Source of the DNA: Terriglobia bacterium
GTDB lineage: Bacteria > Acidobacteriota > Terriglobia > Bryobacterales > Bryobacteraceae
Length of the DNA stretch: 64,000 nt
Direction of reading: 5' to 3'
Assembly: GCA_025363475.1 (NCBI GenBank)
Contig: JANYDS010000073.1
Location: forward strand, 1-64,000
The position numbers were made by a program, and so were the translations under genes. Position 1 is the first letter of the stretch, and each line of letters opens with the position of its first letter. Under the pieces are notes generated by a model. That model was not told the DNA's origin and made no database searches. It worked only from the letters and a program-made list of their open reading frames with translations. Below, piece after piece: positions 1-64,000 of the stretch.

Positions 1-218
1 TTCTCGCTGGCCAGCGAACGTCGCACTACGGTGGCACTGGACTCCCTCGGGCTTCTCACCCGTCGGGAGACCGTGGAACCCGGGTTTCATCACTCCGCAA
101 TTCAGGCAAACCCTGATCACCGGACTCCAGAGAATCAAAAAACATCATGCGTGTTTGAGCACGGGTCGCCCTCCAGCACCCTAATACTCCCGCAGATATG
201 GTGCGATTCAATCCAGCC

Positions 219-263
219 GGTGGCTGGTAAGGCAACCCACTATGGCTTGTCTTGCCAGCCGCC
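219..263. repeat. 17-bp stem hairpin, REP-like
   Basis: Positions 219-235 and 247-263 form a 17-pair stem around an 11-nt loop. All 17 positions pair in plus-strand RNA if three G-U wobbles are allowed; on DNA there are three mismatches. That mismatches fall only where wobble pairing works suggests selection on RNA structure or a mobile palindromic element. No transposase lies beside it. It could be a REP-type or other dispersed intergenic palindrome. Confidence 0.5.
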
Positions 264-340
264 AGCGACGTTACGATTTCCAGAACGCGAAGCCGTCGTG
301 TGTCCAGTGGTGTGTCCAAGTGTGCCCGTCCACATGCGAT

Positions 341-391
341 TGGCTTCGTTTTGCAAAAACACCGAAATCGAACTGGCTTCGTTTTGCAAAA
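341..391 (+). repeat. 18-bp direct repeat, two copies 33 bp apart
   Basis: The 18-mer TGGCTTCGTTTTGCAAAA occurs at 341-358 and again at 374-391. A close relative of its first part also appears near 63293 inside a coding region. Function is unknown; the spacing of 33 bp (about three helical turns) would suit protein binding but may simply reflect a dispersed repeat. Confidence 0.6.
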
Positions 392-433
392 CTTGCCGCA
401 CCCACCGCACAACGATATGATAATCAATCGCTC

Positions 434-438
434 GGAGG
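434..438 (+). promoter_or_regulatory. ribosome binding site (GGAGG)
   Basis: GGAGG sits 11 nt before the ATG at 450. It favours this start over longer in-frame extensions upstream, because the protein then begins directly with a signal peptide. Confidence 0.6.
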
Positions 439-449
439 CCTATTCGCAA

Positions 450-1196
450 ATGCGAGCCGTTCAACTCGGAAACATCTTTCTCACCCTCACCTTCGCCGCA
501 AGCATCATCTCCGCTCAAACCGGACCAGCCGCCGACGGTCAGCGCCTCTATCAGGCCAACTGTAATAACTGCCACGGTCCCAACGGCGACAGCATCACCG
601 GCGTCGACCTCGGCCACGGCAAGTTCCGCCGCGCCTCCACCGATGACGAACTGCGCAACATCATCATCAACGGCATCCCCGGCACCGGCATGCCCCCTGC
701 GTCAATCGCCCCGCCTCAGGCCATGAACATCGTCGCCTACCTGCGGTCGCTCGCGCCTACCACCAGTGCCACGGGTGACGCAGCCCATGGCAAGGCGCTG
801 TTCGCCTCCAAAGGCTGCGCTAGTTGCCATCGCGTTCTCGGCACCGGCTCCCGCACCGGCCCTGACCTCACGGAAATCGGCTCCTACCGCCGTGTCGCCG
901 AACTCGAAACGTCACTCACTGATCCCAGCGCCGAAATCCTTGCCGAAAACCGGACCTTCAAAGCCACCGCGAAAGACGGCTCCACCATCACCGGCCGCGT
1001 CATCAATGAAGATGCCTTCACCCTCGCCATCCTCGACTCCCGCGAGCGGCTCATCTCAGTCGAACGCGCCGACCTGCGCGACCCTTCTTACTCCAAAACC
1101 TCAGCCATGCCGCCCTTCAAAGACCGCCTCACCTCCCAGGAACTGGCCGACCTCGTAACCTACCTCAGCTCTCTCAAAAGGATTGACGCCAAATGA
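450..1196 (+). CDS. secreted diheme c-type cytochrome
   Basis: About 248 residues with an N-terminal signal peptide ending near ISAQ. Two CxxCH haem motifs are visible, CNNCH in the first half and CASCH in the second, so this is a two-domain periplasmic cytochrome c. The C-terminal part after the second haem resembles the haem-binding domain seen in Planctomycetes/Acidobacteria cytochromes (residues like SLTDPSAEI and later GRVINEDAF). The stop overlaps the start of the PQQ dehydrogenase in an ATGA, so the two are translationally coupled. The likely role is electron acceptor for that dehydrogenase. Confidence 0.88.
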   Translation: MRAVQLGNIFLTLTFAASIISAQTGPAADGQRLYQANCNNCHGPNGDSITGVDLGHGKFRRASTDDELRNIIINGIPGTGMPPASIAPPQAMNIVAYLRSLAPTTSATGDAAHGKALFASKGCASCHRVLGTGSRTGPDLTEIGSYRRVAELETSLTDPSAEILAENRTFKATAKDGSTITGRVINEDAFTLAILDSRERLISVERADLRDPSYSKTSAMPPFKDRLTSQELADLVTYLSSLKRIDAK

Positions 1197-2818
1197 AATC
1201 CCGCCTGCTGATTTCCGCTTTCCTCGCCTGCACTGCCCTCTCCGCGCAGGTCACCTTTGACCGCATTCAGAAGTCGGAGCAGGAGCCGCAGAACTGGCTC
1301 ACTTACTCTGGTAACAACCTCGGTCAGCGTTATAGCGCCCTCACTCAGCTCACACCGGCCAACGTCGGCAATCTCGAAATGAAGTGGGCCTTCCAGGCAC
1401 GCTCGCTCGAAAAATTTGAGTCCACGCCCATCGTTGTCGATGGCATGATGTATGTCACGCAGGCCCCGAATGACATCGTCGCTCTCGACGCGGTCACCGG
1501 CAAAACTTTCTGGGTTTATAACTACACACCCTCCACAGACGCCCGCCCCTGTTGCGGACGCGTCAACCGCGGCGTTGCCATCCTCGGCGACACACTCTTC
1601 ATGGCCACCATCGACGCGCACCTGGTTGCCGTGGATACGAAGAACGGACGCCCCGTCTGGAATACGGAAGTCGCCAGCGCCAAAGCCGGCTATGCCATGA
1701 CTCTGGCACCGCTCATCATCAAAGATAAAGTCATCACCGGCGTCGCTGGCGGCGAGTATGGCATCCGCGGTTTCATCGCCGCATATGATGTCAAGACCGG
1801 CAAGGAAGCTTGGCGTTTCTACACCATCCCCGGCCCCGGCGAACCCGGACACGATTCCTGGGCAGGTAACTCCTGGCAGCACGGCGGAGCACCCGTCTGG
1901 CTCACTGGTTCCTATGACGCGTCCACCAACCTGACTTACTGGGGCATTGGCAATCCCGGTCCCGATTACGGCGGCAAGATTCGTGGCGGAGACAACTTAT
2001 ACAGTGATTGTGTCGTAGCCCTTGATGCCGATACCGGCAAACTGAAATGGTACTTCCAGTTCACCCCGCACGACGTTTACGATTACGACGCCGTTCAAGT
2101 CCCGGTGCTCGCTGATATTGACTGGAAAGGCAAGCCCCGCAAAGTCATGATGTGGGGCAACCGCAACGGCTACTTCTATACCCTTGATCGCACCACAGGC
2201 GAGTTCCTCCTTGGCAATCCGTTCTCAACCGTAACCTGGTCCAAAGGCCTTGATGAACGCGGCCGCCCCATGCGGGTGCAGTCAGATAACCCTGTTGCCG
2301 GGGGACCCGTTATCTATCCCGGCCCCATCGGCGCCACCAACTGGTATTCCCCGTCCTTCAGCCCGCGCACCGGCCTGTTCTACATTTCCGCGTGGGACAA
2401 TTACCACGCCAATTTCACCGAAACTCCTTCTGACTTCAAGGAAGGTTCCAATTACATGGGTGGACGCGGAGTCTCATCTATGACCGGAGCGCTGCGTGCC
2501 CCGCAGGTAGTCAGGCAGAAAGAAGAAAACGGCTACGGCACAGTACGCGCCATCGACCCTAAAACCGGACAGAAAGTCTGGGAGTTCAAGATGGCCGACG
2601 TAACTTCAAGCGGCCTGCTGACCACCGCGACAGACCTGCTCTTCACCGGTTCCCGCGAAGGTTATTTCGCCGCACTGGATGCCCGCACCGGCAAGCCCCT
2701 GTGGAAAGTAACCGTAGGTGGAGAAATCGCCATGGGACCCATCACCTACCAGGTCAACGGCAAACAATACGTAGCCTTCTCCGCAGGCAGTTCACTTTTT
2801 AGCTTTGCGCTTAGGTAA
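1193..2818 (+). CDS. PQQ-dependent alcohol dehydrogenase-type quinoprotein
   Basis: 541 residues with a signal peptide (cleavage near LSAQ), forming an eight-bladed propeller of the quinoprotein dehydrogenase family. Visible features: vicinal cysteines C120-C121 that stack on PQQ, repeated tryptophan-docking motifs such as TGKTFWVY and TGKEAWRFY, and metal ligands matching E188, N254 and D297. D299 follows two residues after the catalytic D297 (DYD), the signature of lanthanide-dependent enzymes rather than the calcium types. It oxidises an alcohol or aldehyde in the periplasm and should pass electrons to the coupled cytochrome at 450-1196. The substrate cannot be read from sequence. Its 3' end overlaps the convergent transglycosylase gene by 27 bp. 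Confidence 0.9.
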   Translation: MKSRLLISAFLACTALSAQVTFDRIQKSEQEPQNWLTYSGNNLGQRYSALTQLTPANVGNLEMKWAFQARSLEKFESTPIVVDGMMYVTQAPNDIVALDAVTGKTFWVYNYTPSTDARPCCGRVNRGVAILGDTLFMATIDAHLVAVDTKNGRPVWNTEVASAKAGYAMTLAPLIIKDKVITGVAGGEYGIRGFIAAYDVKTGKEAWRFYTIPGPGEPGHDSWAGNSWQHGGAPVWLTGSYDASTNLTYWGIGNPGPDYGGKIRGGDNLYSDCVVALDADTGKLKWYFQFTPHDVYDYDAVQVPVLADIDWKGKPRKVMMWGNRNGYFYTLDRTTGEFLLGNPFSTVTWSKGLDERGRPMRVQSDNPVAGGPVIYPGPIGATNWYSPSFSPRTGLFYISAWDNYHANFTETPSDFKEGSNYMGGRGVSSMTGALRAPQVVRQKEENGYGTVRAIDPKTGQKVWEFKMADVTSSGLLTTATDLLFTGSREGYFAALDARTGKPLWKVTVGGEIAMGPITYQVNGKQYVAFSAGSSLFSFALR

Positions 2819-4960
2819 AGGAGGGCGGGTCCCCAGGCGGGTCCCCCGACCCGCAGCTGGTGCCCTCGCCGGCACCTTGGGCTGAACAACAGGCAGAAGA
2901 GGCTTACCAGCATAGATCTCTTTATAGAGATCCGCATTGCGAAGCACAGCCTGCACATACTCACGAGTCTCATTGAAAGGGATACTCTCAACAAACTCAG
3001 CGGGCTCGCGGTAAGTGCCCCACGTATTCCATTCCTTAACCCGGGTCGGCCCGGCATTATAAGCCGCCAGAGTCTTATACCAGTCGCCGCTCCAGACATC
3101 CAGCTGCCCGCGCAAATATTGTGTCCCCAGCTTGATGTTCAATGCAGGCTGAAACAACATATTCGTCGGCATGGCCTTAATCCCAATCTGCCGCGCCAGT
3201 TGCTTGCCGGTGGGAGGCACCAGTTGCATCAGCCCATAAGCATTTGCATGTGACTTAGCCACCGGATTAAACTCCGATTCCTGCCGGATCAGCCCGGCCA
3301 CAAAGTAAGGGTCAAGATCCCGCTCATGCGCACTGCTAAACAAGTCATCCTTGTAAGGCAGCGGAAACAACATCTGCCAGAATTTGGGCGAAGCCGCCTC
3401 AGTCGGCAAAGAAAGATAATCCGAACCAAAACTCTTCATCGCACGCAAAGCCTTAAACGGTGTCGGGGCCGTCGCCGCCAGATCCATCCCCAGCAACTGC
3501 GCCTGCTCGCCTTCATTCCTCGCACCAAACCGGAATTCAGCCTCAGCCATATCGCCCAGTCCGGCCAGTTGCAGCAAATGTCCGCGCTCGATTCGAACAC
3601 GCGTCGCCACATTCGCCTCAGTCGCCGTAAAGTCCTTGTGAACGGTCCAGTTGATTTGCGACAGCCACTGCTTCACCGCCAAATCACCCGCCACAGCTGC
3701 CAGTTTCGCGTCTTTGAGCCGTTCGCGCGCCAGCACTCCGTAGAAAAAATGCGGATACTGCGTGCTCACCCGGTCATAGTAAGCGCGCGCCACCGTCGGT
3801 TTGTTGTCACTCTCTGCCAGCCGCCCCAGAAAATAGAGTGCCGTGCTCGCATTCGAATCGGCAGGGTACCGCTCTACCTGTTCCCGCATCAGCGTCACGG
3901 TCTCTGAGCGCTCGGCCAGATAAGCATCCCACGCAACCCGCCAGTGACCCAAAGCCGTCGTGCTGCTGGGCGGAAATCCATCCGCCATTGCGCGGTAGAG
4001 AGGCGTATACTGCTCGCGCTGATTCTTCACCAGATACCGGTTGCCCGCCGCCCCCAGCGCCTTCAGCAACCACGGCGATTTCGGATAATGCGCTTCCAGA
4101 TCCTTCACCGCCTCCATCATGGTGGAATCGTCGCTGGTCTTGCGTGCCGCTTCCGTCAGATAGTACAGGCGTTTGGCATCGGCTTCCGAGGGAGAAATCC
4201 GCAAGACCTTGAGATACTTCTGCGCCGTGAAGGCGTCACCGCCCAGGAAATCAGCCGCGCCAATACCTGCCTTCGCATCGTCTCGATCCAGCCCGGTCAG
4301 CGATTGCGCCAGCACTTCATATTCTTCCCGCGCCTTCTTATACTGCCGCGCATCCAGCCACTTTTCACACCGCTCCAGCTGCTGCTTCGGAGGAGCCTGC
4401 GGAAATGAAGTCCCGAGCACCGCCCGCAGTCGTTCCATCCCCAACCAGGCCTGCGCCGCCATTTCAGTATTGGGGAAACCGTAATAGACCCTCTGATACG
4501 TCACCGCCGATTGCGGCTTCTCGCCCAGCGCCTCATAAGCCATGGCCAGCGCGAAATCACCATCCGGCTGCGGCAACAGACGATAGTCACTAGTCAGAAT
4601 TTCCAGAGCTTTCGCCGAAGCCGGTGGCTCCTTCTTGTCGAGCAAAACCCGCCCGTGCACCAGACTGATCTTCCCCGCCAGCGGTGAAGACGTAACCGGA
4701 GCTTCACGGTAAGCCGCCAGGACAGTGAGCGCCCCGTCGAAATCCCCCGTCAACTGCTGCGACGCTGCCAGATAATAGACGAAATAGTCAGAGATCTTTT
4801 CAATCCGACCCACGCCCTTCAGCGACTGTACTGCCCCGTTGAAATCCCGCGAATTATAGGCGGCAATTCCCCGCCCCAGCCGATTGAGCGCCTCATTGAC
4901 TGGCACTGGCTCAGCCGCAAGGGTTGAAGCCGCGAGACAAAATACGGCCCAGCGCCTCAT
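2792..4960 (-). CDS. slt: soluble lytic murein transglycosylase (Slt-type)
   Basis: About 722 residues: signal peptide, a long alpha-helical TPR-like superhelix (roughly residues 25-540), then a C-terminal SLT lysozyme-like domain. The catalytic glutamate lies in RQESEFNP, followed by the family motifs AYGLMQLVP, the NIKLGTQYL block and LAAYNAGP. It cleaves peptidoglycan to anhydro-muropeptides in the periplasm. An in-frame TTG at 4966 is an alternative start, but the ATG at 4960 puts the signal peptide at the N-terminus. It follows the gene at 4963-5835 with essentially no gap. A proline- and basic-rich tail (PARAPAAGRG, KRKAKK) closes the protein. Confidence 0.9.
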   Translation of the reverse strand: MRRWAVFCLAASTLAAEPVPVNEALNRLGRGIAAYNSRDFNGAVQSLKGVGRIEKISDYFVYYLAASQQLTGDFDGALTVLAAYREAPVTSSPLAGKISLVHGRVLLDKKEPPASAKALEILTSDYRLLPQPDGDFALAMAYEALGEKPQSAVTYQRVYYGFPNTEMAAQAWLGMERLRAVLGTSFPQAPPKQQLERCEKWLDARQYKKAREEYEVLAQSLTGLDRDDAKAGIGAADFLGGDAFTAQKYLKVLRISPSEADAKRLYYLTEAARKTSDDSTMMEAVKDLEAHYPKSPWLLKALGAAGNRYLVKNQREQYTPLYRAMADGFPPSSTTALGHWRVAWDAYLAERSETVTLMREQVERYPADSNASTALYFLGRLAESDNKPTVARAYYDRVSTQYPHFFYGVLARERLKDAKLAAVAGDLAVKQWLSQINWTVHKDFTATEANVATRVRIERGHLLQLAGLGDMAEAEFRFGARNEGEQAQLLGMDLAATAPTPFKALRAMKSFGSDYLSLPTEAASPKFWQMLFPLPYKDDLFSSAHERDLDPYFVAGLIRQESEFNPVAKSHANAYGLMQLVPPTGKQLARQIGIKAMPTNMLFQPALNIKLGTQYLRGQLDVWSGDWYKTLAAYNAGPTRVKEWNTWGTYREPAEFVESIPFNETREYVQAVLRNADLYKEIYAGKPLLPVVQPKVPARAPAAGRGTRLGTRPPLPKRKAKK

Positions 4961-4962
4961 TC

Positions 4963-5835
4963 TCAAACCATTGGCCCCGGATAGCTGGCGCCCAGTAAAA
5001 CATCTTCATCGTTCACCAGACTGCGCAGAATTTCCAGATGCAGGTAATCCACCATCGTCGGCGATTGTGAAAGATAGGTCTGCAGAAACTGCTGCCGCGC
5101 CACGTCGATATGGGGCTTCAGCGCCAAATACACATCGCAATCCTCAGTGCCTTTGCGCAAAGCCTCTTCCTGATAGATACGCCACTCGGCCACCCGCACG
5201 CGCGCCATCCGCTGCGCCTGCAAGTGTAGTTTCTGGTCCGCCGCACTCAGAGCATCCCAGGCATGGTTCTCCGTGGCAGTCTTAACCGCAGGCTCAACTT
5301 TCGCCACCGGTTGCAGAGCCTCAAGGCGCATCGCCGCTGCTTCACACAGCAATTCAATGTGGGCCGCTTTGACGCTGCCGGCCGCCACCACCATCGCGAC
5401 CACAGCCTCGCGGACCACTACGGGAACCAGGTACGCCTTATCATCCACATCGCTGTCTTCGCTGCGCAACGCATTCGCCAGGACTCGCGAAAGTTGACCA
5501 TCAGACACCAGGGTGACAATCAAATCGCGGCTTTCCACTGCCGAAACAATGGCTGGTGCCTGATTCAATTCAAATGCTCCCCCAGCGAACCGCGCCACCG
5601 GCTGGCGATTGTTTTCAAAGGTCAGCAACAGGGTTTGCTCCGCGCACGGGGCACAGGTCTCATTGAGCAACTGCAGCACCTGGCCGTCACTTGTCGCCTG
5701 ACGAAAACGGCGCACCGTTTGATTCAAAGACTCCGCATGGGAGCGCCGCAGCGCTGCCAGTTCCGAATCGAGAACCGCCGCCAGTTCATCCGCCATCGCG
5801 GCCTGATGCTTCCCCACTACCTCACGCCATTGCAT
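4963..5835 (-). CDS. hypothetical protein, possible GAF-like fold
   Basis: I do not recognise this 290-residue protein. A helical N-terminus (about 1-60) leads to a section with CAPCAEQTLLLTF and alternating hydrophobic strands ending in AAMRLEAL, which in outline resembles a GAF domain; this is a weak inference. The rest is helical and charged (LHLQAQRMARVRVAEW). There is no signal peptide or membrane segment. The start at 5835 is chosen because GGGAG lies five bases before it; an ATG 24 bases upstream lacks a site. The stop touches the start of the lytic transglycosylase, so they are probably co-transcribed. Confidence 0.6.
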   Translation of the reverse strand: MQWREVVGKHQAAMADELAAVLDSELAALRRSHAESLNQTVRRFRQATSDGQVLQLLNETCAPCAEQTLLLTFENNRQPVARFAGGAFELNQAPAIVSAVESRDLIVTLVSDGQLSRVLANALRSEDSDVDDKAYLVPVVVREAVVAMVVAAGSVKAAHIELLCEAAAMRLEALQPVAKVEPAVKTATENHAWDALSAADQKLHLQAQRMARVRVAEWRIYQEEALRKGTEDCDVYLALKPHIDVARQQFLQTYLSQSPTMVDYLHLEILRSLVNDEDVLLGASYPGPMV

Positions 5836-5847
5836 GCTGTCTCCCAT

Positions 5848-5873
5848 GTTACGGCACACGGTTACGGCACACG
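5848..5873. repeat. 13-bp perfect tandem repeat
   Basis: GTTACGGCACACG occurs twice in a row at 5848-5860 and 5861-5873, just upstream of the minus-strand gene starting at 5835 and between two divergent genes. It could be an operator pair or a slippage product. Confidence 0.7.
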
Positions 5874-6038
5874 GTCCAGTACCGGGTTTCCGCTGAAAAG
5901 GAAACGCCGCGAAGTTTTACAGCATCCTTAAATACAGCACGATCTATCGTTGACGCCGGGTCCTGCCGATATTCAAACAGAAGGCGCGCAACATGATTGG
6001 CAGAACGCGTGCTCTTCGTAACAACAGGGGGAAGCGAA

Positions 6039-7226
6039 ATGGTTCGTTTGGGCAAAAGACTGGATCCGTCGCAGACGGGACATGACGCGGCAAAACTCCA
6101 CGGAGATTTGCAAAAACTCATCGTGGGTCAGGATGAAGCAGTTAACCAGATCGTCAACATTTATCAGACCTACCTCGCGGGTTTAACCGGAACCGGGCGT
6201 CCCATTGGGAACTTCCTTTTTCTGGGTCCCACGGGAACCGGCAAAACAAGAATAGTGGAAGCAGCGGCGGAATCTCTGCTGGGCGACAGTCGGGCCGTGG
6301 TCAAAATAGATTGCGCAGAGTTCCAGCACAGTCACGAAATCGCTAAACTGATCGGTTCGCCTCCCGGCTATTTGGGACACCGCGAAACCCATCCTCTGCT
6401 GAGTCAGGAAGTGCTCGGCCAGTATCATACGGACCAAATGAAGATGAGCTTCGTGCTTTTCGATGAAATTGAAAAGGCAAGCGATGCCCTGTGGAATCTT
6501 TTACTCGGAGTGCTCGATAAGGCAACGCTGACTCTTGGTGACAACCGGAGAGTTGATTTCTCCCGGACCATGATCTTCATGACCAGCAACCTGGGAGCGG
6601 CTGAGATGGGTTCCATGTTACGTCCCGGGCTTGGTTTCGCAAACTCTGAAGTGGTGCGGAAACAGGCTGCAGGCGAAGATGCGGACGAACTCAATCAGAA
6701 ACTGAACCGGGCAGGAATAGAAGCGGCGCGCCGCAAATTCACACCCGAGTTCATGAACCGCATCGACAAAGTGGTGGTGTTCCGCACACTTGGCGGCAGC
6801 GAACTCGAAAAAATCCTTACGCTGGAACTCAACTTGCTTCAACAGAGGGTTTTCCAGTCATCCCAAACCACACCCTTCGTCTTCCAGGTGGCGACTGCCG
6901 CACGTGAATTTCTCCTCCGTGAAGGCACGGACATTAAGTACGGTGCACGCCACTTAAAGCGCGCCATCGAACGTTCTCTGGTGCATCCGCTCTCGAACCT
7001 GATTGCCTCTGACCAGGTGCGCGGCGGTGACCTGATCCGCATCGATTACGACGCTGGGGCTAACTGTCTGTCATTCACCAGGGAAGCGGAGAACATGCCC
7101 GCCTATACGATGGTGCAGATGATGGAGGCTACACCGAACTCGCGCACCGCCGCCGCTTCCACCGGATTGGGCAGTGACTACGAAAGGCAAAAGGTAGCCA
7201 GCGCGCGCGGCAGCCGAACCCGCTAA
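6039..7226 (+). CDS. AAA+ ATPase, single-module Clp/ClpB-like
   Basis: 395 residues from the ATG at 6039, which follows a purine-rich stretch; a TTG 42 bases upstream is possible. Residues 63-70 (GPTGTGKT) are Walker A and VLFDEI (about 139-144) is Walker B; PGYLGH resembles the pore-loop motif of ClpA/B second modules. The C-terminal part (ARHLKRAIER) matches the D2-small domain with sensor-2 arginine. Unlike ClpB/ClpC it has only one AAA module and no N domain or M domain. It may be an unfoldase or remodelling factor with an unknown partner. The tail (residues ~350-395) is unlike the family and probably disordered. Confidence 0.82.
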   Translation: MVRLGKRLDPSQTGHDAAKLHGDLQKLIVGQDEAVNQIVNIYQTYLAGLTGTGRPIGNFLFLGPTGTGKTRIVEAAAESLLGDSRAVVKIDCAEFQHSHEIAKLIGSPPGYLGHRETHPLLSQEVLGQYHTDQMKMSFVLFDEIEKASDALWNLLLGVLDKATLTLGDNRRVDFSRTMIFMTSNLGAAEMGSMLRPGLGFANSEVVRKQAAGEDADELNQKLNRAGIEAARRKFTPEFMNRIDKVVVFRTLGGSELEKILTLELNLLQQRVFQSSQTTPFVFQVATAAREFLLREGTDIKYGARHLKRAIERSLVHPLSNLIASDQVRGGDLIRIDYDAGANCLSFTREAENMPAYTMVQMMEATPNSRTAAASTGLGSDYERQKVASARGSRTR

Positions 7227-7250
7227 GCACCGGGTATATATTGGGTGCCT

Positions 7251-7976
7251 ATGGGCATCATCAAATTCGCTGCGACTGCAGTCGCAGTGGCCGGACTTTT
7301 CTCAAGCGGGCTGGCAGCCCAGCGCATCGACCAGATTGATCCGCAGTATCCTCACGCTTATCCGCGCGAGGGCGTGAAGCAACTGTTCGATAACGACCGG
7401 GTGACGATTTGGGAAGTCCACTGGCTGAAGAACGTCCCGCAGCCCATCCACCGCCACCTGTATGACATGGCGGGGGTTTACCTGCGGTATGGCTTCATCA
7501 ATGTCACGACGCCTGAAGGCAAGGTGAACCCTTCAAACATGTTTGAGGTCCCCCGCCCCTACTACCAGCCGCGCGCCATCACGCATAAAGAAGAGGCCGC
7601 GGGCGGCCCAAACGATCCGGAACGCATGGCCATCATGGTTGATTTGAAAGAAGAACTTTCAGGCCCTGAGGGCGTGGTGATGGGGCTCACTGCGGCCTTT
7701 CCCCGCGAGGGTGCCAAAATCGTGCTCGACAATCCGCGCGTTCGCATGTCCGACTTCACGTGGGCTCCGAACAAACCCATCGAAATGCACGTTCACGCCA
7801 AAGACGCAGTGGAAGTGTTCGTGACCGGGGGTACGATCAAACGCACCCGGCCAGACGACACGGCAGAAACCGTTACCTACAAAGCGGGCGACGCCCACTA
7901 CATCAAACAGCACACCGTGGATACCGAAGAAGCAGTGAACAGCTCACCACGCATTATTACGATTGAACTGAAATAG
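7251..7976 (+). CDS. secreted double-cupin protein
   Basis: 241 residues with a signal peptide ending near GLAAQ. Two related halves each hold a DN-RV strand followed by a histidine motif: QPIHRH in the first and IEMHVH in the second, as in bicupins where paired histidines bind a metal. The reaction is not evident. It stands alone, 24 bp after the AAA ATPase gene, and is convergent with the patatin gene 15 bp downstream. Confidence 0.72.
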   Translation: MGIIKFAATAVAVAGLFSSGLAAQRIDQIDPQYPHAYPREGVKQLFDNDRVTIWEVHWLKNVPQPIHRHLYDMAGVYLRYGFINVTTPEGKVNPSNMFEVPRPYYQPRAITHKEEAAGGPNDPERMAIMVDLKEELSGPEGVVMGLTAAFPREGAKIVLDNPRVRMSDFTWAPNKPIEMHVHAKDAVEVFVTGGTIKRTRPDDTAETVTYKAGDAHYIKQHTVDTEEAVNSSPRIITIELK

Positions 7977-7991
7977 AAGTACGGCCCGACG

Positions 7992-9938
7992 CTAACCGCG
8001 CTTTTTCCAGGGAGCGAGCTTTTGGCCATAGGCGCGGTTGATGGCGGGCATGGCCCGTTCCGCCGCGTCAACGCCGCGCTGAATCAATTCATCTGACCGG
8101 TAATATTCCACCCACGTGAAGTCCGATAATTCCGGATTGATCAGCACGTCGGCAGAAATCGCCTTGAAATTCCCAAGTTCATACTGCAACACCTGCATGG
8201 CGTTCATAATGATGTCGAACATGTTGGGCATGTCCTGACTGTCACCGAGGTATGACATGGGATTGAACTTGTTCGCCTGCCGCATGAAATGCGACACAGC
8301 GTTCTCGACGCCCAGTTTCAGCGGCGGTACAACGTTTACAGCAATACAAAGATCCGCGCCCATGGCGTTGACCACTTCAGCCGGCACCGGATCAGAAACA
8401 CCTCCGTCAACCAGGATGTTGTCGCCAATCCGGATCGGCGCAAAGACCATGGGGACAGACGCGCTGGCGCGGAAAGCCGCCGTAAGACTGCCGGAGCCAA
8501 TCGGAATCCGCTCACCGCTGCGGATATCAGTAGCGACGGTTTTACCGGGCAGCACCAGATCTTTAAACGTGCTCTTGCGCCCGAGAAACGGCGCGAAGAT
8601 ATTGATGAAACGGTCACCCGCCAGCAACCCGGGCTTGGTGAAAGTGAGATCCACCGCAAGCAGCGCGTTGCTGCGTTTGCCCAGCTTGAGGGCGATATCG
8701 ATCATCTCTTCCGTCGTAATACCGCAGGCGTAACCGACGCCGATGATGGACCCCTGGCTGCATCCGGCCAGCATATCGATGGGGATGCCGTTCTGTTCCA
8801 GCACCTTCAAAACGCCAAGGTGGGCGATTCCGAACGCAGCGCCGCCGCCGAGCGCCAGACCCACTGTCGCGCCGAGGATCTTGCGCGCCACGCGGTGTAT
8901 AGGCAGCGAAGCGATGGCCCGCCCGTTGGCTCGGATGAACGCCGTTGGATCATCAGCCGCATAGGCGGGATCACGCGGCAGTACGAACGGTTCGCAATGG
9001 CTGATGGCCACACGGCGCGAACCGTTAAACAGATTGATGATGCGGTAATGCTTGAAATCCTTGGGCTGATCGGCAGGGAGCGGTTCCAGTTTGTGAACCA
9101 CTTCGAGAAAAATATCGGAGAACTTCGAGACCGAATTCACCAGGCCCGGCAATTCCGCCGCCAGATCGAAAATCAAAAAAGGGAAACGTTCACTCAGCTT
9201 CGAAATCAGATTCGATGCACGCTCTTCGTAATACTCGGCAGGCATCGCCTCACGGGCCGGGATATCGAGGCTCCACAGGCCTGGCGCCGTCTGCTTGATG
9301 GATTCCTGGATGGCAGCAGCGTTGGCCCCGAGCGAACTCGAGATGAGCTGGCCAACAGCACCGGTGACAGGCTCTTCACCCAGGCGGACATTGAGCACCA
9401 GAACGTCGTTACCGGTCAAGTCGTGCAGCACTGCCGCGACGCACCGGGCAACCAGGGTTTTCCCCTTGAGGCCGGTGGTCCGCGAACCCACGCTGATGGC
9501 CATGGTTGAGCCACGCGAAGATTCGCCTTTTGAGGTACTTGCGAGGCGTTTGCAAAGGACGCGCGTGAAGTATTCCAGTGCCTTCGGATTCTTGAGAAAC
9601 AGGCTGTTGAACGACGTCCGGTCGAGCGTCATCAGACGCACGCGGCGGGCACAGGATACGGTAGCTGTTCGCTTGCCGCCCTGCAACAGGGCCATTTCAC
9701 CGAAGAAATCGCCGCGTTTCAGCACGGCGATCACCTTGTCTTCCTTCTCGCCTACAAGGACTTCGAGTTCCCCGTCCAGAACCACATGGAAGGTGTCGCC
9801 CTCATCACCCAGATGGCAAATGACATCGCCCTTCTGGTGGGTGGACTCCACAAAAAGCTCCTGCACGGCTGCAAGTTCGTTGCGGCCGAGGAAGCTGAAA
9901 ATCGGAATTGTAGAAAGAATATCCTGCAGATCCGCCAT
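7992..9938 (-). CDS. cyclic-nucleotide-binding patatin-like phospholipase
   Basis: 648 residues in three parts. Residues 1-130 are a cNMP-binding domain (GDEGDTF, GDFFGEMALL, then RTATV). Residues about 146-290 look like a degenerate MinD/ParA-type P-loop domain: GLKGKT resembles a deviant Walker A, and FLIFDLAAEL a Walker B strand. Residues about 357-570 are a patatin domain: oxyanion motif LGGGAAFG, nucleophile S394 in GCSQG, and D511 in DGG completing the Ser-Asp dyad. This is like the NTE family of lysophospholipases. It lies three bases after the unknown 449-residue gene, so the two form one unit. No membrane segment is evident. Cyclic nucleotide control is inferred from the domain only. 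Confidence 0.87.
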   Translation of the reverse strand: MADLQDILSTIPIFSFLGRNELAAVQELFVESTHQKGDVICHLGDEGDTFHVVLDGELEVLVGEKEDKVIAVLKRGDFFGEMALLQGGKRTATVSCARRVRLMTLDRTSFNSLFLKNPKALEYFTRVLCKRLASTSKGESSRGSTMAISVGSRTTGLKGKTLVARCVAAVLHDLTGNDVLVLNVRLGEEPVTGAVGQLISSSLGANAAAIQESIKQTAPGLWSLDIPAREAMPAEYYEERASNLISKLSERFPFLIFDLAAELPGLVNSVSKFSDIFLEVVHKLEPLPADQPKDFKHYRIINLFNGSRRVAISHCEPFVLPRDPAYAADDPTAFIRANGRAIASLPIHRVARKILGATVGLALGGGAAFGIAHLGVLKVLEQNGIPIDMLAGCSQGSIIGVGYACGITTEEMIDIALKLGKRSNALLAVDLTFTKPGLLAGDRFINIFAPFLGRKSTFKDLVLPGKTVATDIRSGERIPIGSGSLTAAFRASASVPMVFAPIRIGDNILVDGGVSDPVPAEVVNAMGADLCIAVNVVPPLKLGVENAVSHFMRQANKFNPMSYLGDSQDMPNMFDIIMNAMQVLQYELGNFKAISADVLINPELSDFTWVEYYRSDELIQRGVDAAERAMPAINRAYGQKLAPWKKRG

Positions 9939-9941
9939 CGG

Positions 9942-11291
9942 TTAGCTTTGCAGCCCCGCAGCAAGATGTTCGATGTACTCAGGCAGCGGGTGATAACGGA
10001 AAACTTCACCCATCTTGTTGGCGGCTTTCAGCGTCTTGCGGTAGAAAGCAAGCCGGGCTTCGCAATCGGTACCGATAAAGCGCTCCCAGGCTTCGACTGC
10101 AGGTTTGTCATTGGGGTCGGGCTTGAACTCGGCAAACGCTTTGACGTAGGCATGGTCGGGAACCATTTCGCCCGCCATGAGAAGAGTGGAGTAGACGCCC
10201 GTTGTGAAAGCGTCATTCCCTGCGATTTCAAAATTGCGGTTGCGGAGGAAATTGCAGTGAATCTGCGGCTGCCGGATGTTCACGATGGTGAACGCCCAGG
10301 CGACGCCCGCCCGTGCATTGCGGCGCGCAGTATCGTCTGGTGGTTCGGTATTGGCAGCCTGCCAGGGCGAGAAGCCCGGCAGCATATACATAGGAGCAAA
10401 ATACATGGCCCGGCCAGCCCCGCGCCAGAAATACTCAGAAGCAGCCTGGTCGATTTTGAGCAGTTGCGCATAGATGAGCTGAACCATCTGGCCGTACCAG
10501 GTCCGGGTTACCAGACCGAGCGACTCCACCGCCGCACCCTTATAGCGTTCCTGAGAATTGGCATCGCACATATCGAGGAACTGCTTGATCGCTTCGCCAA
10601 TTTCGCCTTCAGGGCTGCAAGGGGTAAGCTTTGCGATGCAATGTTTGGCGAAGATAATACCCATGCCCGCATGCATCATGAGTTGCGTTTTGTCGGGGAT
10701 TTCGAGACCCTTGCCGCTGGAGAGCAGGCCATACAGTTCCTCACCGTCATTCAGGTAGGCGTGGGCATACCTCTCGCCCAGACCTTCCACCAGCCAGAGC
10801 GCCGGATAGTCGCCCCGGGAGTACATCTTAGCAATCATTTCATCAATCGGATAGTCGCCATCCGGCGTGAGTGTGGAAGGGGCATCCACGTGGTTGACGT
10901 AACTGATGACGTCAAAGGTATTGCCGAACTGTTCGCGCAGCAGATTACGCGCAAAGGCAGTGCCCACGGCACCGATGGCTCCGCTGGAACCCTGCATCAG
11001 CCCGTTGAACATGTTGCGCATGTAGCTGGGCGTGAAAGCTTTGAGTGTTACGGCATCCGCCGCAAAATCGATCAGCGCGGATTGCGCCTTGTCACTGAAC
11101 TGAAACGCTCCGAACAGAGCGGTGTTGGAGGCAAAATCCTGTTTGGCGGATTCCCCCGTTTTGTACAGACTGGCGCGAACTGCCTTGCCTGTCTCCGTAT
11201 CTCCCAGGGGCAGTGCCCCTACGAGCTTCTGAATGCCGAAACTGGAAAGTGCGACGGGGAATTTCAGCGCGGCGGTTGCGATGCCTGACAT
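9942..11291 (-). CDS. unrecognised conserved-looking protein, partner of patatin
   Basis: 449 residues of unknown function, rich in aromatic and alanine-rich helices. Features include ALWLVEGLGERYAHAYL, MMHAGMGIIFAKH, an aromatic GAGRAMYFAP stretch and RYHPLPEYIEHL near the C-terminus. The spacing of short GxG-aromatic motifs faintly recalls DUF1702 proteins, but I cannot confirm this. There is no clear signal peptide or long membrane helix. It is the first gene of a minus-strand unit with the cNMP-patatin protein, only three bases away, so a shared role in lipid or membrane handling is likely but inferred. Confidence 0.6.
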   Translation of the reverse strand: MSGIATAALKFPVALSSFGIQKLVGALPLGDTETGKAVRASLYKTGESAKQDFASNTALFGAFQFSDKAQSALIDFAADAVTLKAFTPSYMRNMFNGLMQGSSGAIGAVGTAFARNLLREQFGNTFDVISYVNHVDAPSTLTPDGDYPIDEMIAKMYSRGDYPALWLVEGLGERYAHAYLNDGEELYGLLSSGKGLEIPDKTQLMMHAGMGIIFAKHCIAKLTPCSPEGEIGEAIKQFLDMCDANSQERYKGAAVESLGLVTRTWYGQMVQLIYAQLLKIDQAASEYFWRGAGRAMYFAPMYMLPGFSPWQAANTEPPDDTARRNARAGVAWAFTIVNIRQPQIHCNFLRNRNFEIAGNDAFTTGVYSTLLMAGEMVPDHAYVKAFAEFKPDPNDKPAVEAWERFIGTDCEARLAFYRKTLKAANKMGEVFRYHPLPEYIEHLAAGLQS

Positions 11292-11410
11292 TTATGTTCT
11301 GTTCCTCCTCAAAATGTGCTCAATATCCATGCGTCAACCGTGGTGCAGGATGTCCACACGGCATAGTCAATAAGCCATGATACTCAATATGTTGTGAATA
11401 GGATATTACC

Positions 11411-11420
11411 GTACCGGTAC
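11411..11420. other. 10-bp palindrome in intergenic region
   Basis: GTACCGGTAC is a perfect palindrome in the 151-bp gap between the minus-strand gene starting at 11291 and the end of the small cytochrome gene at 11443. It may be an operator, but nothing else supports it. Confidence 0.25.
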
Positions 11421-11442
11421 TTTCGGTCTTTGGGGCCAAATA

Positions 11443-11880
11443 TCATCGCGGACGTTCGACACGGAATTGAGACAGAGTCAGTTTGTCGGCGGGCAGATCG
11501 AGCGCACCGGCGGGGAAACGGTTGGAGCGCAGGATGAGGGCGAGCAAAGCGGCAGTCTCTTCGCGGGTTAGGATGCCGGGACGGTCGCCGGGCATCCAGA
11601 CGCGGATGCGCTCGAAGATATCGGCCGCAGTCATGCCCTTCCAGTCCTCCAGAAATTCGGCGCTGTTGAGCGCAGGGCCTTCGTCGCCACCGAGGTCTTC
11701 ACCGTGACAGCGGTCACAATGTTTTTCGTAAAGCGCCTCTCCGCGCAGGGCCTGTTCCAGTGAATAGATGCCATCGCGCACAGAGCGGGCAGGGCGGGGT
11801 GTCTGGGCTTTGAGCGTGGTCCAGGCGCAGACGGCGAGCAGGATTCCGGCCACTGCGGCGGCTAAGGTGTTTCGGGCCAT
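11443..11880 (-). CDS. small secreted c-type cytochrome
   Basis: 145 residues with a signal peptide or N-terminal anchor (residues about 5-25, ending KAQ) and one haem motif CDRCH at about residue 56. The distal methionine is probably in RVWMPGDRPG. The size and single domain fit a class I periplasmic cytochrome c of the kind coupled to quinoprotein dehydrogenases. It lies just after the metallopeptidase gene in the same direction. Electron donor and acceptor are unknown. Confidence 0.87.
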   Translation of the reverse strand: MARNTLAAAVAGILLAVCAWTTLKAQTPRPARSVRDGIYSLEQALRGEALYEKHCDRCHGEDLGGDEGPALNSAEFLEDWKGMTAADIFERIRVWMPGDRPGILTREETAALLALILRSNRFPAGALDLPADKLTLSQFRVERPR

Positions 11881-11902
11881 TGAGTGTAAACGCTTCCAGC
11901 GT

Positions 11903-14900
11903 TTACTGTACAGCGAGAACGACGCCGTTGGGCGTCTTCGCTCCGGCGACTATCGCCTGGAGCGCCTGATCTCCAGAGGCGGTTTGCGGAATCACCACGT
12001 TGAACTGATACAGGCCTGCGGATACGAGACCCGAGAACTGGACTTCGGCAGGCACACCGCCTTTTGTGATGACTACTTTACCTGTTGTTGCCGCCGCGCC
12101 GGAATAAGCTTGTCCAGCGGGGACCTGAGGATCAGTCGGGCCAAAACCGACGCCAAAGAGCAGTATGGTCTCGCCGGCTTTCACTGCTCGTGTGGGAAAG
12201 GCAAAGCGTCCGGCCGGACCCGAAAAATCATAGGTGCCGCCCCCCTGACTACCGGAGCCATCTGTTGTCAGAATTACCCCAGCGGGATATTTGGCGTCGA
12301 AGAGCGAAAATGCCGGTGCCGCATCGGCAATGGTCACAGTCGCCGTTGCAGTGCCGTCCTTAGTAGCTACAACAACATTCACCTGCCCGCGAGCAGCGGT
12401 TTCGGGCACTTGCAGATTGATCTGACCGGGACTCACGAACCAGAGATACGCAGGTTTGCCGTCAATTTGAACACTGACTCCGCCCAGGGCAGTTTCAAAT
12501 TTATTTTCCCAAATGAAAACGGCGCAGGACAGATTACCGCCGTAAATGGAAATCCACGACCCCGGCTGTACGACGGAGGATGTACTGCCCAATGGCACCA
12601 CACCACCCGGGCTGATGAACGGCACGGCTAGTCCGCCGGTAATAGTGAATGTCGCGGAATTAGAAGAAACTGTGGCCGTTCTGACCGTCACCAGCCTAAT
12701 ACCGGGTTGCAGTAACAAGGTGGGCGCAATGTTAGCCGAAAGCGTTGTCGCGCTGACGAATTTCGTCGCAAGGGCGACGCCGTTCCACTGAACGATACTG
12801 CTACTGGTGAACCCGGTGCCGATCACGGTAAGGGTAAACCCGGGGCTGCCAGAAGGCAGCGACGCAGGCGACAAGGTGGAAACAGCGGGCGCAAAAAGAA
12901 TCGTAAAGGCGGAGCTTGCTGAAACCACGCCCCCTGTGACGACGGTTACGGATGCGCTGCCGGTGGTTGCGACCAGTGACGCCGGAATCGTTGCTTTGAG
13001 CTGACTTGACCCGACATAATTTGTGGGCAGGGCACCTCCATTCCAATTGATTACAGAGGAACTGAGGAAGCCGGAGCCATTCACTGTCAGCGTAAAGTCC
13101 GCTGAACCAGAATAGGTGACAGAGGGACTGAGGCCCAGAATCGCAGCCGGGGCAGTCACGGTAAATTGAAGAGGGCTGGTGGCAGGCTGGCTGCCGTTGA
13201 CCACAGTAATCAGGGCAGTGCGCGCGCTGGAAATCAGGGCGGCAGGCACGATAGCGCTGAGTTGCGTCTCACTCACGACGGTGGTAGTCAGCTGCTTGTC
13301 GTTCCACAACACCACAGCACTTGCGAGGAAGGCTGCGCCGGACACTTGAAGGGTAATGTTTTTTGCCGAGACCTGCACTTGAGCGGGGCTCAATGATGAA
13401 CTTGTCGCCCCACCCGTACCCGCTGAAAACGAGGCAACATTGGAAATCAGGGTTCCCGATTCGACGACAGTAACGTTCACTCTGCCCGAGGAGACCAGCA
13501 ACGTTGGTGACACGACTGCCGTTAAAGTAATGGGGCTGACTACGGTTGTATCGAGAACCGCGCCGTTCCATTTGACCGCAGCGTCAGAGAGGAAACCGTT
13601 GCCGGTTACGGTGATTGTCAGGGTCGAGGCGCCGGTCTGGACCTGAGAGGGACTCAGTGACCAGATTTCAGGAGCAGGTACGATCCAGGTTCCGGCAGTC
13701 CCTTCAGTGATTGCTCCGGACGATGCGTAGGCGGTTACCGTCATGTGATGCGCCCCGGCAAAGGCAGGCTTAAAACCAATTTGCACGATTCCCGATGATC
13801 GGGTTCCGCTTGCCGAAAGCGTTGGCCCGAGAGAACCGCTGATGCTGCAGGAATTGTTTTGAAGAAAGCTCCCGCTGCCCCTGAAGATGGGGCCCAAATA
13901 GTTCGCCCGGGCATCGTCTACAAGGAAAAACGCAGAAAACTGCGGCAATATCGATACCGTGCAGGGAGCGCTGCCGGAAAGTTCATAATCTACCTGCTTC
14001 AAATCTGCCGAACTGGCGGCGTCGTCGATCAGGTACGAGAACCCGCCCGTATTTCCGGAACCAAGGGCTGGCCCCACGCTTACGACGCTGAGCGCTGTTG
14101 CTCCAGTCCCGGTTTGAGTCAGCGTCGTGCTTTGTCGCGACAGGGAAATTGTTCCATTGCGTTGAATTTTATTGGGGTTCGCTGTCATCTGAAACCCAAC
14201 AGTTCCTGCTCCGGAACCTGAAGTCGCAGAAGTCAGGGTGAGCCAGGAATCATTGGGCTTGACTGTCCACTTGCAGGAATCCGGCGCAGTGATTGAAAAT
14301 ACTCCGGTCCCGGAAGTTCCGGCGAATGGGACAGGGACTGGACCGGCCAGCGCACAGAACGAGTCGTAGCTCACAGTCACCGTCATTCCGCTGTAATCGG
14401 CGGAGTTAACTTTGAGGGTAAGGGCTGAATACGGATCAGACCACGTCTGCCCCGGTGCCAGCGTCACGTTATAGAAATCACTGGCTGCACCCGGCGGATG
14501 AAAGGTGAGCAGACGAGTATGAAGCAAATCGAGATTCGGATCTTCATAATGAACGAGCGCGCCGCCAAAAACATCGCTCGCCCGTGCGCCTGACAAAAGA
14601 GACAAAGTGCTGTCAACGGAACCGAGCGGCTGCCTGTACTCCAGCCACAGCCAGGATCCGCGCGCTGCGTCGCGAAGAACTTGCAGGGCGCGAACGCCGG
14701 AGCTGGTTTCCACTGGAAGCACTTTGAAGGTACCTGCGGAAGTAACATCAAAATAGTCCGCCTTCTTCGGCCAGTGCAGGACCTGGGCTTTGTGCTGGGC
14801 AGAAAACTGTCCGATCGATGGCAAGCCTGCATGTCCCATGACAGAAAACGGGTCGCCGTATTCAGTGTCGATTCCTGGATCGTCAAACGCCCCCAGTGGA

Positions 14901-15217
14901 ACGGTCAGATAGTCCTGCGAATTCGCATGGTCGAGACCAAGATTGTGGCCAGTCTCGTGTGCAAAAACTCCTGTACTGGTGACCGGCTTGTCACCGGCGA
15001 AAACCGGGAACCACGCCGTTGAAACCCTCTGAGAAATCCGGGGGCTCGTCGAACATCCAACGGTACCGAGACCCGAGAAACTCACGCCCGAACTGCTTTT
15101 GCAACTGGCCGAATTCGCAACCGGAAAAATCATCGCTATGCGCGAAAATTGTGAAAAATCCGTCAGCGGCAGAGCGGCCAGGATTGCGGCGGTTTCCAGT
15201 TGGAAGTCTGGATGCAC
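11903..15217 (-). pseudogene. secreted metallopeptidase, main part after frameshift
   Basis: 1104 residues in frame, from a GTG at 15217 that is probably not a real start, because the sequence continues the protein coded at 15163-15753 in another frame. The protein holds the zinc site HETGHNLGLDH (HExxHxxGxxH, M11/metzincin-like), then a BACON-like Ig domain (CKWTVKPNDSWLTL), about five TIG/IPT-like repeats with the pattern G-GF-SSS--W-G, and a C-terminal domain of the Solibacter type (ISIYGGNLS, ISPGQINLQVP-like, LLFGVGFGPT). It is a large extracellular protease or adhesin. If the frameshift is a sequencing error the intact protein would be about 1285 residues. Confidence 0.75.
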
Positions 15218-15753
15218 TGAATATCCGAAGTGAGTGCAATCGGCCCTAAAACCTGGCCTGCGGCAGATGTTTGGCCATAGGAAGCATCCTGTAGAAAGAT
15301 ATTCAGGGTGAGTCCGTCTGTTCCGAAGAACGCCTGGCCGACAGTTGACGCGTCCCAGCCGGAAGGGAAAGTCGGGTTCGACGGTGTGGCTACCATGAGA
15401 ACGGCAACTTTTTGCGGACCCGTGGTGCTAAATTCAACAGGCGCAGTCGCCTGTGGCACAACCCGTTGGATGCGAAGATGTCCGCCTTCGCGCACGCCCG
15501 TCGCCCGGATCGTTGTCCCTCTTCGCAGATTCCGGATGCCGATAGTGCTGGCGTCGATCAGCAACTCCTCCGTGCCTGCCGCTGTTGTCAGACGCCAGAT
15601 CCTGTGGCTGGAATGATTCACAAAGTCATCGGCCACCGATATTTCGATTTCACCGGAAACTTCTTCTCCAGACGCTACAGGTGTTTGTGCACTGGCCTGG
15701 GATAAGAATGAAATAAAGATCAGGCCGACGCAGGTTAAAGGACAAATGCGCAT
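15163..15753 (-). pseudogene. N-terminal part of the frameshifted metallopeptidase
   Basis: This frame starts at the ATG at 15753 (a GTG 12 bases upstream is less likely), has a signal peptide ending QASAQ, and reads through VAVLMVATPSN, a strand typical of M11/gametolysin-like propeptide-catalytic borders. It then runs to DIQCIQ and changes into sequence unlike the family before stopping. The natural continuation (PDFQLETAAILAALP) lies in another frame from about 15210 onward. One indel between about 15190 and 15217 separates the halves. It may be true inactivation or an assembly error. Confidence 0.75.
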
Positions 15754-15866
15754 GTATTCGAACACGATACCGCATTAAATCCGCCCTCACCCAACAATGC
15801 CTCGCGGGATGCAGGAGCATCTTCTGTCTGGCCTGCTGCCTGAACGCCGGATGTTAAACTGGCGAC

Positions 15867-16943
15867 TTGCCCACAGCACTTGCGCTGGCCCGCGCCGGCC
15901 GCTGGTTCCTTGAATCGGGCATTCAGGAACCCTGCGGCGGCGTGGCTCGCTACTACCGCTCCGAACTCGGTCGGAACAAACCGGTTTCCACCGAAATCAC
16001 CGGCTACACCGCCAGCGCCCTGGTCTACCTTTTCCGCACAACCGGGAACGACGAATACCTCGACCGCGCGCGTAAGACAGCTGACTTTCTGATGACCCAC
16101 GCGTGGGCGGCGGAACTCCAGACGTTTCCGTTTGAACATCCTTCGCCCTGCCCGGTCAGCCCGCACGCTGCTTATTTTTTTGACTGCGGCATCATTATCC
16201 GGGGCCTGCTGGCAGTGTGGAACCAGACCGGTGAAGACCGCATTCTGGATGTCGCTCTCGACGCGTCACGGGCGATGGTGGCCGACTTCCATGCCGGGCC
16301 GGATTATCACCCGATTCTTGATCTGCCGTCGAAACAAGCCCAACCGCGCACAGACCACTGGTCACGGTCTCCAGGCTGCTATCAGCTTAAAGCCGCACTC
16401 GCCTGGTATGACGTTGCGGAACAGACCGGGGACTCTGCCCTCCGCCATGCCTATATGGAAATGCTGGAAACAGCGCTAACGACTTATTCGTCATTTTTAC
16501 CTGCGGCTACACCGCACCAGACGATGGACCGTCTGCATGCCGCCGGTTACTTTCTGGAAGCGCTGACGCCGGTGCTGGACCGTCCGGACTGCGCCGCCGC
16601 TTTCACGTCTCTGCTGCTCAGCGCCGTTGATTATTTACACGAAATCGCGCCCACGTTCGCGCGGTCTGACGTTTATGCCCAGTTGCTGCGGGCGCGAATC
16701 AACGGAGCCTCTGTGGTGCCGGTGGACCATGCTGTCGCAGTACTCGAAGCCGCAGCTTTGCGACATTTTCAGATTTCTAGTGATGACCCGCGCGTTGATG
16801 GCGGCTTTTCATTTGGCCGCCGCCAAGGCGAAATGTCCCCGCATATTAATCCCGTTTCCACGGCATTTGCCCTGCAGGCGCTGGAAATGTGGCGGGAACA
16901 GCAGGGTGGAAACCCGCCGCCATGCCGCCATCTGCTGATCTGA
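15867..16943 (+). CDS. predicted alpha/alpha-barrel protein, unknown function
   Basis: 358 residues from a TTG at 15867; an in-frame stop at 15855 allows no longer start. The sequence is helical with six or more repeats of aromatic-rich helices (GYTASALVYLFRTTG, DCGIIIRGLLAVWNQTG, AGYFLEALTPVLD), which is the look of a six-hairpin or terpene-cyclase-like toroid, as in glycosidases, epimerases and cellobiose epimerase relatives. No signal peptide. It overlaps the following glycosyltransferase by 22 bases, so it probably acts in the same glycan or polysaccharide pathway. The catalytic activity is not identified. Confidence 0.7.
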   Translation: MPTALALARAGRWFLESGIQEPCGGVARYYRSELGRNKPVSTEITGYTASALVYLFRTTGNDEYLDRARKTADFLMTHAWAAELQTFPFEHPSPCPVSPHAAYFFDCGIIIRGLLAVWNQTGEDRILDVALDASRAMVADFHAGPDYHPILDLPSKQAQPRTDHWSRSPGCYQLKAALAWYDVAEQTGDSALRHAYMEMLETALTTYSSFLPAATPHQTMDRLHAAGYFLEALTPVLDRPDCAAAFTSLLLSAVDYLHEIAPTFARSDVYAQLLRARINGASVVPVDHAVAVLEAAALRHFQISSDDPRVDGGFSFGRRQGEMSPHINPVSTAFALQALEMWREQQGGNPPPCRHLLI

Positions 16944-19501
16944 TCAAACTCGTCTTTGCGTCAGGGCCGGAGCACTTAAACCGGGCGCTGATTGACCGCG
17001 CGGCTGCGATTGATCCGGAAATTCCACTGTGGGTGATCTCTGAATTCGAGTTTCCCTGCGACCATTGGATGCCTTTCCATGTGCTGCGCAGTGTGGAAGA
17101 GAATACTGAGGCAGTTCGCGCGGCACTTGCGGGTAAACAAATCCAGTCAGCAGCGATGGTGTTTTCTTCGGCAGTTCCAGTGGTCAAAATGCGGGCGCTG
17201 GCGAAGGCCATCGCGCCCGATACGGTGGCATTCGATGACAGTTTGCGGCCAGTGAGCTTCGCAGCCCATCTGATGCGCCAGGCTGCGGAAGCAGTGACTT
17301 CGCCGCGTACCCGAAAGTGGCTGCGCACCTTGACTCGTCCTGCCGATGCGGAGATTCCGGTGCGGGCGCGGCTGGCGCAATTGCGGGGCAAACAGCCGAG
17401 GGCACTGGCAGCGATAAAAGCGGCTCTCATTTCACCGGAACTGCCCGAAGGCATCACGGTTGTCATACCGAGTCGGGATGGCCGGGAATTGCTGGAAACA
17501 TTGCTCGAAACCCTGCTGCCGCAGATGCATGAAGGCGAAATTATTGTCAGCGACAATGGCTCAACAGATGGAACGGCGGCATGGCTGGCCGCAAACCATC
17601 CGGCCATCCGGGTGCTGGAATCGATTGACCCCCTTTCTTTCGCGCGGGCTGTGAATGCGGGCATCCGCATCGCGCGCTTTCACCGGATTCTGCTGCTCAA
17701 TAACGACATGATTGTGCAGCCGGGTTTTGTAGACGCGCTCAGCACAGCGTTTGATCAGATCCCCGGCCTGTTCTGTTCTACGGCGCAAATTTTCTTTCCC
17801 CCCGGCATTCGGCGCGAAGAAACGGGCAAGGCTGTCTGGCGTACCGAAGGTCCGCTTGATTTCCCGGTTCGCTGCGATGACCCGCTACCCGGAGAAAACT
17901 TCACGTGGGTGCTTTACGGCAGCGGCGGCTGTTCACTTTTCGATACCGCGAAGCTGCGCGCGCTGGGCGGTGTGAGTGAAGTCTATGAACCCGCGTATGT
18001 CGAGGACATGGATTTCGGGTACCAGGCCTGGAAGCGCGGCTGGCCCACCGTTTTCTGCGCAGGTGCTCAAGTGGAACACCGGCACCGGGCTACCACTTCG
18101 CGGTTCTATTCGCAGCGCCAGCTGGATGCTTTTGTCGAGATCAATTACCTGCGTTTTCTGGCCGAAGCCATTGGCGATGCGGGGCTTTTCCGGCAGCTCT
18201 GGAGCCAGGCAATACGCCGTCTGCAGCTCATGGGCGCGGTTGATGCTCTGCGCGAAGTTCCCCCTGTTGGCGCGCAGCCTGCCCCTGCTATCGGGGTTCT
18301 TTCCGAACCGGAAATTCTGGCGCTGGGGAATGGCGATATTGCGGTGTTCCCCGGTGGAGCGGCACTCAAAGAATGTTGCGTGGTGATTGCCAGTCCGTAT
18401 CTGCCGTTTCCGCTTTCGCATGGCGGCGCGGTGCGGATGTACAACATGATGCGGGATTCGGCTCCCATCCTGATCGCCTTTTGCGATGAGCTGGCAACCC
18501 CTGCGCCGGAGCTGCTGGCCATTTGTCGCGAAGTGATTCTGGTGCGGCGGCATGGGACTCACTACCGGAAAGATACTCCAAACCCCGATACTGTTGAGGA
18601 ATTCAAATCGGCAACGTTCCGGGCTGTGATCAAGCAGACGGTGGCCCGCTGGCAGCCCGATATTGTGCAACTGGAATTCACATGGATGGCGCAGTATGCG
18701 GACGCCTGTGCACCCGCGAAAACGATCCTTGTAGAACACGACATTACGTTCGATCTTCAGGAGCAGTTACTGGCGGCCAACCCTGCCGATTGGGAACTCC
18801 GGCAACAACTCGCCAAGTGGAGGGCCTTTGAAACCGCGGCGTGGAGTCAGGTTGATGCAGTGGTTACGATGTCGGCCCGCGATCAGGTGGCGGTGCAGGG
18901 TGCGGTAAACGCTGCGCGGTCTGTGATGTGCCTGCCCAATGGCGTTGATACGCTTCGGTTCCAGTCTGTTGCGGCCACACCTGAACCGCGCCGCCTGCTT
19001 TTCATTGGTTCGTTCGCACATCTGCCGAACGTGCTGGCAGTTGAGTTTTTTGTGAACGAAGTGTGGCCGCTGCTTGGACCTGGCTATACGTTGCACATTA
19101 TTGCCGGCATGCGGCGGGAACGCTATCCCGTGCGGGCGGACCTGACCCAGGCGGGCATCATACTGGAAGGCTTTGTCGCCGATGTGCGCCCGGCTTATGC
19201 GCAAGCGGAACTGGTGCTGGCTCCCCTGCCCGCCTCAGCCGGAACCAATATAAAGGTGCTGGAAGCGATGGCGATGGGCCGCGTTGTGGTGAGCACTCCC
19301 GCCGGCATCAATGGCCTGAAGCTGACTCCCGGCAAAGACATTCTGCTGGCTCATACGGCAGCCGAAATGGCAGAGATGATCCGAAGCGGCCGCCGCGAAG
19401 TGATGGAAAAAGCGGCCCGCGAAACGGCGCTCGGTTATGACTGGAGCCGCATCGCAGAGGCTCAGGCAGACCTGTACCGGCAGCTTACCGGCGAACGATG
19501 A
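16922..19501 (+). CDS. GT2-GT4 fusion glycosyltransferase
   Basis: About 859 residues from the ATG at 16922; a GTG at 16889 is possible. After an N-terminal region of about 175 residues comes a GT-A domain of family 2: VVIPSRDG, IIVSDNGSTDG, NNDM in the DxD position and EDMDFGYQAWKRGW near the active site. From about residue 475 a GT-B domain of family 4 follows: SHGGAVRMYNM, LPNGVDT, IGSFAHLPN, and the donor-site stretch ending in NIKVLEAMAMG. One protein would add two sugars in succession, for example in a surface polysaccharide. It overlaps the upstream gene and its 3' end overlaps the convergent methyltransferase by 17 bases. Confidence 0.88.
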   Translation: MPPSADLIKLVFASGPEHLNRALIDRAAAIDPEIPLWVISEFEFPCDHWMPFHVLRSVEENTEAVRAALAGKQIQSAAMVFSSAVPVVKMRALAKAIAPDTVAFDDSLRPVSFAAHLMRQAAEAVTSPRTRKWLRTLTRPADAEIPVRARLAQLRGKQPRALAAIKAALISPELPEGITVVIPSRDGRELLETLLETLLPQMHEGEIIVSDNGSTDGTAAWLAANHPAIRVLESIDPLSFARAVNAGIRIARFHRILLLNNDMIVQPGFVDALSTAFDQIPGLFCSTAQIFFPPGIRREETGKAVWRTEGPLDFPVRCDDPLPGENFTWVLYGSGGCSLFDTAKLRALGGVSEVYEPAYVEDMDFGYQAWKRGWPTVFCAGAQVEHRHRATTSRFYSQRQLDAFVEINYLRFLAEAIGDAGLFRQLWSQAIRRLQLMGAVDALREVPPVGAQPAPAIGVLSEPEILALGNGDIAVFPGGAALKECCVVIASPYLPFPLSHGGAVRMYNMMRDSAPILIAFCDELATPAPELLAICREVILVRRHGTHYRKDTPNPDTVEEFKSATFRAVIKQTVARWQPDIVQLEFTWMAQYADACAPAKTILVEHDITFDLQEQLLAANPADWELRQQLAKWRAFETAAWSQVDAVVTMSARDQVAVQGAVNAARSVMCLPNGVDTLRFQSVAATPEPRRLLFIGSFAHLPNVLAVEFFVNEVWPLLGPGYTLHIIAGMRRERYPVRADLTQAGIILEGFVADVRPAYAQAELVLAPLPASAGTNIKVLEAMAMGRVVVSTPAGINGLKLTPGKDILLAHTAAEMAEMIRSGRREVMEKAARETALGYDWSRIAEAQADLYRQLTGER

Positions 19502-20165
19502 CTTCCCGCAGATTGTCGCGGGTGAGGAAGAACTTCACGGATTCAAACTTGGCGAACAGCTTTTCCAGATTGCGGTTGTTGAAGACCTGAGCGGCTGGTC
19601 GCAAGCTTCGCTCAGTAAGCTGAAGGGTCTTGTTGTCCACAATGCGGAAGGCATAGGACGGCACTTCGGTCGCGCGTTCAGAGGCGGAGAAAAACGCCAG
19701 TAAATAGGAATTGGGCCGCATCACTTCATAGAGACGATCCACGGTCGCGGTCAGTAGCGCGGGACTCATGAACTGAAGTGCATCCCACAGCAGAACGCCG
19801 TCGAAACTATACGACGGGTACTCGAAATTCTGAGTTAGAAAGTATTCAATACGACCGGGATTCGTCTGCTCGGCGAGGCCGGGTCCGAATGCTTCGTCGA
19901 TGTTGCGGACCAGATCCTGCGTGTAGACTTTGTGGCCCAGGTTGATGAGGAAGTTGATGTTGTCCTGGCTGGCACCGGCGCAATCGAGGACCTGCAGCCC
20001 CACTACATCGCGGATGCTGAAGAAAAACTGTTCGAGGCCACGGCTCTGGCGCGTGGATGGCAGTTCTGGCTTCTGTGGCTTGCGCAAGGGAGTGAAATGC
20101 GGAGCCGAGGATGAAACCGGCCCCGCATCCTTGCGAAAAAGCGCTCGAAGTTTTTCCCCCAGCAC
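19485..20165 (-). CDS. SAM-dependent methyltransferase-like protein
   Basis: 226 residues. The middle shows a Rossmann methyltransferase outline: VLDCAGASQDN in the motif I position (a glycine-poor variant), DGVLLWDALQFM in the motif IV position and LYEVMRPNSYLLAFF as the strand after it. The N-terminus (residues 1-45) is basic and proline-rich, likely disordered. The first glycine of the usual GxGxG is replaced by alanine, so activity is uncertain. It ends inside the glycosyltransferase gene tail and lies 14 bases after the bactofilin gene, with which it is probably co-transcribed. Confidence 0.7.
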   Translation of the reverse strand: MLGEKLRALFRKDAGPVSSSAPHFTPLRKPQKPELPSTRQSRGLEQFFFSIRDVVGLQVLDCAGASQDNINFLINLGHKVYTQDLVRNIDEAFGPGLAEQTNPGRIEYFLTQNFEYPSYSFDGVLLWDALQFMSPALLTATVDRLYEVMRPNSYLLAFFSASERATEVPSYAFRIVDNKTLQLTERSLRPAAQVFNNRNLEKLFAKFESVKFFLTRDNLREVIVRR

Positions 20166-20179
20166 AGGCGCTTCCTGGC

Positions 20180-20728
20180 CTAGCGGGCTGCGCCAGGCGT
20201 TGGTGCGGGTGTGGCAACGGCGGGTGCGGCTGCGGGTGCAGTGGCAGCGGCTTTCGGTTCCGGTTTGCGAATGTCGATGCTGCCTTTGAAAACGGCGCCA
20301 TCTTCAATGCTGATACGGGCGGTGGTGATGTCACCGACCAGCTTGGCATCCTTGCGGATGTCCACCTTGTCGCTGACTTCCACGTTCCCCTGAACCTGAC
20401 CGAGGATGATAACGTCGCGGGCTTTGATGCCTGCTTTCACGCGGCCGTTGGGACCGATTGTGACCTTATTTTCCAAAGTCTCGATGGTGCCTTCGACATC
20501 TCCATCGACGTAAAGGTCTTCCTTGGCGAAGATCTGGCCGACGATCCGGACGGATTTGCCAATGGTCGCGGCACTGCGCGAATCCGGCTCTGGGGTACGG
20601 AAAGCTGTTGATGACACGGGTGTAGGTTCCTTCCTGGGTTCCGCAACAGGTGCGGGGGCGGGCTGGGCAGTGACCGGGCGCGGCGCAGGAGGCGCCGGCG
20701 GATCTTCTCTTTTATTCCAGATGCTCAC
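20180..20728 (-). CDS. bactofilin-type cytoskeletal protein
   Basis: About 182 residues. The central part (about 55-155) is a right-handed beta-helix of the bactofilin/DUF583 family: short repeated strands such as VGQIFAKEDLYVDGDVEG, NGRVKAGIKARDVIILG and VDIRKDAKLVGDI. The N- and C-terminal tails are proline- and alanine-rich, as usual. Bactofilins form polymers without nucleotide that organise the cell envelope. I take the GTG at 20728 as start, followed by SIWNKRED; a TTG nine bases upstream is also possible. The downstream methyltransferase-like gene is in the same direction. Confidence 0.88.
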   Translation of the reverse strand: MSIWNKREDPPAPPAPRPVTAQPAPAPVAEPRKEPTPVSSTAFRTPEPDSRSAATIGKSVRIVGQIFAKEDLYVDGDVEGTIETLENKVTIGPNGRVKAGIKARDVIILGQVQGNVEVSDKVDIRKDAKLVGDITTARISIEDGAVFKGSIDIRKPEPKAAATAPAAAPAVATPAPTPGAAR

Positions 20729-20782
20729 TATCCTCAAGTTTACCCGAGGTGCAATGAACCCCGCAACGCAGCTTAAATTGGG

Positions 20783-21478
20783 TTACCGAAAAAGTCGTGC
20801 GATTGCGAACGCTGCCGCAGCTGCCACACCGCCGATGAGGGTGGTCTGCAGGCCGCCGCGCCACATGGGAATGCCTGTGAAACGGGCTTTAATACAGCCG
20901 AAAACGGCCAGCGCGGTGAGGGTGACGACGACGGAGGCGATGAGGGCGTCGCCGAGATCTTTCATCAGAAAGTAAGGGCCCAGCGGGATGAATCCGCCAG
21001 CGATGTAGGAAACGGCGATGGTGGCTGCGCTGCGGAAGGCGCGTTTGGGGTCTGGTTCTTCCAGGCCGAGTTCGAAACGCATCATGAAATCGACCCAGCG
21101 CTTTTCGTCGGAACTGATGGCTTTGACGATGGGGCCCACCTGTTCGGGCGTGAGGCCCCAGTCTGCAAAAATCTCTTCCACTTCAGCGATTTCTTTTTCG
21201 GGAACGAGGCGCGTTTCGTCGATTTCGCGCTGGAGTTCGTTTTGATAATGCTCTTCGTCGGTGCGTGCGGCGAGGTAGCCGCCGAGGCCCATCGCGATGG
21301 AACCGGCGGCGATTTCGGCCAGGCCTGCGAGCACTACGACGGAGGTTCCGACTTTGGCACCGGAGAGTCCGGCGGCAAGGGCGAAAGGTACAGTGAGGCC
21401 GTCTGACATGCCGATCACGACATCGCGAACGGTTTCCGTGGCGGTGAAGTGGTGTTCGATATGAACTGTATTTCGCAT
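20783..21478 (-). CDS. VIT1/CCC1-family membrane transporter
   Basis: 231 residues with five predicted membrane helices. Family marks: DVVIGMSDGLTVPFALAAGL near the N-terminus, AGSIAMGLGGYLA, a cytoplasmic helical segment rich in glutamates (EIDETRLVPEKEIAEVEEIF) that binds metal in VIT proteins, then AGGFIPLGPYF. Members move iron or manganese out of the cytoplasm. The start at 21478 has AGG seven bases upstream; a longer frame to 21640 exists but carries non-family sequence. Confidence 0.88.
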   Translation of the reverse strand: MRNTVHIEHHFTATETVRDVVIGMSDGLTVPFALAAGLSGAKVGTSVVVLAGLAEIAAGSIAMGLGGYLAARTDEEHYQNELQREIDETRLVPEKEIAEVEEIFADWGLTPEQVGPIVKAISSDEKRWVDFMMRFELGLEEPDPKRAFRSAATIAVSYIAGGFIPLGPYFLMKDLGDALIASVVVTLTALAVFGCIKARFTGIPMWRGGLQTTLIGGVAAAAAFAIARLFR

Positions 21479-21529
21479 GGTTTTGCCTATTGTTTCACGA
21501 ATGTTCAGGTATATTGAAAAGCGGTTCCG

Positions 21530-22270
21530 CTCATCATAAAAATAGCTGTCGTTCTGCTGTTCGCGCTTTCGGTAAGCCTTTATGCTACGGAGTTTTGGGA
21601 GGCAATTCCGTTTGAAAAATGGAATGACAAGCAGGCCCACAGGATCCTGACAAACTCACCGTGGGCGCATGAGGTTCTGGTAACTATTCCGGGGGGATCT
21701 TCGGCAGGGGCCGCCAGGCGGCCCGATGGAACTCTGAGTCCGTTTGCCCAGAGTTCCGCACCGGTTAAGGAAGAACATCGAACTTTGGGAATCGGGCCGG
21801 AAGGAGGGTCACGGCCCGCTGGCGATCCGAATCCGAAGGACGAGCCGGCACTGGTTCCTGGCGGGAACCTCTTTAGACACATCCGCGCTGGTGAACGTGT
21901 CATGGGAATCTGCTTTGCCCGTTCGCCAGGCTCTGGAACATATTCGAGGCGCGGTTCAAAACCCGGTTCCGATGCCAGAAGGAACCTATGTCCATTCCAT
22001 AGCCGTGACGAATGTGACGCCGGAGATGGAACGGATCTCGACAAGGCTTGCGATGGCCGAGGGTGCGAGTCTTAAAATCGGTCGGGCCAAACCGGCCAGA
22101 GCCAGCGCCATGAAGGTCACCCAAAACGGGCACAACGTAAGATCTTCATTTCGAGTTCTTCGCGGCTCCGGTGCAGGGTCAGGAGGCAGACTTCGCGCTT
22201 CAGATCGGCCCTGCAATTCTGCGCCAGCGCTTTCACCTGGAAGACATGATGTTACCAAGAAAAACCGGCT
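21530..22270 (+). pseudogene. GWxTD-domain-like gene remnant
   Basis: Three successive frames give one protein. The first (from about 21530) has a hydrophobic leader and FWEAIPFEKWNDKQAHRIL then NSPWAHEV, typical of GWxTD-like Acidobacteria proteins. The second (about 21855-22130) has VSWESALPVRQALEH and later the MERISTRLAMA stretch. The third (to about 22270) has FEFFAAP and FALQIGPAI, then RFHLEDMM, matching the family's C-terminal strands. Two +1 frame changes are needed, and no ATG, GTG or TTG opens the first frame. It is a pseudogene or carries several sequencing indels. Confidence 0.65.
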
Positions 22271-22355
22271 CTCTAAAAAGAGTCTACCGACCAAATCGCT
22301 GCTCCTTCTCACCGCCGCGGCCATTTGGGTGGAAAACTGGTATTCTTGAGTCTAG

Positions 22356-22718
22356 GGGGGCGTAACGGCTTCGACGGGATTGAATCGCGGTGTGAGAGGC
22401 GTGTCGGGTTCCGAGCTCCCGTTAAACGATCGGAAAAACAAAACTGCCAATAACATGCAGTTTGCATACGCTGCTTAATTAAACCTAAGTCAGCGCGCTC
22501 CGACCTTCCAGCCCGCGGGTTGGTTAGTGAGCGTCATTCAGCGGGATAGGGAGCAGACTTCTGTTCGGAGTCGAGACCCGAGATCAATCGGACTAGGTAC
22601 AGTGCCCCGTTTGCCGGCTCTGAAGTACTGACCGAATAAAAAGAACCGCGCTACACACGTAGTCTCTTCACTTCGGGCTTTTTCGGACGGGGGTTCAACT
22701 CCCCCCGCCTCCACCAAT
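22356..22718 (+). ncRNA. ssrA: transfer-messenger RNA (tmRNA)
   Basis: The 5' part GGGGGCGTAACGG followed by CTTCGACGGG is the conserved tmRNA start, and the 3' end closes with a TpsiC arm (GGGGGTTCAACTCCCCC) and encoded CCA. The first seven bases, GGGGGCG, pair with CGCCTCC just before ACCA, forming the acceptor stem. The tag frame is at 22446-22478 and encodes ANNMQFAYAA followed by TAA. tmRNA with SmpB rescues stalled ribosomes and marks the protein for proteolysis. It is the standard one-piece form, 363 nt long, transcribed on its own. Confidence 0.97.
22446..22478 (+). other. tmRNA tag-peptide reading frame
   Basis: GCC opens the resume frame and TAA closes it; the tag is ANNMQFAYAA. 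The AA end is the usual protease recognition site. This is the coding section inside ssrA. Confidence 0.92.
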
Positions 22719-23202
22719 TTGACGTAAGCGACAGGGGCAATTATGTTCACGGCGTTTGGAAGATCCACAACAAACGCCGTGTTCCCTGTGGCCGAGTGCA
22801 TTTCACCCTCTGGCTATCGACTGGATGCTGGCTGCCAGCCATAACGGGTAGTGATATACCAACGTAATCGAATTACCTCCCGCGGCGGGTACAGGAGAAG
22901 CTCGTCGAAATCTCCACAACATTGCGTTGTGCCTGGCTTGTTCTTTTAACTCCCGCCTCCACCGCTGTCTTACTGCGCTGCTGTGCGCTCGCGATCGAGC
23001 GCTGCATGCACCCGACATTGCACTCGCGCAGCAGGCAATCGAATCGAAATCGCACGCATCACAGGACGGTACATTAGACCCCGCTCCCAACCAATCCGAT
23101 TACCTTGCCCGGGAATATGACTGAGACTTATGCTGACGGAAACCTGGACTTACAACCCAGTGGGGCAGTTGAGCACGCGCGAGTAAGCGTGGAAATCAGA
23201 AA
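22719..23202. other. gene-free stretch downstream of ssrA
   Basis: I see no gene with support here. It has the hairpin at 22748-22781 and another 7-bp stem at 22985-23002. Open frames on both strands have no recognisable domains. It ends at the stop of the minus-strand membrane protein gene. Confidence 0.5.
22748..22781. terminator. possible terminator hairpin after ssrA
   Basis: CACGGCGTTTG at 22748-22758 pairs perfectly with CAAACGCCGTG at 22771-22781 around a 12-nt loop, 30 bases after the tmRNA. There is no T-run afterwards, so it may act only weakly or stabilise the 3' end. Confidence 0.4.
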
Positions 23203-25185
23203 TCAGGGGGCAAACAAGTAACCCCGGGCGTCCGGTGTCGAGATCTCAGGCCGCAGGGAGTAAATCCAGCTATGCTTATTCCCCCAGACCAGATCCGTGT
23301 TCCGCACCACCAGCGCAGCAATTCCGAAATGCTGCGCCACCGCGATCACATCATCCGGGGCCATTTGTCCGTCAAACACTTCGAGCAGCGCGGGCAATGC
23401 TCTGCGGCACGCAGCCGCATCCCCGCCCATCACCGTGAGACACTCCGGACCGGTCGCAACCGTTTGCCTGTGCGAGTACAGGCCCATCTCATAGTCCGCG
23501 TCAAGCCCCGGGTTTCCCTGCACAATGGCGGTCGCCGGCAGTTCACGGTCAAGTTCCCGGTAGATCCTGCGCAGCGACCAGGCGAGTCGTCCCGCATCCC
23601 CGCTCCGGTCATCCGCTGCGTGATAAACCCTCAGTTGCGTCACTTGATAAACCGTCCCCGCCAAACCGACAGCCATGAAGCCGTAAACGAGCGGTATCAC
23701 CCGCGTCTTCGGTAAATCAAACAGCCCCGTGGCCCATATGAGCAGCAGAAACTGTAGCACCATGAACCCACGCCAGCCCAGATCGTTGTTCGCAATTGTG
23801 GCCGAGCGGACAAATGTGCACAGCAGCAGAATCGCTGTCGCCATCGCTGCGGCCACGCAATCCTGCGGACGATCCCGCTTTAACCTCCGCGCCGCCACAA
23901 TGCCGGCCAGAAGGAAGAACCCGAACTCAACCCCATACGTCAGGGGAACGAACAACACCCGGATCAGCGGCACTCCGGCATTCAGGCCGAATATTCCCGC
24001 CAGTGGCGCGCTCTCCCACAAACCCCACATCACAACGCGGCCGCCCGCGCTTACCTTCATCAACTGCAGCAGATTTGGCATCGCAAACAAAACACCAGCC
24101 GCGCCCCCGGCCGCAATTGCTCCGGCGTGACGCCACCATCCCTGTGTCACCGCCAGCAGCAGCCACGCGCAGACTGCCACCGCCGCTGCGAAGCCCACAT
24201 AGATGGAACAGCCCGCCGCGCCCGCGAAGACCGCGCCCGCAAACAAACAGTGCAAGATCCGCGCCCGTTTGGTTTCACAGACCCTGGCGGCCTGCCACAA
24301 CAGCAGAATCCCCGCGAGCCCCGCAACCACAGCCGCGACGTGGTGCGGAACCCACAGCGTCGCATCCACCCATGACGTGACCTGGTCCGTCGCCCACCAC
24401 TCCATATCCCGGGGCGGCTTCTGATTCCGAATAAAGTACAACAGATTCGGAATCAGATCGAGACCTGTCACCGTCAGCAACCCGAACCCGATGATTGACC
24501 GTCTTCGCAGCACCGCGCCCCGCAGCCCTTCGAAAATCCGCAGCCATAGCGGTATCAGGGCCATTAACGAAAAGCCACTCCAGACCACACTCGCGTTGAA
24601 CGCATCCCGGGCCGTGATGGCCCCATTGCCGAGGGCCTGCGCAACGCTGCACAGCGCAAACCAGAACACGTGGTAACGCAGCGCAGTGTCGCCGCTCACA
24701 TGATTGAAGGGGGTCATTGGAGGCACGCCCGTCCGCGTCACAGCGTCAATGACCGCCACGCGGAATTCGTGGTCCCAGGCTGCGGCAGAATGATAGACCC
24801 GGTGTCCGAATTCAAGGTCACTCACGGAAAACAGACTGACCATTATCCAGACGCCAGCCAACAAAACCGCCGTGAACGGTATACGGCCCCAGCCGCGCTC
24901 GTGCCGATTTAACTGCGGCACGATCAACCACAGAAACGCGCACTGCGTCAGGCCGAACGCGATCCACAGGATGGGTGCGGAGTGCAAAAGTAGAAGAAGA
25001 TAAACCGCCAGCGGTGTCAAGCCGGCAGAGAGTGACAGACTGATGGCAAGACGGAACGCCACGCCGGAGGCCCGGAAGCCAAACAGATCACCAGCCCAAC
25101 CGGCCACATAACCCGGCGTGAGCAGCAGGGGAACAAACAGGCTGACAGCCAGGGCGGAGCCGGGAACATCGGGAAAAAGAAACAT
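23203..25185 (-). CDS. polytopic membrane protein, possible GT-C-type
   Basis: 660 residues with about 12 hydrophobic helices, from an ATG at 25185. Between helices near residue 135 sits WDHEFRVAVIDAVTRTG followed by FNHVSGDTALRYHVFW, a large extracytoplasmic loop with acidic and histidine residues as in GT-C glycosyltransferases and related mannosyltransferase-like proteins. The C-terminal soluble part (about 530-660) has the segment DADYEMGLYSHR. Its exact role is unknown; it may add sugars to lipid-linked carriers. It lies alone, opposite to the neighbouring debris. Confidence 0.7.
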   Translation of the reverse strand: MFLFPDVPGSALAVSLFVPLLLTPGYVAGWAGDLFGFRASGVAFRLAISLSLSAGLTPLAVYLLLLLHSAPILWIAFGLTQCAFLWLIVPQLNRHERGWGRIPFTAVLLAGVWIMVSLFSVSDLEFGHRVYHSAAAWDHEFRVAVIDAVTRTGVPPMTPFNHVSGDTALRYHVFWFALCSVAQALGNGAITARDAFNASVVWSGFSLMALIPLWLRIFEGLRGAVLRRRSIIGFGLLTVTGLDLIPNLLYFIRNQKPPRDMEWWATDQVTSWVDATLWVPHHVAAVVAGLAGILLLWQAARVCETKRARILHCLFAGAVFAGAAGCSIYVGFAAAVAVCAWLLLAVTQGWWRHAGAIAAGGAAGVLFAMPNLLQLMKVSAGGRVVMWGLWESAPLAGIFGLNAGVPLIRVLFVPLTYGVEFGFFLLAGIVAARRLKRDRPQDCVAAAMATAILLLCTFVRSATIANNDLGWRGFMVLQFLLLIWATGLFDLPKTRVIPLVYGFMAVGLAGTVYQVTQLRVYHAADDRSGDAGRLAWSLRRIYRELDRELPATAIVQGNPGLDADYEMGLYSHRQTVATGPECLTVMGGDAAACRRALPALLEVFDGQMAPDDVIAVAQHFGIAALVVRNTDLVWGNKHSWIYSLRPEISTPDARGYLFAP

Positions 25186-25811
25186 GTGCGGGGCTGTTGG
25201 CTATTCGCCAATATACAGCCGCCGCACGCAGGGAACACTCCTGCTATTGGTTATCGCTTCGTCACCACGACGTCAGCGCCCTCAGAATGTGGTGAACGTC
25301 GTCGGACCGGAATATCCGGGGACTGTGGGGGATTACGGCTGGGCTGGCTGTGGGGGATTAGTTTCGGGGTAAAGTCGGGTTTAGTCGGGCTTCCCTGGGT
25401 TTTTGTCGGGTTTTGTTGGGATGATTCTCGGGTTATTTCCCGGGTTGTTATTGTTTGTTTTCAATCACTTCGCCGGGTTCGGTGGTTATTTTTTCATTTT
25501 CTCGGGATCGGAGTGCTGCCCGGAAGCTTTGTTGGCTTGTCGGCTTCCGGGGCAGAATGGTGGCGCTGGCTCTCGGCTCGATCAAAATATGCGATTGTCA
25601 AAAACCATTGGTGCCCCGGTTTGGCGGGGAAGCCCGGATTTCTGTGTGGACCATAGCATGTGTGGCGGCGGAAAACGGGTGCGGGGTTGGGGGCTGATGG
25701 GTTCAGGCCCTTATTATTCAGCGAGATGGCGATATTTTGAGGCTGCGTGACTGATAAAGGTTGTGTATCGGGTGTGACGTGCGTTTTCAGATAAACCCAA
25801 GCCCTTGAGAT
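25186..25811. other. gene debris, G/T-rich on plus strand
   Basis: No intact gene. The plus strand is unusually rich in G and T around 25340-25560. At 25322-25345 the DNA matches 31720-31743 at 20 of 24 bases and codes for GDYGWAG, a motif from the C-terminal half of the serine hydrolase gene at 30601-31872. I therefore read it as the relic of a related hydrolase gene; the rest is not recognisable. Confidence 0.45.
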
Positions 25812-25943
25812 TTACTGAACAATGGTGTTCTGCCTACTGTCCTCAGGTTTGGCGGAGTGCGGGTGGTTATCTACCCACACCACGTGATACTTCACGTCGT
25901 ACACCGCGTGCGCGCTATGCCTGTATTCCGCCACCTCCCCCAT
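25812..25943 (-). pseudogene. tnpA: IS200/IS605 TnpA N-terminal remnant
   Basis: The ATG at 25943 starts MGEVAEYRHS, then the reading continues AHAVYDVKYHVVWV, the conserved first strand of IS200/IS605-type Y1 transposases. After residue 24 (about 25872) the similarity stops and unrelated residues follow to a stop at 25812. The HUH histidines and catalytic tyrosine are absent, so it cannot transpose. It is too short to be kept as a normal gene and marks an ancient insertion. Confidence 0.65.
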
Positions 25944-25977
25944 TCTCGTAGATCGGAACGGGCTGCTCAAAGCTGAA

Positions 25978-25993
25978 ACCGCCTAAAGGCGGT
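25978..25993. repeat. hairpin of IS200/IS605 left end (remnant)
   Basis: ACCGCCT and AGGCGGT form a perfect 7-bp stem with a 2-base loop, 35 bp upstream of the tnpA remnant start. Subterminal hairpins at this place are the recognition structures of IS200/IS605 single-strand transposons, so this is probably the element's left end. Confidence 0.5.
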
Positions 25994-26029
25994 GGGATTG
26001 GACCGGGCGGACGGAGCTAAACCCAGTAA

Positions 26030-28508
26030 ATGCCGCGCCTCACTTTCACCCCCGCCCTGGTACTTGCTGCCGCCGCCCTGTCCGCGACGATTCTGACTGC
26101 CGACGATTTCCCCTATCACCAGCCCTCCAGTGTGGTGATGGACGTTTTGAATGCTCCGCCGACTCCCTCTGTTTCGGTGAGTCCCCAGCGTGATTATGCT
26201 GTGTTTTCGCAGGGCGTGAGGTATCCGCCGATCAGTGAAGTTGCCCAGCCGATGCTCCGCCTCGCAGGCATCCGCATCGATACGAACACCACTGGGCTGC
26301 ACATGGTGCCCTATGCCGTTTCATATCTGGTGAAGCGCCTTTCAGACGGTGCCGATGTGAAGCTGACGATTCCTGTTGAAGCAAAACTGGGTGCGCCAGT
26401 GTGGAGCCCCGATGGAAAGCATTTTGCATTTACCAATACGACTGGGCCATGGAATCGAACTCTGGCTGGCAACGGTAGCCATGGGCCAGACGTGGCGGTT
26501 TGATGGTGTGGCGGTCAACGGCGTCCTCAGCAGCGACGGCGTTCGCGGCGGCCCGGCGAGCGTGGAATGGCTGGGCGACAACAAGACACTGCTGGTACGT
26601 CTGGTGCCTGGCGGACGCGGCGCGCCTCCTTCGATTCCCGCAATTCCGAAGGGTCCGCATGTGCAGGAGAGTCTGGGCCATGCCGGGCCCGCCCCGACGT
26701 TTGAAGATCTGCTGGCCACGCCGCACGATGAAGATTTGTTCGATTACTACGCGACAGCGCAGCTGGCGTATCTGGATTCGGTCAGCGGCAAGGTTTCACC
26801 GCTGGGCAATCCGGGGATTTATACAATCGTGCGGCCCTCGCCGGACGAAAAGCACTTGCTCACAGGCCGCTTGCACAGACCATATTCCTATCAGTTGCCC
26901 GCCGGTTCGTTTCCGCAGGATGTCCAGGTTTGGGACCGCGCAGCCAAAGTAGAATACTCGATCGCTCGTCTGCCGCTGGCCGAACGTGTACCGATTGCCG
27001 GTGTGAGAACGGGGCCTCGATCCTATGACTGGATGAACCGCAAGACCGCTAGCCTGACTTGGGTGGAAGCCCTTGACGGTGGCAATCCCGTAGAGCAGGT
27101 TCCTTTTCGCGGCCGCATTCTTTCTCATGCCGCGCCGTTTCAGGGTGAGCCGGTTGAGATAGCGAAAGTAAAGGAACGCTTTGCAGGAATGCAACCGCTG
27201 GACAACGGCAAAGCGCTGGTGGAAGACTACGAACGCAAGAGCCGGGTGGTCCGTACCCTGGAATTTGATCTGGATAAACCGGGCAGTGAGGCAAAAGTTG
27301 TTTTCAGTCGCAATGAGGGGGATGCGTATCGGGATCCGGGTTCGCCTTTTTCGCGCGTGTTGCCCACTGGCCACAGAGGCGTGATTCAAACAGGGGACGA
27401 CATTCTGCTGTCAGGTCCGGGATCTTCACCCGCCGGTGACCGGCCCTTCGTTGATCGCTTCAATCTCGCGACCGGCAAGGCCCAGCGCCTGTTCCAGGCG
27501 GATGCCGGCGGCTACGAAGGTATTGAAGCTGTGCTGGATGACAACGGAACACGGCTGCTCACGCGGCGCGAGAGTCCGACTGAGCTGCCGAATTACTTTG
27601 TTCGCAACCGGGCGGAGTTGAAGCAGCTCACGAACTTCGCCAATCCTGTGCCGCAGACCGCCGGGATCAGGAAACAACTGGTCAATTACAAGCGCGCCGA
27701 CGGTGTGCCGCTTTCTTTTACCCTGTATCTTCCTGCCGATTACAAACAGGGGACACGCCTGCCTGCGCTGCTCCGGGCTTATCCTTATAAGTTCTTTATG
27801 AGTTCCTTATGAGTTCAGTATGAGTTCAGTGATGCCGATACAGCGGGTCAGGTGACCGGTCATGATTCCCAAAGTTTTACGCTCCTGAACTACCACCAGC
27901 TGGGCGTGCCGCAGGGCTATGCGCTGATCGATAATGCCGCCATGCCGATTGTGGGCGATCCGGAGACGGTGAATAATACCCAGGTCGAGCAGTTGCAGAT
28001 GGATGCTCAGGCAGCGATCGACAAGGCTGTGGAGATGGGCGTTGTGGACCGGGATCGCGTGGGCGTTTTCGGGCATAGCTATGGTGCGTTTATGACCGCA
28101 AATCTGCTGGCGCATACAAAGCTGTTTCGTGCCGGAGTGGCAGAGAGCGGGGCTTATAACCGCACGCTAACGCCCTTCGGTTTTCAGTCTGAGCGGCGCA
28201 CATTCTGGCAGGCCGGCGATGTTTACACCAAGATGTCGCCCTGCTGGTTTGCGGATAAGATCAAGACGCCGATTCTGATGATTCATGGCGAGGCCGATGA
28301 CAATACGGGAACGTTTCCCATTCAATCGGAACGCATGTATGCGGCAATTCGCGGTAATGGCGGCGTGGTGCGGCTGGTGATGCTGCCCTCGGAAGCGCAT
28401 GGTTATCGCGGCAAGGAAACCATGGAGCATGTGCTTTATGAAGAACTGACCTGGTTCGACAAGTATTTGAAGGCACCGGCGAGTGGCGGGACGCAGAACA
28501 GGCGCTAA
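26030..28508 (+). pseudogene. S9-family peptidase gene, broken
   Basis: One gene of about 820 codons in pieces. The first frame (26030-26503) has a signal peptide and the beta-propeller start. A frame change at about 26445 leads to the long middle part (to 27812). There an in-frame TGA lies within four copies of an 11-bp repeat (27785-27828); the reading frame after it is the same and encodes the catalytic domain with GHSYGAF (Ser), HGEADDNTG (Asp) and EAHGYRGK (His). It resembles the glutamyl-endopeptidase-like (CGEP-type) prolyl oligopeptidase clan. As sequenced it cannot give an intact enzyme. The tandem repeat explains the stop: one copy instead of four would read through. Confidence 0.82.
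27785..27828 (+). repeat. 11-bp tandem repeat, four copies
   Basis: Four consecutive units (27785-27795, 27796-27806, 27807-27817, 27818-27828) share the core ATGAGTTC with few changes (TTATAAGTTCT, TTATGAGTTCC, TTATGAGTTCA, GTATGAGTTCA). They lie in the peptidase gene and carry the TGA at 27810-27812. The net gain over one unit is 33 bp, so the frame is kept but a stop is created. Confidence 0.9.
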
Positions 28509-28519
28509 GGCACCGGGCG

Positions 28520-28550
28520 TTTTGTGATAGCGGCGCTTTTTGTGATAGCG
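28520..28550 (+). repeat. 13-bp direct repeat before secreted-protein gene
   Basis: TTTTGTGATAGCG occurs at 28520-28532 and 28538-28550, with the second copy 10 bases before the ATG at 28561. It could be a regulator site; the function is unknown. Confidence 0.6.
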
Positions 28551-28560
28551 TCTTGGGTGA

Positions 28561-29334
28561 ATGAAATGGACGCTTGCGTTGTTATTGGTGGCGGTTCCGG
28601 CGCTGCCGCAGCTGGTACAACTTCGGCACTGGTCGGGCCAGAGTGTCTCACCGGCGTATGAAGGGTACGACGTAAATCCCGACGGCTCCTTCAACATGTG
28701 GTTCGGGTATATGAACCGGAACTACGAAGAACAACTGGATATTCCGGCGGGTGCCGAGAACGGCTTTTCTCCGGGTGCAGCGGATCGCGGACAGCCCACT
28801 CATTTCCTGATCCGGCGTCAAAAAGATGTTTTTCGCGTTGTAGTGCCGAGAGATTTCGGCGAGCAGAAACTGGTGTGGACCGTCAAAGCTAACGGGCAAC
28901 TGCAGCAGGTGACCGGGAGTTTGAAACCGGTCTGGATGATTGACCGCAACCGGACGACGCGGGGCGGCAATATCGATGTGATCAATTCGAATACGCCTCC
29001 GGTGGTGGTACTGCCGGAGACTGCTTCCGTTGCGGCGGGCGAAGCGCTTACTCTGAAACTCTCTGCGACAGATGATGGCTTTCCCAAACGCGCTGGTATG
29101 CCTGTTGGAATGACGGCGGCGTGGGGTAAGTACCGCGGGCCAGGCGTGGTTACGTTTGAGCCGGTTGATGGAAAGCTGGCGGGCGGTGAGATGGCAACCA
29201 GCGCAGGGTTCAGTGAGCCGGGCGAATATGTGCTGCAGGTAGTGGTGGATGACGGGTCCGGCGAACTGGCAGGGAATTTTGGTTACCACTGCTGCTGGAC
29301 CAACAAACAGATTCGGGTTACGGTTAAACGTTGA
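28561..29334 (+). CDS. secreted protein of unknown function
   Basis: 257 residues with a signal peptide (about 1-17). A first half has MWFGYMNRNYEEQLDIPAG and GQPTHFLIRRQKDVFRV, and a C-terminal half is an Ig/PKD-like beta domain (VVLPETASVAAGEALTL and VLQVVVDDGSG). It is followed by the cytochrome/monooxygenase-like protein 16 bases later, so they are probably co-transcribed. I cannot name a function. Confidence 0.75.
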   Translation: MKWTLALLLVAVPALPQLVQLRHWSGQSVSPAYEGYDVNPDGSFNMWFGYMNRNYEEQLDIPAGAENGFSPGAADRGQPTHFLIRRQKDVFRVVVPRDFGEQKLVWTVKANGQLQQVTGSLKPVWMIDRNRTTRGGNIDVINSNTPPVVVLPETASVAAGEALTLKLSATDDGFPKRAGMPVGMTAAWGKYRGPGVVTFEPVDGKLAGGEMATSAGFSEPGEYVLQVVVDDGSGELAGNFGYHCCWTNKQIRVTVKR

Positions 29335-29350
29335 GTTACGGAGGCTGATG

Positions 29351-30604
29351 ATGAAACTTTTCAGGCTACTGGTTTTGGTGTTCCCCGCCCTTGCGTTCGG
29401 CGCGGATTTCAGTAAGGACGTTGCACCAATTTTCGAGCGGGCGTGCCAGAGTTGCCACCACGCGGGAACATCGACTCCCATGTCGCTGGTGACTTACAAC
29501 GATGCGCGGCCCTGGGCTAAGTCGATTAAGGAACGTGTGGCGCTGCGCGACATGCCGCCCTGGCATCTGGATAAGACTGTCGGGATCAGGCACTACAAGA
29601 ATGACCGGTCATTGACCGATGCTGAAATCGCCACCATTGTGAAGTGGGTGGATGCGGGCGCACCGGAGGGTAACAAGGCTGATCTTCCTGCTCCGCTGAC
29701 TTTCACGGCGGACAACGTCTGGTATATCGGAAAGCCGGATCTTCTCGCGCGGACGGACAAAGATTTTAAGATGTATGCGAAGGGTCCGGACTGGTGGATC
29801 GATCAGTACGGCGATATTGCGCTGACGGAAGACCGCTGGATCAAAGCAATGGAAGTGAAGCCGAGTAATCCGAAAGTGGTGCATCATGCGGTGCTGTATG
29901 CGATTGAGCCGGATGCGCCGGCGGGGACTCCTGAAACAGGTATCCAACTGACTGAATTCGCGGTGGGCAAGTATGGCGATATTTTCAACGAGAATACCGG
30001 ACGGCTGCTGAAGAAGGGTACGCGGTTGCGGTATGACATGCACTATTTCGCAATTGGTTCGGAACAGTCGAACTACATGACCGTGGCGTTCCAGTTTTAT
30101 CCGAAGGGCGTGGTACCGAAGTATCAGGTGCGGTCAATTCCGATTCGCAATTTCCCGAATGATGAGCTGGAGATTCCGCCAAATTCTGTGGTGCGTACGG
30201 ATGGCTATTACCGGTTAACGCGGAATGCGCGGATTGATGCGTTTCAGCCACATATGCATATGCGCGGCAAGGGGATGACGCTGGAAGCGATCAAACTCGA
30301 CAATACTACGGAGATTTTAAGTTCGGTGGATCACTTTGATTTCAACTGGCACATCAATTACATTTACGCGGATGACGTGTCGCCGCTCTTACCGGCGGGG
30401 ACGGTGCTGCATATGATCGGCGTCCATGACAATACGGCGGCAAACAAACGGAATCCGGACCCGTCAGCGTGGGTGGGTTTTGGGGAGCGCAGTGTGGATG
30501 ACATGGTGCAGGTCTGGATCAATGTAGTGTATCTGGACGATGCGGAGTTCAAACAGGCGCTGGAAGCAAGGAAGCCGAAGCTGGTAACGAGGTCAGGGAT
30601 ATGA
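29351..30604 (+). CDS. cytochrome c with copper-monooxygenase-like domain
   Basis: 417 residues from the second of two adjacent ATGs (29348 and 29351); GGAGG lies six bases before 29351. After a signal peptide (ending AFGA) comes a haem motif CQSCHH and the stretch MPPWHLD, then a domain resembling ascorbate-dependent type II copper monooxygenases (PHM-like), with VVHHAVLYA, DMHYFA and HMHMRG as likely copper ligands. Haem and copper would sit in one secreted protein. The serine hydrolase follows with an ATGA overlap. Substrate unknown. Confidence 0.82.
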   Translation: MKLFRLLVLVFPALAFGADFSKDVAPIFERACQSCHHAGTSTPMSLVTYNDARPWAKSIKERVALRDMPPWHLDKTVGIRHYKNDRSLTDAEIATIVKWVDAGAPEGNKADLPAPLTFTADNVWYIGKPDLLARTDKDFKMYAKGPDWWIDQYGDIALTEDRWIKAMEVKPSNPKVVHHAVLYAIEPDAPAGTPETGIQLTEFAVGKYGDIFNENTGRLLKKGTRLRYDMHYFAIGSEQSNYMTVAFQFYPKGVVPKYQVRSIPIRNFPNDELEIPPNSVVRTDGYYRLTRNARIDAFQPHMHMRGKGMTLEAIKLDNTTEILSSVDHFDFNWHINYIYADDVSPLLPAGTVLHMIGVHDNTAANKRNPDPSAWVGFGERSVDDMVQVWINVVYLDDAEFKQALEARKPKLVTRSGI

Positions 30605-31872
30605 AAAATTACGTCGCGATTGCAGTGCTGGCTGCTGTTTCTGCGGCTGCGGGGTTTGCTGCATCTGCTGCTTCACTGCCGGTTTCGAAGGCCGAGGATG
30701 TGGGAATTTCTGCGGACCGGTTGAAGCGGATTCATCCCATGTTGCAGAGCCATATCGAAGCGAAGGATTTTTCCGGGGCCGTTTCGCTGGTGGCGCGGAA
30801 GGGCAAGGTAGTTCATTTCGAAGCGCACGGCATGGCGGATGTTGAAGCTGGAAAGGCGATGAAGACCGATACGCTGTTTCGGCTGGCTTCGATGACGAAG
30901 CCGATGACGGCGGTGTCGATTCTGATGCTGGTGGAGGAAGGGAAGCTGGTGATCAGCGATCCGGTTTCGAAGTTTATTCCGGAGTATAAGAATCCGAAAG
31001 TGGCGGTTTGGAATTTGCCGAATGACCCGGCGGGCGCGGGGCCGCGACTGGTGCCTGCGGCGCGCGAGATTACCATTCAGGATTTGCTGACCCATACTTC
31101 AGGACTGGCGAACGGGTTTGAAGGGCCTGCGGGAGACTACGTGCGGAAGGCGAATTTGCCACGCGGCGGATCGCTGGATGAGCGGGTGAAACGGCTGGCG
31201 AAATTGCCGCTGAATTTTCAGCCGGGGACGCAGTGGGAGTATAGTCCCGGAACTGGTTTCGATACGCTGGGCCGGATAGTCGAGATTTTGAGCGGCATGA
31301 GCCTGGAGCAGTTTTTTCAGGCGCGGATTTTTCAGCCGCTGGGGATGAAAGATACGTTCTTTACTGTGCCTGCGAATCGGATGGCTGATTTGACGGTGCC
31401 TTATACGAAGGGTGATGGCGGGTTGGTGCGGCCTCCGGCTCCGGTGGCTGCTCCAGAAGCTGGCGGGCAGTATTTTTCGGGTGCGGGCGGGTTGACGGGG
31501 TCGGCTGCGGACTATTTGAGTTTCGCGCAGATGCTGTTGAATGGCGGTCAGTTGAACGGGGTGCGATTACTGAGCCGGAAAACGGTTGAGCTGATGACTT
31601 CGGTGGCGACCGGGGATCTGGATTTGCGGAATTATGCCGGGGACCAGGTGCTGAAGGGTTATGGGTTTGGGCTGGGCGTTCGGGTCCGGCGGAGTACGGG
31701 GGATAGCGGGTGGATGGGGAGTGTCGGGGATTATGGCTGGGCGGGTGCGCTTGGGACGTATTTCTGGATTGATCCGAAGGAGCAGTTGATTGGGATTGTG
31801 ATGATTCAGACCCGGAATACGAAGTTGCGGATGGAGTATCCGAACCTGGTCTATCAAGCTGTGGTGGATTAG
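30601..31872 (+). CDS. secreted serine hydrolase, beta-lactamase class C-like
   Basis: 423 residues with a signal peptide. The SxxK motif is SMTK (about residue 99), a YSPGTGF stretch fills the YxN place, and GDYGWAG-LG with a WIDP ending is the third conserved block typical of the penicillin-binding-protein/esterase family (EstB-like). It most likely cleaves esters or small amides rather than giving antibiotic resistance. It overlaps the previous gene by four bases (ATGA). Confidence 0.9.
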   Translation: MKNYVAIAVLAAVSAAAGFAASAASLPVSKAEDVGISADRLKRIHPMLQSHIEAKDFSGAVSLVARKGKVVHFEAHGMADVEAGKAMKTDTLFRLASMTKPMTAVSILMLVEEGKLVISDPVSKFIPEYKNPKVAVWNLPNDPAGAGPRLVPAAREITIQDLLTHTSGLANGFEGPAGDYVRKANLPRGGSLDERVKRLAKLPLNFQPGTQWEYSPGTGFDTLGRIVEILSGMSLEQFFQARIFQPLGMKDTFFTVPANRMADLTVPYTKGDGGLVRPPAPVAAPEAGGQYFSGAGGLTGSAADYLSFAQMLLNGGQLNGVRLLSRKTVELMTSVATGDLDLRNYAGDQVLKGYGFGLGVRVRRSTGDSGWMGSVGDYGWAGALGTYFWIDPKEQLIGIVMIQTRNTKLRMEYPNLVYQAVVD

Positions 31873-31888
31873 GTATTCAGGCTCCATC

Positions 31889-31967
31889 GCCAGGTCCAAT
31901 TCCTCCTCGCTTGAGCAGGTTTGACTTTGCCTGGCAGGGACCTGGCGCACGCTCTCTCGGAGCGTGC
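31889..31967. terminator. hairpins after the serine hydrolase gene
   Basis: GCACGCTC/GAGCGTGC (31947-31967) is a perfect 8-bp stem with a 5-base loop. Just before it a 9-bp inverted repeat GCCAGGTCC/GGACCTGGC spans 31889-31946. There is no T-run, so termination is uncertain; it may be a structured intergenic element. Confidence 0.35.
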
Positions 31968-32365
31968 CGTATCGAGATTCTCTCGACACCGGTTTTTCGT
32001 ACGGCAAGTGTGCCGACGCGGCACGCAAAGTGCGTCCGCCTGCACCCTTGACCAGGGAGGTCAGTTTTCAGGTCCCCAAAGCGTGCGAAAACTTACGAAA
32101 TATTGTTGAAGGCTTTATTCGGCCATTACGTCTTCTTTCTTACACTTCAACTGGGGAGGGGATACTTACGACCGCAACTGCCGTTGTTTGCTGGATTCGA
32201 CGCCACCGATGGAACTCGTTTGGGCACTGCAAGCGATGCCACGCCCGGTGTTGTCACATGGCCACAGTATTCGACCCTGCTCATGGAATGGAAACCTGTA
32301 TGGACTGCGGTTATCGACAACTGAGAATGCCAAAAACACGAGCTTATGCCACCGCATCGTCTTAA
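31964..32365 (+). CDS. small Cys-rich zinc-ribbon-like protein (copy 1)
   Basis: Open frame from a GTG at 31964; the upstream half has no visible domain, so the true start is uncertain. The last 55 residues hold RHRWNSFGHCKRCHARCCHMATVF in broken form, then GMETCMDCGYR, which lines up with the protein at 49362-49610: C...RHHRW...CxRC...C.HMTTVF.P..G.ETCMDC.Y. The paired CxxC-like motifs suggest a zinc ribbon. Its function is unknown. Confidence 0.4.
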   Translation: MPYRDSLDTGFSYGKCADAARKVRPPAPLTREVSFQVPKACENLRNIVEGFIRPLRLLSYTSTGEGILTTATAVVCWIRRHRWNSFGHCKRCHARCCHMATVFDPAHGMETCMDCGYRQLRMPKTRAYATASS

Positions 32366-32444
32366 CAACCTGATCGAGAGGCTTCGCTCGGCCATCCTCA
32401 AGGCTTTTGGCTGGGACCTTGATCCCTATGGCGGTACCAGCTAA
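32346..32444 (+). CDS. tiny ORF between two zinc-ribbon ORFs
   Basis: 32 residues (MPPHRLNNLIERLRSAILKA and more). It overlaps the previous frame's end and its stop (TAA, 32442-32444) overlaps the next ATG as TAATG, a layout seen in coupled genes. No domain is visible, so it may be chance. Confidence 0.2.
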   Translation: MPPHRLNNLIERLRSAILKAFGWDLDPYGGTS

Positions 32445-32596
32445 TGTTCTGGGATCGCGGGTGTCCGTGTGGCTATGATGACCTGAAAGAGTCACGCAAG
32501 AAAAGTCGACTCGACTACATGGTTGCCTTCCTGCTCACTGCCTACCGTTGCCGTGTGTGCGACCGGCGCATGTTCAAGCTTAAGAGTATGTACTGA
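32444..32596 (+). CDS. 50-residue small zinc-ribbon protein
   Basis: It begins MFWDRGCPCG and ends YRCRVCDRRMFKLKSMY. The CPC and CRVC motifs at the two ends of a short helix-rich stretch fit a minimal zinc ribbon; Acidobacteria have short proteins of similar plan ending YRCRxCxxRF. The start overlaps the previous stop (TAATG). A likely small regulator or metal-binding protein; function inferred. Confidence 0.45.
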   Translation: MFWDRGCPCGYDDLKESRKKSRLDYMVAFLLTAYRCRVCDRRMFKLKSMY

Positions 32597-32618
32597 TCGG
32601 CTGCTGACGACTGGCCGG

Positions 32619-33459
32619 TTACTTCGAGCCGCCACAGTGGTGCGTGTCCAGAAAATCAAAGGTTCCTGGCAGAACCTCTGCCCATGACCCTGTATGTGAC
32701 CCGCCTTTGACATCCACAAAGCGGGTATCAATTCGGGCTTTTTTAAAACCTTCCACCATCTGTTTAGTGGCATCAATTGAAGCCAGTTCATCATGGTCAC
32801 CGTGGATAAACATCGCGCCTTTCAGATACTTCACCCGGTCGTATTCGTAAGTATCCGGTTTCACCGGGCCGTCGTTCGGAGCGATAGCGCACCACTTGCC
32901 CGGATACTTCTGAGCAAGGTAAAGCGTCCCCATCATGCCCATGGAATTTCCCCCCCAGGAAGATATTGTGGCGGTCAACGCCGTACTCCGCAGCCGTCTG
33001 CTCGACAACCATCATCACATCGCTTTCGCTGGTGCGGCGGGCGAGGTCGAGCTTCGCGGTTTCTTCAGCCGTACGGTTTGCTGCAGGCGCGTCCGGCGCA
33101 CTGGCGGGCACGCGGGCGCCAGCCACCAGAACCGGACTGTAGTGCGCTCCGTAGCCGCCCGACGGCCCGCCGCCGAGGGGTGACACTACAATGCAGGCAT
33201 GCTTTTCCGCTTCGTTCATGAGCAGTCCGTCACCACGTTCGAACGGCGTATTCTGATCTGAGCCGCCACCATGGAGAACGACCAGCAAGGGCATCATTTT
33301 ACCGCCGCCCAGGTGGAAGGGACGAACACGCGGTAAGGCTGCGGGGCTTTGGCGTCGGGGTGGATGTAAGTTTGGGCATGGTCACCCTTTTGACTGATAG
33401 TGAGGGTCCGCACCAAAAACAGCGGGTAGCGCGAGGAACAGGACAAGGAATATTTTCAT
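32619..33459 (-). pseudogene. secreted alpha/beta-hydrolase (esterase) gene, broken
   Basis: Starts at the ATG at 33459 with a signal peptide (FLALPAVFGAD), then three frame changes. The middle part has MPLLVVLHGGGSDQNTPF and the end has FIHGDHDELA and GGSHTGSW, the pattern of PHB-depolymerase/feruloyl-esterase-like hydrolases. The nucleophile motif GNSMG is restored only if one G is removed from a run of seven G (about 32950-32956). Several indels, including one in a homopolymer, suggest decay or sequencing errors. Confidence 0.72.
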
Positions 33460-33514
33460 GGCGGCGTATGAAGGTTCGCCCGTATTGTACTGCGAGACTT
33501 TAGAGCTGCGTGCC

Positions 33515-33614
33515 TTGTTACAGCGTTTGGAAGGAAAATTGCAGCGAACGGCAGGATTTATTGCACCAGACTGTTGACTTGCTCCTGAAAGCCGTGTCAG
33601 TCACGCTGTAACAA
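33515..33614. promoter_or_regulatory. 12-bp inverted repeat, possible activator sites
   Basis: TTGTTACAGCGT at 33515-33526 and ACGCTGTAACAA at 33603-33614 are perfect inverted copies 76 bp apart. They flank the putative sigma-54 promoter upstream of the regulator gene and could be enhancer-like binding sites for it. Inferred from position and symmetry. Confidence 0.5.
33528..33543 (+). promoter_or_regulatory. putative sigma-54 promoter
   Basis: TGGAAGGAAAATTGCA has the GG and GC pairs with the required 10-base spacing and 11 of the 12 fixed positions roughly as in TGGCAC-N5-TTGCA, except the C after GG and its partner. It lies 142 bp upstream of the regulator ATG. Confidence 0.5.
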
Positions 33615-33684
33615 CTACCAATGCGCGGATCACTTTTAGTCGCAGTCGTTTAAACTGAAGTGAATTGAAGGAGATCTATTCCTA

Positions 33685-35136
33685 ATGAGGGTTCTTGTCG
33701 TTGACGACGAAACCGAAGAGCGCGAATACGTGGCGGGTGTTTTGCGGAGCTGGGACTATGAGGTGCTTGAGGCCGTTGATGGCCAGGACGCTCTCAGCCT
33801 GCTTTCAACTGCTGCCGTCGATGTTCTGATCACCGATCTCATGATGCCGAGGGTAGACGGTTTTGAGCTTCTGCGCACGCTGGGAGCCGACACCCGTTTG
33901 CCTCCCGCCATCGTGATGACCGCGTTCGGCAGTCTGGAAAAAGCGCTGTCCACAATCCATGATCTGGGCGGGTTCTGGTTTCTGGAAAAGCCGGTGGATA
34001 TCAGTGCACTCAAGATTCTGGTGGCCCGTGCGGGCGCACAAAGCCGCCTCGCGATTGAGAATGAAGGGCTCCGGCGCGAGTTGGCGTTCCGCGGCGTGCT
34101 GGGTGGTCTGATCGGACAGTCAGCCCCGATGGCCCACGTATTCGACATAATCAGGCAGGTTGCGCCCACGTCCGCCCCCGTACTTATTACCGGTGACAGC
34201 GGAACAGGAAAGGAACTGGCGGCCCGCGCCCTGCATGAACACAGCAGGCGCAGCGGTGGTCCCTTCGTGGCCCTGAACTGCGCCGCTATGCCGGAAGCCC
34301 TGGTGGAAAGTGAACTCTTCGGTCACGAAAAAGGTGCTTTTACAGGTGCGGTGGACCGGCGTACAGGCGCAATTGAATCGGCGCGGGGCGGAACGCTTTT
34401 CCTGGACGAACTGGGCGAGATGCCGATGCCGGTACAGGCCAAGCTGCTGCGCTTTCTGGAGGATTTCCAATTCCGTCGTCTCGGTTCGAGGCAGGAAATG
34501 AAGGCGGATGTCCGGGTACTGGCGGCCACCAACCGCGATCCTCTGAAGGCAATTCAGGAAGGCAAGCTGCGTGAAGATCTTTACTACCGCATCAATGTTT
34601 TTCAAATTGAACTTCCACCGCTGCGGGACCGCAAGGAGGATATCCCCATCATCGTGGAATCTATGATTCACAACCTCAACCGCAAACACGATACGCGGGT
34701 TACACATGCAAGTGTTGATTTCCTGGCTATGCTTCACGCACGCAACTGGGAGGGCAATGTCAGGGAATTGCGGAATGTGATTGAACGCGCCGTGATTCTG
34801 GCCGGAGAAGGCCCTTTGCGCCTGACGCATGTTCCTTTCCCGGGGAGCCGCGTCGACATTTCCGCCGGTTCCACGCTTGCTCCTCTTGCCTCTACGCCGC
34901 CAAGTCTCCAGCCCGCTGCGCCCGGCGATGTGCTGCCCGTGAAACTGGGCATGTCTGTTGATGAGGCCGAACGGGTTCTGATTGAAGCCACGCTGGTTCA
35001 TGCCGGGATGAACAAGACCCGGGCCGCGTCCGTTCTGGGTATTACGGCACGTACACTGCATACCAAGTTGCGCCAATATCAGCTCGAAACGGGTGAAGGC
35101 GCGGAGGAGGAAGAACTGGCGGCCAGCGCCTGTTAA
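33685..35136 (+). CDS. NtrC-family sigma-54-dependent response regulator
   Basis: 483 residues. A receiver domain (1-120) with phospho-acceptor D51 (LITDLMMP) and lysine in FLEKPVD leads to a AAA+ activator domain (about 135-375): Walker A GDSGTGKE, ESELFGHEKGAFTGA that contacts sigma-54, Walker B GGTLFLDELGE and the R-finger area. The C-terminal helix-turn-helix is Fis-like (NKTRAASVLGITARTLHTKL). AAGGAG lies 11 bases before the ATG. The next gene, a kinase-like protein, starts right after its stop. It should activate transcription from sigma-54 promoters, including those near 33528 and 35904. Confidence 0.94.
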   Translation: MRVLVVDDETEEREYVAGVLRSWDYEVLEAVDGQDALSLLSTAAVDVLITDLMMPRVDGFELLRTLGADTRLPPAIVMTAFGSLEKALSTIHDLGGFWFLEKPVDISALKILVARAGAQSRLAIENEGLRRELAFRGVLGGLIGQSAPMAHVFDIIRQVAPTSAPVLITGDSGTGKELAARALHEHSRRSGGPFVALNCAAMPEALVESELFGHEKGAFTGAVDRRTGAIESARGGTLFLDELGEMPMPVQAKLLRFLEDFQFRRLGSRQEMKADVRVLAATNRDPLKAIQEGKLREDLYYRINVFQIELPPLRDRKEDIPIIVESMIHNLNRKHDTRVTHASVDFLAMLHARNWEGNVRELRNVIERAVILAGEGPLRLTHVPFPGSRVDISAGSTLAPLASTPPSLQPAAPGDVLPVKLGMSVDEAERVLIEATLVHAGMNKTRAASVLGITARTLHTKLRQYQLETGEGAEEEELAASAC

Positions 35137-35808
35137 ATGACAGAACCCGGGCAGAACGACAACCGGCTGATGTTTGCCTTTGCGCATGACTTGCGCAGCC
35201 ACCTGCGAACCATTCGGACCAGGGTAGAACTAGTCCAGTCCGGTGATGCGCAACTGCCGGAGCAGGATTTCTCCCTGCTGCAGGAGGCAGTTACCGCGGC
35301 AGGTGAAATGAATGGCCTGATCGATGCGATGGTTTCGTACTGCGATGCCGGCTATACAGAAGGGGAGGTCCCGCTGCGCCTTGTGCTTCGTGGTGTGCTG
35401 ATCGAAACCCGTGCCTTGATTGCCGACGCAGGGGCGACAGTAAAGATCATCCATGAACCGGATGTCACGGTACCCTTTGCTCTGCACACCGTGATCGGCG
35501 AGTTACTGACCAATTCGTGCCGGTTTTGTTGCCCCGGGACTGACCCTGAAATCCGAATTGAGTCCACGCAAATCAAGCCGCAGGAATTGGAAATTTGTGT
35601 GTCGGACAATGGCCCGGGAGTTGGCATGGAGTGGCTGGGCCGGATTTTTCAGCCGTTCGTGCGCTTGCATCCGCATACCGACTATCCCGGATTTGGGTTG
35701 GGCTTAGCACGGTGCCGCAAAGTAGTTGAAGCCCATGGGGGTTCTGTTTCAGCCGCCATCGCAGCGGGCGGCGGACTCGCTGTCACCCTCCTGATTCCTG
35801 TCGCCTGA
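35137..35808 (+). CDS. histidine-kinase-like protein, HisKA and HATPase only
   Basis: 223 residues, no sensor or membrane segment. The phosphorylation site is H18 in FAHDLRSHLRTI; the ATPase shows an N-box variant (NSCRF), DNGPGVG and GFGLGLA. The gene starts on the base after the regulator's stop, so the two form a cognate pair. Asn in the N-box is retained as ELLTNS, so activity is plausible. A small soluble kinase of this kind usually receives its signal through a partner or an unseen domain. Confidence 0.85.
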   Translation: MTEPGQNDNRLMFAFAHDLRSHLRTIRTRVELVQSGDAQLPEQDFSLLQEAVTAAGEMNGLIDAMVSYCDAGYTEGEVPLRLVLRGVLIETRALIADAGATVKIIHEPDVTVPFALHTVIGELLTNSCRFCCPGTDPEIRIESTQIKPQELEICVSDNGPGVGMEWLGRIFQPFVRLHPHTDYPGFGLGLARCRKVVEAHGGSVSAAIAAGGGLAVTLLIPVA

Positions 35809-35903
35809 CTTCGGACCGGGAAACTTTTTCCGGCGATTCCTGCGCATCCATAAACAACCGGGAAAGAAACACCCGATTTGCGCCATCAGGAAGCCGTTTG
35901 TCC

Positions 35904-35919
35904 TGGCATTGCACTTGCC
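35904..35919 (+). promoter_or_regulatory. sigma-54 (-24/-12) promoter
   Basis: TGGCATTGCACTTGCC carries GG and GC with exactly 10 bases between them and TTGC at -12, very near the consensus TGGCAC-N5-TTGC. It lies about 70 bp upstream of the CHASE3 kinase start, and a sigma-54 activator is coded immediately upstream, which fits. Confidence 0.65.
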
Positions 35920-35989
35920 TTATCTAAGCTTCTACGGGAGATGACGTTTAGGGCGTTCCTTCGGACGTCGATCAGTTTATGATGTCTAA

Positions 35990-38530
35990 TTGCAAACGGG
36001 ACAAAGATTAGAGGTGCTTCACCGTCGCTGGCTGCGGTATCTTCGTCCAGGTCATTTTCTGCTTCCGATTTCCCTGTGTCTGGTATTTTTGGCCGGGTTT
36101 CTAAACTTTCGAAATGATCGTGATCTCAAACAGTCCGCCGCCGAACTGGGGCGGCTCAATGGTTTGTTGTCTGCCAATGCCGCAGTGCTCTCGGCGCTGA
36201 CGGATCTTGAGACCGGGCAACGGGGATATCTGCTAACCGGAGAGCCTGCCTACCTGGAGCCGTATCAACAAGCTTCAGGCCGGCTGCCCCGATTGCTTGA
36301 GAAGCTGCGTGTGGAAATGGTCCAGCCGAGACAGCAGGAACGCTATAGCCAGCTTGAGAACGTGATTGCGGACAGGCGGGCCGAGATGTCAGCAACGATC
36401 CTGATGCGTGGGCTGGCAGGCACTGACGCTGCGCTGACGATTGTAAAAACAGAGTCGGGCCGGAACAGTATGGACGCGATTCGCAGGCTATCCGGGGAAA
36501 TCAACCAGCAGACACAGGAAACCCTGGCAGCAAATGCGAACACCCTGCTCAGACGCCAGAACGGGGCGGCATTCACCTCTTTGGGAATTACGTGCAGCCT
36601 GTTTCTTCTTCTGAGTCTGGCTGCGGCTATGATTCAGCGGGGTGTACGGCGTCGCGATGACCTGATTGGACTGCTGGATAACTCGCGGCAGCAGCTTCAT
36701 ACAACGTTGTCCAGTATCGGCGACGGTGTTGTGGTTACAGACGCCGAGGGGCGCATTACGTTTATCAATCCGGTAGCCGCACGAATCTCCGGCTGGGACA
36801 GCAAAACGGTTACAGGCAGAAAGGCGGACGAGGTACTACCGCTATTGCGGGAGGACACGCGTGAGCCGATAGACCATCCCGTGCTGCAGGTGCTTCGGGA
36901 CAAAAAGCCCAGCGGAATCGCACCAAGCACTGTATTGATACGGCAGGACGGCACGGAAATTCCGGTGGATGACAGCGCCGCAATCATTCCTGTGAGCGAC
37001 GGGTCCGGTCGCGCGGGCCCAAGCATCTTCGGCGTGGTTATGGTGATTCGCGACATCACTGGCCAGCGGATGGCGGAAAACTCCGTGCGGCAATGGGAGC
37101 AGGTGTTTGACGACGCCGGATTTGGCATCGCCATGCTTTCGCTGGACGGCGTGCCATCATTCCAGGAAGTAAATCCCGCCTTTGCCAGAATGCACGGATA
37201 CACTCGCGATGAAGTGCGGGGCACGCCCATGTCTGCCCTGGTTATGCCTGCCGCGCTGCCTGAAAAGATGAAGTCGCTGTACGAGGCCGGAGCAAGCGGC
37301 CGGGTGGTCATCGAGACCGTACACCGTCGCAGGGACGGCAGCACCTTTCCCGTTATCGCCGACGTAACGGTGGTGCGCGATGCGGCAGGGAATGCCATTT
37401 ACGGAACGGCCTATTATTCAGACATTACTGAGCGGCGGAAGGCGGAAGATGAATTGCGCAGCAACGAAGCGCGCTTCCGAACTCTGGCTGATTCGCTTCC
37501 GCATCTGGTGTGGACTACCCTGCCCGACGGCAGCCCTGATTATTTCAACGTTCGCTGGCAGAACAGCGACAACGATGGAGCGCTCACCGACTCAAAACGA
37601 GGCTGGCACGATTTTTTGCATCCCGATGATCGTGATTCCTGTCTTCACAGTTGGAACGATGCACTTCAAAAAGGGACCGTTTTCCAGACGGAATGCCGCC
37701 TGCGGCAACAGGGCGAGGATCGCTGGCATATTTGCCGTGCAGTACCTGTCCGCGACAATGACGGCAAGATTGTGCGCTGGTTCGGATCGTGCACGGACAT
37801 CCACGATAACCGGCAGGTGGCGGATGCTCTGAGAGTCAGTAAAGACGACTTGCAGCGCTCTAATCTGGATCTGGAACAGTTTGCTTTTGCGGCCAGCCAT
37901 GACATGCAAGAGCCGTTGCGCATGGTGGTAGTTTATTCCCAGCTGCTCAAAGAAGAATTCGCCTCAAGTCTGGGAGAAGCCGGGGTGGCTTATCTGAATT
38001 TCGCTGTTGAGGGGGCCTTGCGCGTGGAGTCCCTGATCCTGGACCTGCTCGCCTATTCCCGCGCTTCCGCTCCTGCGGATGAACAAGCGGAAGGGGTGCT
38101 GGTTGGCGGAACGGTAAGTACGGCAATTGAGAATCTGAACCTGCAAATCACGCAGACTCAGGCGACGGTAGAGGTGGGAGAACTTCCGGTGCTTAACGTG
38201 CCTAAACTTCCAATCGTCATCGTGTTTCAGAATCTCATCAGTAATGCTATTAAATACCGGCAGCCCGGGGTTGTACCTTTCATTACGATATCGGCGGATC
38301 CGAGACCAGGCGAATGGGTGTTTTCTGTGAAGGACAACGGGATTGGTATCGATCCCCAGTATCATGACCAGATTTTCCGGGTGTTCCGCAGGTTGCACGG
38401 GGCTGAATATCCGGGCACGGGGATTGGCTTGGCGCTGTGTCAGCGACTGATCGAACGCCACGGCGGGAAGATCTGGATTGAATCAGGCGATACAGGTTCC
38501 ACTTTTTGTTTTACTTTACCGGCGCGATAA
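35990..38530 (+). CDS. CHASE3-PAS sensor histidine kinase
   Basis: 846 residues from a TTG start. A membrane helix near residues 22-40, an extracytoplasmic CHASE3 domain (ALTDLETGQRGYLLTGE), a second helix near 200, then three PAS domains (about 235-355, 365-485, 490-615), HisKA with H in FAASHDMQEPLR, and HATPase_c (NLISNAIKY, DNGIGIDP, GTGIGLAL). It senses an outside or membrane signal and phosphorylates a response regulator; the Rcp1-like gene five bases downstream is the obvious partner. The sigma-54-type promoter just upstream suggests control by the regulator at 33685. Confidence 0.9.
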   Translation: MQTGQRLEVLHRRWLRYLRPGHFLLPISLCLVFLAGFLNFRNDRDLKQSAAELGRLNGLLSANAAVLSALTDLETGQRGYLLTGEPAYLEPYQQASGRLPRLLEKLRVEMVQPRQQERYSQLENVIADRRAEMSATILMRGLAGTDAALTIVKTESGRNSMDAIRRLSGEINQQTQETLAANANTLLRRQNGAAFTSLGITCSLFLLLSLAAAMIQRGVRRRDDLIGLLDNSRQQLHTTLSSIGDGVVVTDAEGRITFINPVAARISGWDSKTVTGRKADEVLPLLREDTREPIDHPVLQVLRDKKPSGIAPSTVLIRQDGTEIPVDDSAAIIPVSDGSGRAGPSIFGVVMVIRDITGQRMAENSVRQWEQVFDDAGFGIAMLSLDGVPSFQEVNPAFARMHGYTRDEVRGTPMSALVMPAALPEKMKSLYEAGASGRVVIETVHRRRDGSTFPVIADVTVVRDAAGNAIYGTAYYSDITERRKAEDELRSNEARFRTLADSLPHLVWTTLPDGSPDYFNVRWQNSDNDGALTDSKRGWHDFLHPDDRDSCLHSWNDALQKGTVFQTECRLRQQGEDRWHICRAVPVRDNDGKIVRWFGSCTDIHDNRQVADALRVSKDDLQRSNLDLEQFAFAASHDMQEPLRMVVVYSQLLKEEFASSLGEAGVAYLNFAVEGALRVESLILDLLAYSRASAPADEQAEGVLVGGTVSTAIENLNLQITQTQATVEVGELPVLNVPKLPIVIVFQNLISNAIKYRQPGVVPFITISADPRPGEWVFSVKDNGIGIDPQYHDQIFRVFRRLHGAEYPGTGIGLALCQRLIERHGGKIWIESGDTGSTFCFTLPAR

Positions 38531-38535
38531 ATCAT

Positions 38536-38976
38536 ATGCCAGCCAGCGATCAGCAACCATGGACGATTCTTCTTGCCGAAGACAACCCGGGCGATGTGTT
38601 TCTTGTCCGCAGGGCACTGGACAAGCATCATATAAATTACGAATTGCGGCTGGCCAGAAACGGCGAAGATGCTCTGGCCATGGTCCAACAGGCGGACCGT
38701 GGCGAATTCAGGCTTGACCTGATGCTGGTGGACCTCAATCTGCCCCGCTACGACGGAGGGGAAATTGTAGCCGCTGCGCGTGCGGGCGGGCGGCTGGCCA
38801 AAGTACCCATCATTCTGCTGACCTCATCGGATTCGCCGCATGACCGCCAGCGGCTCACAGAACTGGGAGCGAATTTGTATTTCCGTAAACCGTCTGATCT
38901 AAATGGCTTCATGAAAGTGGGCGAACTGGTGATCGCGGTCATGAATAGTGCTGCAGAGAATAGCTGCAGAGAATAG
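38536..38976 (+). CDS. single-domain response regulator, Rcp1-like
   Basis: 146 residues. The acidic pair E15/D16 (LLAEDNPGD), phospho-acceptor D66 (LMLVDLNLP), the threonine/serine in LLTSSDS and lysine in YFRKPSD are all present. There is no output domain, so it acts through protein contacts like Rcp1 of phytochrome systems. The ATG at 38536 is five bases after the kinase stop and is preferred over the upstream frame start. It probably receives phosphate from the CHASE3 kinase. Confidence 0.93.
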   Translation: MPASDQQPWTILLAEDNPGDVFLVRRALDKHHINYELRLARNGEDALAMVQQADRGEFRLDLMLVDLNLPRYDGGEIVAAARAGGRLAKVPIILLTSSDSPHDRQRLTELGANLYFRKPSDLNGFMKVGELVIAVMNSAAENSCRE

Positions 38977-38989
38977 AAGATGAAGGCGT

Positions 38990-39720
38990 TCAGGCGGGGC
39001 ACGCCGGCAGCCGGATATAAAACCTGCTTCCCTGCCCTTCGCCTGAACTTTCAGCGTGGATGTCTCCACCCACCCGCTGGAGCAGACGCCTGCAGATGGC
39101 GAGGCCCAGGCCGGTACCCGGATATTCGGTGGTATGCAGCCGCTTAAAAAGTCCGAACATTCTTTCTGAGTACTCCGGCGCAAAGCCGATGCCGTTGTCG
39201 CAAACGGTAATGATCCAGGCCACCTGGTCAGCTTCCGCTGAGATATGAATTACCGGTGCCTGATCCGGTTTCCTGTACTTAATCGCGTTGCCGACCAGAT
39301 TCTGAAAGACCTGCGCAAACTGGTGTTCATCGCCTGGCACGACAGGCAGATGGCCAAACTGAATCTCGGTGTGATCCACTGGATATTCAAAGGATCAGAA
39401 TCGGGCACAGATACGCCGCGGACGGCTACGTCCCGGTAGCATTTGGTGGAGGCATGCCACAATCGGTATTCGACTTCCAGTATGGAACTTTCTGCCACAG
39501 CCCGCTGCCACGCTTCGGCAACCAATTCGCGGTCATCCGGGTGGAGAACTGCCAAACCGTCCAATCCGCGATATTCGGCGAAAGTCTGGCCGGTGAAAGT
39601 TTGCCACGAGGGCTGTGGCCGGGTCATGTGGCCTTTACTATCGGTCGTGAAAATTATATCCGCGAGCGCAGTGACCAGTGCCTTATAGGGTTCCGGGCCA
39701 ATCGGCGGAAACGTTGCCAT
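38990..39720 (-). pseudogene. PAS histidine kinase remnant without HisKA
   Basis: Two frames: a PAS domain from the ATG at 39720 (DIIFTTDSKGHM, HPDDRELV), and an HATPase domain ending at 38990 (NLVGNAIKYRKP, DNGIGFAPEY, GTGLGLAICRR). The HisKA part is missing; a deletion of around 100 residues with a frame change lies about 39380-39400. The remaining parts cannot work as a kinase in the normal way. It is convergent with the response regulator at 38536-38976. Confidence 0.75.
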
Positions 39721-39793
39721 TTAAGAACTCTACGTTATCTGCGATGGCAGACGATGCCCTGCTGATTTGTACTGCTAGCATCGAATCAGACTC

Positions 39794-40213
39794 ATGAATA
39801 TCGCAAGTCTCGGCAAAGTACTGGCCAATCAGGCTATCGAAGGCACTAAAAATACGGTTATGGCCGCCATGACCAGCCCTGAACCCGCCAAACCGGCGGA
39901 AGTGAAACCAGAAAGCCTGGGGTCTGTGATTCTGGGCCAAATCCAAGCCATGCAGCGGCCGCTCACCTGTGAGCAGGAATTGGCGGTTACGGTTCGCGCG
40001 GGTGAAGAAATGCTGCGCGTTATTGAGATCTTTGTGCCGAATCAGGCTGTGCTGGTTTTCTCCGGCCTTGACCCGCAGGGCAATGTCACCCGTGTGATTT
40101 CGCCCGTTGACGCCGCACAGGTGGTTTGCAAGGTTGTGAAAGTTGCCCCCCAGGCAACCGCTGTGCGGGTGAATATTCTTACGCCGAAACTGAGACCGGA
40201 ACAAGCCGGGTAG
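39794..40213 (+). CDS. hypothetical small protein
   Basis: 139 residues of unknown function, mixed strands and helices: MNIASLGKVLANQAIEGTKN at the start, RAGEEMLRVIEIFVPNQAVLVF in the middle, VVKVAPQATAVRVNIL near the end. No signal peptide or cysteine motif. Its 3' end overlaps the convergent membrane protein gene by 35 bases. The length and coding character are ordinary, so it is probably real. Confidence 0.55.
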   Translation: MNIASLGKVLANQAIEGTKNTVMAAMTSPEPAKPAEVKPESLGSVILGQIQAMQRPLTCEQELAVTVRAGEEMLRVIEIFVPNQAVLVFSGLDPQGNVTRVISPVDAAQVVCKVVKVAPQATAVRVNILTPKLRPEQAG

Positions 40214-42566
40214 CTGCGCCGCGCACGGCCGGGCTGATCAAAATCACCGCCATCGCCAACAGGTACAGGCCCGCGCCAACCAGCATGGTCTGTACAAGGC
40301 CGAGATAGAGAGCCAGGACCAGCGCACTCACTGACCCCAGAACACTGGCCGCCGCATTGAGTGACCAGGCCCACCGGACTGAGGGTTGATGGCGCATTTC
40401 GAGCAGACGCAGGCCTGTGGGGAACGGAATCCCCATCACGAAACCGGCCGGGGCCAGCATCAGCACGGTAGCCAGCATCTTCACCGGCAGAGGCAGACCG
40501 ACGCCAGCCGTCAGCACTGGCTGAATTACAGCCGCGAGGATGGCTACGGCCACGGCTACCAGACCGAGGACCTTGACCAGGCGAGCGTTTTTACCACCTA
40601 CAATCTTAAGGCTCATGAAGCTGCCCAGGCCGCTGGATACCAGCATAGAGAAAATCACCACGGTCAGCGCGTAGGTGGGATGTCCCAGGAACAGGACAAA
40701 CTTCTGGATCAGTGCCACTTCAATCAGGATGTAGCCTGCTCCAATGGCAAGGAAGTAGAAAAGGAAACCGCGTACAGAGCGTTCATGCGGCAGCTTCGTA
40801 CCCAGCAGCACGGGCGGCAATAACAGGATGACCAGAACCGCCACGAAACTTACCGCTAGAGCAGAAAAAAGCTTGGGCACGGCAACGTTTACTTTCGCGT
40901 CGGCCGCGCCGCTGCTGGACAGAAGGAATGCACTGATATCGCGCGGCTGAACCGTGTAAAAAAAGAAGGGACGGTTGTCATCCACCGGCGTGATATCGAA
41001 CTGGTAATTGCGCTCATATTCCAGCGGATCTTTCGCCAGCAGCAATTTTCCGAATTCGTTTAGCGGCTGATCGCCGGGCATATATACGGCGGTCATGTGC
41101 GCGGCTGCGAACGATTCACGGGCATTCGAGACATCGGTGTCTGAAAGAGCTTTGCGGGAGATCAGGACTGTGTCTTTCGCCCCCCAGCCTGCCAGATCCT
41201 TCTGCCCGCCTTCACGGCCCACCAGAATGTGCCGCGCGGCGTTGTGTTCGCCCAGATCATCGAGCGCCGCCATGGCCAGCGAAACCAGCCGCAGGGATTC
41301 GCGGGGGGGGTCAAAACCCCATCGTGTAAAGGTCAGCAGCCCGTCGTCAGTAAGATGCGCCAAATAGTCGCGGAACGCATCCGTTGTGTAGAGATTGTTT
41401 TCGGAAAGGGCAAAGGCTCCGGCTGCAGTTGAGGCCCAGGTGTCCACCAGCGTCGCCTGGATTACCTGATATTTTTCCGGGCTGCGGCGGATGAAGCTGC
41501 GCCCGTCTTCTACAAAAATATGGACGTCAGGCCGCAGGTAGAGGCTCTGGCTGAGTCCGGGGAATTTTTCCCGCATGATAGTCGTGGCCGTGATGGGGTT
41601 AATCTCGACGCCGGTTACGTCACGACTCCCTGACGCGAGGGCACGCGCAATATCCCAGCCGCCACCAGGGCCAATCACCAGCGTTCGTGCGCCGGGCCGC
41701 AGCAGATAGGGCATACTGGGGCCCTGATGCATCAGAGCGTCGACGTCTTTCGGTGAGAGGCGGTCGAAATTGAAATTGGCAATACCGGTTGACGCATCGG
41801 CATCGATGAAGATCGTCTGATTGCCGGTTTCATCGTCTTTGGCAAGACCAATCCGCGAAATGCTGTTCCACTTCGTAAAGGTTTCGGCGTGCAGTTTCTG
41901 GCCCTTGGCGTAGCGAACTTCCAGCACGTGATATTTCGTATTGCCAATGATGGCCATGGTGAGGAACAACCCGACGAATACGCTGGCGATCCGGCCGATT
42001 TTAACGCCCGCCAGTGCAAACCAGACGGCGGCAGCGGCGGCAAACATTACGGCCACCGCGATTACGGTATTAGGTCCACCGAAGGTATTGAGCAGCAGCA
42101 CCAAGGCAAGGCAACCTATGGCACCGCCCATGAGATCGAAGAAATAGACACGGTCCACACGGTCGATAGTCTCTGAAATCACCAGCGAAACGATGATTCC
42201 GGACCCGACAAAGGGGAACGCGGTAGTGAAGTAGATAACGCCGAGTTCGAAGGTCCCAATATCGGCTCCGCGCGTGAGCACAAAGAGCGCAGCCAGCAGC
42301 ACCAGACCCGCATTGACCAGGCTGACGATTCCCAGCTTGCGCATAAGGGAGCCGGGCCAGGCAGAAATGACATAGGACAAGACTCCCCCTGCACCGAGAC
42401 CGAAGAGCGCGATTGAAATGGCGAGAAACGCAAAATGGTAGTAGAAAACTACTGAAAAGATGCGCGTCAGGGACAGCTCAAGCAGCAGGGTTGCAAGAGT
42501 GGTAATCCCAATTGCGGTATAGAGCAGGGGCCAGTTGGCTTGCCTGGGAGAGGAACTTGTGGTCAA
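40179..42566 (-). CDS. membrane protein with spermidine synthase-like domain
   Basis: 795 residues. N-terminal membrane helices (about 1-220), then a soluble domain (about 240-540) with LVIGPGGGWDIARALA and GVEINPITA, the SAM-binding glycine loop and acidic residue of aminopropyltransferases, then further helices at the C-terminal end. The fused layout is common in Acidobacteria and Proteobacteria, but whether such proteins make polyamines is not established. TTG at 42566 is the only early start. The HAD phosphatase gene lies nine bases upstream in the same direction. Confidence 0.75.
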   Translation of the reverse strand: MTTSSSPRQANWPLLYTAIGITTLATLLLELSLTRIFSVVFYYHFAFLAISIALFGLGAGGVLSYVISAWPGSLMRKLGIVSLVNAGLVLLAALFVLTRGADIGTFELGVIYFTTAFPFVGSGIIVSLVISETIDRVDRVYFFDLMGGAIGCLALVLLLNTFGGPNTVIAVAVMFAAAAAVWFALAGVKIGRIASVFVGLFLTMAIIGNTKYHVLEVRYAKGQKLHAETFTKWNSISRIGLAKDDETGNQTIFIDADASTGIANFNFDRLSPKDVDALMHQGPSMPYLLRPGARTLVIGPGGGWDIARALASGSRDVTGVEINPITATTIMREKFPGLSQSLYLRPDVHIFVEDGRSFIRRSPEKYQVIQATLVDTWASTAAGAFALSENNLYTTDAFRDYLAHLTDDGLLTFTRWGFDPPRESLRLVSLAMAALDDLGEHNAARHILVGREGGQKDLAGWGAKDTVLISRKALSDTDVSNARESFAAAHMTAVYMPGDQPLNEFGKLLLAKDPLEYERNYQFDITPVDDNRPFFFYTVQPRDISAFLLSSSGAADAKVNVAVPKLFSALAVSFVAVLVILLLPPVLLGTKLPHERSVRGFLFYFLAIGAGYILIEVALIQKFVLFLGHPTYALTVVIFSMLVSSGLGSFMSLKIVGGKNARLVKVLGLVAVAVAILAAVIQPVLTAGVGLPLPVKMLATVLMLAPAGFVMGIPFPTGLRLLEMRHQPSVRWAWSLNAAASVLGSVSALVLALYLGLVQTMLVGAGLYLLAMAVILISPAVRGAATRLVPVSVSA

Positions 42567-42575
42567 CCCTATATT

Positions 42576-43244
42576 TTAGATGATGGTCAGGTCCAGACAG
42601 GTCAGGTCATCAATGAGTACGTCCGGATACAGTTCTTCCAGTTCATGGGCGGAACTAACGCCGGTACGGACGGTGATGGAGCGGATGCCGTTTTCACGAG
42701 CCGCGATTACGTCCTGCGGGGCGTCACCGACCAGCGAGATGGAATCTCCATCGGCTATTAAACCTTCGCGCCTGGCACGTTCAATGGCGAGCCGCGCCAG
42801 ACCACCGCGCGTGGCAGCAGTTTCGGCGAACGCTCCATAACGGAAATAATGATGGAGGCCGGCGCGCTCCAGTTTTCGCCAGCCAATGCGGGTCAGATTG
42901 CCGGTGACCAGCGCCAGAACAATTCCGCGCCCCTGAAGTTGTTCGAGCACGGCTTCCACGCCAGGGCAAAGTTTGTCTCGAAGGTCAGGGACGCCTTCCT
43001 GGTAGACGTCCTGGGCGGTTTCGATCAGAGCAGGCATGGCCCTTTGGATGGCGGCGTCATCTAGACCACCTTTGCGCATCATCAGCGTGAGGATGTCTGG
43101 GTCGAGCATGCCGTGTACGGGAATGCCGTCGGTAGTGAGGTCAAGACCGGTTACTATCCGCACGGCTTCGATGAGAGCAAGACGGTGATGGGGACCGGCA
43201 CGGCGGACCAGAGTGCCGTCGATGTCGAAAAGGACGAGGGGCAA
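42576..43244 (-). CDS. HAD-superfamily hydrolase
   Basis: 222 residues from a TTG start. Motif I is FDIDGTL (nucleophile D7, acid D9), motif II is LALVTGNLT, motif III lies in the KLERAGLHHY region, and motif IV is VGDAPQDVIAA. The alpha-helical cap (residues about 15-80) matches the phosphoglycolate phosphatase-like subclass. Substrate is not clear. It is divergent from aguB, with only 16 bases between the starts. Confidence 0.85.
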   Translation of the reverse strand: MPLVLFDIDGTLVRRAGPHHRLALIEAVRIVTGLDLTTDGIPVHGMLDPDILTLMMRKGGLDDAAIQRAMPALIETAQDVYQEGVPDLRDKLCPGVEAVLEQLQGRGIVLALVTGNLTRIGWRKLERAGLHHYFRYGAFAETAATRGGLARLAIERARREGLIADGDSISLVGDAPQDVIAARENGIRSITVRTGVSSAHELEELYPDVLIDDLTCLDLTII

Positions 43245-43260
43245 CTTCTACAATAACGGA

Positions 43261-44139
43261 GTGAGTGAAATCTTCCGTATCGGCCTTGTGCAGACCGCTT
43301 GCAGTCCGGACCCCGAAGCCAACCTTGAGCATACTGTGGCGAAGATTCGCGAGGCGGCATTGAAAGGCGCGCAGATTATTTGTCTGCAGGAGCTTTTCCG
43401 CTCGCAGTACTTCTGCCGGGAAGAAGACGCGCGGCTGTTTGACCTGGCAGAGACCATTCCTGGCCCCTCGACGGCGCGGCTTTGCCCGCTGGCAGCGGAA
43501 CTGGGTGTGGTGATTGTCGCGTCGTTATTTGAAAAGCGGGCGACGGGTTTGTATCACAACACGGCGGTGGTTATTGATGCGGATGGAGCGCTGCTTGGTT
43601 TGTATCGGAAGATGCATATCCCGGATGACCCGCTGTTCTTTGAAAAATTTTACTTCACGCCGGGGGATCTGGGTTTCCGCGCTTTCAATACCAGGTTTGG
43701 GCGTATTGCGACGCTGATTTGCTGGGATCAGTGGTATCCGGAAGCGGCCCGCCTGGCGGCGATGGCTGGGGCGAATATTCTGTTTTATCCGACGGCGATT
43801 GGCTGGCATCCGGCGGAAAAAGCCGAGTATGGCGTCGCGCAACATGATGCCTGGCGCACGATGCAGCGTTCTCATGCCATTGCCAACGGTATTTTTGTGG
43901 CGGCGGTGAACCGGGTTGGTTTTGAGGGGCCTGCGGATCAGGGTCTTGAATTTTGGGGCGCTTCGTTTGTCAGTGATCCGTATGGCCGTGTAATCGTTGA
44001 GGCGTCGCATGATCAGGAAGAGATTCTGATTGTGGAATGCGATGTGGCGAAGATGGAGGAGTTTCGGCGTAACTGGCCTTTCTTCCGTGACCGCAGGATT
44101 GACGCTTATGGCGATATTACAAAGCGGTTTTTGGCATGA
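43261..44139 (+). CDS. aguB: N-carbamoylputrescine amidohydrolase
   Basis: 292 residues from a GTG at 43261; a longer in-frame extension to 43213 would overlap the divergent gene. Nitrilase-clan triad: E44 (LQELF), K117 (YRKMHIPD), C154 (LICWDQWYPE). The long C-terminal portion with NRVGFE and GASFVSDPYG matches AguB. It cleaves N-carbamoylputrescine to putrescine, ammonia and carbon dioxide. The ATGA overlap with aguA makes the pair one translational unit. Confidence 0.93.
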   Translation: MSEIFRIGLVQTACSPDPEANLEHTVAKIREAALKGAQIICLQELFRSQYFCREEDARLFDLAETIPGPSTARLCPLAAELGVVIVASLFEKRATGLYHNTAVVIDADGALLGLYRKMHIPDDPLFFEKFYFTPGDLGFRAFNTRFGRIATLICWDQWYPEAARLAAMAGANILFYPTAIGWHPAEKAEYGVAQHDAWRTMQRSHAIANGIFVAAVNRVGFEGPADQGLEFWGASFVSDPYGRVIVEASHDQEEILIVECDVAKMEEFRRNWPFFRDRRIDAYGDITKRFLA

Positions 44140-45170
44140 ATCCCGGTTTGACGCCAAGAGCGTCAGGGTTTCGTATGCCCGCCGAGTGGGAGAAGCACGA
44201 AGCGACGTGGCTTGCCTGGCCGCACAACGAAGAAGACTGGCCTGGGCGTTTTGAGCCAATTGCGTGGGTTTACGGCGAAATTGTGCGCAAGCTTTCCCAG
44301 GTGGAACGCGTCCGCATCCTGCTGCAAAATGATGACACTGAGTTTGCGGCGCGCAAGGTGCTGGAAAAATGTGGCGTCAACTGGGAAGCGATTGAATTTT
44401 TCCCGCTGCAGACAGACCGTGTCTGGACGCGTGATTTCGCTCCACTTTTTGTAAAGAATGAGGAAGGCGAAGTGGCTGCGGTGAAGTGGAGCTTCGACGG
44501 CTGGGCGAAGTACGAAAACCATCTGCGGGATGAGGCCGCGGGGCGCGCGATTCCGGAGCTTGTCGGGGTGCGGGCATGGGAATCGGGCATGGTGCTGGAA
44601 GGCGGAAGTATTGATGTAAATGGCGCAGGCCTGTTGCTGACGACGGAGGAGTGTTTGCTGAGTCCGGTGCAGGCGCGCAACCCGGAGCTTTCGCGGGAAC
44701 AGATTGAGGCGGCTCTTTCGGATAATTTAGGGATTGATCAGGTTCTTTGGCTCGGCAACGGGATTGAAGGCGATGATACCCACGGACACATTGACGACCT
44801 GGCGCGTTTCACTGATGCGGAGACAGTAGTGATGGTTTCTGAGGATGACCCGAAAGACCCGAATTATAAACCGCTCAAAGAGAACTGGGAACGGCTGCAG
44901 CGGATGCCGGTAAGGTCACGCAAGCTGCCGATGCCGCAGCCGCTGTGGTTTGATGGCGTGCGTTTGCCTGCCAGCTATGCGAATTTTTATATCGCCAATG
45001 AAATGGTGCTGGTGCCGACGTTTAATGATCCGAACGACCGCATTGCGTTGAATACGCTGGCGGAATGTTTTCCTGAGAGACAGGTGGCAGGGATTAACTG
45101 CGTTGAACTCGTTTGGGGCCTGGGGACACTGCACTGTATGACTCAGCAGCAACCGGCGGCTACTCGATAA
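44136..45170 (+). CDS. aguA: agmatine deiminase
   Basis: 344 residues of the pentein fold. Catalytic C334 in GLGTLHCMTQ, histidine and aspartates in DDTHGHIDDLARF and TRDFAP match peptidyl-arginine-deiminase-type agmatine deiminases. It converts agmatine to N-carbamoylputrescine, the substrate of AguB coded just upstream. No arginine decarboxylase is in this window, so the source of agmatine is unseen. Convergent with msrA, eight bases apart. Confidence 0.95.
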   Translation: MNPGLTPRASGFRMPAEWEKHEATWLAWPHNEEDWPGRFEPIAWVYGEIVRKLSQVERVRILLQNDDTEFAARKVLEKCGVNWEAIEFFPLQTDRVWTRDFAPLFVKNEEGEVAAVKWSFDGWAKYENHLRDEAAGRAIPELVGVRAWESGMVLEGGSIDVNGAGLLLTTEECLLSPVQARNPELSREQIEAALSDNLGIDQVLWLGNGIEGDDTHGHIDDLARFTDAETVVMVSEDDPKDPNYKPLKENWERLQRMPVRSRKLPMPQPLWFDGVRLPASYANFYIANEMVLVPTFNDPNDRIALNTLAECFPERQVAGINCVELVWGLGTLHCMTQQQPAATR

Positions 45171-45178
45171 ACCTGGCT

Positions 45179-45736
45179 TCAGGGTCTGAGCAGCCCGGCA
45201 AATTTCTTGCGGAATTTCATCACCTTGGGCGCAACGATATAAGCGCAGTAAGGCTGATGCGGATTGTTTTCAAAGTAGCTCTGATGGTAGGTTTCAGCAG
45301 TGAACAATGCTGAGGCCGGTTCAAGCGCCGTCACAATTTCTCCGTCGTAAACCTTTTCCGCATTCATCTCAGCAATTACTTCTTTCGCCACCGTTTCCTG
45401 TTCGGGCGAATGCAGAAAAATCACTGAACGGTATTGCGTCCCGACATCATTCCCCTGACGGTTCAGCGTCGTGGGGTCGTGGGCGGTAAAGAAGATGTGC
45501 AGCACATCGCGGAAGGTAATGACGGCTGGGTCAAAAGTGACCTGAACCACCTCCACATGACCGCTGGTTCCCGAGCAAACCTGTTCATAGGTGGGATTAG
45601 GTCTGGTGCCGCCCATATAGCCGGAAATGGCCGCCGACACGCCGCGGGTTTCGCTGAAGACAGCTTCTACACACCAGAAGCAGCCGCCCCCCAGTGTGGC
45701 GATTTCCAGCTTGCTGTTCGTTCCCGTGTCGTTCAT
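45179..45736 (-). CDS. msrA: peptide methionine-(S)-S-oxide reductase MsrA
   Basis: 185 residues; active-site cysteine C19 in GGGCFWC, followed by ISGYMGG and VQVTFDP of the MsrA family. It repairs methionine sulfoxide in proteins. Its ATG follows directly on the stop of the upstream TPR protein (TAAATG), so they are co-transcribed. No fused MsrB or extra domain. Confidence 0.95.
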   Translation of the reverse strand: MNDTGTNSKLEIATLGGGCFWCVEAVFSETRGVSAAISGYMGGTRPNPTYEQVCSGTSGHVEVVQVTFDPAVITFRDVLHIFFTAHDPTTLNRQGNDVGTQYRSVIFLHSPEQETVAKEVIAEMNAEKVYDGEIVTALEPASALFTAETYHQSYFENNPHQPYCAYIVAPKVMKFRKKFAGLLRP

Positions 45737-47638
45737 TTACCTAACCCCGTTTTTTTGCGCCAGTTCGTACTGCAAATTATTCTTCACCACGTCTAGATCA
45801 GGCTGAAGCCGGAAGGCCTCACGCAGCGCGGCAATCGCCTCATCGGTCTTGCCTATTGTGTGATAGGAGGCAGCCATGTTGGCGTACGCTTCGGCAAGGT
45901 CCGGCTGAAGCTTCAAAGCGCTCTTACAGGCTTCAATAGAATCTTCAAACCGACCGTCCTGAAAATACAGCGCCGAGAGTTTGAGGAAATGATCAACCGA
46001 AGGTTCTTCCTTCGCAAGCTTAACCGTTGAGGTTACTGCTGCGATGCCGGCGAGAGCCACGTTGCGGCCCCGTTGCGCATCTGCATCCTCAGGGTCCAGC
46101 GTCAGAACATTGTTGGCACTCTGGAGCGCGGCAGGCCACTTGTAGTTCTGGACATTGATCTCCATGAGGATCTTGCGCGCCCCGATATCGGAACTGTCCA
46201 GGCTCTGCGCCTTCGCCGCCATTTTAAAGGCTTCTTCCGTTTTGCCGTGGCGGAACAACCAGTCGGCATAACCAGACCAGGCGCGGGCCGGAGGTGCAGC
46301 GGACGCGATGGCTTTTCGAAAATGACCTTCCGCATCCTTTTCGAGGCCTACCTGCTGGCAGGCAATACCGAGTTCGGTTTCAAGTTCGGCGTTGTTCGGC
46401 AGTAGTTTCAGCGCTCTCTGCAGATAATCATAGCCAAGGCTGTAGCGAACGCCGAAAACATCCGCAGCTCCGCTGGACATGAAGGTCAGACCGTAATTCA
46501 TCACGGCATAACCATCTTTGGGATTGTGATTGACTGCATCGCCCCACAGCGCTTCATCCGTGACCCAGAATTTATTGCGTTCATTCGTCACCACACCGCA
46601 GGCAAGCAGCACCGCTCCGGCCAGAACCGGCGTGCCGAACTGAACAAAAAGGCGGCCAGGCGCGGTTACTTCCACGCGTCCCAGCAGCAGGCTGACCGCA
46701 CCGACCACAATAATCACGAGGCCCGCCATGGCCAGAAACGCACGTGAAAAAGCTTCAGGCTGGCGCTGCGGCATTAGCACAAAAGGTACCAGGCTGGCGA
46801 GGAACCACCAAAGCCCGAATGCCATCAATTTCCATTTCGGTTCTCTGCTGATCAAGCGGGCAAGCCAGACCAGTGCCGCCAGCCCGGCATAACCCGCCAG
46901 CGCCAGCGGTGACCACACGTGCTCGAATGGCAAGTATCCGTCGACGCCGCGGACCGGAAACGTTACAAAAAACGCAAACAAATAACGAATTACAACCCAT
47001 GGCTGGGTAGACCAGTAAGCAAGAGAAGGAACCAGCGCCTGCCCTGCGTGGGTCCCAATCACCGCCGACTGCCCCAGCCAGATAACCGTACAAACCGCAG
47101 CTGAAGGGACCACCCGCAGCTTGCCTGCGCCACCCTCGAACAGACAAATATAGGCCAGCAGCAAGAGCGGGAACGCGAGGGCCGCAGGCCCCGCCAGCAT
47201 CCCAAGGACAACAGGAATCAGGTAAAACGGGAAGGGAAAACCACGAAAAAATCTATACACCGCTGAAATACGCGGACGCATTTTGATCCGGAACATATCC
47301 CAGTCGTTTTTCGGAACCCGCGGAGTCAGGATCAGAAAATCGACAGGAAGAAGACGCGGCCACGCAATCCAGACCAGCAGGCCGCCGATCACGCCCACCG
47401 AACTCAGAATCATGCCCCTTTGCAACGCGTAATTCAAAGTTTCCGCCGCCAGCGGGTGAAAACCATAGAGCGCCGCGCCAAATAAAGCCAGATTATGGGA
47501 ACTGCGAGGGAGTGCTCTGATCAGCACATAAAAAAGACAAAGTTCAATGGTGAACCAGATGAAGTTTTCAACCTGATACAGAATGGGTTCCACCTGCCCT
47601 GCAATTTTGTGGTCGAGCGCAAAAGCGGTGAGCAGCAC
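45737..47638 (-). CDS. membrane protein with C-terminal TPR repeats
   Basis: 633 residues from the first usual start codon, GTG at 47638. About ten hydrophobic segments (1-340), then TPR repeats (about 390-630; for example NAELETELGIACQQVGLEKDAEG and DLAEAYANMAASYHTIGKTDEAI). The frame stays open for another 81 codons upstream to about 47881, coding for a membrane helix and HLDDSHVIVSNQSI, typical of family N-termini, but with no ATG, GTG or TTG. So the protein is probably longer and uses a rare start or the sequence has an error. Likely a glycosyltransferase-like or O-glycosylation membrane protein; the precise role is unknown. Confidence 0.8.
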   Translation of the reverse strand: MLLTAFALDHKIAGQVEPILYQVENFIWFTIELCLFYVLIRALPRSSHNLALFGAALYGFHPLAAETLNYALQRGMILSSVGVIGGLLVWIAWPRLLPVDFLILTPRVPKNDWDMFRIKMRPRISAVYRFFRGFPFPFYLIPVVLGMLAGPAALAFPLLLLAYICLFEGGAGKLRVVPSAAVCTVIWLGQSAVIGTHAGQALVPSLAYWSTQPWVVIRYLFAFFVTFPVRGVDGYLPFEHVWSPLALAGYAGLAALVWLARLISREPKWKLMAFGLWWFLASLVPFVLMPQRQPEAFSRAFLAMAGLVIIVVGAVSLLLGRVEVTAPGRLFVQFGTPVLAGAVLLACGVVTNERNKFWVTDEALWGDAVNHNPKDGYAVMNYGLTFMSSGAADVFGVRYSLGYDYLQRALKLLPNNAELETELGIACQQVGLEKDAEGHFRKAIASAAPPARAWSGYADWLFRHGKTEEAFKMAAKAQSLDSSDIGARKILMEINVQNYKWPAALQSANNVLTLDPEDADAQRGRNVALAGIAAVTSTVKLAKEEPSVDHFLKLSALYFQDGRFEDSIEACKSALKLQPDLAEAYANMAASYHTIGKTDEAIAALREAFRLQPDLDVVKNNLQYELAQKNGVR

Positions 47639-47873
47639 TGGCTGATATTCAGCGTATTCCGTGCGGGAGCTGTATTTTTCGGGGCTGAGGAAAAACTGGC
47701 CGGTATTGGAAAGTGTACGAATGGACTGGTTGGAGACGATTACATGAGAATCGTCAAGATGAAAACCGCTTTCAAAATGGGTTGACCACGTGACAACAAA
47801 GCCCAGCAGTACCAGGATCAGGGTGAGCCAGAATACAACAAGGTCGGTCGTTTGAGAGGGCTGTTCTGAAGGT

Positions 47874-47893
47874 GCTATACCCTAAAGTATAGC
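47874..47893. promoter_or_regulatory. 7-bp inverted repeat at the open-frame start
   Basis: GCTATAC and GTATAGC flank a 6-base loop just where the TPR protein frame opens. It could be an operator or hairpin in the leader. Confidence 0.35.
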
Positions 47894-47915
47894 CAGTGGT
47901 ATCGTCACCGGCAAG

Positions 47916-49346
47916 CTAGCCAGTACTACACGCGCGGGCTAGTACTGAGACGTCCGGCAGCGATTCGATTCTCCAGCAGAGGTCAAGCAGGCGGGGGGTC
48001 TGAGAATCCGAAATTACGCCCGCCGCAAGGCCCAGGAATTTCGCTTCAAGATCAGTGTCCGTCATGGGATGCCTGGTACTGCCCACGGCATGTTCAATGT
48101 ACTTTTCGAAGTTTTTTCCGTCGTTCAATGTGATGGTGATTCGGACCTGATCCTCGGCCAGCGAGGAATCGATGGCGGTTGACACTCGTCCGCGCAACGC
48201 GATTGTTTCAGGGTTCTGAACCGCGCGATCTGAGAACTGCTGTTCTCCGGCTGCACCTTCCACGATTGCCACGGCAGCGGCATGGTAAACACTGAATTTG
48301 CCTTCAAGTCCTGTATGCGGACTGGTCTTGCCCGTAAGTTCCAGCACCAGAGGATGAACTCGCAGGTGAATGGACCGGATTCGATCTGCCGTGAGACGGA
48401 ACTGATCGCGGAGCTGGATACACCCGTCGATTGTCGGGTGAATGACAATTCCGCAGGCAAACGGTTTGTAGGTGTTAAGCGAGACCTCCCATGTCGTACC
48501 GAGGCCTGCAGTGACTTCGGACCATGTTTGTTTGGTGCTGACCACATTCGCCCAGCCCGATTTGGCTTCAATTCCATGATCTGAACTGGTGAAGTTCTGT
48601 TGCGCCAGAAAGGCTGCGGTGAGGCCGTTCTGCGCGGCTCTGCCCGGGTGAAAACTCTTGGTCATCGTCCCGAACATTTCCCGCAGACCCACCGGCTGGG
48701 TTGCCGCCAGGCCCAGCGCCCACACCATTTGCTGCTTGTTGAGGCCGAGCAGTTTACCGGCGGCAGCGGCGGCCCCAAACACGCCTGTCGTTCCTGTGAT
48801 GTGCCAGCCTCTGTCGTAATGCGCGGGATAGACAGCGTTGCCGAGGCGGCACTCAACCTCTATGCCCAGGATCATGGCATTCAGGAAATCACTGCCGGAA
48901 ACGGGCTGCCGTTCGGACAGAGCGAGGATCGCGGAAACTACGGGTCCGGCCGGATGGATTACGGTCTTGAGATGAGTATCGTCATAGTCAAGAATATGCG
49001 AAGCGATACCGTTGATCAGCGCCGCGTGCAAGATATCGACGCGTTCCGTGCGCCCGATGAGGGTAGCCTGCGGAGGCCCGAAAAAGGGAGTGAAAGCGGC
49101 GATTGCACGGTTGACACCATCGCTCCTGGCACCTCCCAGAGCACAGCCGGCGTAGTTCAGCAAAGTCCGGGAAGCTTCTTTGCGTACGGCGGCCGGAACG
49201 GAATCAAGACTTGCGCCCACCAAATACGCCGCAAGAAGGCCCGTTACATCGCCCGGAGGCGGTTCGGGGGCAGCCGATGCAGAGGGGACAGTGAAGGCGA
49301 CCGAGCCTGCCAGCGCGGAAGTGGCGAGAAAGCGGCGTCGTTTCAT
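47916..49346 (-). CDS. exported MmgE/PrpD family protein
   Basis: 476 residues. A twin-arginine-like signal (KRRRFLATSALAGSVAF) directs it to the periplasm through Tat. The rest matches the MmgE/PrpD (2-methylcitrate dehydratase-related) fold: LNYAGCALGG, SHILDYDDTH, HITGTTGVFGAAAAAGKLLG and PFACGIVIHPTID. Cytoplasmic PrpD dehydrates methylcitrate; the secreted version in Acidobacteria has no settled role. I use the ATG at 49346 rather than the TTG at 49361, since the former has AGG six bases before it. Confidence 0.87.
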   Translation of the reverse strand: MKRRRFLATSALAGSVAFTVPSASAAPEPPPGDVTGLLAAYLVGASLDSVPAAVRKEASRTLLNYAGCALGGARSDGVNRAIAAFTPFFGPPQATLIGRTERVDILHAALINGIASHILDYDDTHLKTVIHPAGPVVSAILALSERQPVSGSDFLNAMILGIEVECRLGNAVYPAHYDRGWHITGTTGVFGAAAAAGKLLGLNKQQMVWALGLAATQPVGLREMFGTMTKSFHPGRAAQNGLTAAFLAQQNFTSSDHGIEAKSGWANVVSTKQTWSEVTAGLGTTWEVSLNTYKPFACGIVIHPTIDGCIQLRDQFRLTADRIRSIHLRVHPLVLELTGKTSPHTGLEGKFSVYHAAAVAIVEGAAGEQQFSDRAVQNPETIALRGRVSTAIDSSLAEDQVRITITLNDGKNFEKYIEHAVGSTRHPMTDTDLEAKFLGLAAGVISDSQTPRLLDLCWRIESLPDVSVLARACSTG

Positions 49347-49361
49347 AGCAGCCTGTGGCAA

Positions 49362-49610
49362 CTACAGCTTAATACGAGCCGCCGCAGGGGCCGATGAGGC
49401 CTTGTCATCGCGGTATACAGGAGTTTGCTGTTTTCGTATCCGTGCGTAAGCGCAATCCATGCATGTTTCAACCCCTGAAGCCGGGTTGAAGACAGTCGTC
49501 ATGTGTTCGCAGGAGCGCTTGCAGCGCTGGCAAACGCCCTCCGGGCTCCAACGGTGATGGCGGAGCAGGCAGATCATGCCCGCCAGAGATATGGCTGAGC
49601 TTGGCATCAA
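49362..49610 (-). CDS. small Cys-rich zinc-ribbon-like protein (copy 2)
   Basis: 82 residues; an inner ATG at 49577 would give 71. Cysteine motifs QRCKRSC and ETCMDC, with HHRW and HMTTVFNP between, line up with the copy near 32200-32340. Zinc binding is likely. The family has no name I know. It sits between the MmgE/PrpD gene and the TetR operon, on the minus strand. Confidence 0.55.
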   Translation of the reverse strand: MMPSSAISLAGMICLLRHHRWSPEGVCQRCKRSCEHMTTVFNPASGVETCMDCAYARIRKQQTPVYRDDKASSAPAAARIKL

Positions 49611-49698
49611 CTGATTACAAGTATAAGAACAATTCCATAAGGCCGAGAAAAAATATGAAGATTTGAGAATCAGGCTCCAGTAGTCCCGAGACAGCCGC

Positions 49699-49728
49699 TT
49701 GACCAGTTAGTAAGCATTTACTTACAAT
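49699..49728 (+). promoter_or_regulatory. sigma-70-type promoter of the efflux operon
   Basis: TTGACC at 49699-49704 and TACAAT at 49723-49728 are spaced by 18 bp, close to the consensus. They lie 30 bases upstream of the TetR ATG. Confidence 0.6.
49710..49725. promoter_or_regulatory. palindromic operator, probable TetR site
   Basis: GTAAG and CTTAC flank six bases, covering the promoter spacer and the start of its -10 box. A repressor binding here would block RNA polymerase, typical of autoregulated TetR genes. Confidence 0.55.
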
Positions 49729-49757
49729 AGATCTTGGCCCACCCTCTCCACTGCCGG

Positions 49758-50363
49758 ATGCCTGCGGAAGACCGCCGCAAACAGCTGATCGAGATCGCTA
49801 TCGACCTGTTTTCACGCAAGGGTTTCGGCGGCACAACCACCCGGGAAATCGCGGCTGCCGCCGGGGTGACCGAAGCCATAATATTCCGGCATTTCGCGAC
49901 CAAACAAGATCTCTACACGGCGATCCTCGAAGTGGAAGGTGCCGGCAGCGGAAGCGACCAGTGGCTGGCGGAAACGCAGGGTTTTCTGGACAGCCAGGAC
50001 GATGAAGGTCTGTTCCGCGTAATTGTGACCAGAGTTGTTGCCCTGCACCGGACCCAGCCTCGTTTTGAAAGGCTGATGATGCACGCGGCGCTTGAAGGCC
50101 ACGAACTTGCCGTGATGCACCACAATCAGCTGACTCTTGGGATCGGTGCACGCATCAAAGAATACATAACGGCCAGACAGGCCTCCGGTGCCCTGTTGCA
50201 GTGCGATCCGGAAGCGGTGCTGTTCGCAGTGGCGGGTGTGGCGCATTTTTACGCAACGCAAAAATATATGTACAGGCTTTGTGACGAGCAAATACAGGAC
50301 GAACAAATGGTTGATTCATTCGTACGCATTCTTATGAACGGTCTTCGGGGAGACAGCAAATGA
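49758..50363 (+). CDS. TetR-family transcriptional regulator
   Basis: 201 residues from the ATG at 49758. The N-terminal helix-turn-helix reads FSRKGFGGTTTREIAAAAGVT, then IIFRHFATKQDLY. The C-terminal part (about 70-200) is the ligand-binding domain. It overlaps the membrane-fusion protein gene by four bases (ATGA), so it leads the RND operon and most likely represses it until a substrate binds. Confidence 0.92.
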   Translation: MPAEDRRKQLIEIAIDLFSRKGFGGTTTREIAAAAGVTEAIIFRHFATKQDLYTAILEVEGAGSGSDQWLAETQGFLDSQDDEGLFRVIVTRVVALHRTQPRFERLMMHAALEGHELAVMHHNQLTLGIGARIKEYITARQASGALLQCDPEAVLFAVAGVAHFYATQKYMYRLCDEQIQDEQMVDSFVRILMNGLRGDSK

Positions 50364-51634
50364 CAAAGTGGAGACTGGTCTTAATCCCGGCGGCACTCGC
50401 GATGCTCGCCGGATGTGGTGCCAAACAGGCGGTGACGCCGGTAGCTGCTGAGCCTGTGAAAGCGATCGTGGTTACAACAGCCAAAGCGGTGACAAGGGAA
50501 GTTCCGGCCGATTTTGAAGAGAGTGGCAGCTTTGTGGCTGATGAGATTTCCGACATCGCTCCACCGGTGGCAGGGCGCGTGATTGCGACACCTGTGGACG
50601 TGGGTGCGCGAGTGAAAGCCGGCCAGGTGATCTGCGAACTGGACCATCGCGATGCCGAACTGAAATTGCAGCAGGCGCGAGCCATACTGCAGGAAGCGAC
50701 GGCAGGCGTGCGGCAGGCGCGGTCGCGAATCGGTTTGACGAACGGCGCATTCGACGCGAATCTGGTGCCGGAAGTGGCGGCAGCTCAGGCTAATTTCCGG
50801 TCGGCACAGGCACAGGCGAAACTGGCAACTGCAGATTCACAGCGCTACGCGAGTCTGGTGGCAACTGGCGACGTTTCCAAAAGTGCGGCAGAGAAAGCTC
50901 GCACCCAGCAGGAAACGGCTGAAGCGCAGGCGAATGCCGCGCGGCAGCAATACGAAGCAGCTGCCAATAATGCCCGCTGGAATTTTGAAGGCGTGCAGAC
51001 CACTACCGCTTCGCTGGACAGCGTGAAGGCGCAACTGGCACAGGCCGAGAAGGGTCTGGCTGATACCACGATCCGCGCACCCTTCGATGGCTTCATCACA
51101 GCCCGTCCGGTGGCGGCAGGTGAATATGTGGGGCTGGGGGCGAAGATCGCAACCATCGTTCGCATTGCTTCGCTCAGGCTGGAACTGCAAACGCCCGAAC
51201 AGAGGGCTTCACAGGCTCACCTGGGCGATGCGGTTGTTGCGCATGTGGCTGCGTTTCCGGATCGCGATTTTCTGGGCCGCGTGAGCGCGATCAACGCCGC
51301 AGTGGACCCGGCTTCACGTGTCTTCATTCTGGAAGCGCGCTTCGACAATCCGGACGCGGCGCTGAAGCCAGGTATGTTCGCCATTGCTAAAGTGCGGCAG
51401 CCCGGTGGCATGCCCGGTGTGTTCGTACCGAAGGTCGCCGTGGTTCGCGACAAAACAACGGACTCCAACCAGGTGTTTGTGGTTCAGGACGGCAAGGTTC
51501 GGCTGCGGGTGGTTTCTGTTGGTGACCAGAGCGGCGATTCGGTTCGCATCCTCTCAGGCATTGCAGATGGTGATGTGGTTGCCACCAGCAACCGCACGGA
51601 ACTGTTCGACGGCGCCCAGGTTACTCAAAAATAA
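50360..51634 (+). CDS. RND efflux periplasmic adaptor (membrane fusion protein)
   Basis: 424 residues; a lipoprotein signal with lipobox LAGC (C19). The lipoyl-like halves are seen at AGRVIATPVDVGARVKAGQVI and ITARPVAAGEYVG, separated by a long coiled coil of QARAILQEATAG and AEAQANAAR type. It bridges the RND pump to the outer membrane channel. It is preceded by the TetR gene and followed by the permease gene seven bases later. Confidence 0.94.
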   Translation: MTKWRLVLIPAALAMLAGCGAKQAVTPVAAEPVKAIVVTTAKAVTREVPADFEESGSFVADEISDIAPPVAGRVIATPVDVGARVKAGQVICELDHRDAELKLQQARAILQEATAGVRQARSRIGLTNGAFDANLVPEVAAAQANFRSAQAQAKLATADSQRYASLVATGDVSKSAAEKARTQQETAEAQANAARQQYEAAANNARWNFEGVQTTTASLDSVKAQLAQAEKGLADTTIRAPFDGFITARPVAAGEYVGLGAKIATIVRIASLRLELQTPEQRASQAHLGDAVVAHVAAFPDRDFLGRVSAINAAVDPASRVFILEARFDNPDAALKPGMFAIAKVRQPGGMPGVFVPKVAVVRDKTTDSNQVFVVQDGKVRLRVVSVGDQSGDSVRILSGIADGDVVATSNRTELFDGAQVTQK

Positions 51635-51640
51635 ATCGAT

Positions 51641-54600
51641 ATGCACGCACTTGCTCAGCTTTGTATCAAACGACCTGTCTTCGCGACGATGCTGATTTTA
51701 TCGCTGGTGGTGGTCGGCGCGTTTTCCTATTTCAGTTTGGGCGTTGATCTGTTTCCCAAGGTTGATATCCCGACGGTTCAGGTTTTGATTGTTGACCCCG
51801 GCGGCTCGCCGGAAGAAATTGAAACTGAGATTTCGAAGAAGGTAGAGGATTCGGTCAACACCATCAGCGGTGTGGATCAGGTAAGGTCGATTTCTTCAGA
51901 GGGGCAGGCGCTGGTTGTGATCACGTTCGATCTTTCCAAGAACGGCGATGTGGCGGCGCAGGAAGTGCAGAACAAGGTCAACCTGATTACGAATGAACTG
52001 CCGCAGTCAGCAAAGGTGCCGATTGTTGCAAAGTTTGATCCGGATGCGCAGCCTGTGCTGCAGGTTGTTGTGTCGTCTCCGCGGTCGCTGCGGGATCTGA
52101 CGATGATCGCGGACAAGCTGATCAAACAGAAGCTGGAGAATGCTTCGGGCGTGGGTCAGGTGCGCATTGTGGGTGGTGCGCGGCGCGAGATTCATGTGCT
52201 GGTGGATCCGGACAAACTGCGGGCCTACAATCTGACCATTACCGATGTTTTTGGAGCACTCCGGTCCCAGAATCTGGAGCTGCCTGCGGGCACGCTCAAA
52301 GAGGGAGCGAAGAATTTCACCATCCGCACCACCGGGCGCATTACAGACCCTGAACAATTCAGCCATATCGCGATTGCCAACCGCAACGGCTATGTGGTGA
52401 AGGTTAGTGATATCGGGCGCAGCGAAGACAGCTATGTGGAACCAACCACGTCTTCCCGGCTGGACGGAGTCCCGGCCGTGACGCTGGTGGTGGCGAAGCA
52501 ATCGGGCGTCAATACGGTCAACACCGCGCGGGACATTAAGGCGCGCATGGCAGAGATTGCCGCCAGTCTGCCGAAAGATGTGAAGACAGAGATCATTGGC
52601 GATCAGTCGATTTTCATTGAGGCTGCGGTGAATTCGATCAAGGAACATTTGATCGAGGGCGGCCTGTTTGCTTCCATCATCATTTTTCTTTTTCTCCGGA
52701 ACTGGCGGACCACACTGATTGCGGCAATTGCGATTCCGACCTCGATCATTTCCACCTTTGCGTTAATGGCCGCGATGGGCTTTACGCTGAACCAGATCAC
52801 GATGCTGGCGCTGACCCTGATGGTGGGTATCGTGATTGACGATGCCATCATCGTGCTGGAAAATATCTACCGTTTTATAGAAGAAAAGCACATGCCGCCG
52901 ATGCAGGCCGCGGTCGAAGGCACCAGCGAAATCGGTCTGGCCGTGATGGCAACCACTCTTTCGCTTTTGGCGGTGTTTCTGCCTGTGGGTTTCATGGGCG
53001 GCATTGTAGGCCGGTTCATGAGTTCGTTCGGCTTTACTTCAGCCTTTGCAATTGCAGTGTCACTGCTGGTTTCATTTACCCTGACGCCGATGCTTTCGTC
53101 GCGGTTTATTAAGCCGCCCGCGGAGGGACAGAAGCACAACTCATCCAAAGATGGTTTCATCTATAAGTGGGTTGACGGCACTTACACCGTGTTACTCAAG
53201 TGGTCGCTGGCGCACCGGGCGTGGATGGTGGGTTTTTGTCTGCTGACTATTGCGAGCATTGTGCCGCTGTTTATGCTGGTGGGTAAAAACTTTCTGCCAA
53301 ATGATGATCAGTCGCAGTTTAATGTGCTGGTGCGGACGCCCGAAGGCACATCTCTGGCGGCCACAACGGCGCTTACAGAAAACATTGCCAGCGACATCCG
53401 CAGGATGCCTGGAGTGCAGCATACGCTCATGACGGCAGGCGGCGGGGCCAATGCTTCGGTGAACACATCATCGATCTTCATCAAACTGGTTGATCTCGAT
53501 CAGCGCACCACCACACAGTCTGATTTTATGCAGGAGACGCGCCGGTTCCTGAAGCGCTATCCGAAGGACATTCATTCGAGCGTGGAGCTGGTTTCGAGCG
53601 TGGGCGGCAATCAGAGCAACGCTGAAATTCAGTACTACATTCAGGGTCCGGACCTGGGCCATCTGCAGAAGTATTCCGACGAACTGGTCAAGAAGATCAG
53701 CCAGATTCCAGGCGCGACTGACGCCGACACAACGCTGCGGAGCGGCAAGCCGGAAGTGCGGCTGCTAATCAACCGTCCGCGGGCGGCAGATCTGGGTGTT
53801 TCGGTGCTCGATATTGAACAGGCGCTGAATACGCTGGTGGCGGGTCAGGTGGCTTCTACCTTCAACGCCGGCGATGACCAGTATGATGTTCGGGTCCGCG
53901 CAGAAGAAGAGTTCCGCACCAGCGCCGAGGGACTGGCGCGGATGACGGTGCCCTCAGCAAAACGCGGTTCTGTGGGCCTTGATGAAGTGGTTGAAATCCG
54001 GCAGGGCTCCGGGCCTTCAGCCGTGAACCGCATCAACCGGCAGCGGCAGGTGACTCTGACCGCAAATACATTGCCGGGCGGATCACAGGCCGCGATCTTG
54101 AGCGGTATCAGCGACGCTGCGGCGGAAATCAATATGGATCCGGATTACAAAAGCGGTCTGGACGGGACTTCAAAAGAACTGGGTCGTGCAGGCTATTACT
54201 TCCTCCTGGCATTCGCCCTTACCTTCATCTTCATGTACATCGTGCTGGCCGCGCAGTTTGAATCGTTCATTCACCCGATTACGATTTTGCTGACACTGCC
54301 GCTGGCTGTACCTTTTGGAATCCTGTCGCTGCTGGTGATGCACCAGACAGTGAACATTTTCTCAGGGTTGGGACTGCTGCTGCTGTTCGGTATTGTCAAG
54401 AAAAATGCCATTCTGCAGATCGATCATACGAATGGCTTGAGGGCTTCCGGCTTGCCTCGTTACGACGCCATCGTGCAGGCGAACCGTGACCGTTTACGTC
54501 CAATTCTGATGACCACGATGGCGCTGGTGGCCGGCATGATGCCGCTGGTGATTTCAAATGGCACGGGCGCGGCCACCAACCGGTCTATTGGCGTCCTGGT

Positions 54601-54802
54601 AGCCGGTGGCCAAACGCTCTGTCTGGTACTAACGCTGCTGGCTGTGCCGGTATTCTATTCGCTGTTTGAAGATCTGCAGGAACTACCGATATTCCGTAGA
54701 GTGGGGAAGAGTTTGGGGAATGTGAAGAAGTTGCTGCCGGGTAAAGAGAAAGTGCTTGAACCTGCGCTGCGGCGTGAACTGAATGACGGGGATACAGTAT
54801 GA
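51641..54802 (+). CDS. RND efflux permease (AcrB/HAE1-type)
   Basis: 1053 residues with 12 membrane helices and two large periplasmic loops, the usual AcrB plan. FPKVDIPTVQV at the N-terminus, IVIDDAIIVLENIYR with the proton-relay aspartates, and the second-half duplicate at GIVKKNAILQID are visible. It uses the proton gradient to expel drugs or solvents. The downstream TolC-like gene overlaps by four bases, so the three pump genes are one operon. Confidence 0.96.
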   Translation: MHALAQLCIKRPVFATMLILSLVVVGAFSYFSLGVDLFPKVDIPTVQVLIVDPGGSPEEIETEISKKVEDSVNTISGVDQVRSISSEGQALVVITFDLSKNGDVAAQEVQNKVNLITNELPQSAKVPIVAKFDPDAQPVLQVVVSSPRSLRDLTMIADKLIKQKLENASGVGQVRIVGGARREIHVLVDPDKLRAYNLTITDVFGALRSQNLELPAGTLKEGAKNFTIRTTGRITDPEQFSHIAIANRNGYVVKVSDIGRSEDSYVEPTTSSRLDGVPAVTLVVAKQSGVNTVNTARDIKARMAEIAASLPKDVKTEIIGDQSIFIEAAVNSIKEHLIEGGLFASIIIFLFLRNWRTTLIAAIAIPTSIISTFALMAAMGFTLNQITMLALTLMVGIVIDDAIIVLENIYRFIEEKHMPPMQAAVEGTSEIGLAVMATTLSLLAVFLPVGFMGGIVGRFMSSFGFTSAFAIAVSLLVSFTLTPMLSSRFIKPPAEGQKHNSSKDGFIYKWVDGTYTVLLKWSLAHRAWMVGFCLLTIASIVPLFMLVGKNFLPNDDQSQFNVLVRTPEGTSLAATTALTENIASDIRRMPGVQHTLMTAGGGANASVNTSSIFIKLVDLDQRTTTQSDFMQETRRFLKRYPKDIHSSVELVSSVGGNQSNAEIQYYIQGPDLGHLQKYSDELVKKISQIPGATDADTTLRSGKPEVRLLINRPRAADLGVSVLDIEQALNTLVAGQVASTFNAGDDQYDVRVRAEEEFRTSAEGLARMTVPSAKRGSVGLDEVVEIRQGSGPSAVNRINRQRQVTLTANTLPGGSQAAILSGISDAAAEINMDPDYKSGLDGTSKELGRAGYYFLLAFALTFIFMYIVLAAQFESFIHPITILLTLPLAVPFGILSLLVMHQTVNIFSGLGLLLLFGIVKKNAILQIDHTNGLRASGLPRYDAIVQANRDRLRPILMTTMALVAGMMPLVISNGTGAATNRSIGVLVAGGQTLCLVLTLLAVPVFYSLFEDLQELPIFRRVGKSLGNVKKLLPGKEKVLEPALRRELNDGDTV

Positions 54803-56466
54803 GACCGGTATTGATAGCGGTCATCGGCGCGGCAGCCCTGGTTGCACAGGAGAGCACTATGCCTCCCGTAAAGACCGTGGAGGTGCCTGCGCGGGTTGGG
54901 GTTCTGGGGTCAGTTACATTGGGGCTTCCGGAAGTGATTCAGCGCGTGCTGGCGAGTGACAGAGACCTGGTGATTTCCCGGATCCTCAGAGAAGAAGCGT
55001 CGTATAGCGTGAAGGGTGCGCGCGGCGTTTATGATGCGCGACTGGGTTTAAATGCCTCGAAGGTGAAGAGCGTGACACCGGTGACATCGCTGATTGGCGG
55101 CTCAGCCAACGGGAAGCTGACCAGCGCTCAGTTCATTGTAGATCCACAATTGAGCGGGCTTTTTCCTGCACTGGGCGGGTCTTATAAGGTGGATTTTTCA
55201 TCAGCACGTCAGGCCAGCGGCAGTACGTTCCTGACGCTGAATCCGCAGTATCCGACATCGCTCAATTTCAGTTTGAGCCAGCCGTTGTTGCGCGGGTTGC
55301 TATACGACGACAACCGGCACCGCATTGCTGTGGCGAAAAAGAATGTACAACTGACGAACGAACAATTCCGTCAGCGCGTTACGGATGTGATTACACAAGC
55401 CGTGCAGGCTTATTGGGAGCTTGATTTCGCGTATCGCAACTTACAGGTGCAGACCCAGGCCGTGACACTGGCGGAGCAACAGGATGCCAGTAACCGGCGG
55501 CAGGTGACGCAGGGTCTGCTGGCGCCTTCAGATGTGGTGGCAACACAGACTCAGCTGGCAACGTTCCAGCAGAACGTTTTCAGCGCACAGCAAACACTCA
55601 CGGTTGCAGAAAACAATTTGAAATCGCTGATGCTGCCGGACCGAACTGATCTGATGTGGGGAATGGCGCTGCAGCCTGAGGACCGCGACAATTCCCGTGC
55701 TGCGTTGCCCGCACTGGATGAAGCTGTAAAGACTGCCCTGGCAGGACGTCCGGAACTGGCAGAGAGCCAGCTCGCCATCGAAGTGAATCAACTGGATGCG
55801 CGGCTCAGCCGGGACCAGGCCAAGGCTCAGATTGACGCAGTGGCCTCGGTAAGTTCCACAGGCGTCGCCGGCCGGGTGATTGGACAGGCGAATCCGTTTA
55901 CCTCAAGCCTGGGACCGATTATTAACGGGATCAACAGCCTGAATGCTGCCGCCGGTTTGCCGCCCCTTGTGGTTTCATCCGGCACCAGCACAATTGCGCC
56001 GGTGTTTGTGGGTGGCTATGGGCAATCGCTCAGCGTGCTCGGGAACCACGATTACACAACCGCCCAGATTGGCGTCCAGATGTCGCTGCCACTGCGCAAC
56101 CGCACTGCACAAGCGCAGGTTGCGGTGGCAGGGGCGGAAGGGCGCAGACTCAAGGCCGTGCGCCAGCAGATTGAAATGGCGGTTGAACTGGATGTCAGAA
56201 ATTCGCTGCAGGCTGTAAGTTCAGCGCGCGGGCGTCTGGACGCCGCTGCCACGGCTCGCGAGTATGCGGAGCGTCAATATGGAAGTGAACAGCGCCAGTT
56301 CCAGGCGGGAACATCCACGGTGTTTCTGGTATTGCAGCGGCAGACGGATTTGATTGCGGGGCGGACACGTGAAGTTCGGGCACGGGCGGATTTGGGCCAG
56401 GCAACGGCCAGTCTGGACCGGGCGACGGCACGGACGATTGAATCGCAGGGTATTCAACTACAGTAG
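54799..56466 (+). CDS. TolC-family outer membrane protein
   Basis: 555 residues with a signal peptide. Two repeats of long coiled-coil helices (AVQAYWELDFAYRNLQVQTQ and VAGAEGRRLKAVRQQIEMAV) and beta strand sections give the outer-membrane-factor pattern. The segment PLLRGLLYDDNRHRIAVAK after the first beta region is typical of Acidobacteria TolC. It is the exit channel for the RND pump. A 204-bp gap follows before the oxidase operon. Confidence 0.93.
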   Translation: MRPVLIAVIGAAALVAQESTMPPVKTVEVPARVGVLGSVTLGLPEVIQRVLASDRDLVISRILREEASYSVKGARGVYDARLGLNASKVKSVTPVTSLIGGSANGKLTSAQFIVDPQLSGLFPALGGSYKVDFSSARQASGSTFLTLNPQYPTSLNFSLSQPLLRGLLYDDNRHRIAVAKKNVQLTNEQFRQRVTDVITQAVQAYWELDFAYRNLQVQTQAVTLAEQQDASNRRQVTQGLLAPSDVVATQTQLATFQQNVFSAQQTLTVAENNLKSLMLPDRTDLMWGMALQPEDRDNSRAALPALDEAVKTALAGRPELAESQLAIEVNQLDARLSRDQAKAQIDAVASVSSTGVAGRVIGQANPFTSSLGPIINGINSLNAAAGLPPLVVSSGTSTIAPVFVGGYGQSLSVLGNHDYTTAQIGVQMSLPLRNRTAQAQVAVAGAEGRRLKAVRQQIEMAVELDVRNSLQAVSSARGRLDAAATAREYAERQYGSEQRQFQAGTSTVFLVLQRQTDLIAGRTREVRARADLGQATASLDRATARTIESQGIQLQ

Positions 56467-56670
56467 CTAAACTGCCGGGTCGTCAAAACACACAGCGAAC
56501 CGAAGACCGCGCCTACAGCAGCGCCACTGGGTGTAGAGACCCGCTTTTCATGTCAATAGACACAAGCCCGCAGCCATCCGACGGCTGTCAATTGACGCAC
56601 GAGGCCTGTATTGAGTGGTTTGGAAGGGTCTGCGCTACTGGCCGCAGAGTTGCATTTAGTCCGGCCAGAC

Positions 56671-57678
56671 ATGAAATCCTTCATTCGTCTTGCCACCCTC
56701 GCCACCCTGGCCGCCCTGGCTGCGGGCGCAGCAATGGCGGGACAAATCACGAGTATCTTTCAGCCTTTAGCAACACCCGCTGACCAGGTTTACAGCCTGT
56801 CTGTGCTGGTCCTCAGCATTTGCGCTGGCGTCTTTCTGATTGTTGGCGGCCTGATGCTCTACGCGATCGTGCGCTTTCGCGGTGGCGGCAAAGATCACGC
56901 AACGGAGCCCGCGCAAGTCTACGGCAGCAATCAGATTGAACTGGCCTGGACGGTGATTCCCAGCCTGATTGTGGTGGTGCTGACCATAGCCACAGCGCGA
57001 ATTACTTCGGCAGTTCAGGACCACGCGATTCCGAAGGATGCGCTGCATGTAACCGTGATCGGGCATCAATACTGGTGGGAGTTTCAGTACCCGGATCTGG
57101 GCATTGTAACTGCCAACGAACTGCACGTTCCGGTGAATTCCAAAGACAAACCCAGAACCACCAGCCTTACTTTGAAAACGGCGGATGTGACCCATAGCTT
57201 CTGGGTGCCGGAACTGGCGGGCAAGACCGACCTACTTCCGGCCCAGACCAATTCCATGTGGTTTGATCCACGCCAGCCCGGCGTGTATCTGGGCAATTGT
57301 GCGGAATACTGCGGGACACAGCACGCGAAGATGCAACTGCGCGTGGTCGTTGATACGGCAGAAGACTTTGAGCACTGGGTAGCCCATCAGCAAGAACCGG
57401 CTGCGACAGAGGCAAGTGCGGTGCCATTTTTGACGTCAGCCTGCATCGCGTGTCACACCGTGCAGGGGACAGCAGCGCGCGGCAAACTGGGACCGGATCT
57501 GACTCACTTGATGAGCCGTCCGCAACTGGCCGCTTATGATTTGCCGAATACTCCACAGAATCTGCGTGCCTGGATTGAAAACCCGGAGGTATTCAAGTCG
57601 TCAAGCAGGATGCCTGCGGCGCATTTACCGGGTCAAAAGCTGGACGGTATCGCCGCGTATCTTTCAACCCTGAAGTAG
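56671..57678 (+). CDS. coxB: cytochrome c oxidase subunit II with cytochrome c domain
   Basis: 335 residues from the ATG at 56671. Signal helix and two membrane helices (about 40-65, 85-105), then the CuA domain: HQYWWEFQYPDLG, VTHSFWVPELAGKTD and the CuA ligands in GNCAEYCGTQHAKM. A C-terminal haem c (CIACH, about 265) makes it a caa3-type subunit. It accepts electrons from cytochrome c. It begins the oxidase operon. Confidence 0.95.
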   Translation: MKSFIRLATLATLAALAAGAAMAGQITSIFQPLATPADQVYSLSVLVLSICAGVFLIVGGLMLYAIVRFRGGGKDHATEPAQVYGSNQIELAWTVIPSLIVVVLTIATARITSAVQDHAIPKDALHVTVIGHQYWWEFQYPDLGIVTANELHVPVNSKDKPRTTSLTLKTADVTHSFWVPELAGKTDLLPAQTNSMWFDPRQPGVYLGNCAEYCGTQHAKMQLRVVVDTAEDFEHWVAHQQEPAATEASAVPFLTSACIACHTVQGTAARGKLGPDLTHLMSRPQLAAYDLPNTPQNLRAWIENPEVFKSSSRMPAAHLPGQKLDGIAAYLSTLK

Positions 57679-57694
57679 ACGGACTCACATAAAC

Positions 57695-59374
57695 ATGGCA
57701 TCCATCAATTACCCGATCCCTTACGCAGAGGAACGAAGGAAGCGCTCCATCTGGAGCATGCTCCTCGAAGACTGGATCTTTACCGTCGACCATAAACATC
57801 TGGGGTTGATGTACGTCATCATCGCCCTGCTGTTCTTTGTGGTCTCCGGGCTGTTCGGCGCAGTGATTCGCGCGCAGTTGATGTATCCGAATGGCCATGT
57901 CGTGACGGCGGATGTCTTCAATCGGATGTTCACGGTGCACGGCACCACGATGGTCTTCTTTGTCGGCATGCCGTTCATTGCGGGCCTGGCGAATTACCTG
58001 ATTCCGCTGATGATCGGCGCCCGCGACATGGCGTTTCCGCGCATGAATGCACTCGGCTTCTGGCTGACCCTGTTTGGTGGTCTGCTGTTGTTTTCCAGTT
58101 ATCTGATGCCGGCAGGCGCGGCGGGACACGGCGCGGTTCCTGACTTCGGCTGGTTCGCTTATGCGCCATTGACCGAGCGGGCGTTTTCTGAAGGAACAAG
58201 CGCAGATTTCTGGGTGCTAAGTGTGTTGATGAGCAGCACAGGCAGCACTTTAAGCGCCATCAACGTGCTCTCCACCACTCTGTGTATGCGAGCCAAAGGC
58301 ATGACGCTGGCGCGAATGCCGCTGTTCGTGTGGATGAACTGCGTAGTGGCATTTCAGATTCTGGTGGCGCTGCCACCACTTACCGCCGCACAAATTATGC
58401 TGATGATTGATCGCTTCCTGGGCGGGCATTTTTTCGATGCCTCTGCGTCGGGCGCAGCGATCCTCTGGCAGCATTTCTTCTGGCTCTTCGGACACCCGGA
58501 GGTTTACATTCTGATGATTCCGGGGTTCGCCTCGGTCACCGAAATTGTGCCGGTGTTCTCGCGCAAGCCGATCTTCGGCCGCCAGGCAATGATCGGGGCC
58601 AGTGTGGCTATAGGCTTTATCAGTCTGGGAGTCTGGGCACACCACATGTACACGGTGGGCATGCCATCGAAAGCGAACATTTTCTTCGCCGCCGCAACCA
58701 TGCTGGTGGGCGTACCGACGGGCATCAAGATCTTCAACTGGGTGGCAACCATGTGGGGCGGCAAGATTCGTTTTGCGACACCCATGCTGTTCTGTGTCGG
58801 CTTCCTGTTTCAATTCCTGATTGCGGGGCTGACAGGAATCATGCTGGCGGTGGCCCCGTTTGACTGGCAGTTGAAATCCTCTTACTTTCTGGTGGCGCAT
58901 TTTCATTACACGCTGATCGGCGGGCTGCTGTTCACGTTGTTCGCGGCCATCTATTATTGGTTCCCGAAAGCAACCGGCCGAATGCTGAGTGAAAACCTGG
59001 GCAAGTGGCATTTTTGGCTGCTGGTAGTTGGTTTCCATGTCACGTTCGATCCGCTGCATGTGGCAGGCTGGCTGGGGATGCCGCGACGCATCTACACCTA
59101 TCCGACCGGACGCGGCTGGGACACATGGAACTACATTTCGTCGCTGGGCGTCGGCATCCAGGCAGCCGCCATTCTCATCTTCGTCATCAATGTTCTGGTT
59201 TCCCTCTTTGTCGGGCAGCGAGCCGGTAACGATCCCTGGGATGCCTGGACGCTGGAGTGGGCCACCACTTCCCCGCCGGCCAAATATAACTTCGCTGTAG
59301 TCCCCGAGGTACACAGCAGCAGACCTCTGTGGGATTTGAAACATCCGGAAGATCCGGACTGGAAATATGAATAG
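57695..59374 (+). CDS. coxA: cytochrome c oxidase subunit I
   Basis: 559 residues with 12 predicted helices. Haem and copper ligands are visible: TVHGTTMVFF, GHPEVYILMIPGF (Glu and the cross-linked Tyr-His), AHHMYTVGM and LVAHFHYTLIGG. The XGHPEVY glutamate places it in the A1 subfamily of haem-copper oxidases. It reduces oxygen and pumps protons. It is 16 bases after coxB and overlaps the start region of coxC. Confidence 0.97.
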   Translation: MASINYPIPYAEERRKRSIWSMLLEDWIFTVDHKHLGLMYVIIALLFFVVSGLFGAVIRAQLMYPNGHVVTADVFNRMFTVHGTTMVFFVGMPFIAGLANYLIPLMIGARDMAFPRMNALGFWLTLFGGLLLFSSYLMPAGAAGHGAVPDFGWFAYAPLTERAFSEGTSADFWVLSVLMSSTGSTLSAINVLSTTLCMRAKGMTLARMPLFVWMNCVVAFQILVALPPLTAAQIMLMIDRFLGGHFFDASASGAAILWQHFFWLFGHPEVYILMIPGFASVTEIVPVFSRKPIFGRQAMIGASVAIGFISLGVWAHHMYTVGMPSKANIFFAAATMLVGVPTGIKIFNWVATMWGGKIRFATPMLFCVGFLFQFLIAGLTGIMLAVAPFDWQLKSSYFLVAHFHYTLIGGLLFTLFAAIYYWFPKATGRMLSENLGKWHFWLLVVGFHVTFDPLHVAGWLGMPRRIYTYPTGRGWDTWNYISSLGVGIQAAAILIFVINVLVSLFVGQRAGNDPWDAWTLEWATTSPPAKYNFAVVPEVHSSRPLWDLKHPEDPDWKYE

Positions 59375-59381
59375 GAGCGAT

Positions 59382-59975
59382 ATGCCTTCCGCTGCAATGA
59401 CTTTTGAAGCGAACACCAACGAGGTGCAGAACCTGGACCGCGGCAAGGTGGGGCTGATTTGCCTCATGCTCACCGAAACCGCACTGTTTGCGATCTTCGT
59501 CACCGCCTACATTTTCTTTCTGGGCCAAAGCACTACCGGGCCGCAGCCAAAGGATGTTCTGACGCTGCCCGTCTGGGCCACTATTTGTCTGCTTTCGAGC
59601 AGCGCCACGGTGGAACTGGCGGTACGGGCGCTGCACTCAGGTGCGACTGGGCGCTTTCAGCTTTGGCTGGGGGCCACCGTGCTGCTGGGTGCGGAATTCC
59701 TTCGCCAGACAGGAATCGAATGGAACAAACTGATCAACACAGATGGACTTACTATTTCAACTAACATCTTTGGCACCACTTACTTTTCGCTGGTGGGCCT
59801 TCATGCGACACACGTCGTGATAGGACTGCTGCTTCTGACCGGCTTGCTTCTAGCAGGCCTGACGGGCAAGGTCAAGGGACACGAACGACGGTTTGAGTTA
59901 GTCGGGTGGTACTGGCATTTTGTAGATGCGGTATGGATTGTAGTTTTCACAACCGTCTATGTGGTGGGTTTATGA
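59382..59975 (+). CDS. coxC: cytochrome c oxidase subunit III
   Basis: 197 residues from the ATG at 59382, which follows AGGAG by four bases (an ATG at 59367 overlapping coxA is an alternative). Five membrane helices; EVQNLDRGKVGLICLMLTE and GLHATHVVIGLLLLTG, with VGWYWHFVDAVWIVVFTTVYV near the end, are typical. The last codons overlap the start of the next gene. Confidence 0.94.
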   Translation: MPSAAMTFEANTNEVQNLDRGKVGLICLMLTETALFAIFVTAYIFFLGQSTTGPQPKDVLTLPVWATICLLSSSATVELAVRALHSGATGRFQLWLGATVLLGAEFLRQTGIEWNKLINTDGLTISTNIFGTTYFSLVGLHATHVVIGLLLLTGLLLAGLTGKVKGHERRFELVGWYWHFVDAVWIVVFTTVYVVGL

Positions 59976-60778
59976 AGCATATTGAGCTTCCGGCACCGAC
60001 TCCGTGGCCCATGGCCTTCGGTCTCTCCATAGCACTGTTATTTGCAGGCGTGGTCACGACACCGTACGTCAGTATGGTCGGCGGCGTTCTGTTTCTGACT
60101 GCGGCAGTGGGCTGGTGGAGGCAGGTGCTTCCGGCAGAACGCCACGAGCAGGTGGAAGTCAGGGGCGAAGTTACCGAACCTGCGTTCATTCCCCGGGGCG
60201 AAGTAGAGAGAATCCGCGTGGGTCAGGCAGGGCACCGTGTCCGTCGCATCTCGCGCACAAGGCCTTTCAGTGCGGCATTACGCGGGGGCATAGTGGGCGC
60301 GATTGGCATGGCTGCTGTCGCCTGTCTGTTTGGTTTGTTATCGCAGGGCAGCATCTGGTATCCCATCAACCTGCTGGCCGCCGCAGCTATACCTGATCTG
60401 GCTGCAGCAAGCGTGGAGCAGTTGCGACAGTTCAGCATGTCCGGCCTGGTGCTGGGGACTCTGATTCACGGAACCACCTCGCTGCTGGTGGGTTTGCTCT
60501 ACGCCGTGATGCTGCCCATGTTCCCTCGCGGCGCATTCTGGTGGGCCGGTCTGACTGCGCCGGTCCTCTGGACTGCCCTGAGCGCGGCTGGAATGGAGCT
60601 GGTTAATCCGGCTCTGAATGCCCGTATCGACTGGCGCTGGTTTATCGCTTCGCAGCTAGCCTGGGGTTTGACGGGAGGTTTCGTAATCGCCAGAACCGAG
60701 AGCATCGAGACGCTGGAAGATCTTCCGCTGGCCGTGCGGGCCGGTATTGAAACTCCCGGCGTCGATTTGCACCTCTGA
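59972..60778 (+). CDS. hypothetical oxidase-operon membrane protein
   Basis: 268 residues. The N-terminus (PAPTPWPMAFGLSIALLFAG) resembles bacterial oxidase subunit IV, but three or four further helices (AALRGGIVGAIGMAAVACLF, then SGLVLGTLIHGTTSLLVG) make it longer than that subunit. It overlaps coxC (ATGA) and the next gene (TGATG), so it belongs to the oxidase complex or its assembly. No known catalytic motif. Confidence 0.7.
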   Translation: MKHIELPAPTPWPMAFGLSIALLFAGVVTTPYVSMVGGVLFLTAAVGWWRQVLPAERHEQVEVRGEVTEPAFIPRGEVERIRVGQAGHRVRRISRTRPFSAALRGGIVGAIGMAAVACLFGLLSQGSIWYPINLLAAAAIPDLAAASVEQLRQFSMSGLVLGTLIHGTTSLLVGLLYAVMLPMFPRGAFWWAGLTAPVLWTALSAAGMELVNPALNARIDWRWFIASQLAWGLTGGFVIARTESIETLEDLPLAVRAGIETPGVDLHL

Positions 60779-62904
60779 TGGACCCCGTAGCCGCTGCCGT
60801 CTTTGCCTCCTGGCGCATCGAGCCGGGTCTGCTGCTGGTGCTGGTGGCTGCGGTTGCACTGTATATTCGCGGCTGGCACAAGCTTCGGCGCGAACTTCCT
60901 GACAGGTATACCAATGAGCGGCTAACGGCCTTCCTGAGCGGCGTGGCTCTGGTTTTTCTGGCTCTGGCCTCGCCGCTGGATGCCTTTGCCGGAATGCTTC
61001 TGCAGGTTCACATGGTGCAGCATCTGATCCTGATCATGGCTGCACCGGTGTTGATCTGGCTGGGGCAACCAATAATCCCGTTGATGCGCGGTTTGCCCGG
61101 CGCAGTCTTCACAAATGCGCTCGGCCCGTTTCTGGGCTGGCAGGCTTTGCGCCGCGCCGGTCGCGCGATCACACATCCGGTTGTCTGCTGGCTGGCACTG
61201 GCGCTTGCCGTGGTCTTCTGGCATCAGCCGCGCTGGTATGAACTGGGCCTGACGTCACCCGACTGGCATAAAGTGGAGCACCTTTGTTTCCTGTTCGCCG
61301 CGCTGCTCTTCTGGTGGCCAGTGGTGGGAGTGTGGCCGGGCAAACCGCAATGGTCCCGCTGGATGATGATTCCCTATCTGGTCTTCGCAGATATGGTGAA
61401 CACTGGAGTTTCAGCCTGGCTGGTGTTTTCCCATCACGTTGTCTATCCCACTTACGCGGCGGCTCCGCGTCTGTGGGGAATCTCCGCAATGGATGACCAG
61501 GCAACTGCGGGCGCACTGATGTGGGTACCCGGTTCGATTGCCTATCTGATCCCCGCATTTCTGCTGACCATGCAGGCCTTGAAAAGCGGGGAGCGCAGTA
61601 CTGCTGTACGCGCGGCGCGGCCTGCGGTGTTTGTACGACACGAGGTTTGGGATCTGCTGCGTGTGCCTCTCATCGGGCCGATCATGAGGCACCGCCACTT
61701 CCGCAGAGTGCCGCAGGCAGCGCTGTTCGCCCTGGCGCTCGCGGTAATGGTTGACGGCATGGCTGCGCGTTCACAGCCTGCTCCGCTCAATCTCGCAGGA
61801 GTGCTCCCGTGGACTTACTGGCGAGGCTTCACGATTGTGGCACTGCTGGCGGGCGGGAATTTTTTCTGCATGGCCTGCCCGTTCATGCTCACGCGCGACC
61901 TGGGCCGAAAATGGCTGCCGGCATCATACCGCTGGCCGGTGAGACTACGCTCAAAATGGCTGGCCGCAGGTTTGATCGCAGTTTATCTGTGGGCTTATGA
62001 GGCGTTTAGCCTGTGGGCCAGCCCGTGGTGGACGGCCTGGATCATCGCAGGCTATTTCGTCACCTCGTTCGCAATCGACGGAATCTTCGAAGGTGCGTCG
62101 TTCTGCAAGTATGTGTGTCCTGTGGGGCAGTTTCATTTTGTGAATTCGCTGGTCTCGCCACTCGAAGTCAAAGTGCGTTCCGCTGCAGTCTGCGATTCCT
62201 GTTCCACCCACGACTGCATTAAAGGGAATGCTCAGCAGCGCGGTTGCGAACTCCATTTATTTCAGCCGCAGAAACGCGGCAATATGGACTGCACGTTTTG
62301 CCTGGACTGTGTGCAGGCCTGCCCGACCGGAAATGTTGGAATCCTGCGCGTCGCCCCGGCAGCGGAGATCGGAACAAAACAGCGTTTGGACGTGGCTGTA
62401 CTCGCCATGGTTCTCGTCTTCGGCGCACTGGTCAACGCGGCAGGCATGGCCGGACCCGTGATGATGAAGCTGCACTCTGTCCACGGCGCTCTGACTGCGT
62501 TCTATGCTGTGGGGCTGATCGTCCCAGCCGCGCTTGTGGCGCTGGCCGGCAAGCGCACGGCCAGTTCGGCAATGGCGCTGGTTCCGCTGGGCGCAAGTAT
62601 GTGGGCTGCCCATCTCGGGTGGCATCTGGTCACAGGCTGGACCTCGCTGGGGCCAGTCGTCGCGCGGATTCTTAACAAAGCTGTAACAGTTTCCCCCGGG
62701 CAAACTCCCGACTGGCTCACCGGCGCGCAAATTCTTCTGATGGATACCGGTTTACTAATAACGCTGGCGGTGGTGTGGAGGGTTTCAGGAAAGAGGCTGG
62801 CTGCCGCTGCTCCATGGGTTGTGATCGCAGTTTCCTATTTCGCCGTAGCAGTTTGGGTGGTATTGCAGCCGATGCAGATGCGTGGCATGGTGATGAATCC
62901 ATGA
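60778..62904 (+). CDS. CtaG-like assembly protein fused to iron-sulfur domain
   Basis: 708 residues. The first 280 are polytopic and CtaG/Caa3-like (VQHLILIMAAPVLIWLGQP, PDWHKVEHLCFL). A second membrane part follows, with cysteine clusters on a cytoplasmic loop: CMACPF, CKYVCP, CDSCSTHDC and the CTFCLDCVQACP motif of a [4Fe-4S] ferredoxin fold, as in NapH/CcoG-type proteins. The fusion suggests that copper delivery to the oxidase is linked to redox chemistry. It overlaps its neighbours on both sides, so it is in the cox operon. Confidence 0.85.
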   Translation: MDPVAAAVFASWRIEPGLLLVLVAAVALYIRGWHKLRRELPDRYTNERLTAFLSGVALVFLALASPLDAFAGMLLQVHMVQHLILIMAAPVLIWLGQPIIPLMRGLPGAVFTNALGPFLGWQALRRAGRAITHPVVCWLALALAVVFWHQPRWYELGLTSPDWHKVEHLCFLFAALLFWWPVVGVWPGKPQWSRWMMIPYLVFADMVNTGVSAWLVFSHHVVYPTYAAAPRLWGISAMDDQATAGALMWVPGSIAYLIPAFLLTMQALKSGERSTAVRAARPAVFVRHEVWDLLRVPLIGPIMRHRHFRRVPQAALFALALAVMVDGMAARSQPAPLNLAGVLPWTYWRGFTIVALLAGGNFFCMACPFMLTRDLGRKWLPASYRWPVRLRSKWLAAGLIAVYLWAYEAFSLWASPWWTAWIIAGYFVTSFAIDGIFEGASFCKYVCPVGQFHFVNSLVSPLEVKVRSAAVCDSCSTHDCIKGNAQQRGCELHLFQPQKRGNMDCTFCLDCVQACPTGNVGILRVAPAAEIGTKQRLDVAVLAMVLVFGALVNAAGMAGPVMMKLHSVHGALTAFYAVGLIVPAALVALAGKRTASSAMALVPLGASMWAAHLGWHLVTGWTSLGPVVARILNKAVTVSPGQTPDWLTGAQILLMDTGLLITLAVVWRVSGKRLAAAAPWVVIAVSYFAVAVWVVLQPMQMRGMVMNP

Positions 62905-63398
62905 AGGTGTGTCTTTTGATCGCTGCGGTGCTGCCCTGTCTGCTCAAGGCGGACGGCGGGGCTGTAATTTTAAGGCAGGACACGTCGTCGTACACCGTGA
63001 CCGTGTTCGCGGCCCCCTTGCCTGTACAAACCGGTCCGTCCGACATCAGCATTCTGATTCAGAAGCGCGGCTCACTGGAGCCTGTTCTCGATGCTGAAGT
63101 GGAATTTGTCACGAGCGCCGGTTCGGTTCCAGCCACCCACGGCCAGGCGCAGAACAAACTGCTCTACGCCGCAATGGTGGATATGACACGAGCAGGGAAT
63201 ATACCTTGGTCCGCACGCGCGAACCGGGCAGGACACACCGAGGAGGTATCAGGCACCCTAAACGTTGGCGTCGCGCGAGCCCGCTCAGCGAATTGGCTTC
63301 GTTTCGCAATTCCTGCGCCTCTGGGAATCCTGCTGTTCACCATCCATCAATACCTGGCAGGCAACCGCAAAAAATCTGCCATTTTGATCATTCCTTAA
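62901..63398 (+). CDS. small membrane-anchored protein, YtkA-like
   Basis: 165 residues from the ATG at 62901, overlapping the previous stop. A signal peptide (ending LKADGG), a beta domain with YTVTVFAAPLPVQTGPSDI and EVEFVTSAG, and a C-terminal helix (FAIPAPLGILLFTIHQYLA). The beta part resembles YtkA/FixH-like domains found near oxidases and copper proteins. It may be a copper chaperone or assembly factor; this is inference. Confidence 0.6.
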   Translation: MKVCLLIAAVLPCLLKADGGAVILRQDTSSYTVTVFAAPLPVQTGPSDISILIQKRGSLEPVLDAEVEFVTSAGSVPATHGQAQNKLLYAAMVDMTRAGNIPWSARANRAGHTEEVSGTLNVGVARARSANWLRFAIPAPLGILLFTIHQYLAGNRKKSAILIIP

Positions 63399-63524
63399 CA
63401 TCCCTTAACCACGGCGCAAGTGGCTGTTGTATGATCGTCAACTGAGCCTTACTGGCCCCCGTTGCGGGTCGGCGGGGTGATGACAACAAACGACTGACCT
63501 GAACAATCGGGAATACTGACACGA

Positions 63525-64000
63525 ATGTCTACACATAAAGCAGTCCACCACGGAGACGCTGCAGGCTCAACCCGCCGCGGCTTCCATCTCATCGTTCTGA
63601 ACGTGCTGGGGGCGGCGGTGACCTTTGCCATTGCGATCCCCACGCTGGTCTACCTGCTCTTTCCGCCCAAAGGCGTCAAAGACAACGGTTGGCTCGACGC
63701 GGGCGACATCAGCCAGCTGGTGCCCAATGACCCCGTCGAACTGAGCTTTCAGAAGACCCGCATGGACGGCTGGCGGCTGGTGACGGAAAAGAAGACTGCC
63801 TGGGTCGTAAAGGGCGAAGACAATAAAGTGACGGCTTTCGGGCCGCAATGTACGCACCTCGGGTGCGCTTATCACTTTGAGAACAAGCAGTTCGTGTGCC
63901 CCTGCCACAACACTTTCTTCTCCATCGATGGCAAGGTAACGGCGGGACCGGCACCCCGGCCGCTCGACCAGTATCTGGTGAAAATTGACGGCAACCGCCT
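63525..64000 (+). CDS. Rieske iron-sulfur protein (partial, runs off end)
   Basis: The ATG at 63525 starts a protein of at least 158 residues that continues past the window. One N-terminal membrane helix (residues about 19-44) precedes the Rieske domain; the cluster ligands are CTHLGC and CPCHNTFF, and the proline loop GPAPRPLDQY follows. It is the quinol oxidase part of a cytochrome bc complex; the cytochrome b gene probably follows outside. It lies after the oxidase operon, in line with a quinol-to-oxygen chain. Confidence 0.93.
   Translation, partial: MSTHKAVHHGDAAGSTRRGFHLIVLNVLGAAVTFAIAIPTLVYLLFPPKGVKDNGWLDAGDISQLVPNDPVELSFQKTRMDGWRLVTEKKTAWVVKGEDNKVTAFGPQCTHLGCAYHFENKQFVCPCHNTFFSIDGKVTAGPAPRPLDQYLVKIDGNR

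Follow-up and report, generated by a model that had tools for sequence, protein, structure and literature searches.

A probable recent pseudogene of an S9 peptidase in a soil acidobacterium, carrying a frameshift and an 11-bp tandem array with an in-frame stop

The window, defined here as the whole 64,000-nucleotide stretch of DNA that was analysed, contains a broken S9 (prolyl oligopeptidase superfamily) peptidase gene of the glutamyl-endopeptidase type at positions 26030 to 28508 of the forward strand, identified by homology to intact frames in congeners. It is very probably a recent pseudogene of a dispensable S9 gene in a soil acidobacterium, produced by two separate small mutations, one of which is an array most likely formed by slippage. 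Two independent lesions lie within this one gene. Compared with the intact orthologues of congeners, it carries a frameshift at 26444-26447 and a TGA codon at 27810-27812. In the proposed course of events, a peptidase gene under normal constraint would have acquired two changes, a frameshift of net +1 near 26445 and an expansion of 11-bp units with an in-frame TGA. The order of the two lesions, and the absence of a working product in vivo, are what we infer from the sequence.

The intact frames of congeners are about 800 codons long (approximately 800 to 877 residues), and the closest cases are 72-75% identical across the principal aligned segment. The C-terminal part of the gene matches the Pfam family Peptidase_S9 (PF00326, E = 2.7e-28). 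The best solved relative of residues 20-207 of the downstream part is the chloroplast glutamyl endopeptidase (PDB 10eq, E = 3.8e-63). The two are alike in the sequence of the hydrolase domain and differ in that the copy in the window is broken at two places. Cleavage after glutamate would be expected of the intact enzyme from its similarity to PDB 10eq. The alpha/beta-hydrolase domain occupies the frame downstream of the array (27822-28505, forward strand), as defined by Pfam and alignment. This domain retains the catalytic motifs of its relatives after the array, namely the serine (GHSYGAFM), the aspartate (GEADDNTG), and the histidine (EAHGY).

The first lesion is located at 26444-26447 on the forward strand and adjoins a GGG run. 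Four bases are present here at a position where relatives have one codon, for a net +1 shift. The proteins of relatives align in the frame of the ATG at 26030 up to 26443, and then in the frame of 26376 from approximately 26448. A frame change near 26445 had been suggested in a first-pass annotation made from the sequence alone, and it is present in the given sequence at this change of aligned frame.

The array consists of four imperfect 11-bp tandem units at 27785-27828 on the forward strand. In order, the units are TTATAAGTTCT, TTATGAGTTCC, TTATGAGTTCA, and GTATGAGTTCA, and neighbouring units differ at one or two of their 11 positions. Tandem Repeats Finder (TRF) reports a period of 11, 4.0 copies, and 87% matches for this segment. 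A search for adjacent pairs of units with at most three mismatches gave three matches in the window, all of them within the array, compared with a mean of 0.01 in dinucleotide shuffles of the window. The array is therefore not a product of chance, and the four copies reported by the first-pass annotation are confirmed. The same pattern has no match elsewhere in the 4,162,877-base assembly. Membership in a dispersed repeat family was rejected because the array has no other copy in the assembly.

Relative to other genomes, the array adds 33 bp (27789-27821, forward strand). This excess was defined by protein alignment and by the DNA of 12 relatives at the AYPxE(F/Y) site. Every intact relative that is readable across the site has a single copy, AYPYEFSDADTAGQVTG or a similar sequence. 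These relatives read AYPY-EFSDADTAGQVTG and lack the 33 bp. The named relatives of the gene are metagenome-assembled genomes of acidobacteria, including Bryobacter and other Bryobacterales, and the likely placement of the window follows from them. The 33 extra nucleotides preserve the frame yet introduce the second lesion, the TGA at 27810-27812 (forward strand), which was located from the end of the ORF and from translation of the array. The ORF at 26376-27812 stops at this codon within the array, and the identical frame then resumes and runs to 28508. The first-pass description of a frame-keeping excess with an internal TGA, followed by continued peptidase reading in the same frame, is thus borne out through the S9 peptidase domain.

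A tandem repeat within a coding frame, with a single-unit form that is open, also suggests slippage-driven phase variation, in which the 11-bp copy number would turn the peptidase on and off. De novo repeats in coding regions can revert, with frequencies of 3.6e-5 and 9.3e-7 given for two penA alleles (PMC4169377). This explanation is nevertheless very unlikely for the array described here. When the frame is computed from 26448 onward, it is closed at four, three, and two units and is open at one unit only. As the unit length of 11 is not divisible by three, a genuine switch should reach an open state within a step or two, and here the loss of one or two units leaves the frame closed. Once open, with one unit, the gene contains no repeat on which slippage could act, and the array would have to form again de novo. 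The units are also imperfect, and non-identical units lower the rate of slippage. At any copy number, the gene is still kept closed by the upstream frameshift. Finally, the repeat is absent from all relatives readable at the site, each of which has a single copy in place of a tract of varying copy number. The first-pass statement that a change to one copy would reopen the gene holds only in that the single-unit state opens the local frame; the possible on/off switch that was built on it is not supported.

Phase-variable simple-sequence repeats, or contingency loci (PMC11868660), offer a close comparison. The likeness lies in tandem units within a reading frame and in a unit length that is not a multiple of three. 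The differences are that the units in the window are imperfect, that loss of one unit leaves the frame closed, and that relatives are free of the repeat. A rare multi-step contingency locus can also be imagined, in which the peptidase would be controlled by 11-bp expansion and contraction while population variation or programmed frameshifting put the upstream frame right. We regard such an arrangement as exceedingly improbable.

The possibility that the organism itself has an intact gene, which was broken by assembly or sequencing, was considered with the state of other genes in the assembly. The assembly has draft status, with 96 contigs, the frameshift lies next to a GGG run, and the remainder of the peptidase gene is well conserved, all of which would fit an artefact. 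However, an artefact requires two unrelated errors in one gene, and the array units carry base differences, which would not result from simple duplication during assembly. Among the 19 sites that have a homologue in the relatives compared (394 kb of the assembly), the peptidase gene alone is broken. Indel errors are therefore infrequent in this assembly, since the 18 other genes that could be checked are all intact. In principle, each of the lesions might be a mistake of sequencing or assembly, or a variant carried by a minority, and an artefact as the whole explanation is unlikely.

Long open frames persist in both parts of the gene, and a GTG codon at 27852 lies in the hydrolase part, which also keeps its catalytic motifs. 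The propeller and hydrolase parts could on these grounds be two cooperating proteins of a split gene, a reading that is given very little credence. The propeller part already contains a break near 26445. The ATG codons close to where the array ends (27809, 27820, and 27831) do not read into the hydrolase frame, and no clear ribosome-binding site was seen on inspection before the GTG at 27852. A split form of the gene was found in none of the relatives.

The age of the inactivation was estimated from private substitutions on the branch of the window, scored by codon position at sites conserved in other members of the genus. The values for codon positions 1, 2, and 3 are 0.045, 0.051, and 0.328 substitutions per site, respectively. 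Of 168 otherwise invariant residues, five are changed in the window copy, the same count as in the intact relative L065. The changes include an F replaced by C at alignment column 867 and a W replaced by R just ahead of the array. The branch length is 0.24 for the window and 0.34 for L065. The GC content at third positions (0.645) is in line with that of neighbouring genes (0.57-0.72). The third-position bias, together with a number of invariant-residue changes no greater than in L065, indicates that the inactivation is recent. The gene would have been constrained for nearly all of the branch, with constraint lost only recently. Counting against a pseudogene is the small amount of decay beyond the two lesions, which does not exceed that of one intact relative. 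Of the two possibilities raised in the first-pass annotation, recent inactivation is the one favoured by the two independent lesions, the otherwise conserved coding sequence, and the intact state of the 18 other genes tested.

The array can be reproduced from the single-copy form by three exact 11-bp tandem duplications and two substitutions. Both substitutions are transitions: the first unit has a G changed to A, and the second unit a C changed to T. As only two substitutions are needed, the differences between units derive mostly from differing start points of the duplications and not from later mutation. With an 11-bp step first and a 22-bp one after it, three substitutions are required, and this model stands as a possible alternative to three 11-bp steps. 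The reverse order, 22 bp and then 11 bp, needs nine and was rejected. The model of a single 33-bp duplication was placed at one position only, with an ancestral stretch of 33 bases. When random 33-bp sequences are inserted at that point instead, the minimum is 16 substitutions and the mean is 22. The single-copy stretch CCTTATGAGTTCAGTGATG would thus have undergone three exact 11-bp tandem duplications and then two transitions. Replication slippage is the usual explanation of such tandem duplications, and repeated slippage is the most likely origin of this expansion.

A precedent is reportedly the rcsA gene of Yersinia pestis, which a duplication within the gene is said to have inactivated. 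De novo tandem repeats within a coding region, some with direct repeats at their bounds, are described for the penA beta-lactamase (PMC4169377). Those repeats are, like the array, short coding expansions that the parent gene lacks, and slippage is proposed for part of them, as it is here. The penA repeats keep the protein active, alter its substrate range, and have a measured reversion (PMC4169377), whereas the expansion described here introduces a stop codon and is accompanied by a second lesion.

The density of tandem arrays in this genome is 91 arrays in 1.18 Mb, compared with 94 in 1.13 Mb for congeners. A genome-wide proneness to 11-bp duplications was rejected as a cause because these densities are equal, and no special duplication process is needed. 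Arrays of period 11 are slightly more common in this genome, largely owing to an unrelated intergenic repeat family. This dispersed family of 11-bp tandem arrays has the unit TTAGGATCNNN and has no member in the window. It gave 14 pattern matches with at most two mismatches, compared with 0 for a reversed control. The arrays are located on contigs C42 (16181-16228), C45 (18371-18421), C47 (111976-112036), C52 (830-859 and 82204-82233), C96 (1001-1040), and C12 (5984-6002). In the four places inspected, they lie at or between the ends of ORFs, and some adjoin a hairpin of the type AAAG(T/C)AGGATC...GATCCT(A/G)CTTT. The unit is absent from all 18 congeners searched with at most one mismatch. The family may represent an array of operators, or else a small repeat element of intergenic regions.

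Three other tandem repeats were observed. Contig C8 (L171:8668-8815) contains a 23-bp tandem array of ATTCCGAAGTGATGGCGATCAGT with approximately four copies, followed by similar unit copies in inverted orientation. Within the window, a short 13-bp tandem duplication is present at 38943-38976, at the very end of the response-regulator ORF at 38506-38976. Another short 13-bp tandem duplication is present at 5848-5875, at the edge of the ORF at 4963-5859.

The assembly has a size of 4.16 Mb at 96% completeness and is the smallest in the genus sample, in which the others range from 4.4 to 7.7 Mb. Gene loss may be general in the lineage. Eight of the 18 congeners gave no match to the peptidase gene, which is therefore dispensable in the genus; its propeller part is present in 11 of 19 genus genomes, this genome included. 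The closest paralogue in this genome has 31% identity, and the peptidase gene has no close backup here. The significance of the finding is slight beyond annotation, in that one dispensable peptidase would have been lost by textbook slippage. The lesson is that a short in-frame repeat ought not to be labelled a switch until the effect of each copy number on the frame has been checked.
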